NCBI RefSeq assembly: GCF_000835495.1
Contig: NW_015622542.1
Location: 372,001-436,000, forward strand
Reading direction: 5' to 3'
Source of the DNA: Cladophialophora immunda
Taxonomy: Eukaryota; Ascomycota; Eurotiomycetes; Chaetothyriales; Herpotrichiellaceae
DNA length: 64,000 nt
Positions 1 to 64,000 of the stretch are shown here, one piece after another. Each line of letters begins with the position of its first letter. Position 1 is the stretch's first letter. The position numbers were made by a program, and so were the translations under genes. The notes below the pieces were generated by a model. It had not been told where the DNA came from, searched no databases, and was given only the letters and a program-made list of their open reading frames with translations.

Positions 1-1596
1 AGCAAAGTTCGCAGCGGTTGTGTTACATGCAAGTATGTCAATACATCTAGCTCTCTACATCGAGGACGAAAGTTAACGTCGAAAAGGGCCCGTCATATAA
101 AATGCGACGAGCAGAGGCCCAGCTGCCAGAGATGTATACGAAGCAAAAGAGAATGCAAGGGCTATGTCGATCCAGTCAAGAGCACAAAGCCGAATAGAAA
201 GGGCCAGGCCTTCGTTGTCTATGTGCCAGACCCTCTCTACATGATGACTTCTCTTCCAGACATGGATTGGAGAGAGAAGCGGTCTTTCAACTTCTTTCGG
301 AATCGAACAGCTGGCGAGTTAGCTGGATATTTTCGTCCCGAGCTGTGGTCTCGGTTCATACTGACCACGGCGCATCATGAGGATGCTATCAAGCACGCGG
401 TGATATCCATCGGCGGCCTACACGAACTTTTCCTGTGTCCTGCGCCATCCACAGATCCCTCTCTGCTTGCATTTGCCATGCAGCACTACGGCAGAGCCAT
501 GCACCATGTGGTTAAGCTCGATACAAGCAGATCACCTCGAGCGGTTGACGTTGCGTTGACTGTGTCAGTCCTCTTTGCCTGCATTGAGATTCTTCGAAAA
601 CACTTTGCCTCTTCACTGAGTCACATATACTCTGGCATGAGGATCCTAGCGGAACTGGCTCGTCGCTCTGAAGACACCCCAGAACACTACCTGCCGAGAC
701 ATCTGCTAGTCCAGATGTACCTGAGGCTAGACACTCAGGTCATGGAATTTGGGAAGGACGGGTTCCAAGCGCCTCCTGCCTTTGCGATAACCTCAGTCGA
801 TCCTGTCCCCGCCACTTTCAGTGATGCGGATGAAGCTCGGTCATCCTTCGAAATGTGTCGCTACCAGGTATTGCACTTTGCGCGCGATGTCCAGGCTACG
901 AGAAGGAATTGTGGTACGCCTCGCCCATATCCTAAGGACCTCGATGGAAGGCATCAAGTGCTTCGACAGCACTTTAACGAGTGGGAAATAGCTTTTCGAC
1001 GCTTGTTGCAGAGAAAACGCAGCCACGACCTTGCGGCATTGATTCTCAAAGCTTCGAGCGTTGCTCTTGATATCATTCTAAGCTCATGCCTTGAACGCAA
1101 TGAGATGATCTTCGATCTACTTACAGACAAATTTCAGGAGTTGGTCCTCGTTGCAGAGGAGATAGTGCAAAGGATGCTACAAGATTCCAGACCGAAAAGA
1201 TCATCTAAACATCTGGAAACCACTTGGAAAGATGGCACTCACGACGCTTCTCCCTCAACTCCAGATCATCATACGGAGCCTGTCATTTCCATGAACCTCG
1301 GAATCGTCTCGCATCTCTATATGGCAGCAACGAGATCCCGGGACCCAGATATTCGCCAGAGGTCTTTATGTTTGCTGAAGACTATCAAAAGACGGGAAGG
1401 GATTTGTGACAGTGACATGTTGGCAGCGTTTGCGGAAAAGCTAGTTATGGAAGAAGAACACGAAGCTCTAAGACGAATGCAAGGTGTGTACAGCAACGAT
1501 AGAAGACAGATCAAGCTTCCTTCGTCGACGCAAATTCCAGAGCTGGTCAGAATTCAAGTTTTACAGCACCGACCGCGAGATCTTGACGCCATGTGA
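1..1596 (+). CDS. Zn(II)2Cys6 transcription factor, 5' end outside window
   Basis: Fungal binuclear zinc-cluster regulator, presumably nuclear and DNA-binding. The visible part starts inside the zinc cluster. An intron at 33-86 (GTATGT donor, AAAAG acceptor) splits it, and after joining the six cysteines are spaced C-x2-C-x6-C-x6-C-x2-C-x6-C (visible residues 7-34). A basic stretch follows, then about 450 residues of alpha-helical regulatory region without other motifs I recognise. About 513 residues are visible; the N-terminus is missing. The stop at 1594-1596 lies 285 bp from the convergent sugar-transporter stop. Its position beside a sugar porter and a xylosidase suggests a pathway regulator, but that is inference. 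The DNA target cannot be read from the sequence. Confidence 0.88.
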   Translation, partial: SKVRSGCVTCKYVNTSSSLHRGRKLTSKRARHIKCDEQRPSCQRCIRSKRECKGYVDPVKSTKPNRKGQAFVVYVPDPLYMMTSLPDMDWREKRSFNFFRNRTAGELAGYFRPELWSRFILTTAHHEDAIKHAVISIGGLHELFLCPAPSTDPSLLAFAMQHYGRAMHHVVKLDTSRSPRAVDVALTVSVLFACIEILRKHFASSLSHIYSGMRILAELARRSEDTPEHYLPRHLLVQMYLRLDTQVMEFGKDGFQAPPAFAITSVDPVPATFSDADEARSSFEMCRYQVLHFARDVQATRRNCGTPRPYPKDLDGRHQVLRQHFNEWEIAFRRLLQRKRSHDLAALILKASSVALDIILSSCLERNEMIFDLLTDKFQELVLVAEEIVQRMLQDSRPKRSSKHLETTWKDGTHDASPSTPDHHTEPVISMNLGIVSHLYMAATRSRDPDIRQRSLCLLKTIKRREGICDSDMLAAFAEKLVMEEEHEALRRMQGVYSNDRRQIKLPSSTQIPELVRIQVLQHRPRDLDAM

Positions 1597-1881
1597 CTAC
1601 AAAACCAGCCTTTGGAGCGATTTCGATCACAAACCCAAACAAGCTGCTGGTTGCTCACGGATGATTGGTTAACTCGGAAGTTCACCGACGTTGGAGACAC
1701 AACTACTTATCTCTTTACGTTGGGCCCTCCACTGTGAAGTAAGTCGGAAGGATAAATTTCAACTGCGTTTGTCACCCTACGAGACTCGTCTATGGAAATC
1801 ATGAAGTCTGTCAACCAATGGTCTGCTGACCCTCGACTCTCTCAGTAGCAGATGTGACTATCAGTTCCCAGGTGCAGGTGC

Positions 1882-3946
1882 TCACACAACCTTTGTCTCA
1901 GCTGTCTTCTCCCTGACCTCGGAGACCTTCTCGTCACTGCTGTGATCGATTCCTTGGAGTGCACTAAGGCGACGATTGAGACCGATCTCAGCGTTGATCT
2001 GGGCCATGCGCTCCTGGTCGGCAGTGGCCACACCGCTGGATCCGAAGACGAGGTCCATCTCCTCCAGACTGAGCTGCTTGGTTTCAGGAACTGGCAGATG
2101 CGTCAGTAACGTGTCTGGAAAGGCTAGCTTGTGGATTCGTCTTACCAAAGAACCAGATAAAGCCAGCTCCCATGGTGATCAATATGCCAAAAATAATGAA
2201 AGTTCCATATGTGATGCCGGTAATCATGTCTGGAGTGACTTGACCAACAATGAAATTGTTCATCCAGTTCGAGGAAGCACCAAGGGCGATACCATATGGG
2301 CGTGCAGACAGAGGCCAGACCTCAGCGACGACGATCCAAGCACTGCGTTACATGTCAATTTGTGTGCCACAAAAACAATAGAAATTCTGGTTCGACTTAC
2401 CATGGACCCCAGGACCAACCGAAGTGGATGACGAAGAGCCACACCATGACAATCGCAGCCCAGCCGGCAGCATGGTGAGTGGGCCATTGATGTTGGTTCT
2501 TCGCAAAAATGACCGCGATGATGAAGTGACAAAGACCCATTCCGAGGGCACCAAGAGCCAGGGCAGGTCTCCTTCCAATTCTGTCAATGTAAAGGATGGA
2601 TGGAATGGTTGCCAACAACATGGCAATACCGACCACGCCTGTCGCGAGAAGGGATGTAGTGTTCGATGACAGCCCAAGAGAGCCGAAGATCTAGGGCGCT
2701 GTCAGTGTCTTCCAGACATCAATTTCAGCAGTCAATGTCACCCACCTGAGGAGCATAGTAAAGCACGGCATTGATTCCGGTCCATTGCTGGAAGAACATG
2801 GTCACTGTCGCGACAATAACTCGGCGGAACATGGGCATTGTCTTGAACAGAGAGCCAATCGCAACAAATTGTAGCTTGATGGTGTTGGTTGCTGTCATTT
2901 CGGCCAGATGAGGGAAGTTTGCCTCAACAGTCCGCTTCTCGAACATGGACTGGGCCTTGATCTCGAGGAACTCCAAGTCAATGAGTTGATGATCCACGGG
3001 CAGAGATCTCAAAGTTGCCAATGTCCGGCGGGCTTCCTCTTCGCGTCCATGGTGGACCAACCATCGAGGAGTAAATGGCATCCAAACCATTCCGACGAGC
3101 AGGATAAGGGCAGGGAAGAGTTGAAGGGCAAGAGGGACGAGCCAGGCTGCCTCAGATTGACTGTCGCCTGTGCCGCCGATGTAGTTGGTGCCATAGTCCT
3201 AGCAAGAGGTCAGTGGGAGCACCACTGGAGTCACAGAGGTACACTTACGATCCAGAAGCTGACCATGATGCCAAACTCGATAGCGAATTGTTGGACTCCA
3301 ATGAGCAGACCTCGAAGCTCAGGAGGCGAGCATTCGGCGACGTACATGGGCACGATCATGGATAGCGAGCCGACACCCATACCGACGACAAACCGGCCTC
3401 CAAGGATGGCTGAGTGGCCAGCCTGGACAGCTGTGCATTGCACTATAACACCGATGATGAAAATGCAGGTGTTGACCAAGATGGCATATTTCCTGGAGAT
3501 GATCTCGGCGAGGAAGCCGGAGTACAGAGTGCCTGTCCAGGCGCCCAACTCAAGGATGGAGGTGAGCCAGCCTTTCTTCGACTGGTCGGTGGTGTAGTCT
3601 CCCATGTGTCGATTGAAGGAATTCATGGTCCTGGCATTCGGTCAACAATCTGCCCCCAGCACCGGACATTACCACCGAAGAAAGAGTCCAGCCGTGAGAC
3701 TCTCCTCGCGACCAAAAAGGCGTGCACATTCATTTCAAAGGAGTTCAGTGGTGAGACTTACAAGACACCGCTGAAAACACCTTGGTTGTAACCGTAAAGG
3801 AGACCACCAATGCAAGCAAAGCATGCGATCAGAAAGACACGGATGTTCCTGACCAGCGCCTGCGGGCCAGCCTTGCCGGACAGCTGCAGACGCTGCTGGA
3901 GAGCGGCATCGGTGAATTGGGAGGTCTTGCCCGCCGTGTGAACCAT
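1882..3946 (-). CDS. MFS sugar porter (SP family), probable monosaccharide transporter
   Basis: Twelve-helix plasma-membrane sugar transporter, 571 aa after splicing six exons (3946-3762, 3630-3249, 3198-2746, 2690-2401, 2342-2146, 2090-1882). All five introns are GT-AG and every junction keeps the frame. Family marks in order: GGLLYGYNQGVFSGVL in helix 1, GRFVVGMGVG, the PFTPRWL variant of the PESPRWL loop, QQWTGINAVLYYAP in helix 7, DRIGRRP, and VPETKQLSLEEMD at the end of helix 12. The start ATG at 3946 directly precedes the usual short cytoplasmic N-terminus. It is divergent from the beta-xylosidase across a 1.4-kb shared promoter, so xylose or another hemicellulose sugar is a plausible substrate. 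Hexose cannot be excluded. Confidence 0.93.
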
Positions 3947-5362
3947 GGTTGCGACTGTACAACGACAACAGCAGCAGATATCTTGGAGCAACTAGTGACT
4001 GGGAACTGGAGACTGGAGACTGGAGACGGACCGCAAGATGGGTGTCTCTTGGGATCTTGTATCTCATCGACAGCTGATCACCTCCGCGTGCCGTCTTCCG
4101 TCTTCAGGCTAATTCAAATCCTGGAGAATACAACATGGCGCACATGGACCATGTCACATCCACCTCGATCATGCGCACTGATGGCGTTTTCATTGGAGAG
4201 GGGACAGATATCCTGGCTAGCGGACATGCAATCGGGAGAAAGCCCAGCGAAGCATTGCACGGCTGGGCTAAGCACCAACAAGGCCAGATCAAGGAATATC
4301 CTTTAGGGATCGGCAGCTAGCATCCGTTTCAAAAACGCCATCGCAGCCACCAGGCTCCGGGATCTGTCTGACAAATGCCATCTGCAACTTGGACCCGACG
4401 AACAGAGGGCATTGGGCACCATTGGGGAGCGGAACATGGCACCTAGGCTCATGGTCAGACCACCCGTTTTCTCGTCCGGTGGCCTGGGCAGACGAATCCA
4501 GCCTGTCGCCATTGGCGGGACGCTCGTACCGATATCAGGATAAAACCATCCTCTCGGCCGTCGAATGTTCCATGGAATGATGAGGTCAAACCTTGAGAAG
4601 ACGGCACTCGTCCTGGCTGCACAAAAGGCGGCAAGGATCACGAGAGGTCGAAAGCCCCCAGTTCTCCACAGAATGTTCGCCCTCCGCCTCCACAGTCACA
4701 GCTGGCATTTAGCCTAATTGCCCGCTGTGATGAGTCGGTGCAGCTGAGTGGCCCAGGGCCGGTGATTGACGCACAGGCAACTGTGCCCTTCCCCTCTCGT
4801 CTGTTTTGTCTGCCTTTGCCCTTTTATCCAAAATCAATCCAGCTCGAAAGCGACTGAGAGAAGAACAGCCCAAGGAAAACACCGAGGTGCAGAACCTGGT
4901 GACGATATACCCGTCGATGCTGGAGCTAGGAGACATGCCCGTGATGCCGGACACCAGCCACCGGCCTTCAACCCTTTGCATCTCAAAGGCTTAGCGGTGT
5001 GCATTGTCCCTGGTTCATCAAACGCAACGGCACCAGAAGGATTGACAGAGATACTTTGTCTGTGCAGTCATAGGCATCGGCAACGACTTTCGTCCCCCGG
5101 TTACTTCCTGCCGGTAATTGCATACTGGAATGATCGTCGCTGCAAGACCTGGCTTGCTAAAGGATGAATTCTCAATGATGGCTAATTCCCAACATTGACT
5201 TGCTTGACAGACCTTGCGGAGAATGGGAGGGGCACAGTAGGTACAAGGTTGGTGAAATTGAAGGCCCTTATAACCCAGGATGGAGACCGTGAGGGCCGTT
5301 TTCTTTTTATCCGCTGTGAAGGCGTCTCTTGCAAACTTCCCAGCGCAAAGAGTATTGAAACC
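3947..5362. promoter_or_regulatory. Shared divergent promoter, transporter / beta-xylosidase
   Basis: 1416 bp with no supportable gene. It holds four GGCTAA hexamers (4107-4112 +, 4266-4271 +, 4709-4714 -, 5180-5185 +) and one GGCTAG (4215-4220 +). These match the GGCTAR core known for the xylanolytic activator XlnR/Xyr1. About 0.7 GGCTAA would be expected by chance on both strands. A short direct repeat of CTGGAGA units lies near 4005-4025. Short open frames here look like chance. Confidence 0.5.
5268..5273 (+). promoter_or_regulatory. Candidate TATA box of beta-xylosidase
   Basis: TTATAA about 90 bp before the ATG at 5363, a plausible distance for a fungal inducible gene. It was found by eye and has no expression support. 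Confidence 0.4.
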
Positions 5363-7902
5363 ATGGCAGCCACTGTGCTTGGTCTCCTCGCGCTGCTGGC
5401 CGTGCCGGCGGTGGCAGATTTGTTCCCCGATTGTGTCCATGGACCTCTTGCAAACAATACTGTGTGTGATACGTCTGCATCGGTGGCAGACAGAGCCAGG
5501 GCGCTCATTGGAGCCATGACTCTCGATGAGAAATTCAATTTGACAGGCAACACTTCCCCAGGAGTGCCACGTCTGGGAATCCACAGCTATCAATGGTGGC
5601 GTGAGTTTACCCAAGGCCTCCGAGTTTTGCTTGTCATACTTATCAGATATCAGAGGAAGCATTGCACGGCGTGGCCAGCTCTCCAGGCGTGACCTTCAAC
5701 CAAAATGGAGAGTGGTCTTATGCGACGTCCTTCCCACAACCAATCCTGATGTCGGCAGCGTTTGATGATGCGTTGATTCACGCTGTCGCGACTGTTGTCA
5801 GCACCGAAGCACGCGCATTCAACAATGCCAACAGGAGTGGACTGGACTACTGGACACCCAATATCAACCCGTACAAGTGAGTAAGATTGTCGTTCAAGTC
5901 CATAAGCCCGAAGTGTCCCGAGCTCTGTTCTAACCTATGATGTGGTAGAGATCCACGCTGGGGCCGCGGGCAAGAGACTCCGGGAGAAGATCCTTTCCAT
6001 CTCAAGTCTTATGTTGCTTCCCTGATCAATGGTCTCCAAGGTGGCCATGACCCAGCGATCAAGAAAGTGGTTGCCACTTGCAAGCATTTCGTCGCGTATG
6101 ACCTGGAGAACTGGGAGACCACAGATCGATACAACTTCGACGCCCAAGTTACCACTCAGGATCTTGCCGAGTACTACATGCAGCCGTTCCAAACCTGTGC
6201 GAGAGACGCCAATGTCGGGTGAGTGAGATATAGCATGATCTTTATTGGTCGACTCACTTACAACCATAAGCTCGATCATGTGCTCCTACAACGCCTTGAA
6301 TGGCGTGCCCACCTGCGCCGACCCGTACATCCTGCAAACTATTTTGAGAGAACATTGGAATTGGACAGGCGAGGGCCAGTATGTGACCTCTGATTGCGAC
6401 GCAATTCAAAATATCTACATGCCGCACGACTATACAACGTCTCGAGAGCAAGCCGTCGCCGACGCCTTGAAAGCAGGGACTGATCTCAACTGCGTAGGTC
6501 CCTCTGTCCAGATACATGCCGCTGCGTAATGCTGACCTTGTCCAAGGGTACATACTATCAGACACACCTTCCTGGAGCGTATGAAAGGGGGCTGTTCAAT
6601 GAAAGCGTGCTCGACCAGACACTGACCCGTCTTTACTCTTCTCTGATACGCCTGGGATATTTTGATCCGGCATCTGCCACTCCGTATCGCTCCCTCGGCT
6701 GGCAGAATGTGTCGACCCCAGCCTCCGAAGCCCTTGCATTGAAGGCGGCCGAGGAAGGCATTGTGCTCCTCAAGAATGACGGCACGCTGCCGTTGTCTTT
6801 GCCATCAGACAGGAACACCACCATCGCTCTGTTTGGTGAATGGGCAAATGTGACGACGCAGATGCAAGGCAACTACTATGGCCAGGCGCGGTTCCTTCAT
6901 GGGCCACTCTACGCCTTGCAGCAATTGCCTCACGTCAACATCAAATACACCAGCAGCCAGAGCAGCATCAACTTCCCTACCACAGATAACTGGGATGACC
7001 TGATCTCGGCTGCGGAAGAGGGCGACATCGTGATCGTTGCAGACGGCATCAACGATGACGACGAAAGCGAGAGCTTGGACCGGTACGACATCAGCTGGGC
7101 CCCAGGAAAGATCGATCTGATCAACCAGGTCACGGCGATGGGCAAGCCGGTCATCTTGCTTCAGATGGGTGATCAGCTCGACGACACTCCCTTCTTGAAC
7201 AACCCCAACATCTCGGCCATCGTATGGGCCGGCTATCCAGGCATGGCTGGAGGCGATGCTCTTGTCAACATCATTACGGGCAAGGTGGCGCCGGCAGGAA
7301 GACTCCCTGTCACGCAGTACCCTGCCAACTACGTTGAACAGGTCGCCATGACAGACATGAACCTGAGGCCCAACGCCTCGTCCGGAAACCCTGGCAGAAC
7401 ATACAAATGGTACGACAATGCTGTTCTCCCGTTCGGATATGGCTTGCACTACACCAACTTTAGTCTCACGGCGGTCCAGCCCAAGCAGTCAAGCTTCAAC
7501 ATCTCCAAGCTGGTGTCTAGCTGCGACCGCTCGACGTACAAGTACCTCGACCTGTGCCCCTTCAGCACGTTCGAGGTCAATGTCACCAACACGGGCAGAG
7601 TGGCGTCCGACTTTGTAACGTTAGGGTTTATCAGTGGCCAGAATGGGCCTGCCCCCCATCCCATCAAGGAACTGGTTGCGTACCAAAGACTGTTCAACAT
7701 CACCCGTGGGTCGTCGAAGACGGCGGCGCTGGATTTGACGCTGGGCAGTCTCGCGCGGCGAGATGAGAATGGAAATCAAATCCTATACCCTGGAGACTAT
7801 GGATTGCTGTTGGATGTGCCGACGCAGGCGATGGTGAACTTCACCCTGACAGGGAGTCCAGTGACACTGGATCAGTGGCCGCAGAGACCCGCCAGTGGGT
7901 GA
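5363..7902 (+). CDS. GH3 exo-1,4-beta-xylosidase, secreted
   Basis: Secreted glycoside hydrolase family 3 enzyme, expected to release xylose from xylo-oligosaccharides. Five exons (5363-5600, 5654-5876, 5949-6218, 6271-6493, 6547-7902) give 769 aa, a normal length for fungal beta-xylosidases. An N-terminal signal peptide is clear (hydrophobic run ending VPAVADLF). The family pattern is present: WWQEALHGVA near residue 80, WGRGQETPGEDP, CKHFVAYDLEN, MCSYNALNGVPTCA, and the nucleophile region VTSDCDAIQNIY with the probable nucleophile Asp at about 285. The C-terminal half has the GH3 C and fibronectin-III-like domains, with WAGYPGMAGGDA and PFGYGLHYTNF. Several NxS/T glycosylation sites fit secretion. 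SDCDA rather than SDW favours xylosidase over beta-glucosidase. It probably works with the divergent transporter. Confidence 0.95.
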
Positions 7903-9463
7903 AGGATGAAAAGGATGCCGGAAGGGACGGAGCGAGGGAGACTTGGAAGATGCATATGCGTGATTGATAGATGATAGCTACCAATGTGGGTGGCATAGGA
8001 TTGCACATGCTTGAGGGCACTAGCATTTGGGATGGCTTTGGGCTTCGCTAAATAGACGGGGCTGTGGCTTATGCCTGCCTAGGTACCTAAGGGACAATAA
8101 GTAGCTTACTTATAGGTAAGTTATAGGTGGCCAGGAGTCTAAGTGACTCGATAGTTCTAGGCACGGAGCAGGCATAGGCAGCCTATTTGAGTAACATTGT
8201 TTAGGTGCCTTCTCGCAGGTCTTGGGAGAGGGGCATCACGTCACATGCCAGTGCCTCTCTCCTCTCATTACCCCGCGTTCAGTCGGTCGACGCATGCACC
8301 ACCACCACCACCGCCACATGAATCCTCTCCGAAAAGTCCCTCCGTCCAGGATCAAGGATTGATTCAACCCACCACCACCACCCTCATCAAGCTTTCGACT
8401 TCCCACCTCCCATCCCTGAATTGACCTTGACCTGGTCACTTAGCCTCCATCAGCGCAATCCTTGCATTGTGCGTCCACGGCGCTTGGACCCGTCTTCTCA
8501 TCCTCCCTCCATCCCTTCTTTGTCCAACGTCTCCGATTGCGAAGCGAGACAACGACACCAACGACACCAACGACACCACCGCAGCACCAAAGCAACAACG
8601 AGAAAGTTAGTCACTCTAGCTAGGTCCCTCAGCCAACTACGGCCCTCCTCCCTCGTCCATCAACTCCCTCCGAACGTCAAGTTTAGGTCCATGTGATCAC
8701 CACACGCTTTCTGCGAACGAGGCTTCAGAACCGTGCCTACCTACCTACTTGCTACCTACCTGCCCACCAATCAATCTATCAACCAAACTAATCAAGTCTC
8801 CAATTCCTCAAACCTGTACCTATCGTCGTCCCCATATCATCCCGTCGACCCGACTCAGTCTTGACCACCCCTCCTAGAGTCAGCCGAACTCCTTGGGCGC
8901 CACCGTCTTTGCGGAGTGGGAGGGTGGGAAAAGACCGGCACGGCGCAAAAGCCTGCATCGGTACTGGTTCGTTCGTTTCGACCAGCGTTGCCAGCCTCTC
9001 ACTACCGGATTGAGTTGGTGTTGTTTGCACCAACTCCAGAGTGCCATTCCGTTCGAACAGGGTAGATCGAGTGGCCCTTGGACTGCGGTGGGCTGGATCC
9101 TACTACACCTTCGGCAAGTCTTGCACTGCATGGTGTGTTACAAACACCAAAGAACCAGACCTAGAGCGGCATCTACCATCGAACACTATTACTATACCCT
9201 TACGTTACACTCTACCGGACCCCTAGTGGCTTTTATCTCGTATGAGGGACTAACACCAAACGATCGAACTGTTACTGGGTCCGAGGCTTTGCAGAGAACC
9301 TGAGTCTGAGGGGCGGTCACTGGCATCGGGAAAGTGTGAGCAGGGGATAAGATCCTACACCTGTGTGGCGTGGACTCTTCGCTTAATCCTCAACACCTAT
9401 TCCTGGTCTGGGCATCTGCGTACCAACGATCATCGCTGTCCCCTCCGCTCCCCGGGGACCATC
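7903..9463. other. Intergenic; pyrimidine-rich leader of SPRY gene
   Basis: No gene supported. The first 200 bp hold AT-rich 3' sequence and a CCTAGGTACC element (8079-8088). From about 8200 the strand is C/T-rich, typical of a fungal promoter and 5' leader. It includes three copies of the 9-mer ACGACACCA (8552-8578) and CTAC repeats (8739-8763). Short open frames here have no recognisable features. Confidence 0.4.
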
Positions 9464-10627
9464 ATGGGCCTCTTCAAGTCTCTCAAGGGCAAAGTTGACG
9501 TCGGGACGGAGAACCCTTCGGCAAACAACAATCTAGGTCACGAAGGAGGATGGAGCCGGACACAAGGTCGGCAGGAAGATCACTACGCCCCTCCACCAGG
9601 GCCGCCTCCGTCGCATCATCAACGGAACTACGGGACAGAGGAGACCGTTCAGCCTCCTTCCGGTCCACCACCATCACACCGCCGCGGCCACGATGGCACT
9701 CACAATGAAGACTTCTCCCCTCCGCCCGGTCCGCCGCCCTCCCACCTCTCAAGCTCAAAGCCTGACAACCCTCCACCCTACCATGACTGGACTGTGATTC
9801 CCGATACGGCACTCCTCCCGCCACCTCCGCCGCTACCACAAGACTACTCGCCAACGAACAACGCGTCGTACGACTCCGCGGCGCGTGCCCACGAATGGTG
9901 TGCAAAACACCCTGTGTACACGCCCAGCACGCCTAGCCACGAGATCCACCTCCTGGCAAATGCAGGCCACATTACCCTGGAACCTCCGCCGTTACAGCTG
10001 CGGAAGCACTTGACGGCGTTCCGGCAGACGAGCCCCACGACGTGGCACGTGGCGACGAGCAAACACCAGCAAGACGCGATCATTGTGGCCTCGATCCCCT
10101 TGTATTTCGCCTGTGTGGACAACCCGCTGTCCACCTCGGAGCCGAAGACGATCTACTTTGAGATCGCCGTCCGCCGCATCCTCAACGCGAACTCGGGTAT
10201 CGCGATCGGGTTCGCCGCGAAGCCCTATCCGCCGTGGCGCTTGCCCGGGTGGCACCGCGCGAGCATCGGCGTGCACGGGGACGACGGGCGGAGATTCGTG
10301 AACGACCCGTGGGGCGGGCGGGACTTTGTCCAGGCGTTCAAGGAGGGCGAAGTTGTCGGAGTGGGCATGCGTTTCTCCACGCAGGCCGCGACGGGTGCTC
10401 ATGGAGGCGGGCCCGGGATGGGCAAGGTCAAGACGCGCGCCTTCGTCACCAGAGACGGCAAGGCCGACGAGCGGTGGGGCTGGGACATGGACGAAGAACG
10501 CGACCTGCGCGATGAAGGCGTCGACGGCCTCATGGGCGAGGGCGACCTGTACCCCGCCATCGGAGTGTTTGGCGCCGTCGAGTTCGACGTCAGGTTTGGA
10601 GACAGCGTGAATTGGAGGGGGAGATAG
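9464..10627 (+). CDS. SPRY-domain protein with proline-rich repeats
   Basis: 387 aa, single exon, probably cytoplasmic; no signal peptide or membrane segment. The start at 9464 has a good context (ACCATCATGG). The N-terminal 120 residues are disordered and carry three copies of a PP(P/S)GPPPSH motif at roughly 22-25-residue spacing, which could bind SH3, WW or similar partners. From about residue 200 the sequence fits a SPRY domain: IYFEIAVRRI, then GIAIGFAAKPYPPWRLPGW, then SIGVHGDDGRRF, VGVGMRF, and a closing YPAIGVFGAVEFDVRFG. SPRY domains are protein-interaction modules. I cannot name the partner or process. Codon third positions are very G/C-rich in the domain half. Confidence 0.85.
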   Translation: MGLFKSLKGKVDVGTENPSANNNLGHEGGWSRTQGRQEDHYAPPPGPPPSHHQRNYGTEETVQPPSGPPPSHRRGHDGTHNEDFSPPPGPPPSHLSSSKPDNPPPYHDWTVIPDTALLPPPPPLPQDYSPTNNASYDSAARAHEWCAKHPVYTPSTPSHEIHLLANAGHITLEPPPLQLRKHLTAFRQTSPTTWHVATSKHQQDAIIVASIPLYFACVDNPLSTSEPKTIYFEIAVRRILNANSGIAIGFAAKPYPPWRLPGWHRASIGVHGDDGRRFVNDPWGGRDFVQAFKEGEVVGVGMRFSTQAATGAHGGGPGMGKVKTRAFVTRDGKADERWGWDMDEERDLRDEGVDGLMGEGDLYPAIGVFGAVEFDVRFGDSVNWRGR

Positions 10628-13600
10628 ATTGGAGGCAAAATCAAGTGAGGCGAGGCGAGGCGTTATGCGGCGTGAGGGAATCTTGGACTGCCTATACTGT
10701 AACCTGATGCAATAATGAGCCAAGGGATCGACGATGCACCAAATGGGAACACATGTATTATATTCAGAAGCGACATGGTTTTATGTACGGTCACTAACTA
10801 GCCAAACAGCCAGCCCGTGCACCGAGAAACTAAGTCATCCGTTTTCCGCATCGAACCTCATCTATGTATGATAAACTTGGCAATAGAGACCGTCGCGGAG
10901 CCCTTGACACCTAGACCAGGGGCTTGGTTGTCTGTCTGTCTGTCTGTACCGTCTTGGGGGCCCCTGGATCACATAGGAGGCAGGCAGGCCCATTCTTGGG
11001 CGTAGCCACTGATCGTCCAAGTCCACGCTGGCCTTGACAGTTTGCCAATGTCGCGGCCAGATCTCACCTGCGGCGCGTTGGCCAATGGCAGGCATAAGGC
11101 CAACATGATTCGCGTTGGCCAACAGGAGCGCGCCAACAACGAACTCGGGGTTTGGGAAATAGTTCAAGGCCGCAACTGAGTCGAGGCCCGTTGCTAGCCA
11201 TGCCGCTCGAGACCGCGACATCTATCACCCTCGTTACACTGTGATCACGCAGTGTGAGAATATGGGGTCAGTGCTGCCAGGCGCCGTCTCTCGCGGGGAT
11301 TATCTTCAGTCGTCCGAATAGCTCAGCTGCCTTGCGGTGCTGCCTTAACCGCAGGCTGCATGGCGAAAGTGGTTCCCAGGAGTAGTCAACTGATTCCTTC
11401 ATAGTGGTGAGAATTGTTTCCGTCACTGATCAGTGCCAGTTGCATTGTGCCTCCGCTCTTCAGGGTCAGTCTCTCACATTCTAAGATCTTCATAGTGAGA
11501 TTGCTCTGCGTGTTGCCGTCGCTGCTTATAGAGTTCCCTTAGTCTCAAAAGGGGGCGCTTGCAAGCGGATTGGCGGCGGCGCGGCTGGTAGCGGGAGGAA
11601 CCTAGATAGCAGTTCTGGTCCAGCTGGGCGGCTCAGTCGTGGGATTTTCAGTCTCCTTGTGCCTGTCGAAGCATCCTGGGGCAAATTGTGCCAATATACT
11701 GCTACCTGTGAATTGACCGTGTTCGATGAGCTAACTTTCGATAGTTGCCAACGCTGAGGCCTTAGAGAGTCAGCTTTGATGCGGGTGACGACCAAAAAAG
11801 TATGTCAATGTCCGCCGGTCCGCCAGTCCAAATGAAATGTGTCCATGTGGCGTGGTCGCGGCTCGGGATGAGCGGCTTCAGCCGACTGGCAGTTGCAGAA
11901 GGTTTCGAGCATGGATAGGAGGATGACATCGTGGCATAGTACCTTGCAGGCGCTCAGTCTCGATACCAAAGCCCCGCTATGTGCGATTGTGCGATGTGTT
12001 CCTTCTCTTCCAGAATCCAACGCCGTTCCATCAGTCAGCCCGTATTGAAACCTGACAGCATGTGACTTATATGGGACGAGAGGAGGGTTTTATCTGGTTG
12101 TCTCCGATGAAGATGTCTGACAACGTCGAAATGAGGAGGAGGAGTTGTGCACTGAGGGACGAAGAAAGCAGGAGATGGGCGTGTAGAGCTCGTGTTGCAG
12201 GTTGATATGGAATGGATTAGCTGTCGAGCCTGTCAGTAATGAAGTCGATATAGCGATACTTCTCTTTGGACAACCCAAGAAGCCAAAAGTACAATCTCAG
12301 CTAATTTTCGACTCGAGTAAGGGGGTCCTAATTGCCAAGTCTTCTGAGAAGATTCCCTTGCGGAAGAAGTTGTCTTCTACTCTCCCTAGGGAGTAAACAA
12401 AGTGAATAAGCGTGACGATGTTTTTCACCGACATGGGGATGTCCAAAGGCGTCTGGAGCACCGGGCCTCACTCTACTCTGCTTGAGGAATGGAATCGAGT
12501 TCTCTGTGTGGAAGACGAGGTGATTTGTATAGCATCCTGTGGCGCGTTAGATCGAGAGCCAGACTGAAATTAGATCCCTGGACAGTCCTCGGCGCAGCCT
12601 AATTCCATATCTTGCGCAGCGAATAAGGGGGGTAAATTGACGACGCCCATTTGATTGTGCCGTGAAACGCCCCGTATGTGTAGGCGGGACGAGCAACGGC
12701 AAGGGAAATACAACAACACCACGTAATCGCCACCAGCAGTTTGGGCGTTGGCGGGATTCACACAAGGGGTACGTGAGAGGGCGACCCCAAGCAGCGCTGG
12801 TACAGGCCATGTGGCTCGCTACTGCTGTCTGTTGACTAGGATTTAGGGTCGGGTGAGTCGCAACTGCTCGTCTCCCCACCATTTTAGACCCTCGTCCTGC
12901 AGGGGAAAACGGCCAACAAGTTCAGTTCCGCTAGGGCGAAATTTTCAACTTGTCGGGAGCCGTTGCTGAAGATCAAACCTGAATGAGGCCAGGTGGCGAG
13001 AAAGCCATTCGGGGGTGGCCTTCCAGCAGCAGGAGAGTAGCCAAGATTCGACGAAGCCCCCCGACGCCACAGGATTCAGGGTTACCATTTGTTGGCAGAT
13101 CAGAGGCATGTAGTTTTGGGCTGACCAGTCGGAATCCCGATGGGCAGAGAACTTCCTCGACAAAGTCTAAGCCTGCTGCAACCATCCCGCCGGGTGGCCC
13201 AGACTTCGTGATCACCAAACTTTCCCCAATGACTTGCATGGCATGATTCTTGCAGCTGAGGCGACCCGAGCGACGACGCACAGCATGACGCAGGAACGAG
13301 AAGTTGTCCGGTCCCAGAGATGGCGTCAGGTCACGCCCGCCCACACGGAATTGTCCATGTGACCAGTGAAATCAGTGGGGGTTTTGGGCGGCGTGCCTGG
13401 ATTTGGTCGAAGCGCCAAACTTGGAAAACTGAGAGGGGAAAGACGGTCAGGATTGCCAATCTCTGAGCGCACTTCAGCATGTCCTTTGTGCAACGCGAAT
13501 CTCGTATTCGCCATTGCCTAATGGCGGGGTGCAGATGTGCAAGGTCATGCGTACGGGTTGCACCTACGGCGATTCACCAGCCACTGTCGGCATCAGCGTA

Positions 13601-16600
13601 GGTCGACTTGGCGCTCATTGCCTGAAAAAGGAATGTACCGATATTCAGTGACAGGCGATTGCTCGAACTGGATTGAAGAGTTTATTAGAACTGGTGCGAA
13701 CAGAGATCCGGATAAAAATGGATGAATATCAGATGGCGGTGACGACTCTGGGCACAATCAACCCTCCGGGATATTTGACGTTCGGTGGCAGGCGATCCCG
13801 CTTCGGCCCGTAAGAAAATGCACGTAATCGATCTTTCTGGCGGCCCCCCTTTTTTCTTCAAGATCAGAGCGTCTAGGGTCGATTTCTTCACCGCCAGTCT
13901 TGCGTCAGACCACGAGGAAAGGCTTTTGGGAGCCACAATGGCGGTGAAGATTCACTTTTGGGGTGGTTTCGGGAAAGGCTTCGCATGAACGCCGTTTGGT
14001 CTGGCACGAACAGGAGATTGCAGATCATCCGGGGGGGGAGTGGCAGGGACGAGGCTGGCCTATGCCAACACCAGTGGTGAGAGACAGACATGTGTGTTGT
14101 GACAGCCTCGAGGGGGGTGACCAATCATCCGGTACAGAAGGAGGATGCCCTCAAGGGAAAAGGCCAGTGTGGGAGAGTAGGAAGGGAAAAGAGGATCGAA
14201 GTGAGACGGGAAAAGGCACATTCCCTGCAAAAGTGGGCGCAGCCCGTCAACGTCATTGCCAAGACCATGTCATCGCCGGGGCCCGACTGTCTGTTGGTCC
14301 GAGACCTTGTCGTTGCCCCCTTCTACTGCCGTCGTCGCCCTCGCCCAACCTGGGGACGAAGGGGTTCCAGGGCCACGACCACTCTCCTTTGTCAGCGTCG
14401 AAGATCGCCCAGGGACGAAGTCCAAGCCCCGCGCTCTGACTTGTTTAGGGTGGTTGGGTAGCAATCTGCATCCCTATGCAGTTCAACCGCGCTGGCTTCG
14501 GGGGGAAGTACAGCCCTGGCTTCCGGTCAACATAATATCTCTGAATCGTTATTCGCAGCCTCCCGACGTCTTGAGACCTGAACGTTGCCAGAGTATCCGT
14601 AGGGACAAACCGCTACGTTCCCAAACACACCACCTTACATTGTCATAGTTCGTGAGGTTAATGGAGAAGTCCAAGTGCCGGCTGTCGATGAGAAAAATCC
14701 CCGACCTCCACCCAAACACGCAGGATTTCTGCCACTCTATCAGGAAAGAAGACGCTACGGTGTTGCTCCTCACTTGTCTCCGGTCTCAAAGCAGTTATCC
14801 AACCAGCAGATCCCGACGTGATCAAAGGTGGCCATCTGTTAGCACAGGAAAGAATCAAGACTGATCGAAAAAGTCGCCGATCAATTGCACTGTATTTCCT
14901 CGTGCAATTGGCGCGGGCGATGGCCGCCAAGGTCAAGTATATCTGTGTCACTGGCGAGATGGGTTATCCCTCTTTGCAGGCAGATGTTGAGAACGTAGGT
15001 TGGACAAGACTCTTGCAACTCTTTCGGTGTCCCCGCCCTGCCGATGACTTGTCAGATTACCACTGGGAAAACATGCCCGGATGTGACAGGAGTCCTGCGC
15101 ATGTCTATGCACGCTGTCATGGTCCCAGAACGCTTTGTTCTGCCGCTGACACGATTACAGCAGGTTGACCTGAAAGGAGAGCGCCCGTTAAGCGAAGACA
15201 TATAGCGTCAGCTTTCCAGGACAGGGTCTGTAGCTTCTGATGCTCATATGCAAGGTGTTTTTGGTTGAGCAATATCGGCGACGAATGATGTGCTCCGAGT
15301 ACGAAGCTCCAAACCACCCACAAAAAGTGCGAGTCGCCGAGCGATTCCTCCGGCTGCTGCACCGCGCAGAGTTACTTCCATGAAGGGACATGGAAGGAGT
15401 TGATACGGAGCAATATCTCCGGCAGTTCTGACCTGCTATCCCACTTTTGTCAAACCGTTCCATATGCTATAAGCTGGAGGGGGCTGGAAAATTGTTCGAC
15501 ACAAATGCAACCATGTGCGAGCCAGTTCATCCTCGCTGTCAAACAAAAGCACATTCCATCGGCTTTATTATTCCGGACCTGCATGATGGCTGCTTGAGGA
15601 TGGGGATTGGCTTTGAGACAGATGTCAACTGCCTCTACAGAGTGCCCACGTATGAAGACAGGCTGTTCGCAGCAAAGCCGAGCAGCACCACTTTCCCCAC
15701 TCGTATGCATACCTGGCTAATAGGCCGGCCGGTTCGAATGGGATTCGGCAGCCGAGGACACATGTGCTCAATAATGGCATGGCAAGAATAGGAAGCTGAA
15801 AGAAGCTGCGCGATAAGCTGCCACTGGGGGATATGCAAGCCTCTGCTGCGAAAATGGACGCGATGCATCAGCATCTGGCTCGCCGGCCATTTGCGCGACG
15901 GACAACGCTCGCTGTGGGGTTGGATGATGCCAAGGGGAGCCTAATGCAGACGCCACCGAAGCACTTATGCAGGCAGTTCCTCCATCTTTTTCCCTTGCTC
16001 AGCAAGGATGAGCCCAGTTAGCTCGCGGACCAATGCGAGAAGAGTCACATTTTCAAGCTCCATGGTTGTCAATCTCTCATTGAGCCCCAAAGGTCAAGTC
16101 GACTATCATCTGGCCCAGTTCGCGGAGACCAGACACTTCATTCTCGACGCTTTGGTGGTGTGATCTTCGATTGAGGTCTGCCGGCATGCCTGGACTAGAA
16201 CCATGCAGCAAGTGACCCAAGGTTTATCCAGTTTTCGCCAACCGGCCGTGTTGGCGGCAATTGGAGGCTTGGACCGGCCTTCGAGGCGAGTGTGGCGTTG
16301 AGACAGGGTCTCTGAAAGGAGTCTCCGTTCTCCACTGCTGTTTTTGGGACGGCACGTTGAACTCAGAAGGACAAAAACTCTGTAAAATTATGATTTCAAC
16401 AAAGACCGTTTGTCGTGTTAGTGCGTTTGCCCCAGGATGCTCTAAGAGTCGATGGGGGTCCATCCATGCGGCATTCTAATCCAAGGGGACCCTAGTGCCG
16501 ATCAACCAAAATTGCGTCGCGTGAGACGTGTGTTTTTGAATTGAAGGATCGGGATGTGATGGTCTGATGAAGTCAGACAAGGAAATGGGATGGCCCATCT

Positions 16601-19600
16601 CGGGCTAGGGACGGTTCGGCTGGAGAGGAAGGGAGGTCCTTCGCGTACAGGTACGTACATTCGAGGCCGGCGGGATGGAGTCTCGAATTGGCTGTTCCGC
16701 CCTCTTAGCTGAACCGAGATACTCGAGCAAAACAGAAGTCTTCCGTTCCTCGCACAGTTAGAAGACTATCTCTGCGGCTGCAGCCAGAGGCGACGGCCGG
16801 ACGATTCACAGGGGAGGGTAAGAGATTGACTACTTGGGTTAGGAGGGAGGCCCAGATAGGCCTGCGGGTGATTCCGTGCTGAGTCGCATCACGCATTGCG
16901 CCATCTGGGGGCAGTGGGCTACCAAGAGGGCACAGACCTTCTGGCGTCCTGTCCATGCAAAGATCCATTCTTGTCTGGACCCTTGCTGGATGAATGCAAC
17001 TGTGAGCACAAGAGCGAAAGAAGATGAGGATGGATGAGGGACCCATGGGAGGCCGCACGTCATGCTGATTGGGTTTCAAGATAAAGTCTCCTCCATGCTG
17101 CGTTTCTGTCGCCGATCTGATCTGGCGATGCCTGTTTTAGGGAGGGCCAGGGAAAGGAAGACGCCCTAATGACAATGGTGAAAGTCAAGCAGGTTTTTCT
17201 GTCGCTGACCATCGTAGATTTGCCGCTTCAGGGTATGTTGTAATAACAACGCTGCCATTTTCTTAAAGCTAACATGCACTCGCTGAGCTTTTGGAGCTTG
17301 GAGAGCGGCAGAACGAACCACGGCCATCTATTGGTGGAGTTGCGGCCGTGGAGTGGCTCCTGCTGGCGGGCGAAGGACGATGAGCGAAATCGAGGAGAAC
17401 TGTCGATGGTGTGGGGCAAAGCATGGCGAAAAGGCAGGTCGAGGTCCGAGGGCCGCATTGCAGATGACAGCATTATTTGACTATCGTAGTCGGTTCGATT
17501 AAATGCATGGCGCCCTACGCTGGAGGCATCGTTCAAGTGTGTGGACTGCAGAGTACGAGTAGTCCTGCTGTTGTGGCCACTTGTATCCTCCTCTATGGCA
17601 GTTCCAGTCTAGCAACCTCTGCACCTTGCAGCGACCTCTGATTGCTGCTTTCGATCAAATTGGTTTGAGGATTGGAGGAGACTTGGTGGCGGGCTTGTCA
17701 GTGGGATGCGGAGCTAGCGGCGAATCGAACTTCTAAGGAAAGAGAGGGTGGATAAGAAGGTGGAGACTGTCGTTTTTCGTGAGGGCGCCAACGAGATGGA
17801 AACTGCCGCTGGGAGGAATCAGCATGACAAGCAGAGCGTGTTCGTGTAAGAGAGACATCTGTGACAACGGATATGTTCGTGGTGTACTGTAAAGTCTGTT
17901 CAACATCACCCACCCCTCCTCTTTCACACTTGACGGTCAGGTGGCCGGTGGGCATGGTCGTCTCACATGAAAGGTTTGACTCAGATTGTGAGGCTGGTGC
18001 TGAGCACTTGACACAAAACAAACTTTGTTGCTTGTCGAGATCTGTGGTTGGCAAAGGTCAGAGGACGGTTTTGGCCTTGGTCGGGAATTCTAAAGACGGG
18101 AGCACCTGCGTCAAGAGGCGTTTTTTGGCCCTCGAAGGACATTTTCGGGCTTCAGGCCCTTGTACCACATGCATGACCTCCCGCCATTGAGGAACTTGTT
18201 CGCTGTGACTCCGTAATCCAGTCTGCCCGTGACGCTGCATTGAATTTTTTTTTCTAATGCTCCCTTTCCCTCGCCCTCTGACGTTCCGGACAGGTGGTCG
18301 CCCTCCGATCACTGGCTGAGGCGGAGTCTCATGGGAAGGTGATCCAGAGGGTTTGATCCACCAGCATGTGCTCGCATGTCCTCGCTTGCGACCCGGGGTG
18401 TGAGAGGAGATTGATGGGCGAGGATAATGAGGACGAGAGGATGAGGAAGCTTGGGAGGGGGATGCGCCCGCGCACAGGCCGCCGTCATCGGCGGCAGAGG
18501 TCTTGGAGAAGCTCATTGCTTGATAGTAGCCGCTCTGGTTAAATGATGCCTAGGCGAGCAGGCGCCCGGGGGCTTGCTGCAGATGATCACGGTCTGACTA
18601 GAGGCAATGGTCAACATCGACTTGGACCATTGTAGCGAGGAAGGCAAAATATTTGCTAGGCCTTCCCGCATCTTGTCAGGCATCCTGGTCAGGTCGAGCT
18701 GAGAGAGATTACCTAGGTACCTTTTTTGAGCTCTGGGCTGCGCTGGGTGAGTGACCGGTGAGTTTTTGGTGGGAAATGGGAGATTTTGGGTTTCCGGGGT
18801 CAGATCAGGCATGGCAAGGCGGATGGAGACTCGAGAGACAGGATCGACTGGCCAACGTGGAGGCATCACAACAGGACGGGGTGACTTGAGGCTAGAGAGT
18901 CGAGACTTTGCAGAAGATGTACTTGGTGGACGACGGCGAGTAGTTGCTGCTTTGCTTTTGGGGGGGAACTGGTTGCTTGCGTGCTGGAGACCAACTACCC
19001 TGAAGCGATTAACACTGCTACGACTATTACTAGCCACCTAGGGCCTACTGACTACCTAACATTGCTTTGGGCGGCCAAGGTTGACGGTTGACCTGCAGCG
19101 GGCAACCCACCCACCACCACCATCACCACCATCCAGCGGCCATGCACCCATGCTGACATCCCTCTGATGCCTGTGCTTGTGCTCGTGCTCGTGCTCGTGC
19201 TCCGGTGGTCTTGATGCCCTCGGTGCCTCCCCCCAAAGTCCTTTTTTGATTTTCGTAAATGAACCCTTGTTCGTACCTAGTACCCACACCCTGGTCAAGC
19301 CACCCAGCACCCCATCCATTCCCATGCCCTCCACCCCCCATCGAATCCTCGGCCAGGCTAAACCATTGACACCCCCTCGTCGCTTGACTGCCCCTCCCCT
19401 CCATCATCGACATCGAAAACAACCCCCCCCTCTCCCCCCTCCCTCGCACCAAAGCCCCCCCCCCCATCTCAACTGTTGCTGCAGGTGCAGGTGCAGTTGC
19501 TCAAGGCTCAAACCACGCAAGCCTGCAGCCGCCATGGCTGAGACCCAATCATCACCCCGGCCGGCGACATCCACTCCCACTTATGCGGCTAACGAGCTAA

Positions 19601-20154
19601 CAATTGACGCTCATCACAAGCTGCCCTTCTTATTCTGGGGTGTTTAAGCCGAAAACAAATCCTCACCTCATGCGAACTGCGAACTCGTCTGCAAGCTCAC
19701 GTTTGTGGTTCTGAGGGTGCAGGCTGGCGGAATTGCAGGGCGTCAGTGCAAACAGCCATCAGCCAACTGCCCTGTGTCTTTCACTCTCGCTTTTCCCTCT
19801 TCACTTGCCCACCGTCACTAGCCAGACAGGTCTTGATGCATTACTGCATTCGCCATTACCCTTCGAGACCTGTCGACCTGAAATCTTAGGCTCCGTGCCC
19901 TTCCCCATATTTTTTTTTATTTCTATCGTTCACCTGCCTCGATCACTTCGGTCTGATCCCTCTCCCTCCTTGTCTTTCATTACCCTCACATCCTTCATGT
20001 CCTCGCAATAATCTGCTCTCGTCTTTGCTTGCTCGTCCTGTTTCTTGCCGGGGCCCATCCTTGAGTGGTTCCACCACTCTTACTGTCGTTATTGTCCGCT
20101 TGTCATTAACTTGTCCAAGTGACACGAGACCCAACACACATCGTCACTCCAGCC
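10628..20154. other. 9.5-kb gene desert upstream of GT2
   Basis: I see no convincing coding gene, tRNA or 5S rRNA here. Open frames are 60-175 codons, overlap on several frames and resemble no family. The longest (18513-19037 minus; 13963-14439 plus) have shadow-like composition. Local features are a CTAGGTAC element at 18713-18720, a GTACCTAG at 19273-19280, CTCGTG repeats near 19176-19202 and a C11 run around 19455-19465. The last kilobase is C/T-rich and probably promoter and leader of the GT2 gene. The rest could be regulatory sequence, noncoding transcripts or decayed DNA. Confidence 0.4.
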
Positions 20155-21819
20155 ATGGACTCAACGACGTGGTTCAAATTCTTCGTCATCTACTTGTGAG
20201 TGATTGCCTGACCCCCCAGCTGCCTCCAGACCTGCAACCCATCTTGGCACCCTCGGCAGCAGGGTCGAGGGGAAGACCAGCCAAACCCGAGAAAAGCCAG
20301 CCCAGCTAACCGAATGTAGCCTCTGGCGCTATGTCCGCCTCATTGTCAACCTGTGGGCCTTCTGGACTTTCAAGCCGATCCCCATCCCAGAAAATCCCAC
20401 TCTTTGGCCATCAGATGTCACGGTCATCTTGCCTACCCTGGACGGCGAGGGAGAGGAGCTGGAGAAAACCATCGCCTCAATCATGGAGAACGAGCCCAAG
20501 GAGTTGATTCTGGTCACAATCGATGAGAACTTGACCAAGGCAGAGCGGACCATGGAGAAGATGCCGGCCGCCAAGTACCACCGCATCCGTTGCATGTCGG
20601 TCAAGCATGCCAACAAGAGACGGCAAATGGCTCGAGCCATCCCCGAGGTCACCACTGAGATCATCGTCTTTGCCGACGACGACGTCACGTGGCCCCCTCG
20701 GACTCTCCAGTGGATGCTGGCCCCATTCGAGGACAAGAGATACGGAGGAGTGGTCACCTGTCAGCGGCTGCGACGGGCCGAGAATCCCACCTTCTCTCAG
20801 CGTATCTACGGTTTCCTAGGAGCACTCTACCTGGAGCGTCGAAATTTTGACTGTGCGGCCACCACTCACGTCGACGGAGGCGTTCCATGCTTGTCCGGCC
20901 GGACCTGTGCCTATCGGACAAGCATCCTCCAGGACATCAATTTCACCAATGGATTCACAAATGAGAAGTGGTGGTTTGGCCAATTCCAGCTCAATGCTGA
21001 CGACGATAATTTCCTTACGCGCTGGATGGTCTCGCATCGGCACGAAACCTACATGCAGTACCACCCCGAATGTGAAGTGCTGACCACACTCGAAAACAAC
21101 CCAAAATTTCTCAAACAATGTTTGAGGTGGGCGCGCAGTAATTGGCGCAGCAACCTCACCAGCATGTTTGCTGAACGTCATATTTGGCTGTAAGTTTGGT
21201 TCCTAACCCCAGCGGGCCCCCTTTGTGGGAGATTCCCCCCCTCGGTTCTTTCGAGAGATCTTGGCAACTGACCCTTTTGGCCCCCCTTGCTAGTCGACAA
21301 CCTTATAGCACGTACGCAGTTCACGTCACGACGTTGATGCCGCCTGCCATAATCGGAGACGGACTTCTCTGGCTCTATTTATGCAAGGGCGTTCGTGACT
21401 GGCCAGCCGACCAAGCCAAGAGTGCCATCTGTGCTTTTGCAGCTTGGATGATATTCTCCAAGTTCATTAAGCTGGTCACTCACTTTGTCCGCTATCCCGT
21501 CGACATATTCCTGTGGCCGGTCTCTATCCTCTTCGGATGGTTTCATGGCGCCATCAAGGTCTACGCTGTAGTGACGTTGGGCGTGGTGAGTTTTGCTGAC
21601 GAGATTCCGGACGCACTGACTGCAGCTAACACATGGCATCAGACCACCTGGGGCAGTCGACCTAACGCCGACGCCAGCGACTCTGGAAGAATGATCCGCC
21701 AAAAGAAAGCACATTGCTACGAATCGGGAGACGAAAAGTTGCACGAAAAGCTTCTACCTGTCGACGAGATGATGACCTACGCCAACGACCAGAAACACTA
21801 CCAACCTCCCTCCGCATAA
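20155..21819 (+). CDS. GT2 family polysaccharide synthase (fungal type-2 glycosyltransferase)
   Basis: Membrane processive glycosyltransferase of the chitin/hyaluronan-synthase-like GT2 class, 459 aa from four exons (20155-20195, 20320-21189, 21294-21585, 21643-21819). It has an N-terminal membrane helix (FKFFVIYFLWRYVRLIVNLWAFW), a catalytic domain with VILPTLDGEGEEL, the metal-binding FADDDVTWP, the acceptor-site NADDDNFLTRW and the product-binding QCLRWARSNW (Q-x-x-RW). C-terminal membrane helices follow. Introns 1 and 3 both contain GCTAAC branch points. This resembles the Zymoseptoria/Fusarium GT2 proteins known to be needed for hyphal growth on surfaces and for virulence. The polymer made is not established from sequence. 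It sits between two large gene-poor stretches. Confidence 0.93.
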
Positions 21820-22830
21820 CTCTCCTCTCCTCGTATTCCTGATGAATAAACTCGAATTACTTCGTGACCGAGCCTACTATTGACAGGTTGCCAAGTGAGG
21901 CAATACATTTTTCTTACGAACCCCAGATTTTTACGGTCGGTCGAATTGTTGATGCGTTCTTTCTATAAAAAAAAACAAGCACATTCTTTCGAAAAGTTCA
22001 AAATGGGAGATATGTCAAAATTGAGACTAAAAAGGACGGCAGATGGGAAGGTGGGAGGCATTCTCTTCGATCCACAAAAGCTCAGCAAAGTTTTCACACT
22101 TTGTGTCTTGTATTACCCCGGAACAGGAGCCGGATTTCACATCAAAAAACAAAATAACGGGGGGGAACTTGGACGCTCTTTTACCCGGGGGAGGGGGGGG
22201 GGGGTCAAAACACTTTCTTGATCACTTTCACGTTCAATTCGATCACCAAGGACTTGGAAGGCGGTTTTCCAAGCTCCTTTTCTCTTGCACCTGCATTCCC
22301 GAGGGGAGCTTGGGGCTTGCTTCATGACTTGATATTGTAAATAGCGGGTTTTTACTTTCATGATGGGACACGATGGGTACGGGAAACGAAGCATGGGCCT
22401 GGAAGCGCATGAAGCGAAACAAATGGATGGGCGGATGGACTCTTATTTTAATCTGTGAGTGCCTTCTTGTTATGGCCTGGAACGACGGGACGGAAATGCA
22501 AAGGCAACTGTGGATTGTGGTGGGCATGGAAGGGGCTTCTAATCACTCGTTTTCCTTTCCCCATTCTTTTTTTCTGCACACAGCGAGCTGGAAATTTGTG
22601 GGTTGAGCGACGGACATGACATGACGGACAGCGTGACGAATGACAGACAGATCTCTCAAGTTTTCTCTCAGACTGGGCGGCTAATACTGAAATTGAATTT
22701 GTTTCCTGCACCGAGTGACTGACAGCCTGCCTGCTCCTTTTTTGCGGCTTGACTTTTCGTTTTCCGCTCTATTCCCTGCCGTGAGTAATAACAGGTGACG
22801 GTAGAACTGTTTGAGGATTTCGTGGCCCAA

Positions 22831-22860
22831 GGAGGAGGAGGAGGAGGAGGAGGCGGCGGA
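22831..22860 (+). repeat. GGA trinucleotide repeat
   Basis: About ten GGA/GGC-type triplets in a row, intergenic. A microsatellite with no obvious function. Confidence 0.85.
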
Positions 22861-25800
22861 GGGCATTGCTGTCGTTGCTCTCTGGTGGCCCCGGCCTTTT
22901 TCTCAGTCAGTCCCACACCCCGTTGGTGCCGTCACGGCTCAATCTCTCAAACGATCCCGTGGGCTCGGAATCCAGACCCAGGGACCCCCGAAAGTCTATC
23001 CGGACGGCAATACCGCCGTGGACCGAAGACCACTTGGCCCTGATCGATTTCCTCCCGAAGCCCTTTTGTCGGTGTTGGATTCATTTGGAGCCCCTTGCTT
23101 TCTGGTCTTGGTTGGTGTGGTGTTGTTCCTCCTCTTCCTGCTGTGTTCTTGTGTCGCGTTGGCTTGTTCTCGTCCACTTCTCTAATGTGGGGTTGGGTGA
23201 AATACCCAGCCCTAGGGGATCAGTCTTCCACCCGCGTTTGCCAGTGGGTTCCACGCACTGACGATCTGAACTGGCGGCCGTGGCGACGGCGCTGGATCGT
23301 GAAGGAGCGGACGCTTGGGACTGAGCAGCATAAAAAAGTCACTTCACCATCGACACGCCGGACGTACCTTTTCTTTACCAACTTTTCTGTTGTGTTCCTC
23401 TCCGCTCGTCTGCCTCTTGGCTTGTGCATCCAAGGTCGTGTGACACCGGCAGAGACTGGATCTGCAAGGCTTTCTTCAGGCAGACAGTCGTGGTTTCTTT
23501 CCCTGCTCTGTTCCTGCTCCTGCCGACAGCCAGCCCAATTCCTCTTCAGTGTCACTCATCGACTGGAGGTCCACAAGCAGCAGAAACCGTATACACTTGC
23601 CCATTATCCCAATGATGACTCGTTTATTGTCGTCTGCCGATCTTCTTGACATGGAAACCATTTCCAAGGCTGCATCCCCCAAGACTCGTATTCTCTTGCG
23701 TTCATGCAGGAGCTGCAGCTGCTGTGTAACAGAGGCGTCGATAGCTTGAATTGTTGCACGACGTCCCATGCGAAAGGGCGGTGTTCATGCTGTGTAACAT
23801 TGTGGTTCGGTGGCGTTCGAGCGTGGCTATCTCTCTGACCGGGTCAAGGCGTGGATGGCTTGGCTGCTTGTGTCACGGAGACGTGACAAGTCTACGGCCT
23901 CGTTAATTATGGGTTCCGGATACCGATGGGGGATGGATGGCCAACTTACCAACCACATGTTCGAGCTCGTGCTATGCCGGCTGGGGTAGGACAGCATAAT
24001 GCAAGGGTTTCCCACAGAATCCCTTCCCTCTGGTTCGTGTTCTCTCGCCATCGAGCACCCATTCTCGTTTCCTTTGCCCTCCCTGAGGCTGTTAGGACGA
24101 CATAGTTCATGCGCCGTCCTGCGGGCTACACACCATCTTCTCTTGTTGAGGCGAGGATATCTGCACTTTACACGACTTAGCGTCGGCGTGCACGTCGTAA
24201 GGTTGTAATTGGTGGATCGGCCACAGGATAGGTTCTCGGAGCGCTTCGACGGCGGGACGAGAGTGCAGAGAGAGGTTCGGCCTGGCACTGGCACCCTGTT
24301 GTGCGTGCTGCCAAGTGTACACCTTGTGCGAATTCCTCTCCAAGGCTGCAGGTTCGCGACGAGGCTTGCTAGTATGCCCGGAATTGGCTCTCTGCAGTAG
24401 TCCCGCCTTTCACTGAGTGAGGCTTCTTGTGGGCTTGTGGAGTTGCAGTCCCAGTGGTTTCGTGGCATGAATGGGGAAACAGCTGGACAAGGTTGATTGG
24501 GTCAGAATGAGCGTGCTCATATGTGACGACTAGCGGTGTGGCTTGCATGGAGAGGGATGGAGGGATGCCTGCGCTTCCTGTCAGCGGGTACCTGGGTATC
24601 AGACTGCGAGCGCTTCTAAACCCCTGTCGTGAGGTCCGTCTGAAGATTCACCAGGACGTAGGTATGTACCGAGTACCATTGGACCCATGGTCACCGAGGG
24701 TTCTAGACCACATGAAAATGGCGTTGAGAGGGTAACAGGCAGTTGGACAACTCCCACACGCTGACACGGTGATGGACAATAGACTCCCGTGGAAGATGTT
24801 CACGGCAAAAATGACACCTGAGAGTCGCTGGAGACGGGGTCCATCCTCATGGTGGGCAAGGATGGCAAGGATGGGAAGGCCTTTCTTTCGAGGACGAATA
24901 CCGAGAGGGAATTCCAATGCCGCCGCCGATGCTGCCGCCCAATTGCACCACCATCTTCCAACCACAGATCCCTCTCGGCCTGCTTCAACTCTACTCGGTA
25001 CAGGGAAGCCTTTCGTTGATGTTGCGGCCGGATGCAAAACAGGGCGCCACTCATTCATGTACTTCCATGGTCCCGACTCTCACTTGCGAGTACATCTGAT
25101 CCCGCCAACACCACTTATGTACCTAAGTATCTAGGTACTTCCGATCCTGCAGCTCTCGCATGAAGCCAGTCTTTCCTTCTCTCTGATTTGTTCTGGCTCA
25201 ATTGGCGAGCTGCTGCTCGTCGATGGCCTGTGGGCTTGTGAGGAGTGACGGAGCCATTGCGAGGGCGGTCGTGGTCCAGGCCACTCCCAGCATCCTTGCT
25301 AAACCAAGCACGATGGAATGGCTCTGCCGCGTCCTCGCGTCGCAGCAGAATTCGGCACGGCTCGGGGCTACTGCCTTCCTGCACCATGTCCAGCAACACC
25401 ACCAGCGGCTGCCCAATGTCGGCAGTATTCATGTCCTTGGGTTTTCTGCCAGGCCATAGGGGAGCAGGATTCTCGGCACTTCCCAAAAGTAGGGCGCCAA
25501 CTTGGGATCCAGATTGTGTAACCTGGACGTGCTGTGGAATTCTCCGACCGGCCTTGGGCCGCAATTGGTCCCTTGCCTCGCTCGCCGGTGCCCAACAGGA
25601 GGTCTGATCTCGCTCGCGAGGAATTCGGGGACTCTCTGCTGCCGCTGGCGTAGCCTCACATCACCAACCATAAGACGACTGCGAGCGACAAGGCTGCTGC
25701 GCTGGGACACTGTCACGTGCGAGGCTGACCACTGGCTGGATGCTTCAACGCGGTAATCTTGTTAAACTGACACAATCCAGGGCCGAAGAAAAGTCTGACT

Positions 25801-27323
25801 GACTGAAATTATGAGGAAATGTCACTTGAGAACAATTACCACACCACCACCGACCTCCATCCCGTCTGTCCCAGGCCTCAATGGAGGCTGACCCTGGGCA
25901 ATAATCAGCGCCCCCAATGTTGATGGAGACACGCGACAGAGGTGGGTGGGTACCTGCTTCGAGAAGGATTTGCACCTGCATCAAGACCTGCGAGTCTTCA
26001 GAGATGATCATGTACTAATCAATTTCAATAGCTATCGCTTGAAGGTGACCGCCTAGTCTACATCAGTGTGGTGAGGAGACGGCAGCTATCGTCTCTTCTC
26101 AGCTTATACCCCGGCCTCGGTCATGGCTATTTCTTGCGTTCAAGCTGCTGACAGGACGTAACCCGTGGTGTCCGGTGGAATGCCCAACGACAGATGTGGT
26201 GTTAGCTCGAACATACAGTTCCTTGACTTTGTTTGCTAGCACCGAAAGGGAATCCGGGCATACAACAAGAGTGCTTGCACGGAGTATACCTGCTTTGACT
26301 CCACAATTGCTGGGACGGAGAGCGCCGGAAAGTTAAAGACGCAGCAACAAGCTCGCTCGGTGGTCTTGGTCCATCCCATCTGCATCTGATCAGTCGATGA
26401 AGCTTTGGGCCGGGACAAGTCGGGACTCTGATCGACGGAGAAGGTCGGCGTCAAGATGCTCTAGCGCATCGGGCCAGAAAGGCAGATGCTTAAAGTGCCA
26501 TGACCTCCGCGGCGAATGCCAGTCTCGGGGAGCAGCAAACCGAATGATCGATGCAGTTGCCCTCGGCGGAAGCAGCAAACTGCAGGGTACATGCATTTGC
26601 TTTGCTTCAGCAGAGGAGAAGGTCGGTTATTGGCGAAGACCACTGAGAAGGGGACAAAACACAGCCCGTCTCCTTGCCTTTTCGGCACATTGAGCATTCA
26701 TGCCACAGGCGACTGGCTTCACAAAAGGAGGGCTGGGATCGATCTCCATTTGACTGAAAGGTGCTGTTCCTCAAAATGCCGCCAGAAGGGAGAATTCGTG
26801 GACCGTCTGACAGCAACTGCAAGGGAGCTTGTTGCCTCCTCCCCACAGCCTCACTTGTCACGGTCCAGGAAGAGAGTGAGCGTCAACTGGCAAGGCGCTT
26901 TCATGATACCGTGATCTTTCTTTTGAGTGTGAACACAGGAATCTCGCGGTACTAACCTCGGTGTTGTCTGAAAATCGCGGGGACCGACTATCAACCGCCC
27001 GTCAATATCTTGCCCACAATGATGGACAGCATCTCCACGTCTCTCAGGCAGGTTGTGACTTGATCTTTTCAACGTTGCCGTCCGTGATCTGGGAATCTCA
27101 CAATGTACATACACCCTGGCCAAATATGCACTCCTTGTCTTGATCAGACAGGCGCGTTGTCTGGAATGCCATCGAGCACGGACCGCCGAACCACCAGCGT
27201 CCAGGCCGACACATTCCTTCCCTCGAATGCTGAACATCATTCTTGAATTTGACATGCCCTCCTCCAGCGCTCTCGTGGTATGGTAGTGTTTCGGAATAGA
27301 CCAGCCCATGTTTGTCTCCAAGG

Positions 27324-27328
27324 TATAA
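27324..27328 (+). promoter_or_regulatory. Candidate TATA box of chitinase
   Basis: TATAA about 67 bp before the chitinase ATG at 27395, a plausible core promoter position. Confidence 0.4.
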
Positions 27329-27394
27329 GTCCAGGTCATACTTTTTTTCAGCCTGCCCATCCTTCATTTCGGTAGGCGCCGTTGTATCACAATA

Positions 27395-29162
27395 ATGGCT
27401 TTGTATTCCAAATTTGTTCTCCTCTTCTTCTTCTGTTTCACTTCGTGTATCGATTCCATTCTTGCGTCAGCTCCTATCGGTGACTGGGCAGATATCGCGG
27501 CGAGCCTGCGCAGCACCTTGGACGCGATCGAACTGTCTCACGCGCAGCATGTCACCCACCGCTCAGGAGCGTCACGTTCGCGGAGAGATGCGATATTTCG
27601 AGCAGGCCCCGCGGGTTACTGGAGGCCTTTGGCTCCGAGCCAGCGGCCAGATCCATCGGAGGATTTCTCGGACCAGTTGAACGAGCTGGTTGGAGAGATT
27701 GGGAGCGCGATCGAACAGCTGATCGAGTTGCTGGCGTCGCAGTTCAACATTGGAACGCTGTCACCCACGCTTGCCACGCCGCCGCCAACACCGCCAACAC
27801 CACCACAGACCACCATATTCCCCATCACGAACATCAACACTCCGCCTCCGCTGTCGACGACAATTCTGACAAGCTATGCATCTTCCAGCACAATCAATCC
27901 CGCACCATCCACCCCCTCGTCCTCGTCGCCCACCGCCACGTCCACATTCAATCCACAGGCCCCTGACCTCAACGTGGTGTACTACTCGCAAACGGACCTG
28001 ACGCCTATCATATCGCTGACCCAGGTGTGCAACGACCCTGCCGTCGACGTCGTCATCCTCGCGTTCGTCACCACCCTGCTCTCCGACGGGGGATACCCGT
28101 CCATGAACATGGCCTCGAACTGCTGGGCGCCCAACGCCGCTCAACAGGCCGCCGGAGCCACGAGGCTGCTGGACTGCGTTGGCGACGGCTTCGCGAGCAA
28201 GATTGCCGCGTGCCAGCAGCAGGGCAAGAAGGTCCTGCTCAGTCTCGGTGGGTCGGTGGGGGACCTGACGATGCCGAGCCAGGACAAAGCGGTCGAGGTC
28301 GCCCATACACTCTGGAGTCTGTTCTTGGGCGGCTCCAACGCCAGCCTGACCGCTCTGAGACCTTATGGCGATGTAGTCCTCGATGGGATGGATATTGGTA
28401 AGCTTTCCTTCTCGCCTGTGTGGTGGCCCCCCAACCCCGGGACTTTCTACCACGGTTCTCCTGTGTGAGGGATCTCAAAAACTGACGCGTTTTCGTATCG
28501 TAGACAACGAGCTACCCTCTGCCGCGACGTATATCCCGGCATTGGTGTCGACGCTGCGCCAACTCATGGCCGCCGACACTTCCAAGGCCTACTACTTGTC
28601 CGCGGCACCGCAATGCCCGCGTCCCGACGCCTCGATCCCCGTCGCCAGTCTGCGCAACGACATCGACTTTTTCAGCGTGCAATTCTACAACAACCCGTCC
28701 TGCCAGCTGGATGCGGGGCAGGGCTTCATCGACTCCCTCCGCGCGTGGTCCGAGGACCTGCAGGGCGTCAGCGACGACACTCCGAGCACGCAGCGCATGA
28801 ACAAGCGATCCTCACACGGCAGGAGTGGCGGCGGTGCCCTCCTACGCGCTCGACAGCAAAACCCCCCGACGACCGCGGTCGCGGACGACAATCCATTCCA
28901 CAACATCAACAACGGCATCACCTCCCCGCGCCTGCTGCTCGGCACGCCCGCCTTCCCCGGCGCGGGCACCGGCTACATCGACGTGGCGCGGTACAAGGCC
29001 ATCCTCGCGCAGGTCCGGGCCATGGCGCTGCCGAACCTCGCGGGCGCGATGTTCTGGGACGGCGCGTACCAGGAGGTCAGCGCGCAGGTGGTCACCGACG
29101 GCGGCGGTGGAAGCCAGAACGTGACCTTTGCGGAAGTGGTCAGGGAGGTTCTGGGGACGTGA
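27395..29162 (+). CDS. GH18 chitinase, secreted, with N-terminal Ser/Pro linker
   Basis: Secreted family-18 chitinase (class III fold), 553 aa from two exons (27395-28397, 28504-29162). A signal peptide is followed by about 120 residues with dibasic RSRRDA (possible Kex2 site), then a Ser/Thr/Pro-rich linker, and the catalytic domain starts around residue 190 (NVVYYSQTDLT). KKVLLSLGGSVGD is the substrate-binding strand. The catalytic motif D-x-x-D-x-D-x-E reads DGMDIDNE (residues 330-337, catalytic Glu 337) and is created only by splicing, since the 106-bp intron falls inside it. FFSVQFYNNPSC and LAGAMFWDGAYQ are the later barrel strands. There is an extra basic segment of about 40 residues (KRSSHGRSGG region) before LLLGTPAFPG. 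No GPI signal is seen. Role: cell-wall remodelling or chitin degradation. Confidence 0.92.
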
Positions 29163-29292
29163 GACGGAAAGAGTGGATTGCGAGGGGGGGGAGATGGAGA
29201 GGGTCACGGGTTAAGTACGGTACTGGATTCATGGTATTGAAATCCTGGAAGGGAAAGCACGTGGAAGAGCAACCGACAAAGGGCCTTGCTTG

Positions 29293-29338
29293 GGAGGAGG
29301 AGGAGGAGGAGGAGGAGGAGGAGGAGGAGGAGGAGGAG
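29293..29338 (+). repeat. GGA trinucleotide repeat, about 15 copies
   Basis: Uninterrupted GGA/GAG tract just after the chitinase stop, purine on the plus strand. A likely polymorphic microsatellite. Confidence 0.9.
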
Positions 29339-29862
29339 AACTCTGCATTTCATGCGTTCCTCCACACACAAAACAACACAGAAACCAGCGAAGCAACCAT
29401 CCCATAGTCCCTCTTCCTTTGCGCGCGCGCGAACTTCGAGACTGAGGAGGGCCAACGATACGAGCACGAGATCAAAGTTTATTATCTACGAGTGGCTTTT
29501 TTAAGGGGTTCAACACGGAAGAGAGGGGGAGATAGAGAGGGATGGTGAATGCGCAAAGAAATCAAAGTCACGATACACAGAGCATAATGAACGATGAACG
29601 ATGAACGATGAACGGTCGATGAGTGGATGGATGGATGGATGGACGGGTGATAAAAAGCGAGATGCCAGATAGATGGATAGATGGGATCTACCTCCCTACC
29701 TCCCTACCTATCTAGCAGTCTTGCCCCCTCTTTTTTTGGTATCTGATTGACGACATCTCTACATATGTCCCGTACGTAGAAGGCGTCATTGTTTTTTTCC
29801 CCCCTTGGCCTATGAATTAATCATTGCACGACTTAATTATCCGTACCATAACTCCAGCGCAT

Positions 29863-29885
29863 CCTAACCTAACCTAACCTAACCT
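29863..29885 (+). repeat. Short CCTAA tandem repeat
   Basis: Four CCTAA units plus CCT, i.e. TTAGG repeats on the minus strand. This is one base short of the usual fungal TTAGGG telomere unit. It is too short to call an interstitial telomere. Confidence 0.8.
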
Positions 29886-29957
29886 GTCATATCCCAGACT
29901 CTGCTCATAAGACAAACTGGGAATGAAGATGCCCTTTCTTTGCAAGCTCTGGCGGTT

Positions 29958-31589
29958 TTAGTCGACGTTGATCTTGACGTACTCGCCCTCATCCTCGGAG
30001 CCGTATTTCTCCCAGTCGCTCATATTGTCCTCCTCGTCGACGCTTGCATGCTGCTGCTGGTGGTGATCCTGAGCCTTGTTCTGGTGGGTGGTGTCCTCGA
30101 CCTCGTATCTCGGCAGGGTCTCTGTCGTTTCGTTGTGTGGGGCCTCGAACCCGACGGTCTCGGAGCGGTCGTCTCTGTCTCGCTCGGCCTCTTCTTCCTT
30201 GGTTTCGCGTTGCTTCTCCTTCGCCTCTGCTGTCTCGCTCATGGTGGAGTCCGCCGGAACAGGCTGTTGGGCTGTGGGGGCTTGCCGTTGAGGTTCCGGC
30301 ACAGGGTCGGCGTCGTACATGTCCCTGTCCTCATCGTCGGCGGCATCAAAAAGCAGGTCTTTCTCGTTCATGTATGCGTCCTCAGGTCTCTCGTCGGATC
30401 GTGCAGGGGAGGGAGACGAGCTACCGCCCACGTGGACTTCTTTCTTCTCAAACGTCTTCTCGACCTTGGGCACGCGGATGACCAGGACGCCGTCGACCAT
30501 CTTGGCGGTGATGCCCTCGACGTCAACGCTGGCGGGGTCCTTGGAGGTGCCCAAGCGAATGGTCTTCTCAAAGACGCCGGTTTCGCGCTTGCGTCCATCC
30601 ACAATCAAGTGCGACATCATCTCTTCGTCGACACCGGGCCGGTGGACGACGCCAGCAACGCGCACCACAGAGTGCTCACCATCCCAGTCGACGCCAACGT
30701 CGGATTTCTTGGCACCGGGGAGCGATAGGTGGATGATGTAGGCCGAGGAGGTGTCGAAGATGTCGGTTCTTGGTTCAAAGTCGGTCTCGGTCGAGCGCGG
30801 AGGTCGAAGTCCCAGGCCTTCGGCGGCAGAGGTCAAGTCGACTCCCAGACGCTCGCCGAGGTTACTAAGAAAATTGCCCAGATCGAAGCCGGATGCTGGG
30901 CCCGTCCGACCGCCGGCGAAGGGTCCACCACGTGGTGGGGAGCGTGAGTGAGGCCCATGATGATGGTGCGGTCCTCCACGGCCTCTATGAAAGCCTCCAC
31001 GGCCACGAAATCCAGCACGTGGACCGTGGCCTTCAGGACCTTCGTGTCCTGGGGGCCCATATCCTGGAGGCCCGTGGTGACCGAAGGGTCCATGAGGGCC
31101 AAAGAAGAACGGAGGGGGTCCAAACGGCGGTGGTCCAAAAGGAGGTTGCGCAAATGGAGGTGGTCCCGCCCAGGGATTGTGACCGTGGTGGTGGGAGCCA
31201 TGACAGCCTCGTCCACCTCGACGGCCGCTGTTGTTCTCCTCGGCGTTGTCCTTGTTGCCCTTGTCTTCGAAGCTTTTGGCGAAGCGGCCACGACCGCGGA
31301 AGGGCACGTCCTTACCTTCAGACGCAAGGGTGGAAGGGTCGATCTCAGGAGGGTCCTCGACGTTGGTCTCGGGCTGCTTGCCCTTGGCTTTCTCGCTGGC
31401 TTGGGCGGGAGCAGCGGTGGTAGCTTGTGCCCGCGCTTGAGATTGCTCGGCCCCCGGACGAGGAGGCTGCGGCGGTGGAGTGGGCGGGACAGGTCGTCGG
31501 TGTTGGGCGAAGAAAGGATGATCTTCGATCCCGGCGACAAAGTCCCAGAAGGGATGGGGTGGTTGATTCAGGTAGTAGATGGGAGGCAT
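29958..31589 (-). CDS. Large HSP20/alpha-crystallin-domain protein
   Basis: Small-heat-shock-type chaperone, 543 aa from one exon. The first ATG is at 31589 (MPPIYYLNQ); the open frame continues six codons further to a GTG that I do not use as start. Domains: a short hydrophobic N-terminus (HPFWDFVAGIEDHPFFAQ), Pro/Ala-rich spacer, a Gly/His/Pro-rich stretch (about 120-225) with FGPPPF repeats and RGRGG boxes, then the alpha-crystallin domain (about 274-376) running from PRTDIFDTSSAY to MVDGVLVIRVPKVE. A 165-residue acidic charged tail follows. Typical HSP20 proteins are 150-250 aa, so this is a long, low-complexity member. A TATAAA on the minus strand at 31680-31675 fits an inducible gene. 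Confidence 0.9.
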   Translation of the reverse strand: MPPIYYLNQPPHPFWDFVAGIEDHPFFAQHRRPVPPTPPPQPPRPGAEQSQARAQATTAAPAQASEKAKGKQPETNVEDPPEIDPSTLASEGKDVPFRGRGRFAKSFEDKGNKDNAEENNSGRRGGRGCHGSHHHGHNPWAGPPPFAQPPFGPPPFGPPPFFFGPHGPFGHHGPPGYGPPGHEGPEGHGPRAGFRGRGGFHRGRGGPHHHHGPHSRSPPRGGPFAGGRTGPASGFDLGNFLSNLGERLGVDLTSAAEGLGLRPPRSTETDFEPRTDIFDTSSAYIIHLSLPGAKKSDVGVDWDGEHSVVRVAGVVHRPGVDEEMMSHLIVDGRKRETGVFEKTIRLGTSKDPASVDVEGITAKMVDGVLVIRVPKVEKTFEKKEVHVGGSSSPSPARSDERPEDAYMNEKDLLFDAADDEDRDMYDADPVPEPQRQAPTAQQPVPADSTMSETAEAKEKQRETKEEEAERDRDDRSETVGFEAPHNETTETLPRYEVEDTTHQNKAQDHHQQQHASVDEEDNMSDWEKYGSEDEGEYVKINVD

Positions 31590-32391
31590 CTTGCTTGCTT
31601 CAGTCACTAATGTAAGGAATGATAACTAACAGAGATAGATGAGAGGGCAAGCCACAGCAAAGACTAGGCGATGCTTTATAGCACATTACCACCACGGTGT
31701 AATTACCCCGCCGCCTAGGCAAACACATTCCCTACGCACGCCCAGGGAAAAGCTTATGCGATGATGGCGGCGACGCAGCTCGAAGCTGCGAGAAGCCGTT
31801 GGACGCCACAGGCCTCGAGTGTGGCAGAGGCCGCCTTGGGATTGGATGCCCACGCCATGTGGCACGGATGGTGTGAGCACGGGCGAGTGTCTGGATAGGC
31901 GATCGAGGGTGATAGAGGTTCTGGGCTGTCGTTTTGCTGGGTGCCTAGATGGCCGTGCATTTCGACTGGCGGATGGACGAAGGGCTCGCAGGGGGGCAAA
32001 TTTCTTGGGATGATCTTGGTGCAAGTCCTTGATGCTCCATCGGCTTCTGAGATACGAGTCCGCGCCGATGGAGTGACGCGTCACAGCGTCGTGTGCGGTC
32101 CGGATCAAAGTAAATCCTTTCCGCTCGGTCCGACCCATGGCCTCGGACCCGAGTCCATTTCAGCCTTGTCAGCCTTGCTGCTCCTTCGCGGCCGCTGCAG
32201 GTACCGCACCGTTAGGAGTGCCCGGTACGTGGTCCATCAACACACAATACTCGCATGCAGAAACCGGTGGATCATGCAAGTCTGGGTCGGTCTTTCTGTG
32301 TCAATGACTCGAGCTTCGAAGTGACCAGCCAAAAATGACTCCCTCTAGTTCTATGTAGATTCGTCCAATGCCCAGCCGTCACGCACAATAT
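31590..32391. other. Intergenic, HSP20 promoter side
   Basis: 802 bp: the promoter of the HSP20 gene (minus) and the 3' flank of the P450 gene (minus). Apart from the TATA candidate nothing is recognisable. Confidence 0.4.
31675..31680 (-). promoter_or_regulatory. Candidate TATA box of HSP20 gene
   Basis: TATAAA on the minus strand about 86 bp before the ATG at 31589. I did not find a convincing run of nGAAn heat-shock elements around it. Confidence 0.45.
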
Positions 32392-34170
32392 CTACCTCCG
32401 CAACTGAACCTTCATCGTCATGCCATCAACTGGCACAGATGTGACCTGGTTGACGCTCCAGACCTCGCGCTCTGCGTCATCCTTCCCATCTCCTCGCGGT
32501 CTCTCCATGTCCACCTTCTGCCCTTTGCCTGAATATCCCACTTTCTCCCACTGGAAACCTCTGGCCACGGCGCAAAGCACCACTTTGGCCTCCACCATGG
32601 CCAATTCCTGCCCGATGCAATTCCTCGGCCCGCGCTCGAAGGGCCGCCACGCACCCGTTGGCAAGGACGCCACATACTTCTCATCCAACCACCTGTCGGG
32701 TCGAAAGACGGCGGCGTCAGGTCCCCACACAGCCTTGTTCATGTGAACCAGGTATCCGCAGACGTAGATCCTAACGCCATTGACTTGGACATCTTTCTCC
32801 TCGCCGCTCGTTGTGCGCAGCTTCAGAGTTACCGGGGTTGGATTTTCCGGGGAGATCTCGGGGATCCGTCGTGCTGTAGACGCAGGGGGATGAATGCGTA
32901 ACGTCTCCTTGATGAACGCGGTTGTGTAAGGTAGGCGGCTGCCAAGGATGGCTTCAGTCTCTTTACGAGATTCTTCATCCGTGCGGCCCAGGACGTCAAG
33001 GGCATTGAACGGGCCTCCCTCTTTGCCAAAGACTGAATCATGTTCTTGTATTAATTTCTCGTGGATGGCCGCTGAAGATGGCGACCATGAAGCTTTAGAG
33101 AGCTCGAAGCAGAGCCATTGAATAAGCGTGGCAGTTGTGTCCTGGCCAGCAAACAGAAAGCTCTTGATCTGCGATACCGTGTTGCGGATTAGCGCCTCGT
33201 CTGGCGTTAGCCCTGACAATGCGAGCCGCGTAATTGACCTCTGCGATCCGGTTTGGCCATTGTCATTTGCGCCAGATTTGACCGCGTCTTGCAATTGTTT
33301 CTGCTCAGCCGCGAGCTGGTCGCGGATGACCTTGGCCAAGTCGCGGTTGAAAACCTGCTCGTAGAACCAGGACTTTGTGGGTCTGATAGGATCAAAATAG
33401 ACCAGTGGGTTGAAACCCCTACCGACGGGGTATACAAACTTCGAAAGCAGCCTCGACGCCGTCAGCATCCCATAGGCACCTTTTGATCCCACCCCGTCTG
33501 GAGTTGTCTGGGCATGATAGTCCTTCTCGATTGCGACAGTGGTGATGATGTCTGTGGTTAAATCCTGTGAGTAGTCCTTGAGACTGAACACCTGACCACT
33601 TGCCGCGGCGCGCTTCAAACGGTCCACGAAATCGCGAGTCTTGGAAATAATCAGACCATCCAGAGTGTGCAGGTGCTGGGGCGAGAACCCCTTGTTGAAC
33701 CGCCTTCGCAAGATCTTCCATTCTTCTCCCTCGGCAATGATCAAGGATTCGAGGCCAATGAGACGGTACATGGACATCAACGTGTCGCTCTTTGGGAGAG
33801 AATATTTGAATACCGAGTTGGGCTGGGTGATCTGCTCCGCGACCTCTGGATCCGCGACGATGAGGAATACCGAGTCAACGGGATTCAGATCCATCAGGAA
33901 CGCTGGGGGTCGACCTAGAGATTCCCAGATCTCTTCGAATGCATAGTCTGGGTGTCTTAGAAGAGCGGGGTTGAGCTTCTCGCCCATGTTGACCAAGTGG
34001 CCCCATACCGGATGACGGGGCAACTGGGGGATTTCTTTATAACGACGGCGGGCAGTGATTGTGCGCTGGATGATCCGGATGACTTTGACAGTGAGGTAGA
34101 GTCCGATGAGCGCCAACAGCAGGGAAGGGAGGCGCCTGGTGTCGAGGAGGCCGGAGATGGGTTGGGCCAT
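32392..34170 (-). CDS. Cytochrome P450 monooxygenase
   Basis: Microsomal haem-thiolate monooxygenase, 592 aa, one exon, ATG at 34170. An N-terminal membrane anchor (about residues 15-36) is followed by a basic stretch and the proline hinge PQLPRHPVWG. The C-helix has EEWKILRRRF (150-158). The I-helix oxygen-binding motif AGQDTT is at 341-346, ExxR at 422-425 (ETLR), PDRW at 491-494, and the haem-binding loop FERGPRNCIG at 511-520 with ligand Cys518. All key residues are intact, so the enzyme should be active with an NADPH-P450 reductase. The sequence resembles P450s of fungal secondary metabolism and fatty-acid oxidation. No biosynthetic backbone gene lies nearby, so a cluster role is not supported and the substrate is unknown. 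Confidence 0.94.
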   Translation of the reverse strand: MAQPISGLLDTRRLPSLLLALIGLYLTVKVIRIIQRTITARRRYKEIPQLPRHPVWGHLVNMGEKLNPALLRHPDYAFEEIWESLGRPPAFLMDLNPVDSVFLIVADPEVAEQITQPNSVFKYSLPKSDTLMSMYRLIGLESLIIAEGEEWKILRRRFNKGFSPQHLHTLDGLIISKTRDFVDRLKRAAASGQVFSLKDYSQDLTTDIITTVAIEKDYHAQTTPDGVGSKGAYGMLTASRLLSKFVYPVGRGFNPLVYFDPIRPTKSWFYEQVFNRDLAKVIRDQLAAEQKQLQDAVKSGANDNGQTGSQRSITRLALSGLTPDEALIRNTVSQIKSFLFAGQDTTATLIQWLCFELSKASWSPSSAAIHEKLIQEHDSVFGKEGGPFNALDVLGRTDEESRKETEAILGSRLPYTTAFIKETLRIHPPASTARRIPEISPENPTPVTLKLRTTSGEEKDVQVNGVRIYVCGYLVHMNKAVWGPDAAVFRPDRWLDEKYVASLPTGAWRPFERGPRNCIGQELAMVEAKVVLCAVARGFQWEKVGYSGKGQKVDMERPRGDGKDDAEREVWSVNQVTSVPVDGMTMKVQLRR

Positions 34171-35161
34171 TCTCGGAAGCTATTCTCCTCGCGGTTCTGG
34201 TCGAGAGCTGGGTGCCGTGAAGTCAATGACTTTCGTGGTGTTACCAAGACTGAGAAATGTCCAGCGACTTTGTTCGAGCTCTGAAACGGCCCCAGCCTGC
34301 GACAAGCCGTTGGATCCGGCGAATGCAGAAGGACAGAGGCTTGCCCAGTGATATGGGGTCCTTTTGAAAGAAATTGAAATAGAAAGAGATCCGCTGACTG
34401 AGCAACTTGCAATTCTCAGATCAATACTTTACTGGCAATAGGGGAGCAACGGAAGCAGGTCATAATGCTGGAAGGGTGATTGGGCGACGTCTGCCCTACC
34501 AGACTCCCCTGCAATGGGGGCCTTCAGGCAGCCCGAAGCACGGACCACCGCCTATGCAACCCACGAGAATCCCTGAGTGGTGCCTGGAAGCTGCCCTTGG
34601 CCCCTTGGACCCTTGGGCCCCGCCAGAGCGGGATCGGTTAGGGGGCCAACAGCCCAGAACAGGATGGTTTACGAGGCCTGGCAGTACAGGTCCAAGTATT
34701 GTCCCTTGCAGATTGCAAGCAAAGATCCCGATCTCCATTATCAGATGATCTCGAGAATGCTTTACTTGGAGATGGTCGTGACTATGGCTGCTCGACTTGA
34801 ATCCAAACAACCACCCACGGCACTGATGATCACGTCGCCGACGGTGTCACCACCGCGTCAAACTGCTAAGTATCCTGTTGGTTAGTGCTTATACAGATAC
34901 AACATGCCTCATGCTAGGATTTGGATCCAAGATTTATGATACAACGCCGCGGAATAAACCCCAGTAGTGACGACAAGCCCGAGACATATTTGTCTGGGCA
35001 GGTGAGCACAGATACCTCAGGTATTGCTATCTGCATCCCTTGGACCGAGGCCTGACAGAATCACCCCGCCATCCACTCACTCACTGCAGTTACCCCTCCT
35101 CCCCACATAAAAATTCGACAATCATATAGCCGTACAGGCCAAAAATGCCTCAAAATACACT
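34171..35161. other. Intergenic, P450 promoter and tRNA 5' flank
   Basis: About 1 kb with no supportable coding gene. The left part is presumably the P450 promoter. AT-rich sequence near 35105-35135 directly precedes the tRNA-Leu gene. Confidence 0.4.
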
Positions 35162-35170
35162 GGTGAGGTG

Positions 35171-35233
35171 GTATGTGAAAAATCTATCACCCGTCTCATA
35201 GTTGGAACTTGGGAGCTAACAATGCTCTCTCAG
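35171..35233 (+). other. Spliceosomal-type intron 1 inside tRNA-Leu (position 9/10)
   Basis: 63 bp. Donor GTATGT, branch-point GCTAAC at 35215-35220, pyrimidine tract and acceptor CTCTCTCAG, with branch A 14 nt before the acceptor. Length and signals match the mRNA introns of this window; for example GT2 introns 1 and 3 also use GCTAAC. It separates the acceptor strand from the D-arm. Confidence 0.8.
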
Positions 35234-35253
35234 GCCGAGTGGTTATGGCGCAA

Positions 35254-35308
35254 GTAAGCAACTATGAGTCTCTCACCATCACCTCAACTCTGCTAACCCT
35301 GCCAAAAG
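35254..35308 (+). other. Spliceosomal-type intron 2 inside tRNA-Leu (position 29/30)
   Basis: 55 bp. Donor GTAAGC, branch TGCTAAC (35291-35297), acceptor AAAAG at 35304-35308, with branch A 12 nt before the acceptor. It falls inside the anticodon stem. Only this acceptor restores the CAAGT/ACTTG stem with T33 and anticodon CAG. The downstream TTTCAG at 35310-35315 would leave no valid loop. Confidence 0.75.
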
Positions 35309-35316
35309 GTTTCAGG

Positions 35317-35355
35317 TACACCTGGAGCTCACGCTTCGAATGGTACATATCGGAG
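35317..35355 (+). other. Canonical tRNA intron after position 37
   Basis: 39 nt in the standard eukaryotic position, one base 3' of the anticodon. Its early ACCTG can pair with CAGGT of the anticodon loop, as in typical endonuclease-processed precursors. Confidence 0.75.
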
Positions 35356-35401
35356 TACTTGTGGGTTAAATCCCTCGTGGGTTCGAGTCCCACCCTCATC
35401 A

Positions 35402-35936
35402 ACCGCATGTTACTTTTTTTTGGTTTTTCTTTTCACGGGACCGGTAGGAGAGGAGGATGGAAGGCCGGGATGGTGGCGGATGAGGGGAGATATCGTCCAG
35501 GCGGAAATGGTGGACTCGCATTGGAGCACAGAGAGCTTTCACCCTTCACCTTTGCAGGCACTGGGCGAGATCTTGTTTTCTAAGGTGTAACCATTTTCCT
35601 TGGAGGGCAATTGGCAGCCCGTGGTCTGCGAAATTATATGATTATATTATATGCTTTCTTCCACACCAGATGCGACTGTACCCTTTTTCACTGCCCTGGA
35701 CTTCGGCGTTTGCACCTTTGGTCTGCAGGCAGTGGCGCGGAAGAGACAGCGGCGAAGCCTTAGCCTCGCCGTAAACAATCCCTTCCCAGATTCGGGATGG
35801 TCCTCCCAGAAGTCAGTTACATCTCCATCCGTCTCGTATGGCATGGGATGACCCACGCCACTCTTACATGCGCTTGTGCACACCTCCCAATGGGTATAAT
35901 GAGGAGCAACAGATACCCCCTAACCGCAGAACGTCT
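35402..35936. other. Intergenic, tRNA 3' flank
   Basis: 535 bp holding the Pol III terminator and the 3' flank of the next minus-strand gene. Nothing else is recognised. Confidence 0.4.
35414..35421 (+). terminator. RNA polymerase III oligo-T terminator
   Basis: A run of eight T starts 13 nt after the tRNA discriminator base, with two further T runs just downstream. This is the expected Pol III stop and argues that the interrupted tRNA gene is a working Pol III unit. Confidence 0.8.
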
Positions 35937-37607
35937 TCAGCGTATAGGCATCCGTGTTCGTTGCTGGTTTTCATCCTCACTCTTTATAGGCTCTTTTATA
36001 TGTAGAGCTTCCTCGAACCATAGCTGGCCGTCTGGCTCCAAATGCTCATCGTACACGAATCGCCGTAGGATGCTTCTGGCTTGCTCCCAAGCGGTGACGC
36101 TCATTTCCACGGCGTGTTTAGCCAGCGTCGTTGTGAACCACGGGTCCTCGGATGGCTCGACTTTGATGCCGACATGGGTTCCCCTCGTCTGGCGTTTCTG
36201 GCGTTGTTCGTACTGTGCACCAGCATACAACATCCATAGGTATGCTTCTTGATAATGGTCACATTCATCTGGACTCAGCATCTCCATGGCCGCCACCATG
36301 TCCTGCGCCAATCGAGGCATGATGACGTGAGAAGCTTCTCGTATGTCGGCACCATCCTCTATGATCGCCTCATGCACACGTTTGCGGCTTTCATAAATTA
36401 GCGTGAGAATCATGCATGCCTGCGTCAGTCGATGGCCCTCCGAATTGAAGAGAAATTTCCCTTCCGTTATGTCCACGTACAAATTGATCAGAACTCCCAG
36501 GTCGTGAAACGTCTTGGTCGCGATCCAGGCAAATATCATATCGGCCTTGAGCCTCTCTTGAGCTGTTCCGAACGGCAACGGCGTTTCGGCGACCCACAAG
36601 CAATATCTCAATCTGACCATTGCCTCCCGATGCTCAGGAATTTCCACACAGGGATGAGCATTGTGGATATAAATGGGAGGGATCGGTAGATAAGGACCAG
36701 TAAGTGCCCATAGCCTTGCGTGCGCCTTCGCAGTCCAGTCACCGAAAGGCATAACCGTCCTTTCTAGCTTCTTACACGCTAATTCGGTAGCATCGAACAT
36801 CATGACCAATGTGTGTTGAACACGCTCCATATCGTCAGTCAGAGGATCGGGGAGATGGAGAAGGATGTCCGCATGAGCTTTGGCTGCCATCGTGTCTCCC
36901 GCCATGCACTCCGTCTCGAACAGACAGCGAATATGTAACCTGAGCGCAGCCAACGACTCGGGTTTTGTTTGGGCATGTCCGGCGAGCTGTTCACGAAGCA
37001 ATTTGAGGCTTTTGGCTCGCATTTTGAGCCTCGCTGTCGAAAGCTGTTGCGTGTTTTGGGTTGAATTAAGCCGTACTATGTTGGGAATATGGCCGCACAA
37101 CCATGCAAGAGCAGCACCCTCATTCATGTCTCCAAACCCCTTGAGACTGAGACGAAAGCTAGACCCTCCGATGACTTTGTTAGAATTCTCATAGTTGACT
37201 ACCTTGGGTCCTCCTACGGTAAGTCGTCGGAAAAAGGGCGGACTGAAGATATTAGGAAGCATGACATCTCTTGTGTATGTGATGATACGATGGACTTCCG
37301 GCGTGATTTTGATGGGGCATGCATTGAACGGGTCGGATGATCCATGCAGGAGGAGGATGATTTCGCGATACTGTGGTTGGGCTCGATGGTTGGGTTGTTG
37401 CCCGTCATGAACTCGTGGTCCGCTATACTCATGCCGCTCTTCTTTTTGCAGCAGCTGCTGTTGCAATTTTGCCCATTTCCTTTTTTGATGGGAAATTCTG
37501 GCCGCGTGTGCCTTTATCTCTGCTCCCTCGAGTTCTTGTTCCCGAATGGGTCTGTCTCGTTTCGATGGAGGCAGAAATTTGATGTTGGAATGGAGAAAGA
37601 GCACCAT
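35937..37607 (-). CDS. Fungal transcription-factor-like protein without zinc cluster
   Basis: 556 aa, one exon, ATG at 37605-37607. It resembles a large Pezizomycotina family annotated as fungal-specific transcription factor. After a basic, charged N-terminus (SKRDRPIREQ, HQKRKWAKLQQQ) comes the family signature GSSDPFNACPIKITPEVHRII with YTRDVMLPNIF, then a long all-helical regulatory-type domain. No Zn2Cys6, bZIP leucine repeat or other DNA-binding motif is visible. It could act through a partner or not be a DNA-binding factor at all. A TATATA on the minus strand near 37754-37749 lies about 140 bp upstream. No pathway can be assigned. Confidence 0.8.
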   Translation of the reverse strand: MVLFLHSNIKFLPPSKRDRPIREQELEGAEIKAHAARISHQKRKWAKLQQQLLQKEERHEYSGPRVHDGQQPNHRAQPQYREIILLLHGSSDPFNACPIKITPEVHRIITYTRDVMLPNIFSPPFFRRLTVGGPKVVNYENSNKVIGGSSFRLSLKGFGDMNEGAALAWLCGHIPNIVRLNSTQNTQQLSTARLKMRAKSLKLLREQLAGHAQTKPESLAALRLHIRCLFETECMAGDTMAAKAHADILLHLPDPLTDDMERVQHTLVMMFDATELACKKLERTVMPFGDWTAKAHARLWALTGPYLPIPPIYIHNAHPCVEIPEHREAMVRLRYCLWVAETPLPFGTAQERLKADMIFAWIATKTFHDLGVLINLYVDITEGKFLFNSEGHRLTQACMILTLIYESRKRVHEAIIEDGADIREASHVIMPRLAQDMVAAMEMLSPDECDHYQEAYLWMLYAGAQYEQRQKRQTRGTHVGIKVEPSEDPWFTTTLAKHAVEMSVTAWEQARSILRRFVYDEHLEPDGQLWFEEALHIKEPIKSEDENQQRTRMPIR

Positions 37608-38759
37608 GCTGGCAGCGGTGGGAGAGTCATGGGACCAGAAGTCGCTGAGAGACGGCAGGCCTCAAAAACGGTGATGCGCAAGTCGGATATAAGGTGTAAA
37701 TGTATTCTCATCTTTGGAGACATTCACATTTTCCAGGGATAGCCGCTGTATATAAGGCTGTGCACGAGCCGTATGCAGCTCAGCTCGGCTTCGGAGCAGC
37801 CGTTAGTCAGTGATCTGCACTTCGCGAAATGGTGTGATGTTTGGTTGGCGTTTGCCAGCTGAGGTGAGCTTCCGGTGGTCTGGTTGGTCGTTGCTTCAGG
37901 GGTTGTGAACTCGCCTGTATAGGACGTGCCGATGAAGGGGAGCACAGGCAAGCGTTGGCCGATGGTGTATCTCCCTTCAATCACTCTGGCGCTCCCCAGC
38001 GAAATCGTTAGTTGTGCTTGGAGTGTCGTCACACTGTTAGAAACCTCCACGAATAGGCCGCCCCAGTGTCTGGAATCGGATATATATCCCTGGTCAAAGC
38101 GCTGACAAAGATCTCAGATAAGCCACATATGCTGTCTCTGGTTAGGGGTGTAAGGCTGTTTCAGCCCATGAGAGGCGTTCCGCAAGGTGCTTGCTGCAGG
38201 CCAATGGTTCGGCTTGTGCCGGTTCTCGCACCAGGGGTTCCCCAGTGGGAAGGACGTATCAGCATTGACTGGCCCTTTCAAAGCAGCTGCTATCCAATGA
38301 TCTGAGAGCAGCGCGAATGTGACGGCGTCCTCTCTCCTCCTGCGTCCTCTGAAAGACCAATTGAGGAGATCGTACTCCGTACATGACGGAGCAACGTCGC
38401 CTTGAAAACATAGCCATTTCTGCAGATTCTGGATCTACTGGTAGACACGAGATAAGTGCAACGCTGGATTGAATAGCCTTATTGTCCGTACGCGAAGTGC
38501 TCTACTTCTTTTCGGATTGACGGACGACTCTTTCCTGAAGACTGAATCAACCGCGTACTTATTGATTCTGCTGTGACCATCCTGTTCGGTCGACGGTATC
38601 AGGCGAGGGAGACGCACCGATATCAGGTAAAATCTTGGGTCCATCGTCGGGTAAATACACGCGGGGACACATCGAGAAATCCTGTTTTCTTTCTCGCAAG
38701 CGGCCGTAACCCAATACCTCATTCGTTTCTGCAGGCCGATCATTTCGGTAATATCTCCA
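37608..38759. other. Intergenic, promoter of TF-like gene
   Basis: 1.15 kb between two minus-strand regulator genes. A TATATA candidate lies near 37749-37754. The remaining short frames are not supportable as genes. Confidence 0.4.
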
Positions 38760-41324
38760 TTATGACTCCTGAGTTGGGGGCATACTAATTAGCGGCCAGC
38801 CCAATGGCCCTGGGCCGTCGAAGTAATGGTGCGGAGAGAAGGTCATCTGTGGATCGGTGCCTCCTCCTAAACCTACTCCTCCGAGACTGTTGTGATTCTG
38901 CGGTGGTGTGGAATAATTCATGTACAGATTTCCCGAGTCATTAAGCAGGGAAGCCAAGGATGTGGGGATGGCCGGCATTGACACAGATGTAGAGAGTCCA
39001 TTAATCGGAGAGTGAGCAAAAGCCGTAAATATGGGTGATGTGACACCTGATCCCTGTCCGGATCCCTGTCCTGGTGGTAGAGGTTGGGGATGGAACGAGT
39101 ATGTGCCAGCCCATTGCCGCTGAGACTGTTGGTGGGCTATGGGAGAAGTTGGGTGGCTTTGAGATATCCCTTGGGAAGGCATGAACATTGATTGCGAAAG
39201 ATTACTTTGATGCATCGCTGCGTTGGGGCTGGGGTGTTCTTGGAACAGAAGCGTATTCGACTGTTCGACTTTCACTGGCCCTCCGGTGCTGGGAAGGTTG
39301 ACTGGGGTTAATGGACTTTGGGCGTTACTGCTCTTGGGAGGCTGTTCAACCAACAGTCTCCGACACTCATCCTCGAGAGCTTGCACACGAGGCTGAAATT
39401 GTCTCTGCAAATGGTTGCCCGTTTCTAAACAAAGTTAGTGAGAGAGTCTTGTAAGCAAAGGCATCGACTCACTCAGCACGAGGTCTGCATAGGCCATCAG
39501 CGATGTCCAACCCTTTAGTTCGTTCCGCATTGCCTCAAATTGCTCAAGGGTAACCGGTCCCCGTTTCCTCTTGTATACATACAGGGTGATGCCAAATCCA
39601 GAGGCATATGCCAATGTGGAATGCCAAGTGAAATCCACACCTTTGTATCTGCTTGACAGTCGGTGAAAGCTTTGTAAGAGGCGCTTGGCCGACTTATGAC
39701 AGATGTCCAGATGACGTTCTATCACCTCAGGATCATCACTCGTACAGCATGTCGGGTGATGTAGGTTTAGCTGATACTCGGCAGCCCATGTCTCAAATAG
39801 AAGGGTCGCGACACTGAGATTGACATGTTTAGGCTCGTTTTTGATTGACTCGTCCCAATCTTGCCGCCAGGCGATGATTTTCGCGTTGAGCGCTTCCACG
39901 CTTTGGAGATATTCCACTGCGGGCTTCCTCACGGCTATGATGTGGTTGTGCAATTCGGTAAGAAGGGGTAGTAATTTTGCCAGATGCAGACAAGGCCAGA
40001 ACTCGCATTGACCCGACAACTCCGAAGTATATCCGTCCTTGGATATCTCGGAGTCTTTGATGGCCCTTGGTAAGGGGATGTCGATATGTTGGAATTGCCA
40101 CGGTGCTGGTAAACCAACACGGCAACCCGTCGTCACACAGACACCCAGGATTGAGTGAAAGACTCTTTTGCGAAGCTCCTTTGAGAGTGGATCGTTCTCG
40201 TCCTCGCGGAGTTGGATCTTGTCAGGGTCGCGGTGGTACTCCAATTCGATGGCTCGCACTAGGACCTGATGGCAATAGGTCCAGGATACACCGGGTTTGG
40301 GCAGATTCCGAAAGTGAACAATGATCAGCGCCATTGCCTGCATCGATGCAAGCGACCCGTCATGGAGGAGTTCGCGGTAGTGACCAAGGGCGTAGTGAAG
40401 ATAGCGGTGGGAGTCTTCAAACTTCTCTGCAGAATGTAGATGGTTCCTGACGGCCGTTTGGTGAGCTATGATGGTGAAGACAATCAACACCTGGACCCGC
40501 TCAGCAACAGTCAACGTGTGCGGCTGGTCATAGAATCTGTTCACGAGGCCCATAAAGCTGGGCCTGTGGACGATCGGAACATATTGTGACATGATGACTA
40601 GAAAATGGTTGGCATCTCGGAGGGCTTCTTCCTTGGGCGGCAACTTTGGATCCTCGACATGTTGATATCCACAAATCGTGTTGACAATCGACGTCCTTGA
40701 GAGGTTGAATTTACCCGTCATGTCCGGGGGGTAATCTTCCATCATTTCACATTCCCAGTCCGCAATGTCGACGACGCCATCCATGATGTCCACCACAGTA
40801 CCCTTGACCGGACCAGAATAGAGAGGTTCGCAGTGGTCCGGTGAAGGCCAGCCGACGTATTTTGGGTCAAGTCTTGATGACGTAGGAGACGTAGCATGCG
40901 GCGTGGTCTGAGAGATTGAACTCCTGGGAGTCGCTGTCGGCACGGTACCACTAGACTCTGATCGCTGCAACGAGCCATATCTGCGCTGGTAGGCGGCCAA
41001 TTGCTCCCTCAAGAACAGCAGCTCGTTCTCGGCGCGATGTGACTCTCCTCTTTCTCGTGCTTGCCCGGTGACACGATCGGTGGTGTAGCACCGCAAACCC
41101 TTCTGACGACAAGGCTGACATGCCACCGGGTCTGTGTCACATTTCATCTTCCTCTCTTTACATCGGTCGCAAGCCTGTCCGGTTCGAGACGTCGACGCCA
41201 GCTTTTTGCGCACCGCATCGCTGTACTGCGCAGGCTCTTCGGGGAGGGCCTTGAGTTTCTTCGCAGGAGGGCCATGGTCATCGAGGATCGAAGGCGCCGG
41301 TCTCTTGGAAGTTGCCAGGTCCAT
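38760..41324 (-). CDS. Zn(II)2Cys6 transcription factor, RosA/NosA-like zinc cluster
   Basis: 838 aa from two exons (41324-39473, 39424-38760) around a 48-bp intron. N-terminal nuclear-signal-like PPAKKLK is followed by the zinc cluster with Cys 52, 55, 62, 69, 72 and 79, a linker reading TTDRVTGQARERGE, and a short coiled coil (ENELLFLREQLAAYQRRYG). The fungal transcription-factor regulatory domain spans about residues 230-600. The C-terminal 200 residues are rich in Gln, Ser, Pro and Gly and probably form an activation domain. The cluster plus the TDRxTG linker recall the RosA/NosA group of sexual-development regulators of Aspergillus, but I cannot confirm orthology. It is divergent from the NRDE-2 gene across 811 bp. 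Confidence 0.9.
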
Positions 41325-42135
41325 GGGAGGACAGGTCTCGCGTCGCGCGCAAGGAATCCGTAGTGGCGAGGGTGAGGCTCAATGGGAAAAAGTGTCAGGT
41401 TTTTCGAAGGCCCAGGGCTAGTGGCAAGTACCGCGGGACATGGTCCGTAAAAGGGGGGGAGCTGTGTCCTAATAAGTTGTAAGACGTGAGCCGCAAACGC
41501 AAGGTCCCGGATGGCAGGCGACTTGAAGCAGGATGTAATATTGATCAGGTCCAGGGCGAGGTATATCAAGACTCACTGTATCCGGACTAGTATTGGCATC
41601 TCCAAGTTGTTCGAGGGGCGCAATTGCTCGCGAAAGGGACCCAGGCAGCCCGGGGGGAAGCCATCCGGGCCAACAGAAGCATTCTCAGAGGACGCAGTGA
41701 CGTACACTAGGGGCCCCTCAGGGAAACTCTTGCCTACGGGATTGGCGGGCTTTAGGCATGAACCTTGGTGCTTAACTTGGGTGGGTGGTTGGCATACTGG
41801 CTGCCCACAGCTGCCCCAGCTGCCCCTCGATAACCGAATCCTCGACCTGCAGCAGCCCACTTGCTCGGAAGGCTTGGAATCCCTTTAAACCCTCTCCAAA
41901 TCCTCTTTCGGCAGAATGTCGCATCTGTCGAGCAATAAGTCAGCATACGAGTTACAGACTATCTGAATACCTCCCAATACCTGCCACTTCTTTTTCACTG
42001 TGTACCTGCGTTCTCGGCCTCGAGTCCTAGGCACTCCACGTGACCTCAGATGGCCGCGACCATTGAATCCTTGGCATTGCGCAACAGTCCAAAGGCGACG
42101 GTTGTTGTATCTCCTCTTAGCTTGTCCTTCTGCGC
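41325..42135. promoter_or_regulatory. Divergent promoter, Zn2Cys6 gene / NRDE-2 gene
   Basis: 811 bp between divergent starts at 41324 (minus) and 42136 (plus). No TATA or recognised site stands out, and no separate gene is visible. Confidence 0.5.
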
Positions 42136-45100
42136 ATGATGGCTTCCTCACACCATCACGCCTCCCACGCCCGGAACATTCCACGCGGCATATCCCGTCC
42201 TTTGGCCCGGCCTCCCGCTCCAGAGCAGTCTGTGGAACCTCGTTTTGATGTTCGAGAAGTCCGCGAGCCCTCTTTGTTCGTCCAAGACCGCAGAGGGGAT
42301 CGGCAAAACTTGACATATGGGGCACTTGATCGACATTCTATTCCGCGCTATCGACCGGCCGGTCATGGTGGCTTACTCGGGTTGGGTCCGAACTATCGAA
42401 TAGTTTCACGATCAGAGTCTCACCTCAATGTGGAAAATGTCGAGACTGATTCCACACGAAGGTCCCGTCGAGAGTCTTTGCTTGAGGACCTTCCCGATGA
42501 CGATCAAGCCGCGGAAAATGTTCAATCCGGAGTCAGCAACGAATCGGATCTGCGCGAGGACTTTCTGAGCTTCGACTATGTGCATCCAAGGAAGAGGAGG
42601 CGGGTATTGGCGGGATCAATGGATGCAACTGTGGAAGACGACGACGAGAGTGATGAGTCAGACCCAGACAGTCAAGCGCTTGCACCGCCCAAGGACGCCT
42701 TTGACGAGTTCAAACGAAACCCCGTTCATCAGCGCCATATTGAACTCTTGAGAGCTACGGAAACCCGACCCGAGGACGTGTCGGCATGGCTTGCGTTGAT
42801 AGAGTATCAACCCGTGCTCTTCGGCGAGGAGCGCAGTTCCCGCAGCTCCGCTTCTCCTTCGTCAAGGACTGTTGTGGATCTCAAAATCTCGCTGTATGAA
42901 CAAGCACTGTCGCGCGTGAAAGGCCGAGAAGGCCGAAATGCTTTGATCCTGCGTCTCATGCAAGTGGGAAAGGTGGTTTGGGATGCCGATAAACAGGCCT
43001 CAAGATGGCGGACCTTCCTCGACGAGGACGCCTCATTCGACCTGTGGCGGCTTTATCTGAACTTCGTCCAAACCAACCACGTCAAATTCAGCTTTGAAAG
43101 TTGTTTGGGGATTTACAAGCAGTGGCTTCAAAAGGCCGAAATTGCGCCACCAGACCGCACGAGAGATACTAGCTGCATATACATCCTTTTGCGCTTGACC
43201 TTATTCCTGTGGCAATCTGGGTTTACGGAGCGCGCAGTCGGGATTTGGCAAGCACTGCTCGAATTCAACTGCTTCCGTCCCCGAACCATCCCTCCCACTG
43301 AGCTCATACCATCCTTCCAGGAATTCTGGGCGAGTGAGGTTGCCCGAATTGGCGAGGAAGGCTCGGCAGGTTGGCGATCGAATGCAAACAATGAAATCGA
43401 GGCAAGAAGCGACAAGCCCTTCCAAGTGCAGCATCTGGATTTCGAGGCCTGGGCTGCCGCTGAAAATGATCTTGAAATGACCGCTGGATTGCCTGCAAGA
43501 GCTCTAGATGAAGTCAGCCAAGATGACCCTTACCGTGTTCTTCTCTTCTCGGATATTGAAGACTTCCTCTTCTCCCCGACTACAGAAGAGGGCTCGTGGT
43601 TACTGCAGGATGCGTTTTTGTTGTTCGCGGGACTCTCACCGCTATCATCACTCCCTGGGTCCAAGGTCTGGGAGCAAGATCCTTTCATTCATAGCCAGTC
43701 GCCCTCCTCCGGCATCTCTTTGGTACCCGGTGGTCTTGGAGAGAATAATTGTGGCTTGCAGATGCGTTTTCTACAAGTCTTTCTAGCGGCTCGGCAATTG
43801 TACTCTGGGAAACCTGGCGTCCTACTTTCTTCCACAGCAAGACTCATCGGTTCTTCTCTTAGCTTTGTTCGCCGAGTCATACATCAGCTTGCTGGACTGG
43901 CTGCTGACGAAGAACCAAGCGAACTGCATATGGAATACGCGATTGCATTGGAAGCTGGAGTAGATCTGAAATCCGCCAGAAAACAGACAAGGGCATATCT
44001 TAAGCGCAAGGCTGACAGCCTCAAACTCTATAATACCTATGCACTGCTCGAATGCCAATTGGACAACTTCGAAGGTGCCGAAAGAGTTTGGTCAACCGCG
44101 CTGTCAATGCGATATTCGCTTGGACATGAAGTGCAAGTCGATTCATTCCTTCTGTGGCGTGACTGGGCATACTTTTACATGTGCCGAAGGCAATTCCAAC
44201 ACGCTAGGGCTCTCCTAAGTCATATGACAGAAGAGGAGGTGGACTTGGTTCGGCTGCGAAAAGAGATCGAAACCACTAACGAACCATCTGCTACTATGCA
44301 GATCAAGGTCGAACAATACATCAAAATGCAGATCGAGCAAGGCCGCACCCACAGACGAGCAGACCAGTTACCGGCGCTGATCGACGTCCTGGCATTTCAT
44401 AGGTACCTCAACGCTGATATGTCCCTTGAAATAGCCCTACAAACATATCATGCCTCTCTCGGATCTCTCACGGGACTGTCGACAATGTCTTCTGCAGTGC
44501 TCGAAGCTGTTCATGAGCAGCGAGCTCGTTTCATTTACTCTCATTCCGTGACGTTTGGAAAGAGTTTCAGACCGAGCGAACTCGTCCCCATTCTGAAAGA
44601 CTCGACAGAAAAGTTTCCTAACAATCTCAACCTCTTACTGCTCCATCATCATTTCCTTCAGAAAGCCGGGCTTTTCGACCGGTTGCGGCAGGTCGACTCC
44701 AAAGCAGATGAACGTCGAGACGTGCAAATCAAACAAAGTATCGTTCCTTGCGTGTTTGACTTGCTGCTAGAGCTCAACCGACCGTCGTACAGCGGGAGCA
44801 CAGATCACAGCATTCGCTCGGCTTTCGCACGGGTGACTCAGCTGGGTTCTCCTGGGCATGACAATCCTGAAATATGGAAAACATATGTTCTTTGGGAAAC
44901 GGCATTGATTCAGCTCCGTGACGATGCGGGTGTAGAAGGCAAGGGAACCACAAGGCGTGAAGCGAGAGCTCGCCGATCTGCAGCAAGCGCTTCTCAATCC
45001 TTTTATGCGTCACTTAGGGCATGCCCATGGTCGAAAGAACTATGCATGCTGGGGTTTACACGGCCAATGCTGAGAAACGCAATTGGCGATTCCAAACTCA

Positions 45101-45171
45101 GGCAGGTGTATCAAACCATGCTAGATAGAGGTATGCGGGTGCGTCTTGACATATCAGATACGTTGCCGTAG
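42136..45171 (+). CDS. nrde2: NRDE-2 family protein (nuclear RNAi/RNA-processing factor)
   Basis: 1011 aa, single exon, start at 42136 with a second ATG immediately after. The family core begins at FDEFKRNPVHQRHIELL followed by AWLALIEYQPVLFG, the conserved opening of the NRDE-2 domain. Helical HAT/TPR-like repeats continue to the end (LWRLYLNFVQTNH, WQSGFTERAVGIWQALLEF, FEGAERVWSTAL). The N-terminal 180 residues are disordered with acidic patches and RKRRR. In fission yeast the relative Nrl1 works with the Mtl1 helicase in spliceosome-linked RNA surveillance; in worms NRDE-2 acts in nuclear RNAi. Its stop lies 283 bp before the UTP10 ATG on the same strand. Confidence 0.9.
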   Translation: MMASSHHHASHARNIPRGISRPLARPPAPEQSVEPRFDVREVREPSLFVQDRRGDRQNLTYGALDRHSIPRYRPAGHGGLLGLGPNYRIVSRSESHLNVENVETDSTRRSRRESLLEDLPDDDQAAENVQSGVSNESDLREDFLSFDYVHPRKRRRVLAGSMDATVEDDDESDESDPDSQALAPPKDAFDEFKRNPVHQRHIELLRATETRPEDVSAWLALIEYQPVLFGEERSSRSSASPSSRTVVDLKISLYEQALSRVKGREGRNALILRLMQVGKVVWDADKQASRWRTFLDEDASFDLWRLYLNFVQTNHVKFSFESCLGIYKQWLQKAEIAPPDRTRDTSCIYILLRLTLFLWQSGFTERAVGIWQALLEFNCFRPRTIPPTELIPSFQEFWASEVARIGEEGSAGWRSNANNEIEARSDKPFQVQHLDFEAWAAAENDLEMTAGLPARALDEVSQDDPYRVLLFSDIEDFLFSPTTEEGSWLLQDAFLLFAGLSPLSSLPGSKVWEQDPFIHSQSPSSGISLVPGGLGENNCGLQMRFLQVFLAARQLYSGKPGVLLSSTARLIGSSLSFVRRVIHQLAGLAADEEPSELHMEYAIALEAGVDLKSARKQTRAYLKRKADSLKLYNTYALLECQLDNFEGAERVWSTALSMRYSLGHEVQVDSFLLWRDWAYFYMCRRQFQHARALLSHMTEEEVDLVRLRKEIETTNEPSATMQIKVEQYIKMQIEQGRTHRRADQLPALIDVLAFHRYLNADMSLEIALQTYHASLGSLTGLSTMSSAVLEAVHEQRARFIYSHSVTFGKSFRPSELVPILKDSTEKFPNNLNLLLLHHHFLQKAGLFDRLRQVDSKADERRDVQIKQSIVPCVFDLLLELNRPSYSGSTDHSIRSAFARVTQLGSPGHDNPEIWKTYVLWETALIQLRDDAGVEGKGTTRREARARRSAASASQSFYASLRACPWSKELCMLGFTRPMLRNAIGDSKLRQVYQTMLDRGMRVRLDISDTLP

Positions 45172-45454
45172 TCTTTTGGTTATGCCTAGGTACAATCAAG
45201 AATACGAGATTGGGACAAGGCTGCCGCTTGCAAGGCTGAAAAGGCTGCATTCGCTTAGCGTGATTCTTATCCCCGCAATATCCGAGGTCTCCAACTTTTT
45301 TTTTTGTCGCATGCCACCAAGTTGGATTGACAGCGAAGTTTTCAACAAGCCGATTCTAACGACCGTGAGGATATCTTTTGCAGCCAGTCGATTTTGCATT
45401 GTCGCCCATGGAAACGACCCTTTATCTCACTACTGTCCCTCTGAGGCCGTCGCA

Positions 45455-48400
45455 ATGACCTCGACCTTCGCTGCGCAGCTGCGCACTATAGCCGCAAAGT
45501 CTACGAGCGAACTCGACCTCCGTGCCCGACGAGATGCCCACGCAGAATCTCTCATTTTCGACCGCAGTGTAGCCGTCAAGCAAGATTGGGAGACAATATA
45601 CCAAGTATGCGTGGAAGGGTTTCAAGAGCTTTGCCTGCTGGACGCAAGACTGCGCGAATTCGAACAAAATCTATACAGTGCCCAGTCCAAGACGCAGGAC
45701 AGGGAGCAACTCAGCAAGACACAGAATGAAGCACTAGGACTCGTGTTAGACCGATGTCTCACTCTTCTTGGATCCAAGTTGATGCTTCGACCTGGCTTGA
45801 AAGCAGTGGAATGGCTCGTGCGAAGATTTCGGGTTCATGTCTATAACACGGATGCTCTTCTTGCCACATTTTTACCGTACCATGAAGCACCAGTGTTTCG
45901 GGTTATCTTGAACATCGTGCCAACCGACAGGTTTGTCGGTGGGTGGAAATTCCTGGCGCCTTATCGCAATGAAACGACCAAAGTTCCTCGACATGCCATC
46001 GTATACAGCGCCACTCACAACGACGTCTTTTTCCCCTTCTTCAACGACTACACATTGCGTACGTGCCAGGAAGGCGCGGCCCACTCCCTGCTCTTGCGCT
46101 TCTGGGGCAGTGTTGTTGTCGAAGCCATCGCCGGAAGATTGAGTCAGGTCAAAAGTGGGAGAAAGGAAGTGCAGAAACAGCGGACAGAAGACGCGTTGTT
46201 GAAGATATTACCGCTGCTCAATGAAGGGTTTGAAATCAAAGACAGCCCGGAATTTACAGTCATTTGTTTCACGATTACCCTTGCGTTGGCAAGCGGCGCA
46301 GACCTCGAAGACCATGTCATTGACTCTTTGATGAAGTCGATTGCCCTGTTCATTGCCAATCCAGCTCCCGATTCTAGGTCAGCATTGTCGTGCTTGGCTA
46401 TTCTGGTCACAAAGAAGACCGACATGAGACTTCCAAGAGATGTTCTTGACATATTCATCCACGTCGACGATTTAGGGCTACGGCTGACCGATCTCTTTAA
46501 ACTGGTCCCGTTGACGTCGTTGTTCGAAGCCCTCATAAGCTCGGCGCTCTCCGGGTTGAAGGAAAAGAATATAGACAGAAGAATCCAGTTCATTGAACGT
46601 CTGTTAGACACCGCTAAGGACCACTTCGGATTACCAACGAAAAGTCGGCTCATGGCCATCTTGCTTCGAAAGCTATTTCCGACAGAGTCTACACTTTCCC
46701 GCGAGTCGAACTGCTGGACAAGCCTCGTACGTTTACTCCAAACGCTGGCTGACTCTCCCGAGTTCTCGTCGTCTTTGCCTGAGGCACTGGCCCTAGCCGG
46801 CCGGTCTCAGTCGGACATAGAAGGCCTTCTACAGCAAACCATCCAGAACTCCGATCGACCACTCCTTGAACATACGGCTATGGAGCTTGACATTCCTGAG
46901 GACGAGTCAATACAAAACGCAGAAGGCACTGAAACGATGCTTGCATCCATGCCATCCGAGACGATCGAGTCGTCGTTCCTCGTTGCTGGAGATCGCTCCA
47001 TGCTGTTCGACCAACTTGCTCGAACTTTCGTGCTATGCCACCAGAACCGGCAGCTCCTGCACCGATTTGAACAACTCCCACTGTGGCACAATCAAAATGA
47101 ACAGCCTTTTATTTTCTATGTCAGTTTCCTGTTGAGAGTGGCCCTTGGCCCCTTTTCCGTCGGCCACCGCAATATTGCACTTCAGTGTCTCTCGGAAGTC
47201 ATCGAAAAGGCGTCTTTGAACCACTCGGAGCCGTTGATCCCATTCATCACCGTCCTCCTTTCTGACAATAGCCAACTTGTGCGACGCGCAGCCGCTGCTT
47301 GTACGGTGGCCATCCATAAGGTTACCTCAAGAGACGAGACCGGCAAACAGCACGCGGTGCAAACAGTGTACGATGCGCTTGGCATGCGAAACGTCAAACC
47401 CTTATTGTCTAAGCAAGCAGTGCGGATCCTGGATCAAGTCTACTTGCCTTATTTGGAAGAATGCATCTTGGATCCCTCCTACATACGCGGAGTTCTTAAA
47501 GTTGCGTTTGACGGCCACGACCGAACGCCGTCGTCGAGGACTGCCAATATTGAACTGAAGAAGAGCACGAAGCATGCACTCTATGATCTGTTGACTGGCT
47601 GTGCGTTAGGATGCCCCTTGCTACGAGTTAGGGTGGGCATACTGGAGTTGCTCGTGGATGTCCACAAAGTTAGCACCTCAAGCACCAGCAAAATTCTGTC
47701 CCCCATTCTCGAGGCTTGGGCATCAGTAAAAGAGGGCGACGCCGAAGATGCCGCGTCAGCACAGAGTATCTCTCTGGATCAAATCGATGCTGTGATGGTT
47801 CGCCTCGTAAGTGCGCGGGATAAGGAGGCGGTTGAGCATATTCTCGCAATGCTTGCCGAAGATAAAGTCCAGCCGCGCGCTGCCCTGGTCAATGCCTTTT
47901 TCGACAGAATTGCTGGTATCTGGAAAGATATGCACCAAGAGTCACAAAGCTCTGCTGCTCTACGCTTATTTGACATGTCCTTCTCCAAAGAGCCCGCTCA
48001 AGCTGCTGGAAGTCGTCACGTTCTGAACACAGTCAACCTCTCTACCGAGATTCTCGCTGCAATACTGGACCACTCGTTTTCCGGTCTTGCTGAGATGCAA
48101 ACAGACGTCACTCCCAGGAAGAGACGTCGTGTCAGCCATGGGCGTGAAAGCATACCAAAGGATCTGGCGTTCGACTTGGATGTCAGCGAGGCAAGATTAA
48201 CTCTGGCGCTGGAGCTCGTCGAAGATTCCAAACCACAAAACCATCCACAACTGCTTGGAGGCTTGTTCGATGTGTTGGTCATTCTCAGGCGGCTCAAGGA
48301 CAAGGGCGCGTCTGAATCTCCTTACCTTCTCAATCTCTGCTTAAGCAGCATACTGGCAATCGTCGACAACGCACAGAATTCACGAAAGCCAGCCGTTGAC

Positions 48401-51169
48401 TTCTCTAGCATTCGTACCGACCTGGTCACTGATTGCGTTCGATCGTCAGAAAACCCACAGGTCCAAAGTACTGCTTTGCTTCTCTCGTCCTCTCTGGCCT
48501 CTTTAGCTCCAGATCGGATATTGCATAGCATTATGCCCATCTTCACATTCATGGGTAGAAGTATATTGTCAAAGGACGATGAGCGGTCAATTTACGTCAC
48601 GAATCGCGCTGTCGACGAAATAATCCCTCCTCTGGTTGCCACGTTGAAGAAACAAGATGCCTACAAACTTGTTCATTCGACGTCAAGCTTGCTCTCCAGC
48701 TTCGTCACAGCATACGACCACGTCCCCCAATATCGGAGGGCCGCGTTCTACCAACGTCTACTCGGTAGACTTGGTGCTGATGACTTTGCATTTGCAGTAG
48801 TTGCTCTTTTTGCCTCGAGGCGGCATCCAGAAGATATGTCTTCGTTCTTTGCCAGCTTGATGGGCGGTCTGTCGGCATCGACTCAATTGCTGACCTTCAG
48901 AAAACTTCTTGATTTGAGTATTTATATCTTCTTGGAGGACCCTCACGATGCTATTCCGCTACTCGACATCAGCAGTACCAGCTCGAACGAGAAGAGAGAG
49001 CAAGAAGCACTGATGTTGCTTGAAGTGGCTTCGAAGCTCCTGGGACCAAAAAGTCTGAAGACGCAGGTGAAACGACTTTCAAAATCCGACGAAGTCGAAA
49101 CCCAGTCTTTCTGGGCCGAGTTCAAAGTCTGCATCGCCCGCATCCTGGGCATGCTCAAATCGCAAAAGGCCAGCCACGGGAATCTGACCCCATCGACGAG
49201 GAAATGCTTGAGCTCGCTCCTTGAACTACCTTCCCTTGCAGACCTTCTCAAGATCATGCCCAGTCTCCTGCATGACATGGTCCAGTCCGGAGCCGGCCAG
49301 CAGGAGCTTCAGCCTCTGGCGCTTAGAGTTCTTGCCACACAATTGCAACATAGCGCTCCAAGCTCGAGGGATACCAGGACGCAAACCGAAGCAATTACAT
49401 TCCTCCCTACCCTCCGGCATATTATCGACACCACAAATGATGAGGCATTCAGGCACGCGGCGATTGCATGTCTCGATCGCATAATTGAGGTTTATGGGCG
49501 AAAGAGACCAGAAGACGTCATTGGTGCTGCCTCTGCCTTGATTGAGGGCGACTCCGGGCTGGATTCCCACAATGAAAGGACAAGGATCATGTCTCTGCTC
49601 TGTCTCGCGAGTACGACGGAGGTACTCAAGGAAGGCAGCGTCCCGATAGTGGTACAGGCTCTCCCCAAAGTGTTGCGTCTCCTGGAGTCGTTCTTGACCC
49701 GAGAGGGCGAAAACAGCAGTAACGATGGGCGCGTGGAACTTCACGACGCCTGTTTCACGTTGCTTTCCTCGTTCATCACGCATACCCCTTACATGATCAG
49801 TGACGACAACGTTGCTGAGATCCTCAGCTTGTCCTACCGTTCTTGCCTCGCGGAATCAGACGAGGCGTCGCGCAAGGAGGCTCGGCTTGAGACGCTGAGC
49901 CTCATGGCGCAGAGATTGGAGCTGAAGACAGTAGTGAGCAGCTTGAACCAAGCCTGGAAAACGACCGTGGTCTCAGGCGAGGAGATCGATGGAGAAGCGA
50001 TTGCCGAGTATCTGGATATGCTGTCTCGAGCGATCGAGCGGAACTCCAAATCTACCGTCGTGGGTGCCGCAGATGAGATATCGGCTTTTATGTTGCAGGT
50101 TATGGATCTGCGACGGCTCAGCCGAGAGAGAGACAGTGCAAATCCAGAGGCCGGTATCGAAGCCGACGCTGTCTCGGACATTGAGGACGTGGAAAAGAGG
50201 CTGCACGAGTTGGGCATTGTTTTCATCTACAAGCTCAATGACACGACCTTCCGCCCAATCTTCGAGGGATGGGTCGACTGGGCGACGCAGAGAAATCCCG
50301 ACGCTTCCTCTTCTGTCGGAGCGGCACAGATGGCCAGACAGACCAGCTTCTACCTCTTCGCCACGCATTTCTTTGCGACGCTGAAGAGCATCGTGACGAG
50401 CTACGCGAGCTACCTCCTTCCGTCGGTGAACGACATCTTCCAGTCCACCGCTAGCAGCGACTCGTTGACCGCCCCCGGGACGAAGTTGAAACCCCGATAC
50501 CAAAGTCCTGACGCGAAACCTTCGTTGAAGATTGACCTGTCGGCGGACACTGGCCTGGAACTGTACAAATCGACCCTGGCCATGTTGACGACCATCGCTG
50601 CTCACGACGCGGATGGATTCTTCACGTCGCCCTCGCATTTCCAGCCCCTGGCCGATTTGCTTGTCGGACAGCTGGGCCTTGCTTCGTCCCCGAAATCCAA
50701 ATCCAAGTCCAAGGGTAAGGGTAAGGACAACGGCACACTCAATTCCTCGTCCGTCCTGCGCGACGTGGTGCTGGACGTGGTGATCCCGTGCATCGTGGCC
50801 CTCGCGGCCGCCGTCCAGGACGTGCCCCCGCACCACCACACGCTGAACCACCTGCTCTGCCAGCTCCGCCGCAGCGGCTCGGCGGGCGTGCGCCTGGCCA
50901 GCATCCGCGCGCAGATCGCGCTGACCGAGGCCCCCGACATCGGCGACGAGTGGCTCCAGAACGTGGTCCTGGGCCAGTCGAGCGCCGTGGCAGCAGCAGC
51001 AGCAGCAGAGGGCGGTGGGGGTGGCGTCGTCGCGGTCGGCGGGTCCGGCGAGACCATGATCTACGTCAACGAAATGCTCGAGGACGACGACGAGGTTGTC
51101 GAGGACACCGTGAGGGATTGGGTCAGGATGGTCAGGGAACGGGTCGGGGAGGATGTTTTTGAGGTGTAG
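45455..51169 (+). CDS. utp10: U3 snoRNP/SSU processome protein UTP10 (HEATR1 family)
   Basis: Nucleolar HEAT-repeat scaffold of the small-subunit processome (t-UTP/UtpA group), needed for pre-rRNA transcription and 18S processing. 1904 aa, one exon. The open frame extends upstream to 45146, but I choose the ATG at 45455 because MTSTFAAQLRTIAAKS is the family's N-terminus. Recognisable parts: FLPYHEAPVFRVILNIVP near residue 130, FFPFFNDYTLRTCQEGAA, long HEAT-repeat arrays, and the C-terminal FRPIFEGWVDWATQ with FYLFATHFFATLKSIVTSY (BP28C-type region). Near the end a CAG repeat encodes poly-Ala, then poly-Gly (about residues 1846-1860). The final residues are acidic. Confidence 0.95.
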   Translation: MTSTFAAQLRTIAAKSTSELDLRARRDAHAESLIFDRSVAVKQDWETIYQVCVEGFQELCLLDARLREFEQNLYSAQSKTQDREQLSKTQNEALGLVLDRCLTLLGSKLMLRPGLKAVEWLVRRFRVHVYNTDALLATFLPYHEAPVFRVILNIVPTDRFVGGWKFLAPYRNETTKVPRHAIVYSATHNDVFFPFFNDYTLRTCQEGAAHSLLLRFWGSVVVEAIAGRLSQVKSGRKEVQKQRTEDALLKILPLLNEGFEIKDSPEFTVICFTITLALASGADLEDHVIDSLMKSIALFIANPAPDSRSALSCLAILVTKKTDMRLPRDVLDIFIHVDDLGLRLTDLFKLVPLTSLFEALISSALSGLKEKNIDRRIQFIERLLDTAKDHFGLPTKSRLMAILLRKLFPTESTLSRESNCWTSLVRLLQTLADSPEFSSSLPEALALAGRSQSDIEGLLQQTIQNSDRPLLEHTAMELDIPEDESIQNAEGTETMLASMPSETIESSFLVAGDRSMLFDQLARTFVLCHQNRQLLHRFEQLPLWHNQNEQPFIFYVSFLLRVALGPFSVGHRNIALQCLSEVIEKASLNHSEPLIPFITVLLSDNSQLVRRAAAACTVAIHKVTSRDETGKQHAVQTVYDALGMRNVKPLLSKQAVRILDQVYLPYLEECILDPSYIRGVLKVAFDGHDRTPSSRTANIELKKSTKHALYDLLTGCALGCPLLRVRVGILELLVDVHKVSTSSTSKILSPILEAWASVKEGDAEDAASAQSISLDQIDAVMVRLVSARDKEAVEHILAMLAEDKVQPRAALVNAFFDRIAGIWKDMHQESQSSAALRLFDMSFSKEPAQAAGSRHVLNTVNLSTEILAAILDHSFSGLAEMQTDVTPRKRRRVSHGRESIPKDLAFDLDVSEARLTLALELVEDSKPQNHPQLLGGLFDVLVILRRLKDKGASESPYLLNLCLSSILAIVDNAQNSRKPAVDFSSIRTDLVTDCVRSSENPQVQSTALLLSSSLASLAPDRILHSIMPIFTFMGRSILSKDDERSIYVTNRAVDEIIPPLVATLKKQDAYKLVHSTSSLLSSFVTAYDHVPQYRRAAFYQRLLGRLGADDFAFAVVALFASRRHPEDMSSFFASLMGGLSASTQLLTFRKLLDLSIYIFLEDPHDAIPLLDISSTSSNEKREQEALMLLEVASKLLGPKSLKTQVKRLSKSDEVETQSFWAEFKVCIARILGMLKSQKASHGNLTPSTRKCLSSLLELPSLADLLKIMPSLLHDMVQSGAGQQELQPLALRVLATQLQHSAPSSRDTRTQTEAITFLPTLRHIIDTTNDEAFRHAAIACLDRIIEVYGRKRPEDVIGAASALIEGDSGLDSHNERTRIMSLLCLASTTEVLKEGSVPIVVQALPKVLRLLESFLTREGENSSNDGRVELHDACFTLLSSFITHTPYMISDDNVAEILSLSYRSCLAESDEASRKEARLETLSLMAQRLELKTVVSSLNQAWKTTVVSGEEIDGEAIAEYLDMLSRAIERNSKSTVVGAADEISAFMLQVMDLRRLSRERDSANPEAGIEADAVSDIEDVEKRLHELGIVFIYKLNDTTFRPIFEGWVDWATQRNPDASSSVGAAQMARQTSFYLFATHFFATLKSIVTSYASYLLPSVNDIFQSTASSDSLTAPGTKLKPRYQSPDAKPSLKIDLSADTGLELYKSTLAMLTTIAAHDADGFFTSPSHFQPLADLLVGQLGLASSPKSKSKSKGKGKDNGTLNSSSVLRDVVLDVVIPCIVALAAAVQDVPPHHHTLNHLLCQLRRSGSAGVRLASIRAQIALTEAPDIGDEWLQNVVLGQSSAVAAAAAAEGGGGGVVAVGGSGETMIYVNEMLEDDDEVVEDTVRDWVRMVRERVGEDVFEV
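50991..51008 (+). repeat. CAG triplet repeat within UTP10
   Basis: Six CAG triplets read as GCA in frame, giving an alanine run followed by glycines close to the C-terminus. Length polymorphism here would be in frame. Confidence 0.8.
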
Positions 51170-51856
51170 CCTTTGCGACTACTAAGGTACACGGCACAGC
51201 TAGCCAGTCAGTCAGCTGGGTATGTAGTTTGATGGATACCGAAGACGCATTCACACTTAAGTTCTTCGCTGGCATGGCGACGGCGAACGAGGAGTGTTGG
51301 GTTATACAATGAAATCATGAATGAAAGGGCCTGGAAGACGGGAATTCAATTGCAGCGGAAAGGGGGATTAATACAAAGGTCACTACAAAACGTGGTCAAG
51401 TTCCTTGCAGAGATGAAGGATGAGCAGAGAGTGCGGGCAGTGAGAGAGATCGAGAGAGATCGAGAGAGATAGACAAATGAGACACACTAGGAAAAGAACA
51501 TGTTGCCTAATGTGTACAAAGAAGAATACAATGAGAGAGAGAGAGACGAATCTCTCTATCTATCTATCTATCCAGCTATCCAGCCATGCATTTTCTAGCA
51601 CCCTCCCTTCCCAAGGACGTCGGAGACAAAAAGGGGTTCGATGAGAAGAGAGGGAAAGTCGAGAAGGTGAAAAACCACCACCAGCACGAGATTCCTTTGT
51701 AGCCTGTGTCGGTTTTCGATCCCATGAAAGCCGCTTGATGAAAGAAAAGAAGAAGAAAAAGGACGCTGTGGTATCATTGCCATCGCGCAACCATCCAAGA
51801 CCCGTCCGTATGCTATGCCGACAAATAGCGCGACAACATCCCCACACTTCACGCGC
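51170..51856. other. Intergenic between convergent UTP10 and Argonaute
   Basis: 687 bp of 3' flanks. It contains three GAGAGATC units (51441-51470), a GA run (about 51531-51546) and TATC repeats (about 51556-51572). No gene is visible. Confidence 0.5.
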
Positions 51857-54800
51857 TCAGATGTAAAACATGTGTTTTGCGACGTCGGGGTGGAGCCGGA
51901 GGCAGTACTTGAACGCGGGCAGTTCGCTGTCATCGAACGGCGTGACTGGATTGTCGTCGTCTCTCGGAGGGTTGTAGAATCTTCGGACAAAGCACCTCGC
52001 GCGGTCGGCGACCAGGTCGGCGTAGTAGACGGGCGTGCATGGTCCGACGGAAGTGCGCGAGCGGCCAAAGAGATAGCACAAGTGATATGTCTGGTCCAAA
52101 AACAGTGTCAGTGTCAGGGTCGGCAGAGAGAGAGAGAGAGAGAGAGAGGAAGCCGCTCGATCGATCGGAGAGAGGGGAGGGTCCAACTTACCATCTCGCC
52201 GATATCTTTGATGTCGTAGTTGTGCGGGTTTTGCAGAACGACGTAATGCACCGGGATGGCCGTGCCCTGAATGGCCTTCTGGCCCACAAGGAAGAAGTCG
52301 TTGCCCTCTCCGTAGGTGATCCGCTCCGTGACCACGCAGCCCGGGAGGGGATTGTTGTTGACGCCGCCACTTTTATTCGACTGATACAGCGTGAGACTCC
52401 GGTCTGGGGAGCGTGCATTGGGATCCGGGAAGAGACGAGTGTGGTGTCGTTTGATGGCGCAGATAAGGGTGACTTTGGGCAGAAGCTCGACCGGCAGACC
52501 CTTTTGCTGGAAAAGCTTGCCCAGAGCTGCTCCGATCTTGCCGTACTCGTAGCCCTTGCACATGGCGAACTGTGACTCTGAAACTCCATCGCGGTAGACG
52601 ATGATCTGCTCCGGAACGCCGGTGCCCTTTCGCCCTGCTGAATCTTTTCCATGGTTCCGCTCGTAATAGTCCAGAAGTCGCTCGTACACGGGGATGTCGA
52701 GATCCAATATCTTCTCGTTGGCCTCTTTCTCTTCATAATCTTTCGTAGAACACGGATTCGCCAGCAGACTCGCCGGCCATTGGGAGAATTCTGCATTGAC
52801 ACTGCCAACCACGGCTGCAACGCTGGGACAGTGCTTTCTTGGTCCGCCTCCATGTGCCACGTCAATGCCGATGATCATTGTCTTGGGCGACAGAATCTTC
52901 GGGTTGCAATACAAGGCTTGGTTGACGGTGGTCGTATCCACTTTCAAGTTGATTTTCATGCACAGATTGGCCAGAAAGTCGTGGTTGATGCCACCGTTCA
53001 AATTGCCCGGATGTAAAAGGCTTCTGGGCCAAAGCGCACCAGCTCCTCGTCTCAGCACATGACAAACGGTGAATATTCCGACAGCTTGCTCTCCGACTCG
53101 TTTGATGGCGCCGTAGAGTTCCGGATCTTCGGAAGGGAGAAGCAGGACAACGAGTTGGATCCCTTTTCCTTTGAGATTTTTGAGTAGCTTTTCGATGGCG
53201 GCGTAACGCTTCTGGAAATTCGAGACCGTCTTCCACCTTGGAAACAAGTTCTCGTCGGCATACTGCTGTTGGCTCATGTCGTTGCGGTTCAGTGGCGTCC
53301 ACTCGAAACTCTCGATGCCATATTTCCGCAACGCTTGACTCAGGTGGTTCACAAAATGGGTGCTTCCTGGTATTGGGCATTTCGGCGACTTGGTGTTCGC
53401 GGTGAGCTCGACGCAGGACCACCTCTTCCCGGAAGCTGGTTTGACAAATGCTGCGTCTCGGACATTCCATTGGCCAGCATTGATGGAGGCTCCGTTGATG
53501 AATTTGGTCTGTTTCGGGTTTCCCTGAGCTTTGTACATGAGATCAGGCCGGGCCAAAACCGTGACTGGCACTTTGGCCATGTTGGGGTCAATCTGCAGGC
53601 GAAATGCTGCCGCTCCACCTTCGCTGAGGTTGTTCGAATAAAATGTGCGCCTGCCGTCTGTGACAATCATGTTGTAGTTTTCATTTGGGTACCGAGTCGA
53701 CAACCGGGGTATCTCCCTTGGTTTAATCCGCCCAGGAAGGACTTGAAGCAGGTTTGCTGGGACCGTCATGCACCCTTTTTGTGACTCTTTGCCAATCTTG
53801 ACAACGTAGACATGGGGATTCATCTGCCAATTGTGCTTCATGGAGAAGTAGTCCCTCACTAGGCTGCCAGAATGCTGTTGGTTGATATGTTGCATCTGGC
53901 AATTATCGGCCCGTGGCTCTCGATCGATGCGCGCAAGACCTTTGATCGCGGAGAACCGATCAAGTCCTTGTTCCTGGAACGTCAGTCTTACCGGGGCTCG
54001 GCGCAAGAAATCTTGGAGATCATCCAGATTGCAGTATCCGTTGTAGATGTTCCAGGCATCAATCATATCTTGCACATTCCCATGCTGCCAAAAACAGCCT
54101 GTTTTGACGTAGATGTTGAGGTCGACGTGCCCCGAGGAGCTATAAGATCCTCGGACACTTCTCGAGAATCCTGGAATGCTGTAGAGGCCACCTTCTCTGT
54201 CCAGCACTTTGCCGGTATCTGTCGTCCAGTCTTCTGACTTTGAAGGGGGAGGTTGGGGAGCGATGCCATAGAACGTCTGCCCTTTTGTCGTGGTCATCGA
54301 GGGCGTTTTCTGATCGTTAGAAAAGCATCTTTGGTAAGGTAGATAACTAAAGATGACGTTCAGTGCATTCGTTGCATCATTGAGAGCTTCGATCGATAGC
54401 TGCGACACGGCTGTCTGTGATTGTGTAGGTCGACGATAGTGCGCAAAGAGATTGGCCAGAGAGATCAGTTTTGGCTTCTCAAAGACCACTCGGTAGCGGT
54501 CACAACCCGGGACAGGACTGGCTGAGTACTCGTCATAGAAATCGAGGTCGCGTGGTTTGGTGACGTCCTGGCCTAGTTGCTTCGCTGTGATGAAAAGCTT
54601 CAGGTAATCGGTGGCGACGGGATCTGGAAGCTTCTTTTCCGACCTGAGTTGCTCCATGAGCAGGTAAACAAGTCGTCTCTTCTTCTGTCTTGCGATCGGG
54701 CGTGTCTTCTGGTCACGAGCGTCGCCATGCTCAGGCTCAAGGGGTTGGCTCTGGTCGTCTTGTGCCTTTCGATGAATTCTACTGATTTTCAGCTCATAAG

Positions 54801-55278
54801 AATAGACTTCTCTGTAGTCCCCGAGCGTGATGGCGAAATGGTTGGCCAGCAGCTGTTTCCCTGAAATGTCGACGTTCGGTGTCCCTTGAACTTTTGGACC
54901 TCCATCTAACCGACCACCTCCTGAACCAGGGCCCGTGTGCGGTGGTCCCGAGCGGTAAGGTATCTGCGACTGGCCGCCTCTAACACCTGCCTGAGGAGCT
55001 TGCCAGTTGGTATTGGCTTGATGATGTGTCGTGAGAACACCTGGTTGAGCTGGCGCCCGGTTGACGCCTGAGCTGAGAGGGGCCACTTGCTGATTTGGTT
55101 GAAAATTAGCCACCGGTGGCACATTTGGAGGAGGATTCGACAAGGAATTGTTCGGTCGGCTGTCACCAGGACTGAACAGTGGGTTTGAACGGTACGGCAG
55201 TTCCCCGCCGCCAGCATTGTCACTGGGAGTGGAGGAGCGTTTGGCAGGATCCCGGGTTGGGTTGTATCGAGGTATCAT
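51857..55278 (-). CDS. Argonaute protein (RNA silencing slicer)
   Basis: Core RNA-silencing endonuclease, 1106 aa from two exons (55278-52192, 52090-51857). N-terminal 130 residues are Gln/Pro/Gly-rich and disordered; then N domain (about 140-300), linker, PAZ (about 380-500), L2, MID (about 640-770) and PIWI (about 770-1106). The catalytic residues look intact: Asp806 in GIDVAHGG, Asp897 in YRDGVSESQ, His1011 in GTAIPVHYVV, and a candidate glutamate finger in the KEANEKI segment near 855. The last exon has PVYYADLVADRAR and ends RLHPDVAKHMFYI, the usual buried C-terminus. It should therefore be slicing-competent. The 101-bp intron carries a CT microsatellite. Start ATG at 55278; the upstream open frame is GAGT-repeat leader. 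I cannot say whether it is QDE-2-type (quelling) or SMS-2-type. Confidence 0.95.
52125..52149 (+). repeat. AG dinucleotide repeat in Argonaute intron
   Basis: About 12 AG units, reading CT in the transcript, inside the Argonaute intron (52091-52191) and upstream of its acceptor, where it adds pyrimidine-rich sequence. Confidence 0.85.
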
Positions 55279-55916
55279 GCTGAACTGAGCGAGCGAGTGA
55301 GTAAGTGAGTGAGTGAGTGCGTGCGTGAGTGACCAAGGCTTAATCAAAAGAAAGTGAAAGTGACATTTAACACGGTGAAAAGGTCTGAGATAAAACACGT
55401 CAGTTAGACAAACCAAGGACGGTTGTTTGAGTCCAACAGCTTCAGGCTGTTTGTGGCAGTAGTTACAACACCAAATAAACTCTTAGTGAAAGCCCAAAGA
55501 GTCTGTGCAACACAATTTAACACGATTTTTGTTGGGTTTGCAAAGGCAATCCTTGTGTGTTGTTTGCGACGCGGAATGAAGCAAATGAAGAGCCCAATGT
55601 GTGAGGACGTAAACAACGAGGCCTATGAAGAATCTTGGAGCGCATGGAGGTGTACCGAAAAGCGGTCATAATGAGGTTGCTTGTTGGTAGAACGTTGAGT
55701 AGGCAAACTGCAAGCACCAAAGACCATAATGCACGAAGCGAACCAGAAGGACCAGGATGTCCATATAACAGAGGACATGCTTTGCAATCTATCTCGGTCA
55801 GTAGGAAACTGTAGAGTCTTCCGAACGAACGATGGAGAGAGATTGTCATCCTCACCAATGCTGTGGACATTTCTTGCCGGGCCACCCTCTTCCCTTCTCT
55901 TGCCCTTCTGCCTCTC
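55279..55916. other. Intergenic, Argonaute promoter/leader
   Basis: 638 bp. GAGT/GTGA tandem units at about 55286-55332 lie directly before the Argonaute ATG and probably in its 5' leader. Nothing else is recognised. Confidence 0.45.
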
Positions 55917-56393
55917 TCAAGCCGGGGTGGCAGTTGGACCTTGTTCAACCCGTCTCTTCAATTCGCCATTGAACTTGTCCAGCTGCTTGACCAAATCTTT
56001 CACCATACTGCTGGGCACCAAGACACTGAGTAGGCCTTCAACGTCTTCGCCATGATCGAACAGCGTCTTCTTCCCTCCATCCTGCGCCACAAGCTTAAAC
56101 CAATGACTACCCCTCAGAGTCCATCCCAGCCATTCAGGCAATGGGCCACCCTTCCACGCAAACTCTGTCTTCTCGGGGTGCCAAGTGGTGATGCGTGCTG
56201 TGTAAGTCCCGGGTTTCGCAGTCTCAGACATCGCATTTGTAAATGTGACGAGTGTGCCTAGTTCAAGGGGGGTTGAGTGGGCACGGATGGATAAGAACCA
56301 TGTGTTCCACTCTGGCCAGCCGGGGAAATCAATGAGGACATTCCAGACGTCTTGAGGAGGGGCGTCAATAACGATGGACGACAATGCCGGCAT
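55917..56393 (-). CDS. SRPBCC (polyketide-cyclase/START-like) domain protein
   Basis: 158 aa, single exon. The frame is open from a GTG at 56402, but the first ATG is at 56393 (MPALSSIVIDAPP). The whole protein is one SRPBCC lipid-binding fold: opening strand IVIDAPPQDVWNVLIDFPGWPEWNTW, a central TYTARITTWHPEKTEFAWKG, the W-rich GWTLRGSHWFKL, and a long C-terminal helix (MVKDLVKQLDKFNGELKRRVEQ). These proteins bind hydrophobic ligands in a deep cavity. Neither ligand nor catalysis can be read from the sequence. No signal peptide. Confidence 0.88.
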   Translation of the reverse strand: MPALSSIVIDAPPQDVWNVLIDFPGWPEWNTWFLSIRAHSTPLELGTLVTFTNAMSETAKPGTYTARITTWHPEKTEFAWKGGPLPEWLGWTLRGSHWFKLVAQDGGKKTLFDHGEDVEGLLSVLVPSSMVKDLVKQLDKFNGELKRRVEQGPTATPA

Positions 56394-56978
56394 GGTGGTC
56401 ACGCAGGAAGGGTTTCCAGCTGAAAGGATGAGTATACCCTAGTAGGGTCGGGGAGTTCAACAACTGGGAGGATGGCCATTTGAAGCGAACGAGGGACGGC
56501 ACCGGGACGCAGGCACATCTTAAGTAGGCCCCCCGTTATACAGGAGACGCCTCATTGACGAAAGGATTCCAGGAGAGGTTGTTGGCTCAGATGTGGAGTG
56601 GCTGAAGGCTCTTGCAGAGGAGAAACACAATGCAAGGGCCAGTTGCGGCCAAGATAAAGGCAGCCGACCGAAGTTTGGTCCGACGCAGCCGAGATTGATA
56701 TTAATGCAGATACCACGCAGTCGCTATCGATGCTCATGACAGACCTGGGACACCTCGCTGCCTATCCCGCTGTCGCTGGTATCATCATTTGCTAGATTAC
56801 TTGTACTTGTAGACCTTTTCATAGCACTAATACACTCATCCGGGTTCGTCTGTAATCGTAGTATGCTCAGTCCATCTTCCATGCTCAATGCACACATGCC
56901 ATCCCATAGGAAATGCTGCAGGATGCACGAACAAAACATCTACCCGTTGATGAGATACCATCAGCTCATTCCCGTAAC
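56394..56978. other. Intergenic, SRPBCC promoter and PDS5-side flank
   Basis: 585 bp between the SRPBCC start and the PDS5 stop. No gene or clear regulatory site is seen. Confidence 0.4.
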
Positions 56979-59900
56979 TCACGTCTTCGTACTCCTCGTC
57001 TGCCGGGTCGTCCGTACGACCCGCTCTGTCTGTTGCTTGGGCTTCGTGCTTTTCTTAGGCGCAGTTGTCTTGCCTTGCCGCTCCTTTCCCGCAGCGGTGT
57101 TCTTCTTTTCCTTGAGTGGTGGGGATGTGCCCTCCTTTTCTGCCGCTTCATCCTCGTCGTCGCGGACGGCGGCAGCATCCTCATCCTCGTGGACGTGGAC
57201 TTCATCGTCGGGACTCGTCTCCTCGTCATCCATTTCAACGCTGTCGTCTCGCTCCTCGTCGGCTCGGTCTTTCCCCTCATCGGCATCGGTTTCGTCGACT
57301 TTATCGTCCTCCTCCAGCTCCTGGTCTTCGTCGACTTCTTGCTTCTTCGTCTTGCTCTTTCTGCGAGCCGTTGGGTTATTTGTGTTGGATGGCGTGTCTT
57401 CCATTTCGACATCGCCTTCCTCTGTATCCGATTCTGCATACGACACCACGTTGGAAGCCCGATTGCTCTTTCGTGATGGCAAGGCTGGACTGCTACCGGG
57501 CTCGGAACTCTTGCGCCTCGGTTTGGGTGTCTTGCGAATGGCAAGAGTGCTCTTCTTCGGTTTCTTTACCGCTTTCTTTCGCCCTTCTCCATCATCTGCT
57601 CCCTCGTCGAGCCTCGCGGCGTCGCTCTTGCGCTTCCTCTCGGCAACGGCTGCCCGTTTAGCTGGTTGGCTGGCGTTCTTCAACTCCTTGATGTAGGTCC
57701 GAATCATCTTCTCCAGTCCAACAGCAACATCCTCTGGCAGATAATTCCTCTCGGCGATTTCCTGCGCCGCTTCGTGACTGGGAAGTGCTTTGAACAAATT
57801 CCGGGGAAGGCTGACTTTGCCGGGCCAAGTCTGTAGCAGGTTGGCCCCCTTTGCATGCGCTGGCATAATGTCTGCGTAATTCCGAATGACCGCTTGAGAC
57901 AGATCGCTAAGAATATACAATCGCTCACTTGCATCATCCGTACCAACGACAGCGTCTCTGGCACCCTTTACACGCTGTGCAATGTGGAATATCAACGAGA
58001 GGTTGTCCTCCGTGGCAACAGTCCAAAGATAGAAAACGATATATTTGGCAAAATCCAGCAAATCTCCATCAAAGTCGTCGCTGTCCTGTGTCGGAAAATC
58101 TGGATGATGAACCAGTAAACTGAGCAGACGTGCAAACGTCGACTCCATAACATTTTGATGCATTTTCTTGTCCGACGAACTTACTTGAAGCTGCTGCCGA
58201 GCGAAGAATTGTACACGCGCTCGAATCCACGTAACGGTCGATGTCCGCAATTCCATGTCTGGCTCAAACGCTAGGAGGAAGAGGGCCGTGAACCACCTAT
58301 GAGCCAAGTGGTTGAGGCCTAGGTACTTCTTCAGTGAGTTGACAAACCCAGCACGCACCGGATTGGGCGGATGAATTATAATCATCACGATCGAAATGAA
58401 TGCCTGAGGGTCAATCAAGTCTTCGAACTTTCTCTTGTGGCTGCAGAGCTTCAATATTAGATGCGCAGCCGTGAGCCTGAGCCTGTTCTTCTGTGCAGGG
58501 GGCGTATCTTTCGAAGGCGTTATTTCTCCTTCATTCTTGATCAAAGCGATAAGATGCCTGGCTATCTGCTTGGCCAGTGCCGCAGACTCGTCGGTATCCA
58601 TGGATTCGTCCTGGGCACGGCAACGATTGACGAGAATCCTGAGCGCCAATTCTTTGGCCCTAGTCTCGTCATCTGCTCTCTCATCCCAAGCACTCGGGTC
58701 ATTCTTCGTGCTAGGCGACTGGTTTTTAAGTAAGATATCCGAGAGGGCAAGCTTCTGAATGGCATCCGAGTCGACATTTGCCGCGGCGGGTGCGAGGAGA
58801 CAGACCTGCGCTACCGTGGCGAGGCGGGCGAGGAAATGAGGATCGTTGGACTCAACACCTGCCAGCGCCTTTGACAGCAGGTCTTTTGCATACATTTCCT
58901 TCTTGTCAGCCGCCATCATGATGATGGACACGGCGTGTTTCGCTGCCCGTGGGGATTTCGAGAACAACGCAAATTGTGCTAACGCAGTCAGGAACTTGCG
59001 GTCCTTGGGCATCTCTGAGGGATATTTTCGAGCGAATGCCGCACATGCCTTGAGAGTGTCAGGGGCACCATCTTGCTCGGATTTTGCACCTGATGGTGCC
59101 TCCTCCTCAAGCTCTTTGCACAACGCCTGGATGTGGTATTTGAGAACTTCTGGGTTTCGAGCAGAGATTTCCTTTAAGACCTCGTGAGCCACCTCGCCCA
59201 AGCCACCCTCGTCGGTTCGCGTTATAGCCATGATCGTTGGGACATGACTCCGATTATAGGCGAGCAGTGCACACCGGTATAAAAGCTGTTGAATCGTATC
59301 AATGAGTGATTGCACGCTCCCCGAACTTTCGCGTATGCGTTTGGCGAGCTCTTTGATGGCCTTGGTAACTGTGCGATAATCATGCTCAGCACCAGTGGCA
59401 AATCGTATCAACTGATACCAACGACGGTTGTGTTGCTTTGCAAACTTCCACAGGTCATTGGAAACCTCGGAGGGTTCGGGGAAGCTTTTTGAGAGCTGCT
59501 CGATCATGCGGGTGAGACGGGCCTCAAGTGTTGCCTCTAACGAGTCGTCTTCCAGAACGCCTCCATTGTATTCCTCACAGGCCTCCAGGAAAACCCTCAT
59601 ACCTTTGCTCATTTGCACCTGTCGGTTTTGAAGGCTGAAAAAAACCGCGCGCGGTCTGGTGTCCAAGCTGTGGACGAGTGTCAGGATGCGACGGGCCCTG
59701 ACCGCATCAGGATCGAACACTGATTCTTCTTGAGGACCACCCTCTTTGTCTCGGCCTCGCTGTTTTTGACCCTCTGTGCGGGACCCTGTGACTTTTGACG
59801 GTGGAAAGGAGAGCGGCAACAAACTTTCATACAGAACTCTGTCAATCACAGCGTGGACGTGCGGTTCGTTGGTGAAGTAAGCGCCAAATATACGGTTGGG

Positions 59901-61636
59901 GATGTCTCCAATGCTGCTTTTGACGACTTCATTGCCCGACTCGATATCGCTGGAGGCGACACCCCAGATCCGACCGAGCAATTCAATCGCTGCCTCTCTG
60001 ACGTGATGCTTTCGATCAATAACACGTTCAGCCAACGAAGAAAACACGGTCTGCTGCTTCGCTAAGCCGCCATCTGCACCCAGAATATTGATCATACTCC
60101 CATAGGGGAAGGCATCAATGGAGCGAATAGCCACTAAGCGAACATGCTCTTCCGGATCGCGAAGCATCTGAGCGAAGCCGGCAAGCAAACCCCCAAGCTC
60201 TTGAGGATCCAATCCGATACCTCCAGCCGAGGTGCGCAAGATTCGAGCAGCTGCATTAGCCCATGCTTCGCGAACAGCATATGACTTATCATTCCGACGG
60301 CCGAGGAAGGACTGATACGCCGAGGCGTGGACCGCCATGAATGGTTTGGGAGAGGCCGGGGTCAACAGGGGATTTGTCGTTTGCGATATGAGCTCTCCTG
60401 GAGAATCGACGGAGGGTAAGGGATAAGCAGCGGGATCGAGGGGTACGGACGGAGGAAGTCCAGCAATGCCAATCCCAGCTGTAATGTCTCCAACGGTTTC
60501 GGTTGCCATTCGACGGAGGGAGGCGGAATCCGCGGAGAATTCTGCCTCAATATGAGGGATGACATTCAGGAGGACATCTGGGCACGCGCGCCACAGCTCT
60601 CGAAGTAAACGATGGGCTTTTCGCAAATCAGCCAGGCCTTCTCTCTCTTCATCGTCGCCGTCGGCATCTGAAGCAGTACGTCCGTGAGAAGGCAGAGGAA
60701 CGCCATTGGCACTAGCGGCATCAACAATCACAGTCCCGAAATACTGGGTGATCTGGGCAGTCATTTTCTCAGGACAGGTAGTGCAGAGCGACTTGGCCAT
60801 GTTGTAGGCTGGAGGGTAGTCTTTGAGGAGCAACGTCCCTTGCTTGGTGTCCTGAGGATCCCGTTTCTTGCCTTTGGCTCCATGGTCCTGGACATTTCGG
60901 GCGTCCACGCGCATGAACTGGGAAATGATAATGTCCGTGACGTCCTGAGGGAGAGTTACCTCGTCGACGACTGCAGCCAGAAGATTCTTCAGGTGGTATT
61001 CCACGCTCTTTGAAACCTCCACGCCCGAAGCATTATTTCCAGAGCTGGCGACAATATCAAATGCCGTGGTGAAGAGCGACGTGATTAAGTTTTCGTGGTT
61101 AGGAATGTCAGTCACCAGCAAGATGCTTTGCGACTCGGCCAGGGAGATGAGGATGTAGACATGTTGCGCATTGTACGCATTGGTTGGATCCGCAAGCGCA
61201 GGTAGAATAGAATTGATAATAACCGTGAAAATGTCCTACGACTTCTTGTCAATTGTATTGTCTTGGGTTGTATGCCATAGTGAGAGCCTACCTTTAACTG
61301 CGCCTCGACGAACGGCGCATCCGGGGCGCAGATCTTGAGAACATCCACAACACAGGAGACAGTCCAGGCTCTCACACCTTTGTCCTTGTGACCGAGAAGA
61401 TTTGGGTTTGCCAGGTCCTGCGCAAGAGTGGTAAAGGCACGCGAGTCGACCTGGTCAAGATCGTAATTTCGCAGCTGACCGGCGAGTTTCTGGAGTCGCG
61501 TAAGAAGGTCTCCCACGGCAATCGGTTTGCCGGCGCGCCATGTCAGAGAGTCGTCGAACTGAAGGCCCGGTATATCGTATCGATGGGGAGTCTGCGCAGC
61601 CTCTGCGGCGGCGGCATTGCGAAGCCGAGTGGGCAT
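56979..61636 (-). CDS. pds5: Sister chromatid cohesion protein PDS5 (BimD-like)
   Basis: Chromosome-bound cohesin regulator, 1533 aa from two exons (61636-61292, 61235-56979; 56-bp intron). The N-terminus opens with LQFDDSLTWRAGKPIAVGDLLTRLQKL and later LLGHKDKGVRAWTVSCVVDVLKICAPDAPF, the conserved PDS5 start. HEAT repeats follow (YHLKNLLAAVVDEV, AVREAWANAAARIL, RKHHVREAAIELLGRIWG, HLAHRWFTALFLLAFEP). The C-terminal 300 residues are a charged tail of alternating Lys/Arg and Asp/Glu blocks, ending RTTRQTRSTKT, typical of fungal PDS5/Spo76/BimD. Its role is to stabilise or release cohesin in S phase, mitosis and meiosis. Length and layout are normal. Confidence 0.95.
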
Positions 61637-62156
61637 GTTGCAAAGAGGGGTGTCACGGGCCGATCGTCATGTTTGGGGGAGGGCGACTAGGATAGGGCTG
61701 TTTTATTGGAGAGTGCTCACAGGCAGAGAATAGCGGTAGTAGGCGACGAGGATTTCGATTGATAGGCCGAGTGATCTGATCTGAGGCGGGCAGACTGCAC
61801 TGGTTGAGGAAGTAGGAGGTGGTGGTGTTAGTAGTGGTCACGGCGGATGATGATGGCAGCGGCTTGAAAATGTTGGAGACGCCAAAAAACGCGTCCGCAG
61901 CTGAGACGCGTCCATTCACTGTCGAACTCGGTCTCTGTTCTAAGGAGCCTTTGCGTCGCATTGTACCTGGTATTGCCCACTGGAAGTCAGCTTCCCTGAT
62001 ACAGTTTACTCGTCCTCGATTCTATGGTTTGTTGCATTTGCTGCGACGTCTGGATCCTTTCACTCGCCTTGTCGTCCATCGCAGGCATCGACTTGCCCTC
62101 GTATCCAAGCAGAGAGACCGAGCTAAGAACGACGCCCTTCAACTCGCCCTCCCTCT
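61637..62156. other. Intergenic, PDS5 promoter
   Basis: 520 bp upstream of PDS5 and downstream of the DUF1349 gene, both on the minus strand. It contains ACGCGT-like sequences (61890-61910) that resemble MCB cell-cycle boxes, which would suit a cohesion gene, but this is weak. Confidence 0.35.
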
Positions 62157-62750
62157 CTATTGAATATCGAGTCCCTCAAACGTAACCACCAGATCGTCCT
62201 TTTCGCCATGTGGCGCCGGCTTCGCGGCGTAGACACCAATCCAAACCTCCGTCTCCTTGGGCAAATCCCCCCACCAAGTCACTTCTCTCAACGGTAACCT
62301 CATTCCACTCTCACTGACAAGCCAGACCCAAAGGCTTCCGTCGGCTGCATTCTCTATCTCAACAATGGCAGTGTACTCAACACTCAAAACCTCGGCAAGC
62401 AGAGGCCTGAGGCTCCAATCCGCCCACCGATCCTTTGCCACGGTGCCGACCAAAGGCACATTGTCGAGGAATTCAATGCCTGTCTTGACCCAGCGAGTAG
62501 TGTCACTCGTTTTTATGACCAAGCACAGTCCACCTTGATCGTACTTGTCTTTCCAGGGGGCCGAAACCGTCACCTTTGCGGATTTGAACGAGCCGACTGT
62601 GCTGGTTTTGTATATTATTGGCGCATTGAAGGAGTGCGTTGCAGGGGGCTTGTCCCAAATATCTGTTCCCGGGGGACAGGTGATCTGAAAGGAACCAGAA
62701 AGATCTGGGATCTCATGGTTCAAATGAACGGCCTTGAAATTGGATGCCAT
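62157..62750 (-). CDS. DUF1349 protein, concanavalin-like fold
   Basis: 197 aa, one exon, ATG at 62750. A compact beta-sandwich protein of the DUF1349 family, which includes yeast Ree1 (regulation of enolase). Typical segments: TDIWDKPPATHSFNAPIIY, YDQGGLCLVIKTSDTTRWVKTGIEF, DRWADWSLRPL and the closing EVWIGVYAAKPAPHGEKDDLVVTFEGLDI. It is probably cytosolic with no signal peptide. The biochemical activity of the family is not established. Confidence 0.9.
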   Translation of the reverse strand: MASNFKAVHLNHEIPDLSGSFQITCPPGTDIWDKPPATHSFNAPIIYKTSTVGSFKSAKVTVSAPWKDKYDQGGLCLVIKTSDTTRWVKTGIEFLDNVPLVGTVAKDRWADWSLRPLLAEVLSVEYTAIVEIENAADGSLWVWLVSESGMRLPLREVTWWGDLPKETEVWIGVYAAKPAPHGEKDDLVVTFEGLDIQ

Positions 62751-63497
62751 GGTGTAATTGCTGGGCTGTCGAATGTGCGCTACAAGGTCCAGAAGACTCT
62801 GGCAATTCTGGTGGTGAACAGGTATTCAATCCGTCAAGCTGATGTCTCCTCTGTCTGCGACTCAACCACTCAAGCACTCTTCTTCGAGAGTTATATACGA
62901 CGTGGAAGTTGGCAGGATGGATTTGTCCGTTCTCCACGTTGCTCATCGGGATCCTGATGTGGTACCGAGGCCGCCAATCAAGAGGATAATGCGCCAAATT
63001 GGGAGCGGGCCGCCATTCTCGCAATATCCAGACGGAAATTCCGTGAAGTTCTGTGGAGGTTACTTCCCCGGATTGATACCTAGGAACGAAGTTGCGACAG
63101 ACACCACCGCCAGATCTATCCCTCCGAAGACGAATAAAGAGGGACATCGAGAGAGATCTTTAACTGCTGCTTCACTCATTGTTGAGAGGTACCGAGCCAG
63201 TGTATGTCCTCAGATTTCATACTTTATTCAGACAAAACCCGAACTGTCCTCGACCCATTGAAGACACAAAAGGACCGCATTCAATGCTACTCTGGGTTAC
63301 AGGATCAAAGGATCACTCCTCAGTTGGCTCCCTTCAAAAACCTCTCTCGAACGATGTTCGAAATTATTCTCGATTCAAGATTGTACCGCTGGATCTCTCC
63401 ACAGGAGGCTGAAGCTGCTGTGCAGGCGGACCGACTCAAACTGTTAACGACATTTCACGTGTGAAGCTTTTCCCCATCATTCCCGTACAAGTCTCGC
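62751..63497. other. Intergenic
   Basis: 747 bp between two minus-strand genes. The 86-codon plus-strand frame at 63204-63464 has no recognised features and I do not call it. Confidence 0.4.
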
Positions 63498-64000
63498 TCA
63501 CCCATTTTTGGGCGCCTCCGCGAAAAGTTTAGCCAGGCGCTCATCCAGCCACTTGACGTCCTCCATGTTCCCTGGTGGTCCACCGGCCCAATGTCCCCAG
63601 ATGCTTGGATAGACATCCAGCTGACCAACACCCGGAGCCATGTTTTTGACTTCATACTCGGAATCATCGGGTCTGTTAGGAAGCAGAAGAGCGTAAGTGG
63701 CCGAACAATTTGATAGTGGTCGGAATGGCCAAGCGGGCAAGAGGGCAAGAGGGCAAAATAGTCAGGGCAGCAACACTTACGGGAAGTACAGATCCGTCTT
63801 GCTGGGCAGAACCAAGGTCTTCGCCTTGATCGCCCTCATGGCCGCCTCAAAGTCTCCATTATAAGGTTCTTGCTTGCTGACGTCTCCAGCCTGCCAGGTG
63901 TACAGCATGACCAACAGATTCTCGGGATCCTTGGACTGAGCCCAAGTCTCCCAGAAGTTTACCATGAAATCCTCCAGGTCTTTGGCACCGTAGGCCGATT
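63498..64000 (-). CDS. Alpha/beta hydrolase, homoserine O-acetyltransferase family (3' part)
   Basis: The 5' part lies beyond the window. Two exons are visible (from 64000 to 63781, then 63672-63498) with a 108-bp intron that contains GAGGGCAA repeats. The visible protein reads SAYGAKDLEDFMVNFW to the C-terminus APKNG. It carries the charge-relay Asp in PSKTDLYFP and the catalytic His in SIWGHWAGGPPG, the two late catalytic residues of the MET2-like alpha/beta-hydrolase family. The nucleophile Ser would be upstream. Many fungal members are not true homoserine acetyltransferases but esterase-like relatives, so I keep the call at family level. Confidence 0.85.

Follow-up and report, generated by a model that had tools for sequence, protein, structure and literature searches.

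The tRNA-Leu(CAG) locus

The window is a stretch of 64,000 nucleotides from Cladophialophora immunda and corresponds to C2:372001-436000; the genome measures 42.2 Mb and comprises 39 contigs. A tRNA-Leu(CAG) gene on its forward strand is interrupted by two introns of the mRNA type and by one ordinary tRNA intron. The parts of the gene and the signals around it are as follows.

35120..35129, +, TATA-like stretch AATCATATAG, 33-42 nt before the mature 5' end; tentative Pol III promoter element, from sequence only
35162..35170, +, exon 1: tRNA positions 1-9 (acceptor 5' strand and positions 8-9)
35171..35233, +, mRNA-type intron 1, 63 nt, GTATGT...GAGCTAACAATGCTCTCTCAG, at 9/10
35216..35220, +, CTAAC, branch-site-like, in intron 1; its A lies 14 nt before the intron end
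35234..35253, +, exon 2: D-arm, position 26 and the first 3 nt of the anticodon stem
35254..35308, +, mRNA-type intron 2, 55 nt, GTAAGC...TGCTAACCCTGCCAAAAG, in the anticodon stem at 29/30 (after its third base)
35293..35297, +, CTAAC, branch-site-like, in intron 2; its A lies 12 nt before the intron end
35309..35316, +, exon 3, first part: positions 30-37, with the anticodon CAG at 35313-35315
35317..35355, +, ordinary tRNA intron, 39 nt, at 37/38
35356..35401, +, exon 3, last part: position 38, anticodon 3' strand, long variable arm, T-arm, acceptor 3' strand and A73
35377-35393, +, T-arm
35414..35421, +, run of eight T, probable Pol III terminator

The joined exons measure 122 nt, and removal of the 39-nt intron after position 37 leaves an 83-nt type-II tRNA. 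After splicing, the acceptor stem pairs at 7/7 positions (one G-U), the D stem at 4/4 (one G-U), the anticodon stem at 5/5 and the T stem at 5/5. The spliced molecule has T33, the anticodon CAG, A73 and a long variable arm; A73 and the long variable arm are consistent with leucine identity. The original prediction had set the exons and both GT-AG introns at the borders listed above, all of which are right, and its 83-nt type-II tRNA with four paired stems, T33, CAG and a discriminator A is reproduced on the spliced sequence. It had also placed the branch points 12-14 nt from the acceptors, where the two CTAAC motifs are found, and had held that the insertion sites differ from the usual tRNA endonuclease site (37/38), which agrees with the positions 9/10 and 29/30 obtained here. 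Its overall reading, in which a tRNA-Leu(CAG) gene has a normal tRNA intron besides two of the mRNA type, is supported, and 15 more genes are built alike. As judged by eye, a CCTGG inside the 39-nt intron could base-pair with the region of the anticodon. Another AG (TTTCAG) is found 7 nt past the acceptor of intron 2, and splicing there would remove the anticodon.

The unspliced locus had been described as having only a perfect T-arm, a D-arm and a Pol III terminator; with regard to a whole tRNA, neither ARAGORN run without introns nor Rfam at the gathering score finds one there or elsewhere in the unspliced window. ARAGORN also reports no tRNA on the unspliced locus when introns are allowed at the default threshold. 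On the spliced DNA, an ARAGORN run that permits introns yields a complete cloverleaf whose anticodon loop contains an intron of 39 nt. ARAGORN labels it Ser(CGA) because the intron is set three bases early, and placing the intron at 37/38 gives CAG. When intron 1 alone is removed, ARAGORN gives a tRNA-Pro(CGG) containing a 92-nt intron; implausible tRNAs are also drawn on the unspliced locus if the threshold is lowered. A shuffle test judges the Leu(CAG) model more sharply than ARAGORN: with the T-arm and the 3' end fixed, the gene finder described below solved 0/700 dinucleotide-shuffled versions of the upstream DNA.

An intact tRNA-Leu(CAG) elsewhere in the genome would bear on this reading and was looked for. 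A DNA search of the genome with the spliced sequence matches the 35162-35401 locus only, and no second tRNA-Leu(CAG) is present among all 84 genomic GGTTCGANTCC B boxes, a survey that a copy with another B box could escape. The gene is not necessarily essential, as Leu(TAG) might read CTG too.

Among the protein-coding neighbours, 35937-37607 encodes a product with 80% identity to a protein of Fonsecaea erecta, and a GH3 piece (6529-7902) shares 90% identity with one of F. pedrosoi, which puts the fungus close to Fonsecaea and Cladophialophora in the Chaetothyriales. By Pfam, a gene for an NRDE-2 family protein (42136-45171, +) and an Argonaute gene (52114-55416, -) lie within about 7 kb of each other.

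Split tRNA genes in the genome

An Rfam tRNA search of the genome gave 23 matches, 63 of 935 candidates having been scored. B boxes were listed by pattern, and all 84 GGTTCGANTCC sites and those of the rest that looked most like tRNAs were examined. With the T-arm kept fixed, the finder takes out up to two GT...AG stretches, or none, each 40-110 nt long and carrying a branch motif, which is defined as CTRAY anywhere in the last 32 nt of the intron. It requires an acceptor stem, a D-arm and an anticodon arm with T8, A14, GG and T33. Thirty-two sites were given to the finder and 28 were solved; L113, L076, L130 and L126 had no solution. The tRNA-Lys(CTT) of L076 and the tRNA-Ile(TAT) of L130 were modelled by hand and are both outside the shuffle test, and Ile(TAT) is also outside the count of straddling stem pairs given below. 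Rfam and ARAGORN recognise tRNAs in L002 and L126, which fail the strict finder and were counted as unsplit; those in L134 and L136 are recognised by this finder alone. L113 (C7:2067341, +) has a B box and a 5-bp T-stem yet no tRNA solution and is outside the counts, as is L143, which also has no tRNA solution.

Forty tRNA genes were recovered, of which 16 have mRNA-type introns and 24 do not; as the catalogue is neither complete nor randomly sampled, 16/40 is only a rough share of split genes. The 16 split genes hold 24 GT-AG introns away from the tRNA-endonuclease site. The unsplit genes comprise 20 of the 23 Rfam matches together with L095, L099, L134 and L136, and the other three Rfam matches are split genes. 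The four unsplit genes missed by the Rfam search encode Leu(CAA), Asp, Val(TAC) and Ala(CGC). Because the catalogue is incomplete and these four were missed, any of the split anticodons may also have an intact gene outside it. Genes for Tyr, His, Trp and Gln are absent from this incomplete catalogue altogether. To judge from these gene models, the observation is a genome-wide pattern, larger than the single locus first noted. The split genes and the sites of their mRNA-type introns are as follows.

Leu(CAG): two introns, at 9/10 and 29/30
Leu(TAG): one intron, in the D-loop after position 15
Asp(GTC), L014: one intron, in the D 3' strand
Pro(CGG): one intron, at 8/9
Pro(AGG): two introns, in the acceptor 5' strand and the anticodon loop
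Ala(AGC): one intron, at 7/8
Glu(TTC): one intron, in or just past the anticodon 3' strand
Glu(CTC): one intron, in the D-loop after position 15
Asn(GTT): two introns, in the D 3' strand and in or just past the anticodon 3' strand
Lys(CTT), L076: three introns, at 7/8, before A14 and in the acceptor 3' strand
Arg(TCT): one intron, in the variable arm
Ile(TAT), L130: one intron, in the acceptor 5' strand
Ile(AAT), L140: one intron, in the D-loop after position 15
Val(AAC): two introns, in the D-loop one base past position 15 and at 26/27
Phe(GAA): two introns, after position 15 and within the anticodon 5' strand
Ser(GCT): two introns, in the D 3' strand and the variable arm

The tRNA-Glu genes CTC and TTC of L115 (C7:3602209-3602354 and 3603014-3603150, -) lie about 0.7 kb apart and have different intron sites. 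The tRNA-Lys(CTT) gene of L076 (C3:2715105-2715352, -) combines its three mRNA-type introns with a 6-nt exon.

The introns are uniform in their signals. GT-AG borders are present in 24/24, G at +5 in 23/24 and T at +6 in 20/24, and the branch motif is CTAAC in 21, CTAAT in two and CTGAC in one. All 24 have the branch A 10-15 nt before the intron end, a tight distance that was not imposed by the search rule. Lengths are 49-63 nt and the G+C content is 43% (n=24). The commonest site, after position 15, is used by 4/24 introns in four different tRNAs. Unused GT-AG candidates at the same loci look different: G at +5 is found in 41/160 of them as opposed to 23/24 of the used introns, and 27/160 fall within both the length and the branch-distance ranges as opposed to 24/24, although these ranges were chosen after seeing the introns. 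The inserts are accordingly filed, on their sequence marks, as U2-type introns, having an extended GT donor, an AG acceptor and a near branch motif. Like signals mark two introns in the window's GH3 gene (53 nt, GTAGGT..CTGAC; 72 nt, GTGAGT..CTAAC), which are too few for a reliable comparison; a third GH3 gap near 6219-6265 starts with GTGAGT and is without the CTRAY motif. The 27 heuristic mRNA-intron candidates are mostly noise, and only the two from GH3 were used. Group I and group II introns were rejected as a class for the inserts, because their catalytic core takes several hundred bases and 49-63 nt is too short to contain one. The inserts might also be copies of a mobile, introner-like element that spreads in tRNA genes, an account of their origin that does not compete with spliceosomal removal. 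Many of the introns are similar in size, and the site after position 15 is shared by four tRNAs, as such an account would have it. However, the 24 introns matched 18 places in the genome, each being one of the tRNA introns, in a search that skips very common words and does not fully exclude an abundant family. This origin is considered exceedingly improbable.

Chance as a source of the split gene models is countered by the shuffles and by a gap in the scores. When 14 split genes were each shuffled 700 times, 0/9,800 shuffles equalled the real score and 36 gave a solution of any score. The proposed gene model is the top solution of the finder in 14/14 split genes tested. Among 156 T-arm-like sites scanned, 36 score at least 13 (14 split and 22 unsplit genes) and none scores from 11 to 13; 18 of these 22 unsplit genes are also Rfam matches. 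Glu(TTC) has a weaker unspliced solution, with a score of 12.5 against 17.5 for the spliced one. ARAGORN finds a tRNA in 16/16 spliced genes, with an agreeing anticodon in 10 and a differing one in six because it shifts the tRNA intron. It also finds something in 9/16 of the unspliced split genes, with the right label only for Glu(CTC), and therefore ARAGORN calls alone prove little.

The split loci could be decayed tRNA pseudogenes with insertions, the cell being served by intact copies elsewhere. An unsplit copy was indeed recovered for Asp(GTC) and Ile(AAT), the only two such cases among the 16 split genes, and the catalogue is incomplete. For the other 14, including Phe, Asn and both Glu, the split gene is the sole one recovered for its anticodon, and every insert carries splice signals. 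Decay of the stems, which had been named as a sign against the original prediction, is not seen in the split genes of this genome. After splicing, 306/315 stem pairs are formed in the 15 split genes with a strict solution, and 142/145 pairs that straddle an mRNA-type intron are intact in the same 15 genes, counts for which stem pairing was also a finder criterion and the shuffles are the control. The models have flaws: the anticodon stem contains a T-T mismatch in Lys and is weak in Ile(TAT), and Ala has one acceptor mismatch. The tRNA-Ala retains G3-U70, the alanine identity pair.

The paralogues provide a further comparison. The tRNA-Asp of L014 (C1:4485463-4485602, -), when spliced, and that of L099 (C5:1943100-1944500, -), which is without an mRNA-type intron, have identical mature sequences of 72 nt, and their ordinary tRNA introns are different (15 and 21 nt). 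The intronless Ile(AAT) gene L006 and the split gene L140 differ at 6/74 sites. Four of the six changes affect the pairs 5:69 and 11:25, in which both sides are changed and pairing is kept, and both pairs straddle the mRNA-type intron of L140. Such compensatory changes across an intron, together with the intact pairs, argue against decay, and the pseudogene account is regarded as very unlikely. Scans with a pattern for the Asp donor junction gave 0 matches in viral contigs and at least 118 stretches in genome contigs, for which the listed titles are bacterial or archaeal; the pattern is too loose and is given no weight.

Transcription and removal of the introns

A T-run of at least four starts no more than 22 nt past the 3' end in 16/16 split genes, and 10/16 were found without a pattern that demands a T-run. 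The B box is intact in all 16, but the B box is how the genes were found. The A box is interrupted in 8/16, in Leu(CAG) by intron 1. Among the 14 genes with enough upstream DNA, a motif scan finds a TATA-like sequence between -31 and -50 in five (Ala, Glu(TTC), Glu(CTC), Asn and Lys) and further upstream in three, and gives none in six, Leu(CAG) among these. According to the review PMC3978253, upstream TATA boxes matter for tRNA genes in some fungi. A TTCAACAATCAC-like stretch lies about 8-25 nt before the tRNA in L061, L076 and L087 and, less exactly, in the Glu(CTC) gene of L115; it is perhaps the Pol III start region.

These signals suggest that Pol III is the likely polymerase of the split tRNA genes, despite the interrupted A boxes. 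The spliceosome might instead act on tRNAs that sit in Pol II transcripts such as a capped non-coding RNA, an account that overlaps with the preferred one. In favour of this, the spliceosome normally works with Pol II, and the A box is interrupted in half the genes (8/16). Set against this are the T-runs directly after all 16 genes, ten of them found without a T-run pattern, the TATATT-like stretch at -31 to -50 in five of the 14 genes and the intact B boxes, though the search relied on the latter. Transcription by Pol II is accordingly thought unlikely.

Very probably, the locus encodes a functional tRNA-Leu(CAG) that would be made as a Pol III pre-tRNA and cleared of its mRNA-type introns by the spliceosome before the endonuclease acts, and the same would hold for at least 15 other genes. 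The introns, their signals and the cloverleaf that forms once they are taken out can be read from the sequence; Pol III transcription, spliceosomal removal in the cell, the order of the steps and the gain of the introns are inferences. The tRNA-Leu(CAG) gene would be transcribed by Pol III, to judge from the B box in its T-arm and the T-run terminator. The spliceosome would then excise the two U2-type introns. It would have to act first, because intron 2 sits inside the anticodon stem that the endonuclease needs. The introns inside the anticodon arm of Leu(CAG), Phe, Pro(AGG) and Asn likewise suggest that the spliceosome precedes the tRNA endonuclease. The 39-nt intron at 37/38 would be removed afterwards by the tRNA-splicing endonuclease and ligase. 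Tiny exons, such as the 6-nt exon of tRNA-Lys, would need sequential splicing. Because the same architecture is found in at least 15 other tRNA genes, a good part of the tRNA supply would depend on the spliceosome. The mRNA-type introns were probably gained, given that Asp and Ile(AAT) have paralogues free of them and that tRNA genes in general lack introns of this kind. A special function is not needed to explain them; accumulation tolerated by the host spliceosome is the default.

The tRNA-splicing endonuclease might instead cut the introns out at bulge-helix-bulge sites of a non-canonical kind. Extra or displaced tRNA introns are known in some archaea and in Cyanidioschyzon (PMC4090602, PMC3978253), and intron 1 of Leu(CAG) has 4/4 central pairs, the sole such case among the 24 introns. 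However, pairing around the 24 junctions averages 3.75/10, compared with 3.68 at random, in a test that is weak in that 32 introns at 37/38 score 5.97 largely via the anticodon stem and only 1/32 has 4/4 central pairs. GT, a branch motif and AG are present in all 24 introns, and the enzyme needs none of them. Moreover, the GT-AG introns of Leu(CAG) lie at 9/10 and 29/30 and not at 37/38. The chance that the endonuclease removes these introns is therefore put at very low, and spliceosomal removal is preferred.

Related systems and implications

mRNA-type introns occur in fungal U6 snRNA genes. Those genes are alike in having a spliceosomal intron in a fungal Pol III gene and differ in that a single gene family is concerned instead of many tRNA genes. 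In this genome the sequence matching U6 runs uninterrupted, without an intron. The ordinary tRNA introns at 37/38 are also present in the split genes, and the order of removal links the two kinds; their site, signals and enzyme differ.

A close parallel in ascomycetes is described in PMC8527467 for lichen rDNA, which has mRNA-type introns in a structural RNA that is not made by Pol II. The lichen introns are removed by the spliceosome, whereas removal of the tRNA introns is deduced from sequence. Yeast splices a lichen spliceosomal intron out of rRNA according to the same paper, and thus the spliceosome acts on an RNA that is not made by Pol II. The lichen host is an rRNA transcribed by Pol I, while the hosts here are tRNAs with Pol III signals and make up 16/40 of the recovered genes. 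Up to three mRNA-type introns serve a product of 73 nt here, unlike in the lichen rDNA. Archaeal and red-algal tRNAs are alike in having several introns or odd intron positions (PMC3978253, PMC4090602). Their permuted genes and introns involve a bulge-helix-bulge and the endonuclease, whereas the introns described here have GT, a branch motif and AG.

In PMC4090602, PMC3978253 and PMC13149111, tRNA introns are treated as endonuclease introns, and the last of these, a 2026 review, presents tRNA splicing as spliceosome-independent. The original prediction knew of no nuclear tRNA gene with spliceosomal introns, and no report of one was found in the open-access literature among the matches listed, as far as their available text goes. 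Published tRNA counts of related fungi may bear on this. A set of 30-37 tRNAs is fewer than a full eukaryotic set would need. ARAGORN counts given in the respective genome papers are 30 for F. erecta (PMC5640708), 37 for F. monophora (PMC4966464), 32 for F. multimorphosa (PMC5313630) and 36 for F. nubica (PMC4974309). These low Fonsecaea counts fit many tRNAs being hidden by introns, which is suggestive.

Nuclear tRNA introns are taught as the work of the tRNA endonuclease. tRNA genes with mRNA-type introns would break this rule and would show the spliceosome handling short Pol III transcripts with exons of few bases. They would also mean that spliceosomal introns invade Pol III tRNA genes, with the commonest site, after the conserved AG at 14-15, as a proto-splice site. 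Paralogues with and without an intron, such as the Asp pair, offer ready splicing tests, and the structure of the RNA shows how exact splicing is. Possible under-counting by tRNA finders in these fungi would be explained, and the low printed Fonsecaea tRNA counts would be an overlooked trace of intron-split tRNAs. It is probable that, in a whole lineage of black yeasts, several tRNAs can be supplied only with the help of the spliceosome, and that one pre-tRNA of up to four introns passes through two splicing machines in a fixed order. If this is true, Phe, Asn, Glu and Lys, for which the split genes are the only ones recovered, would be spliceosome-dependent, and translation would be coupled to mRNA splicing, tying the capacity for translation to the capacity for splicing.
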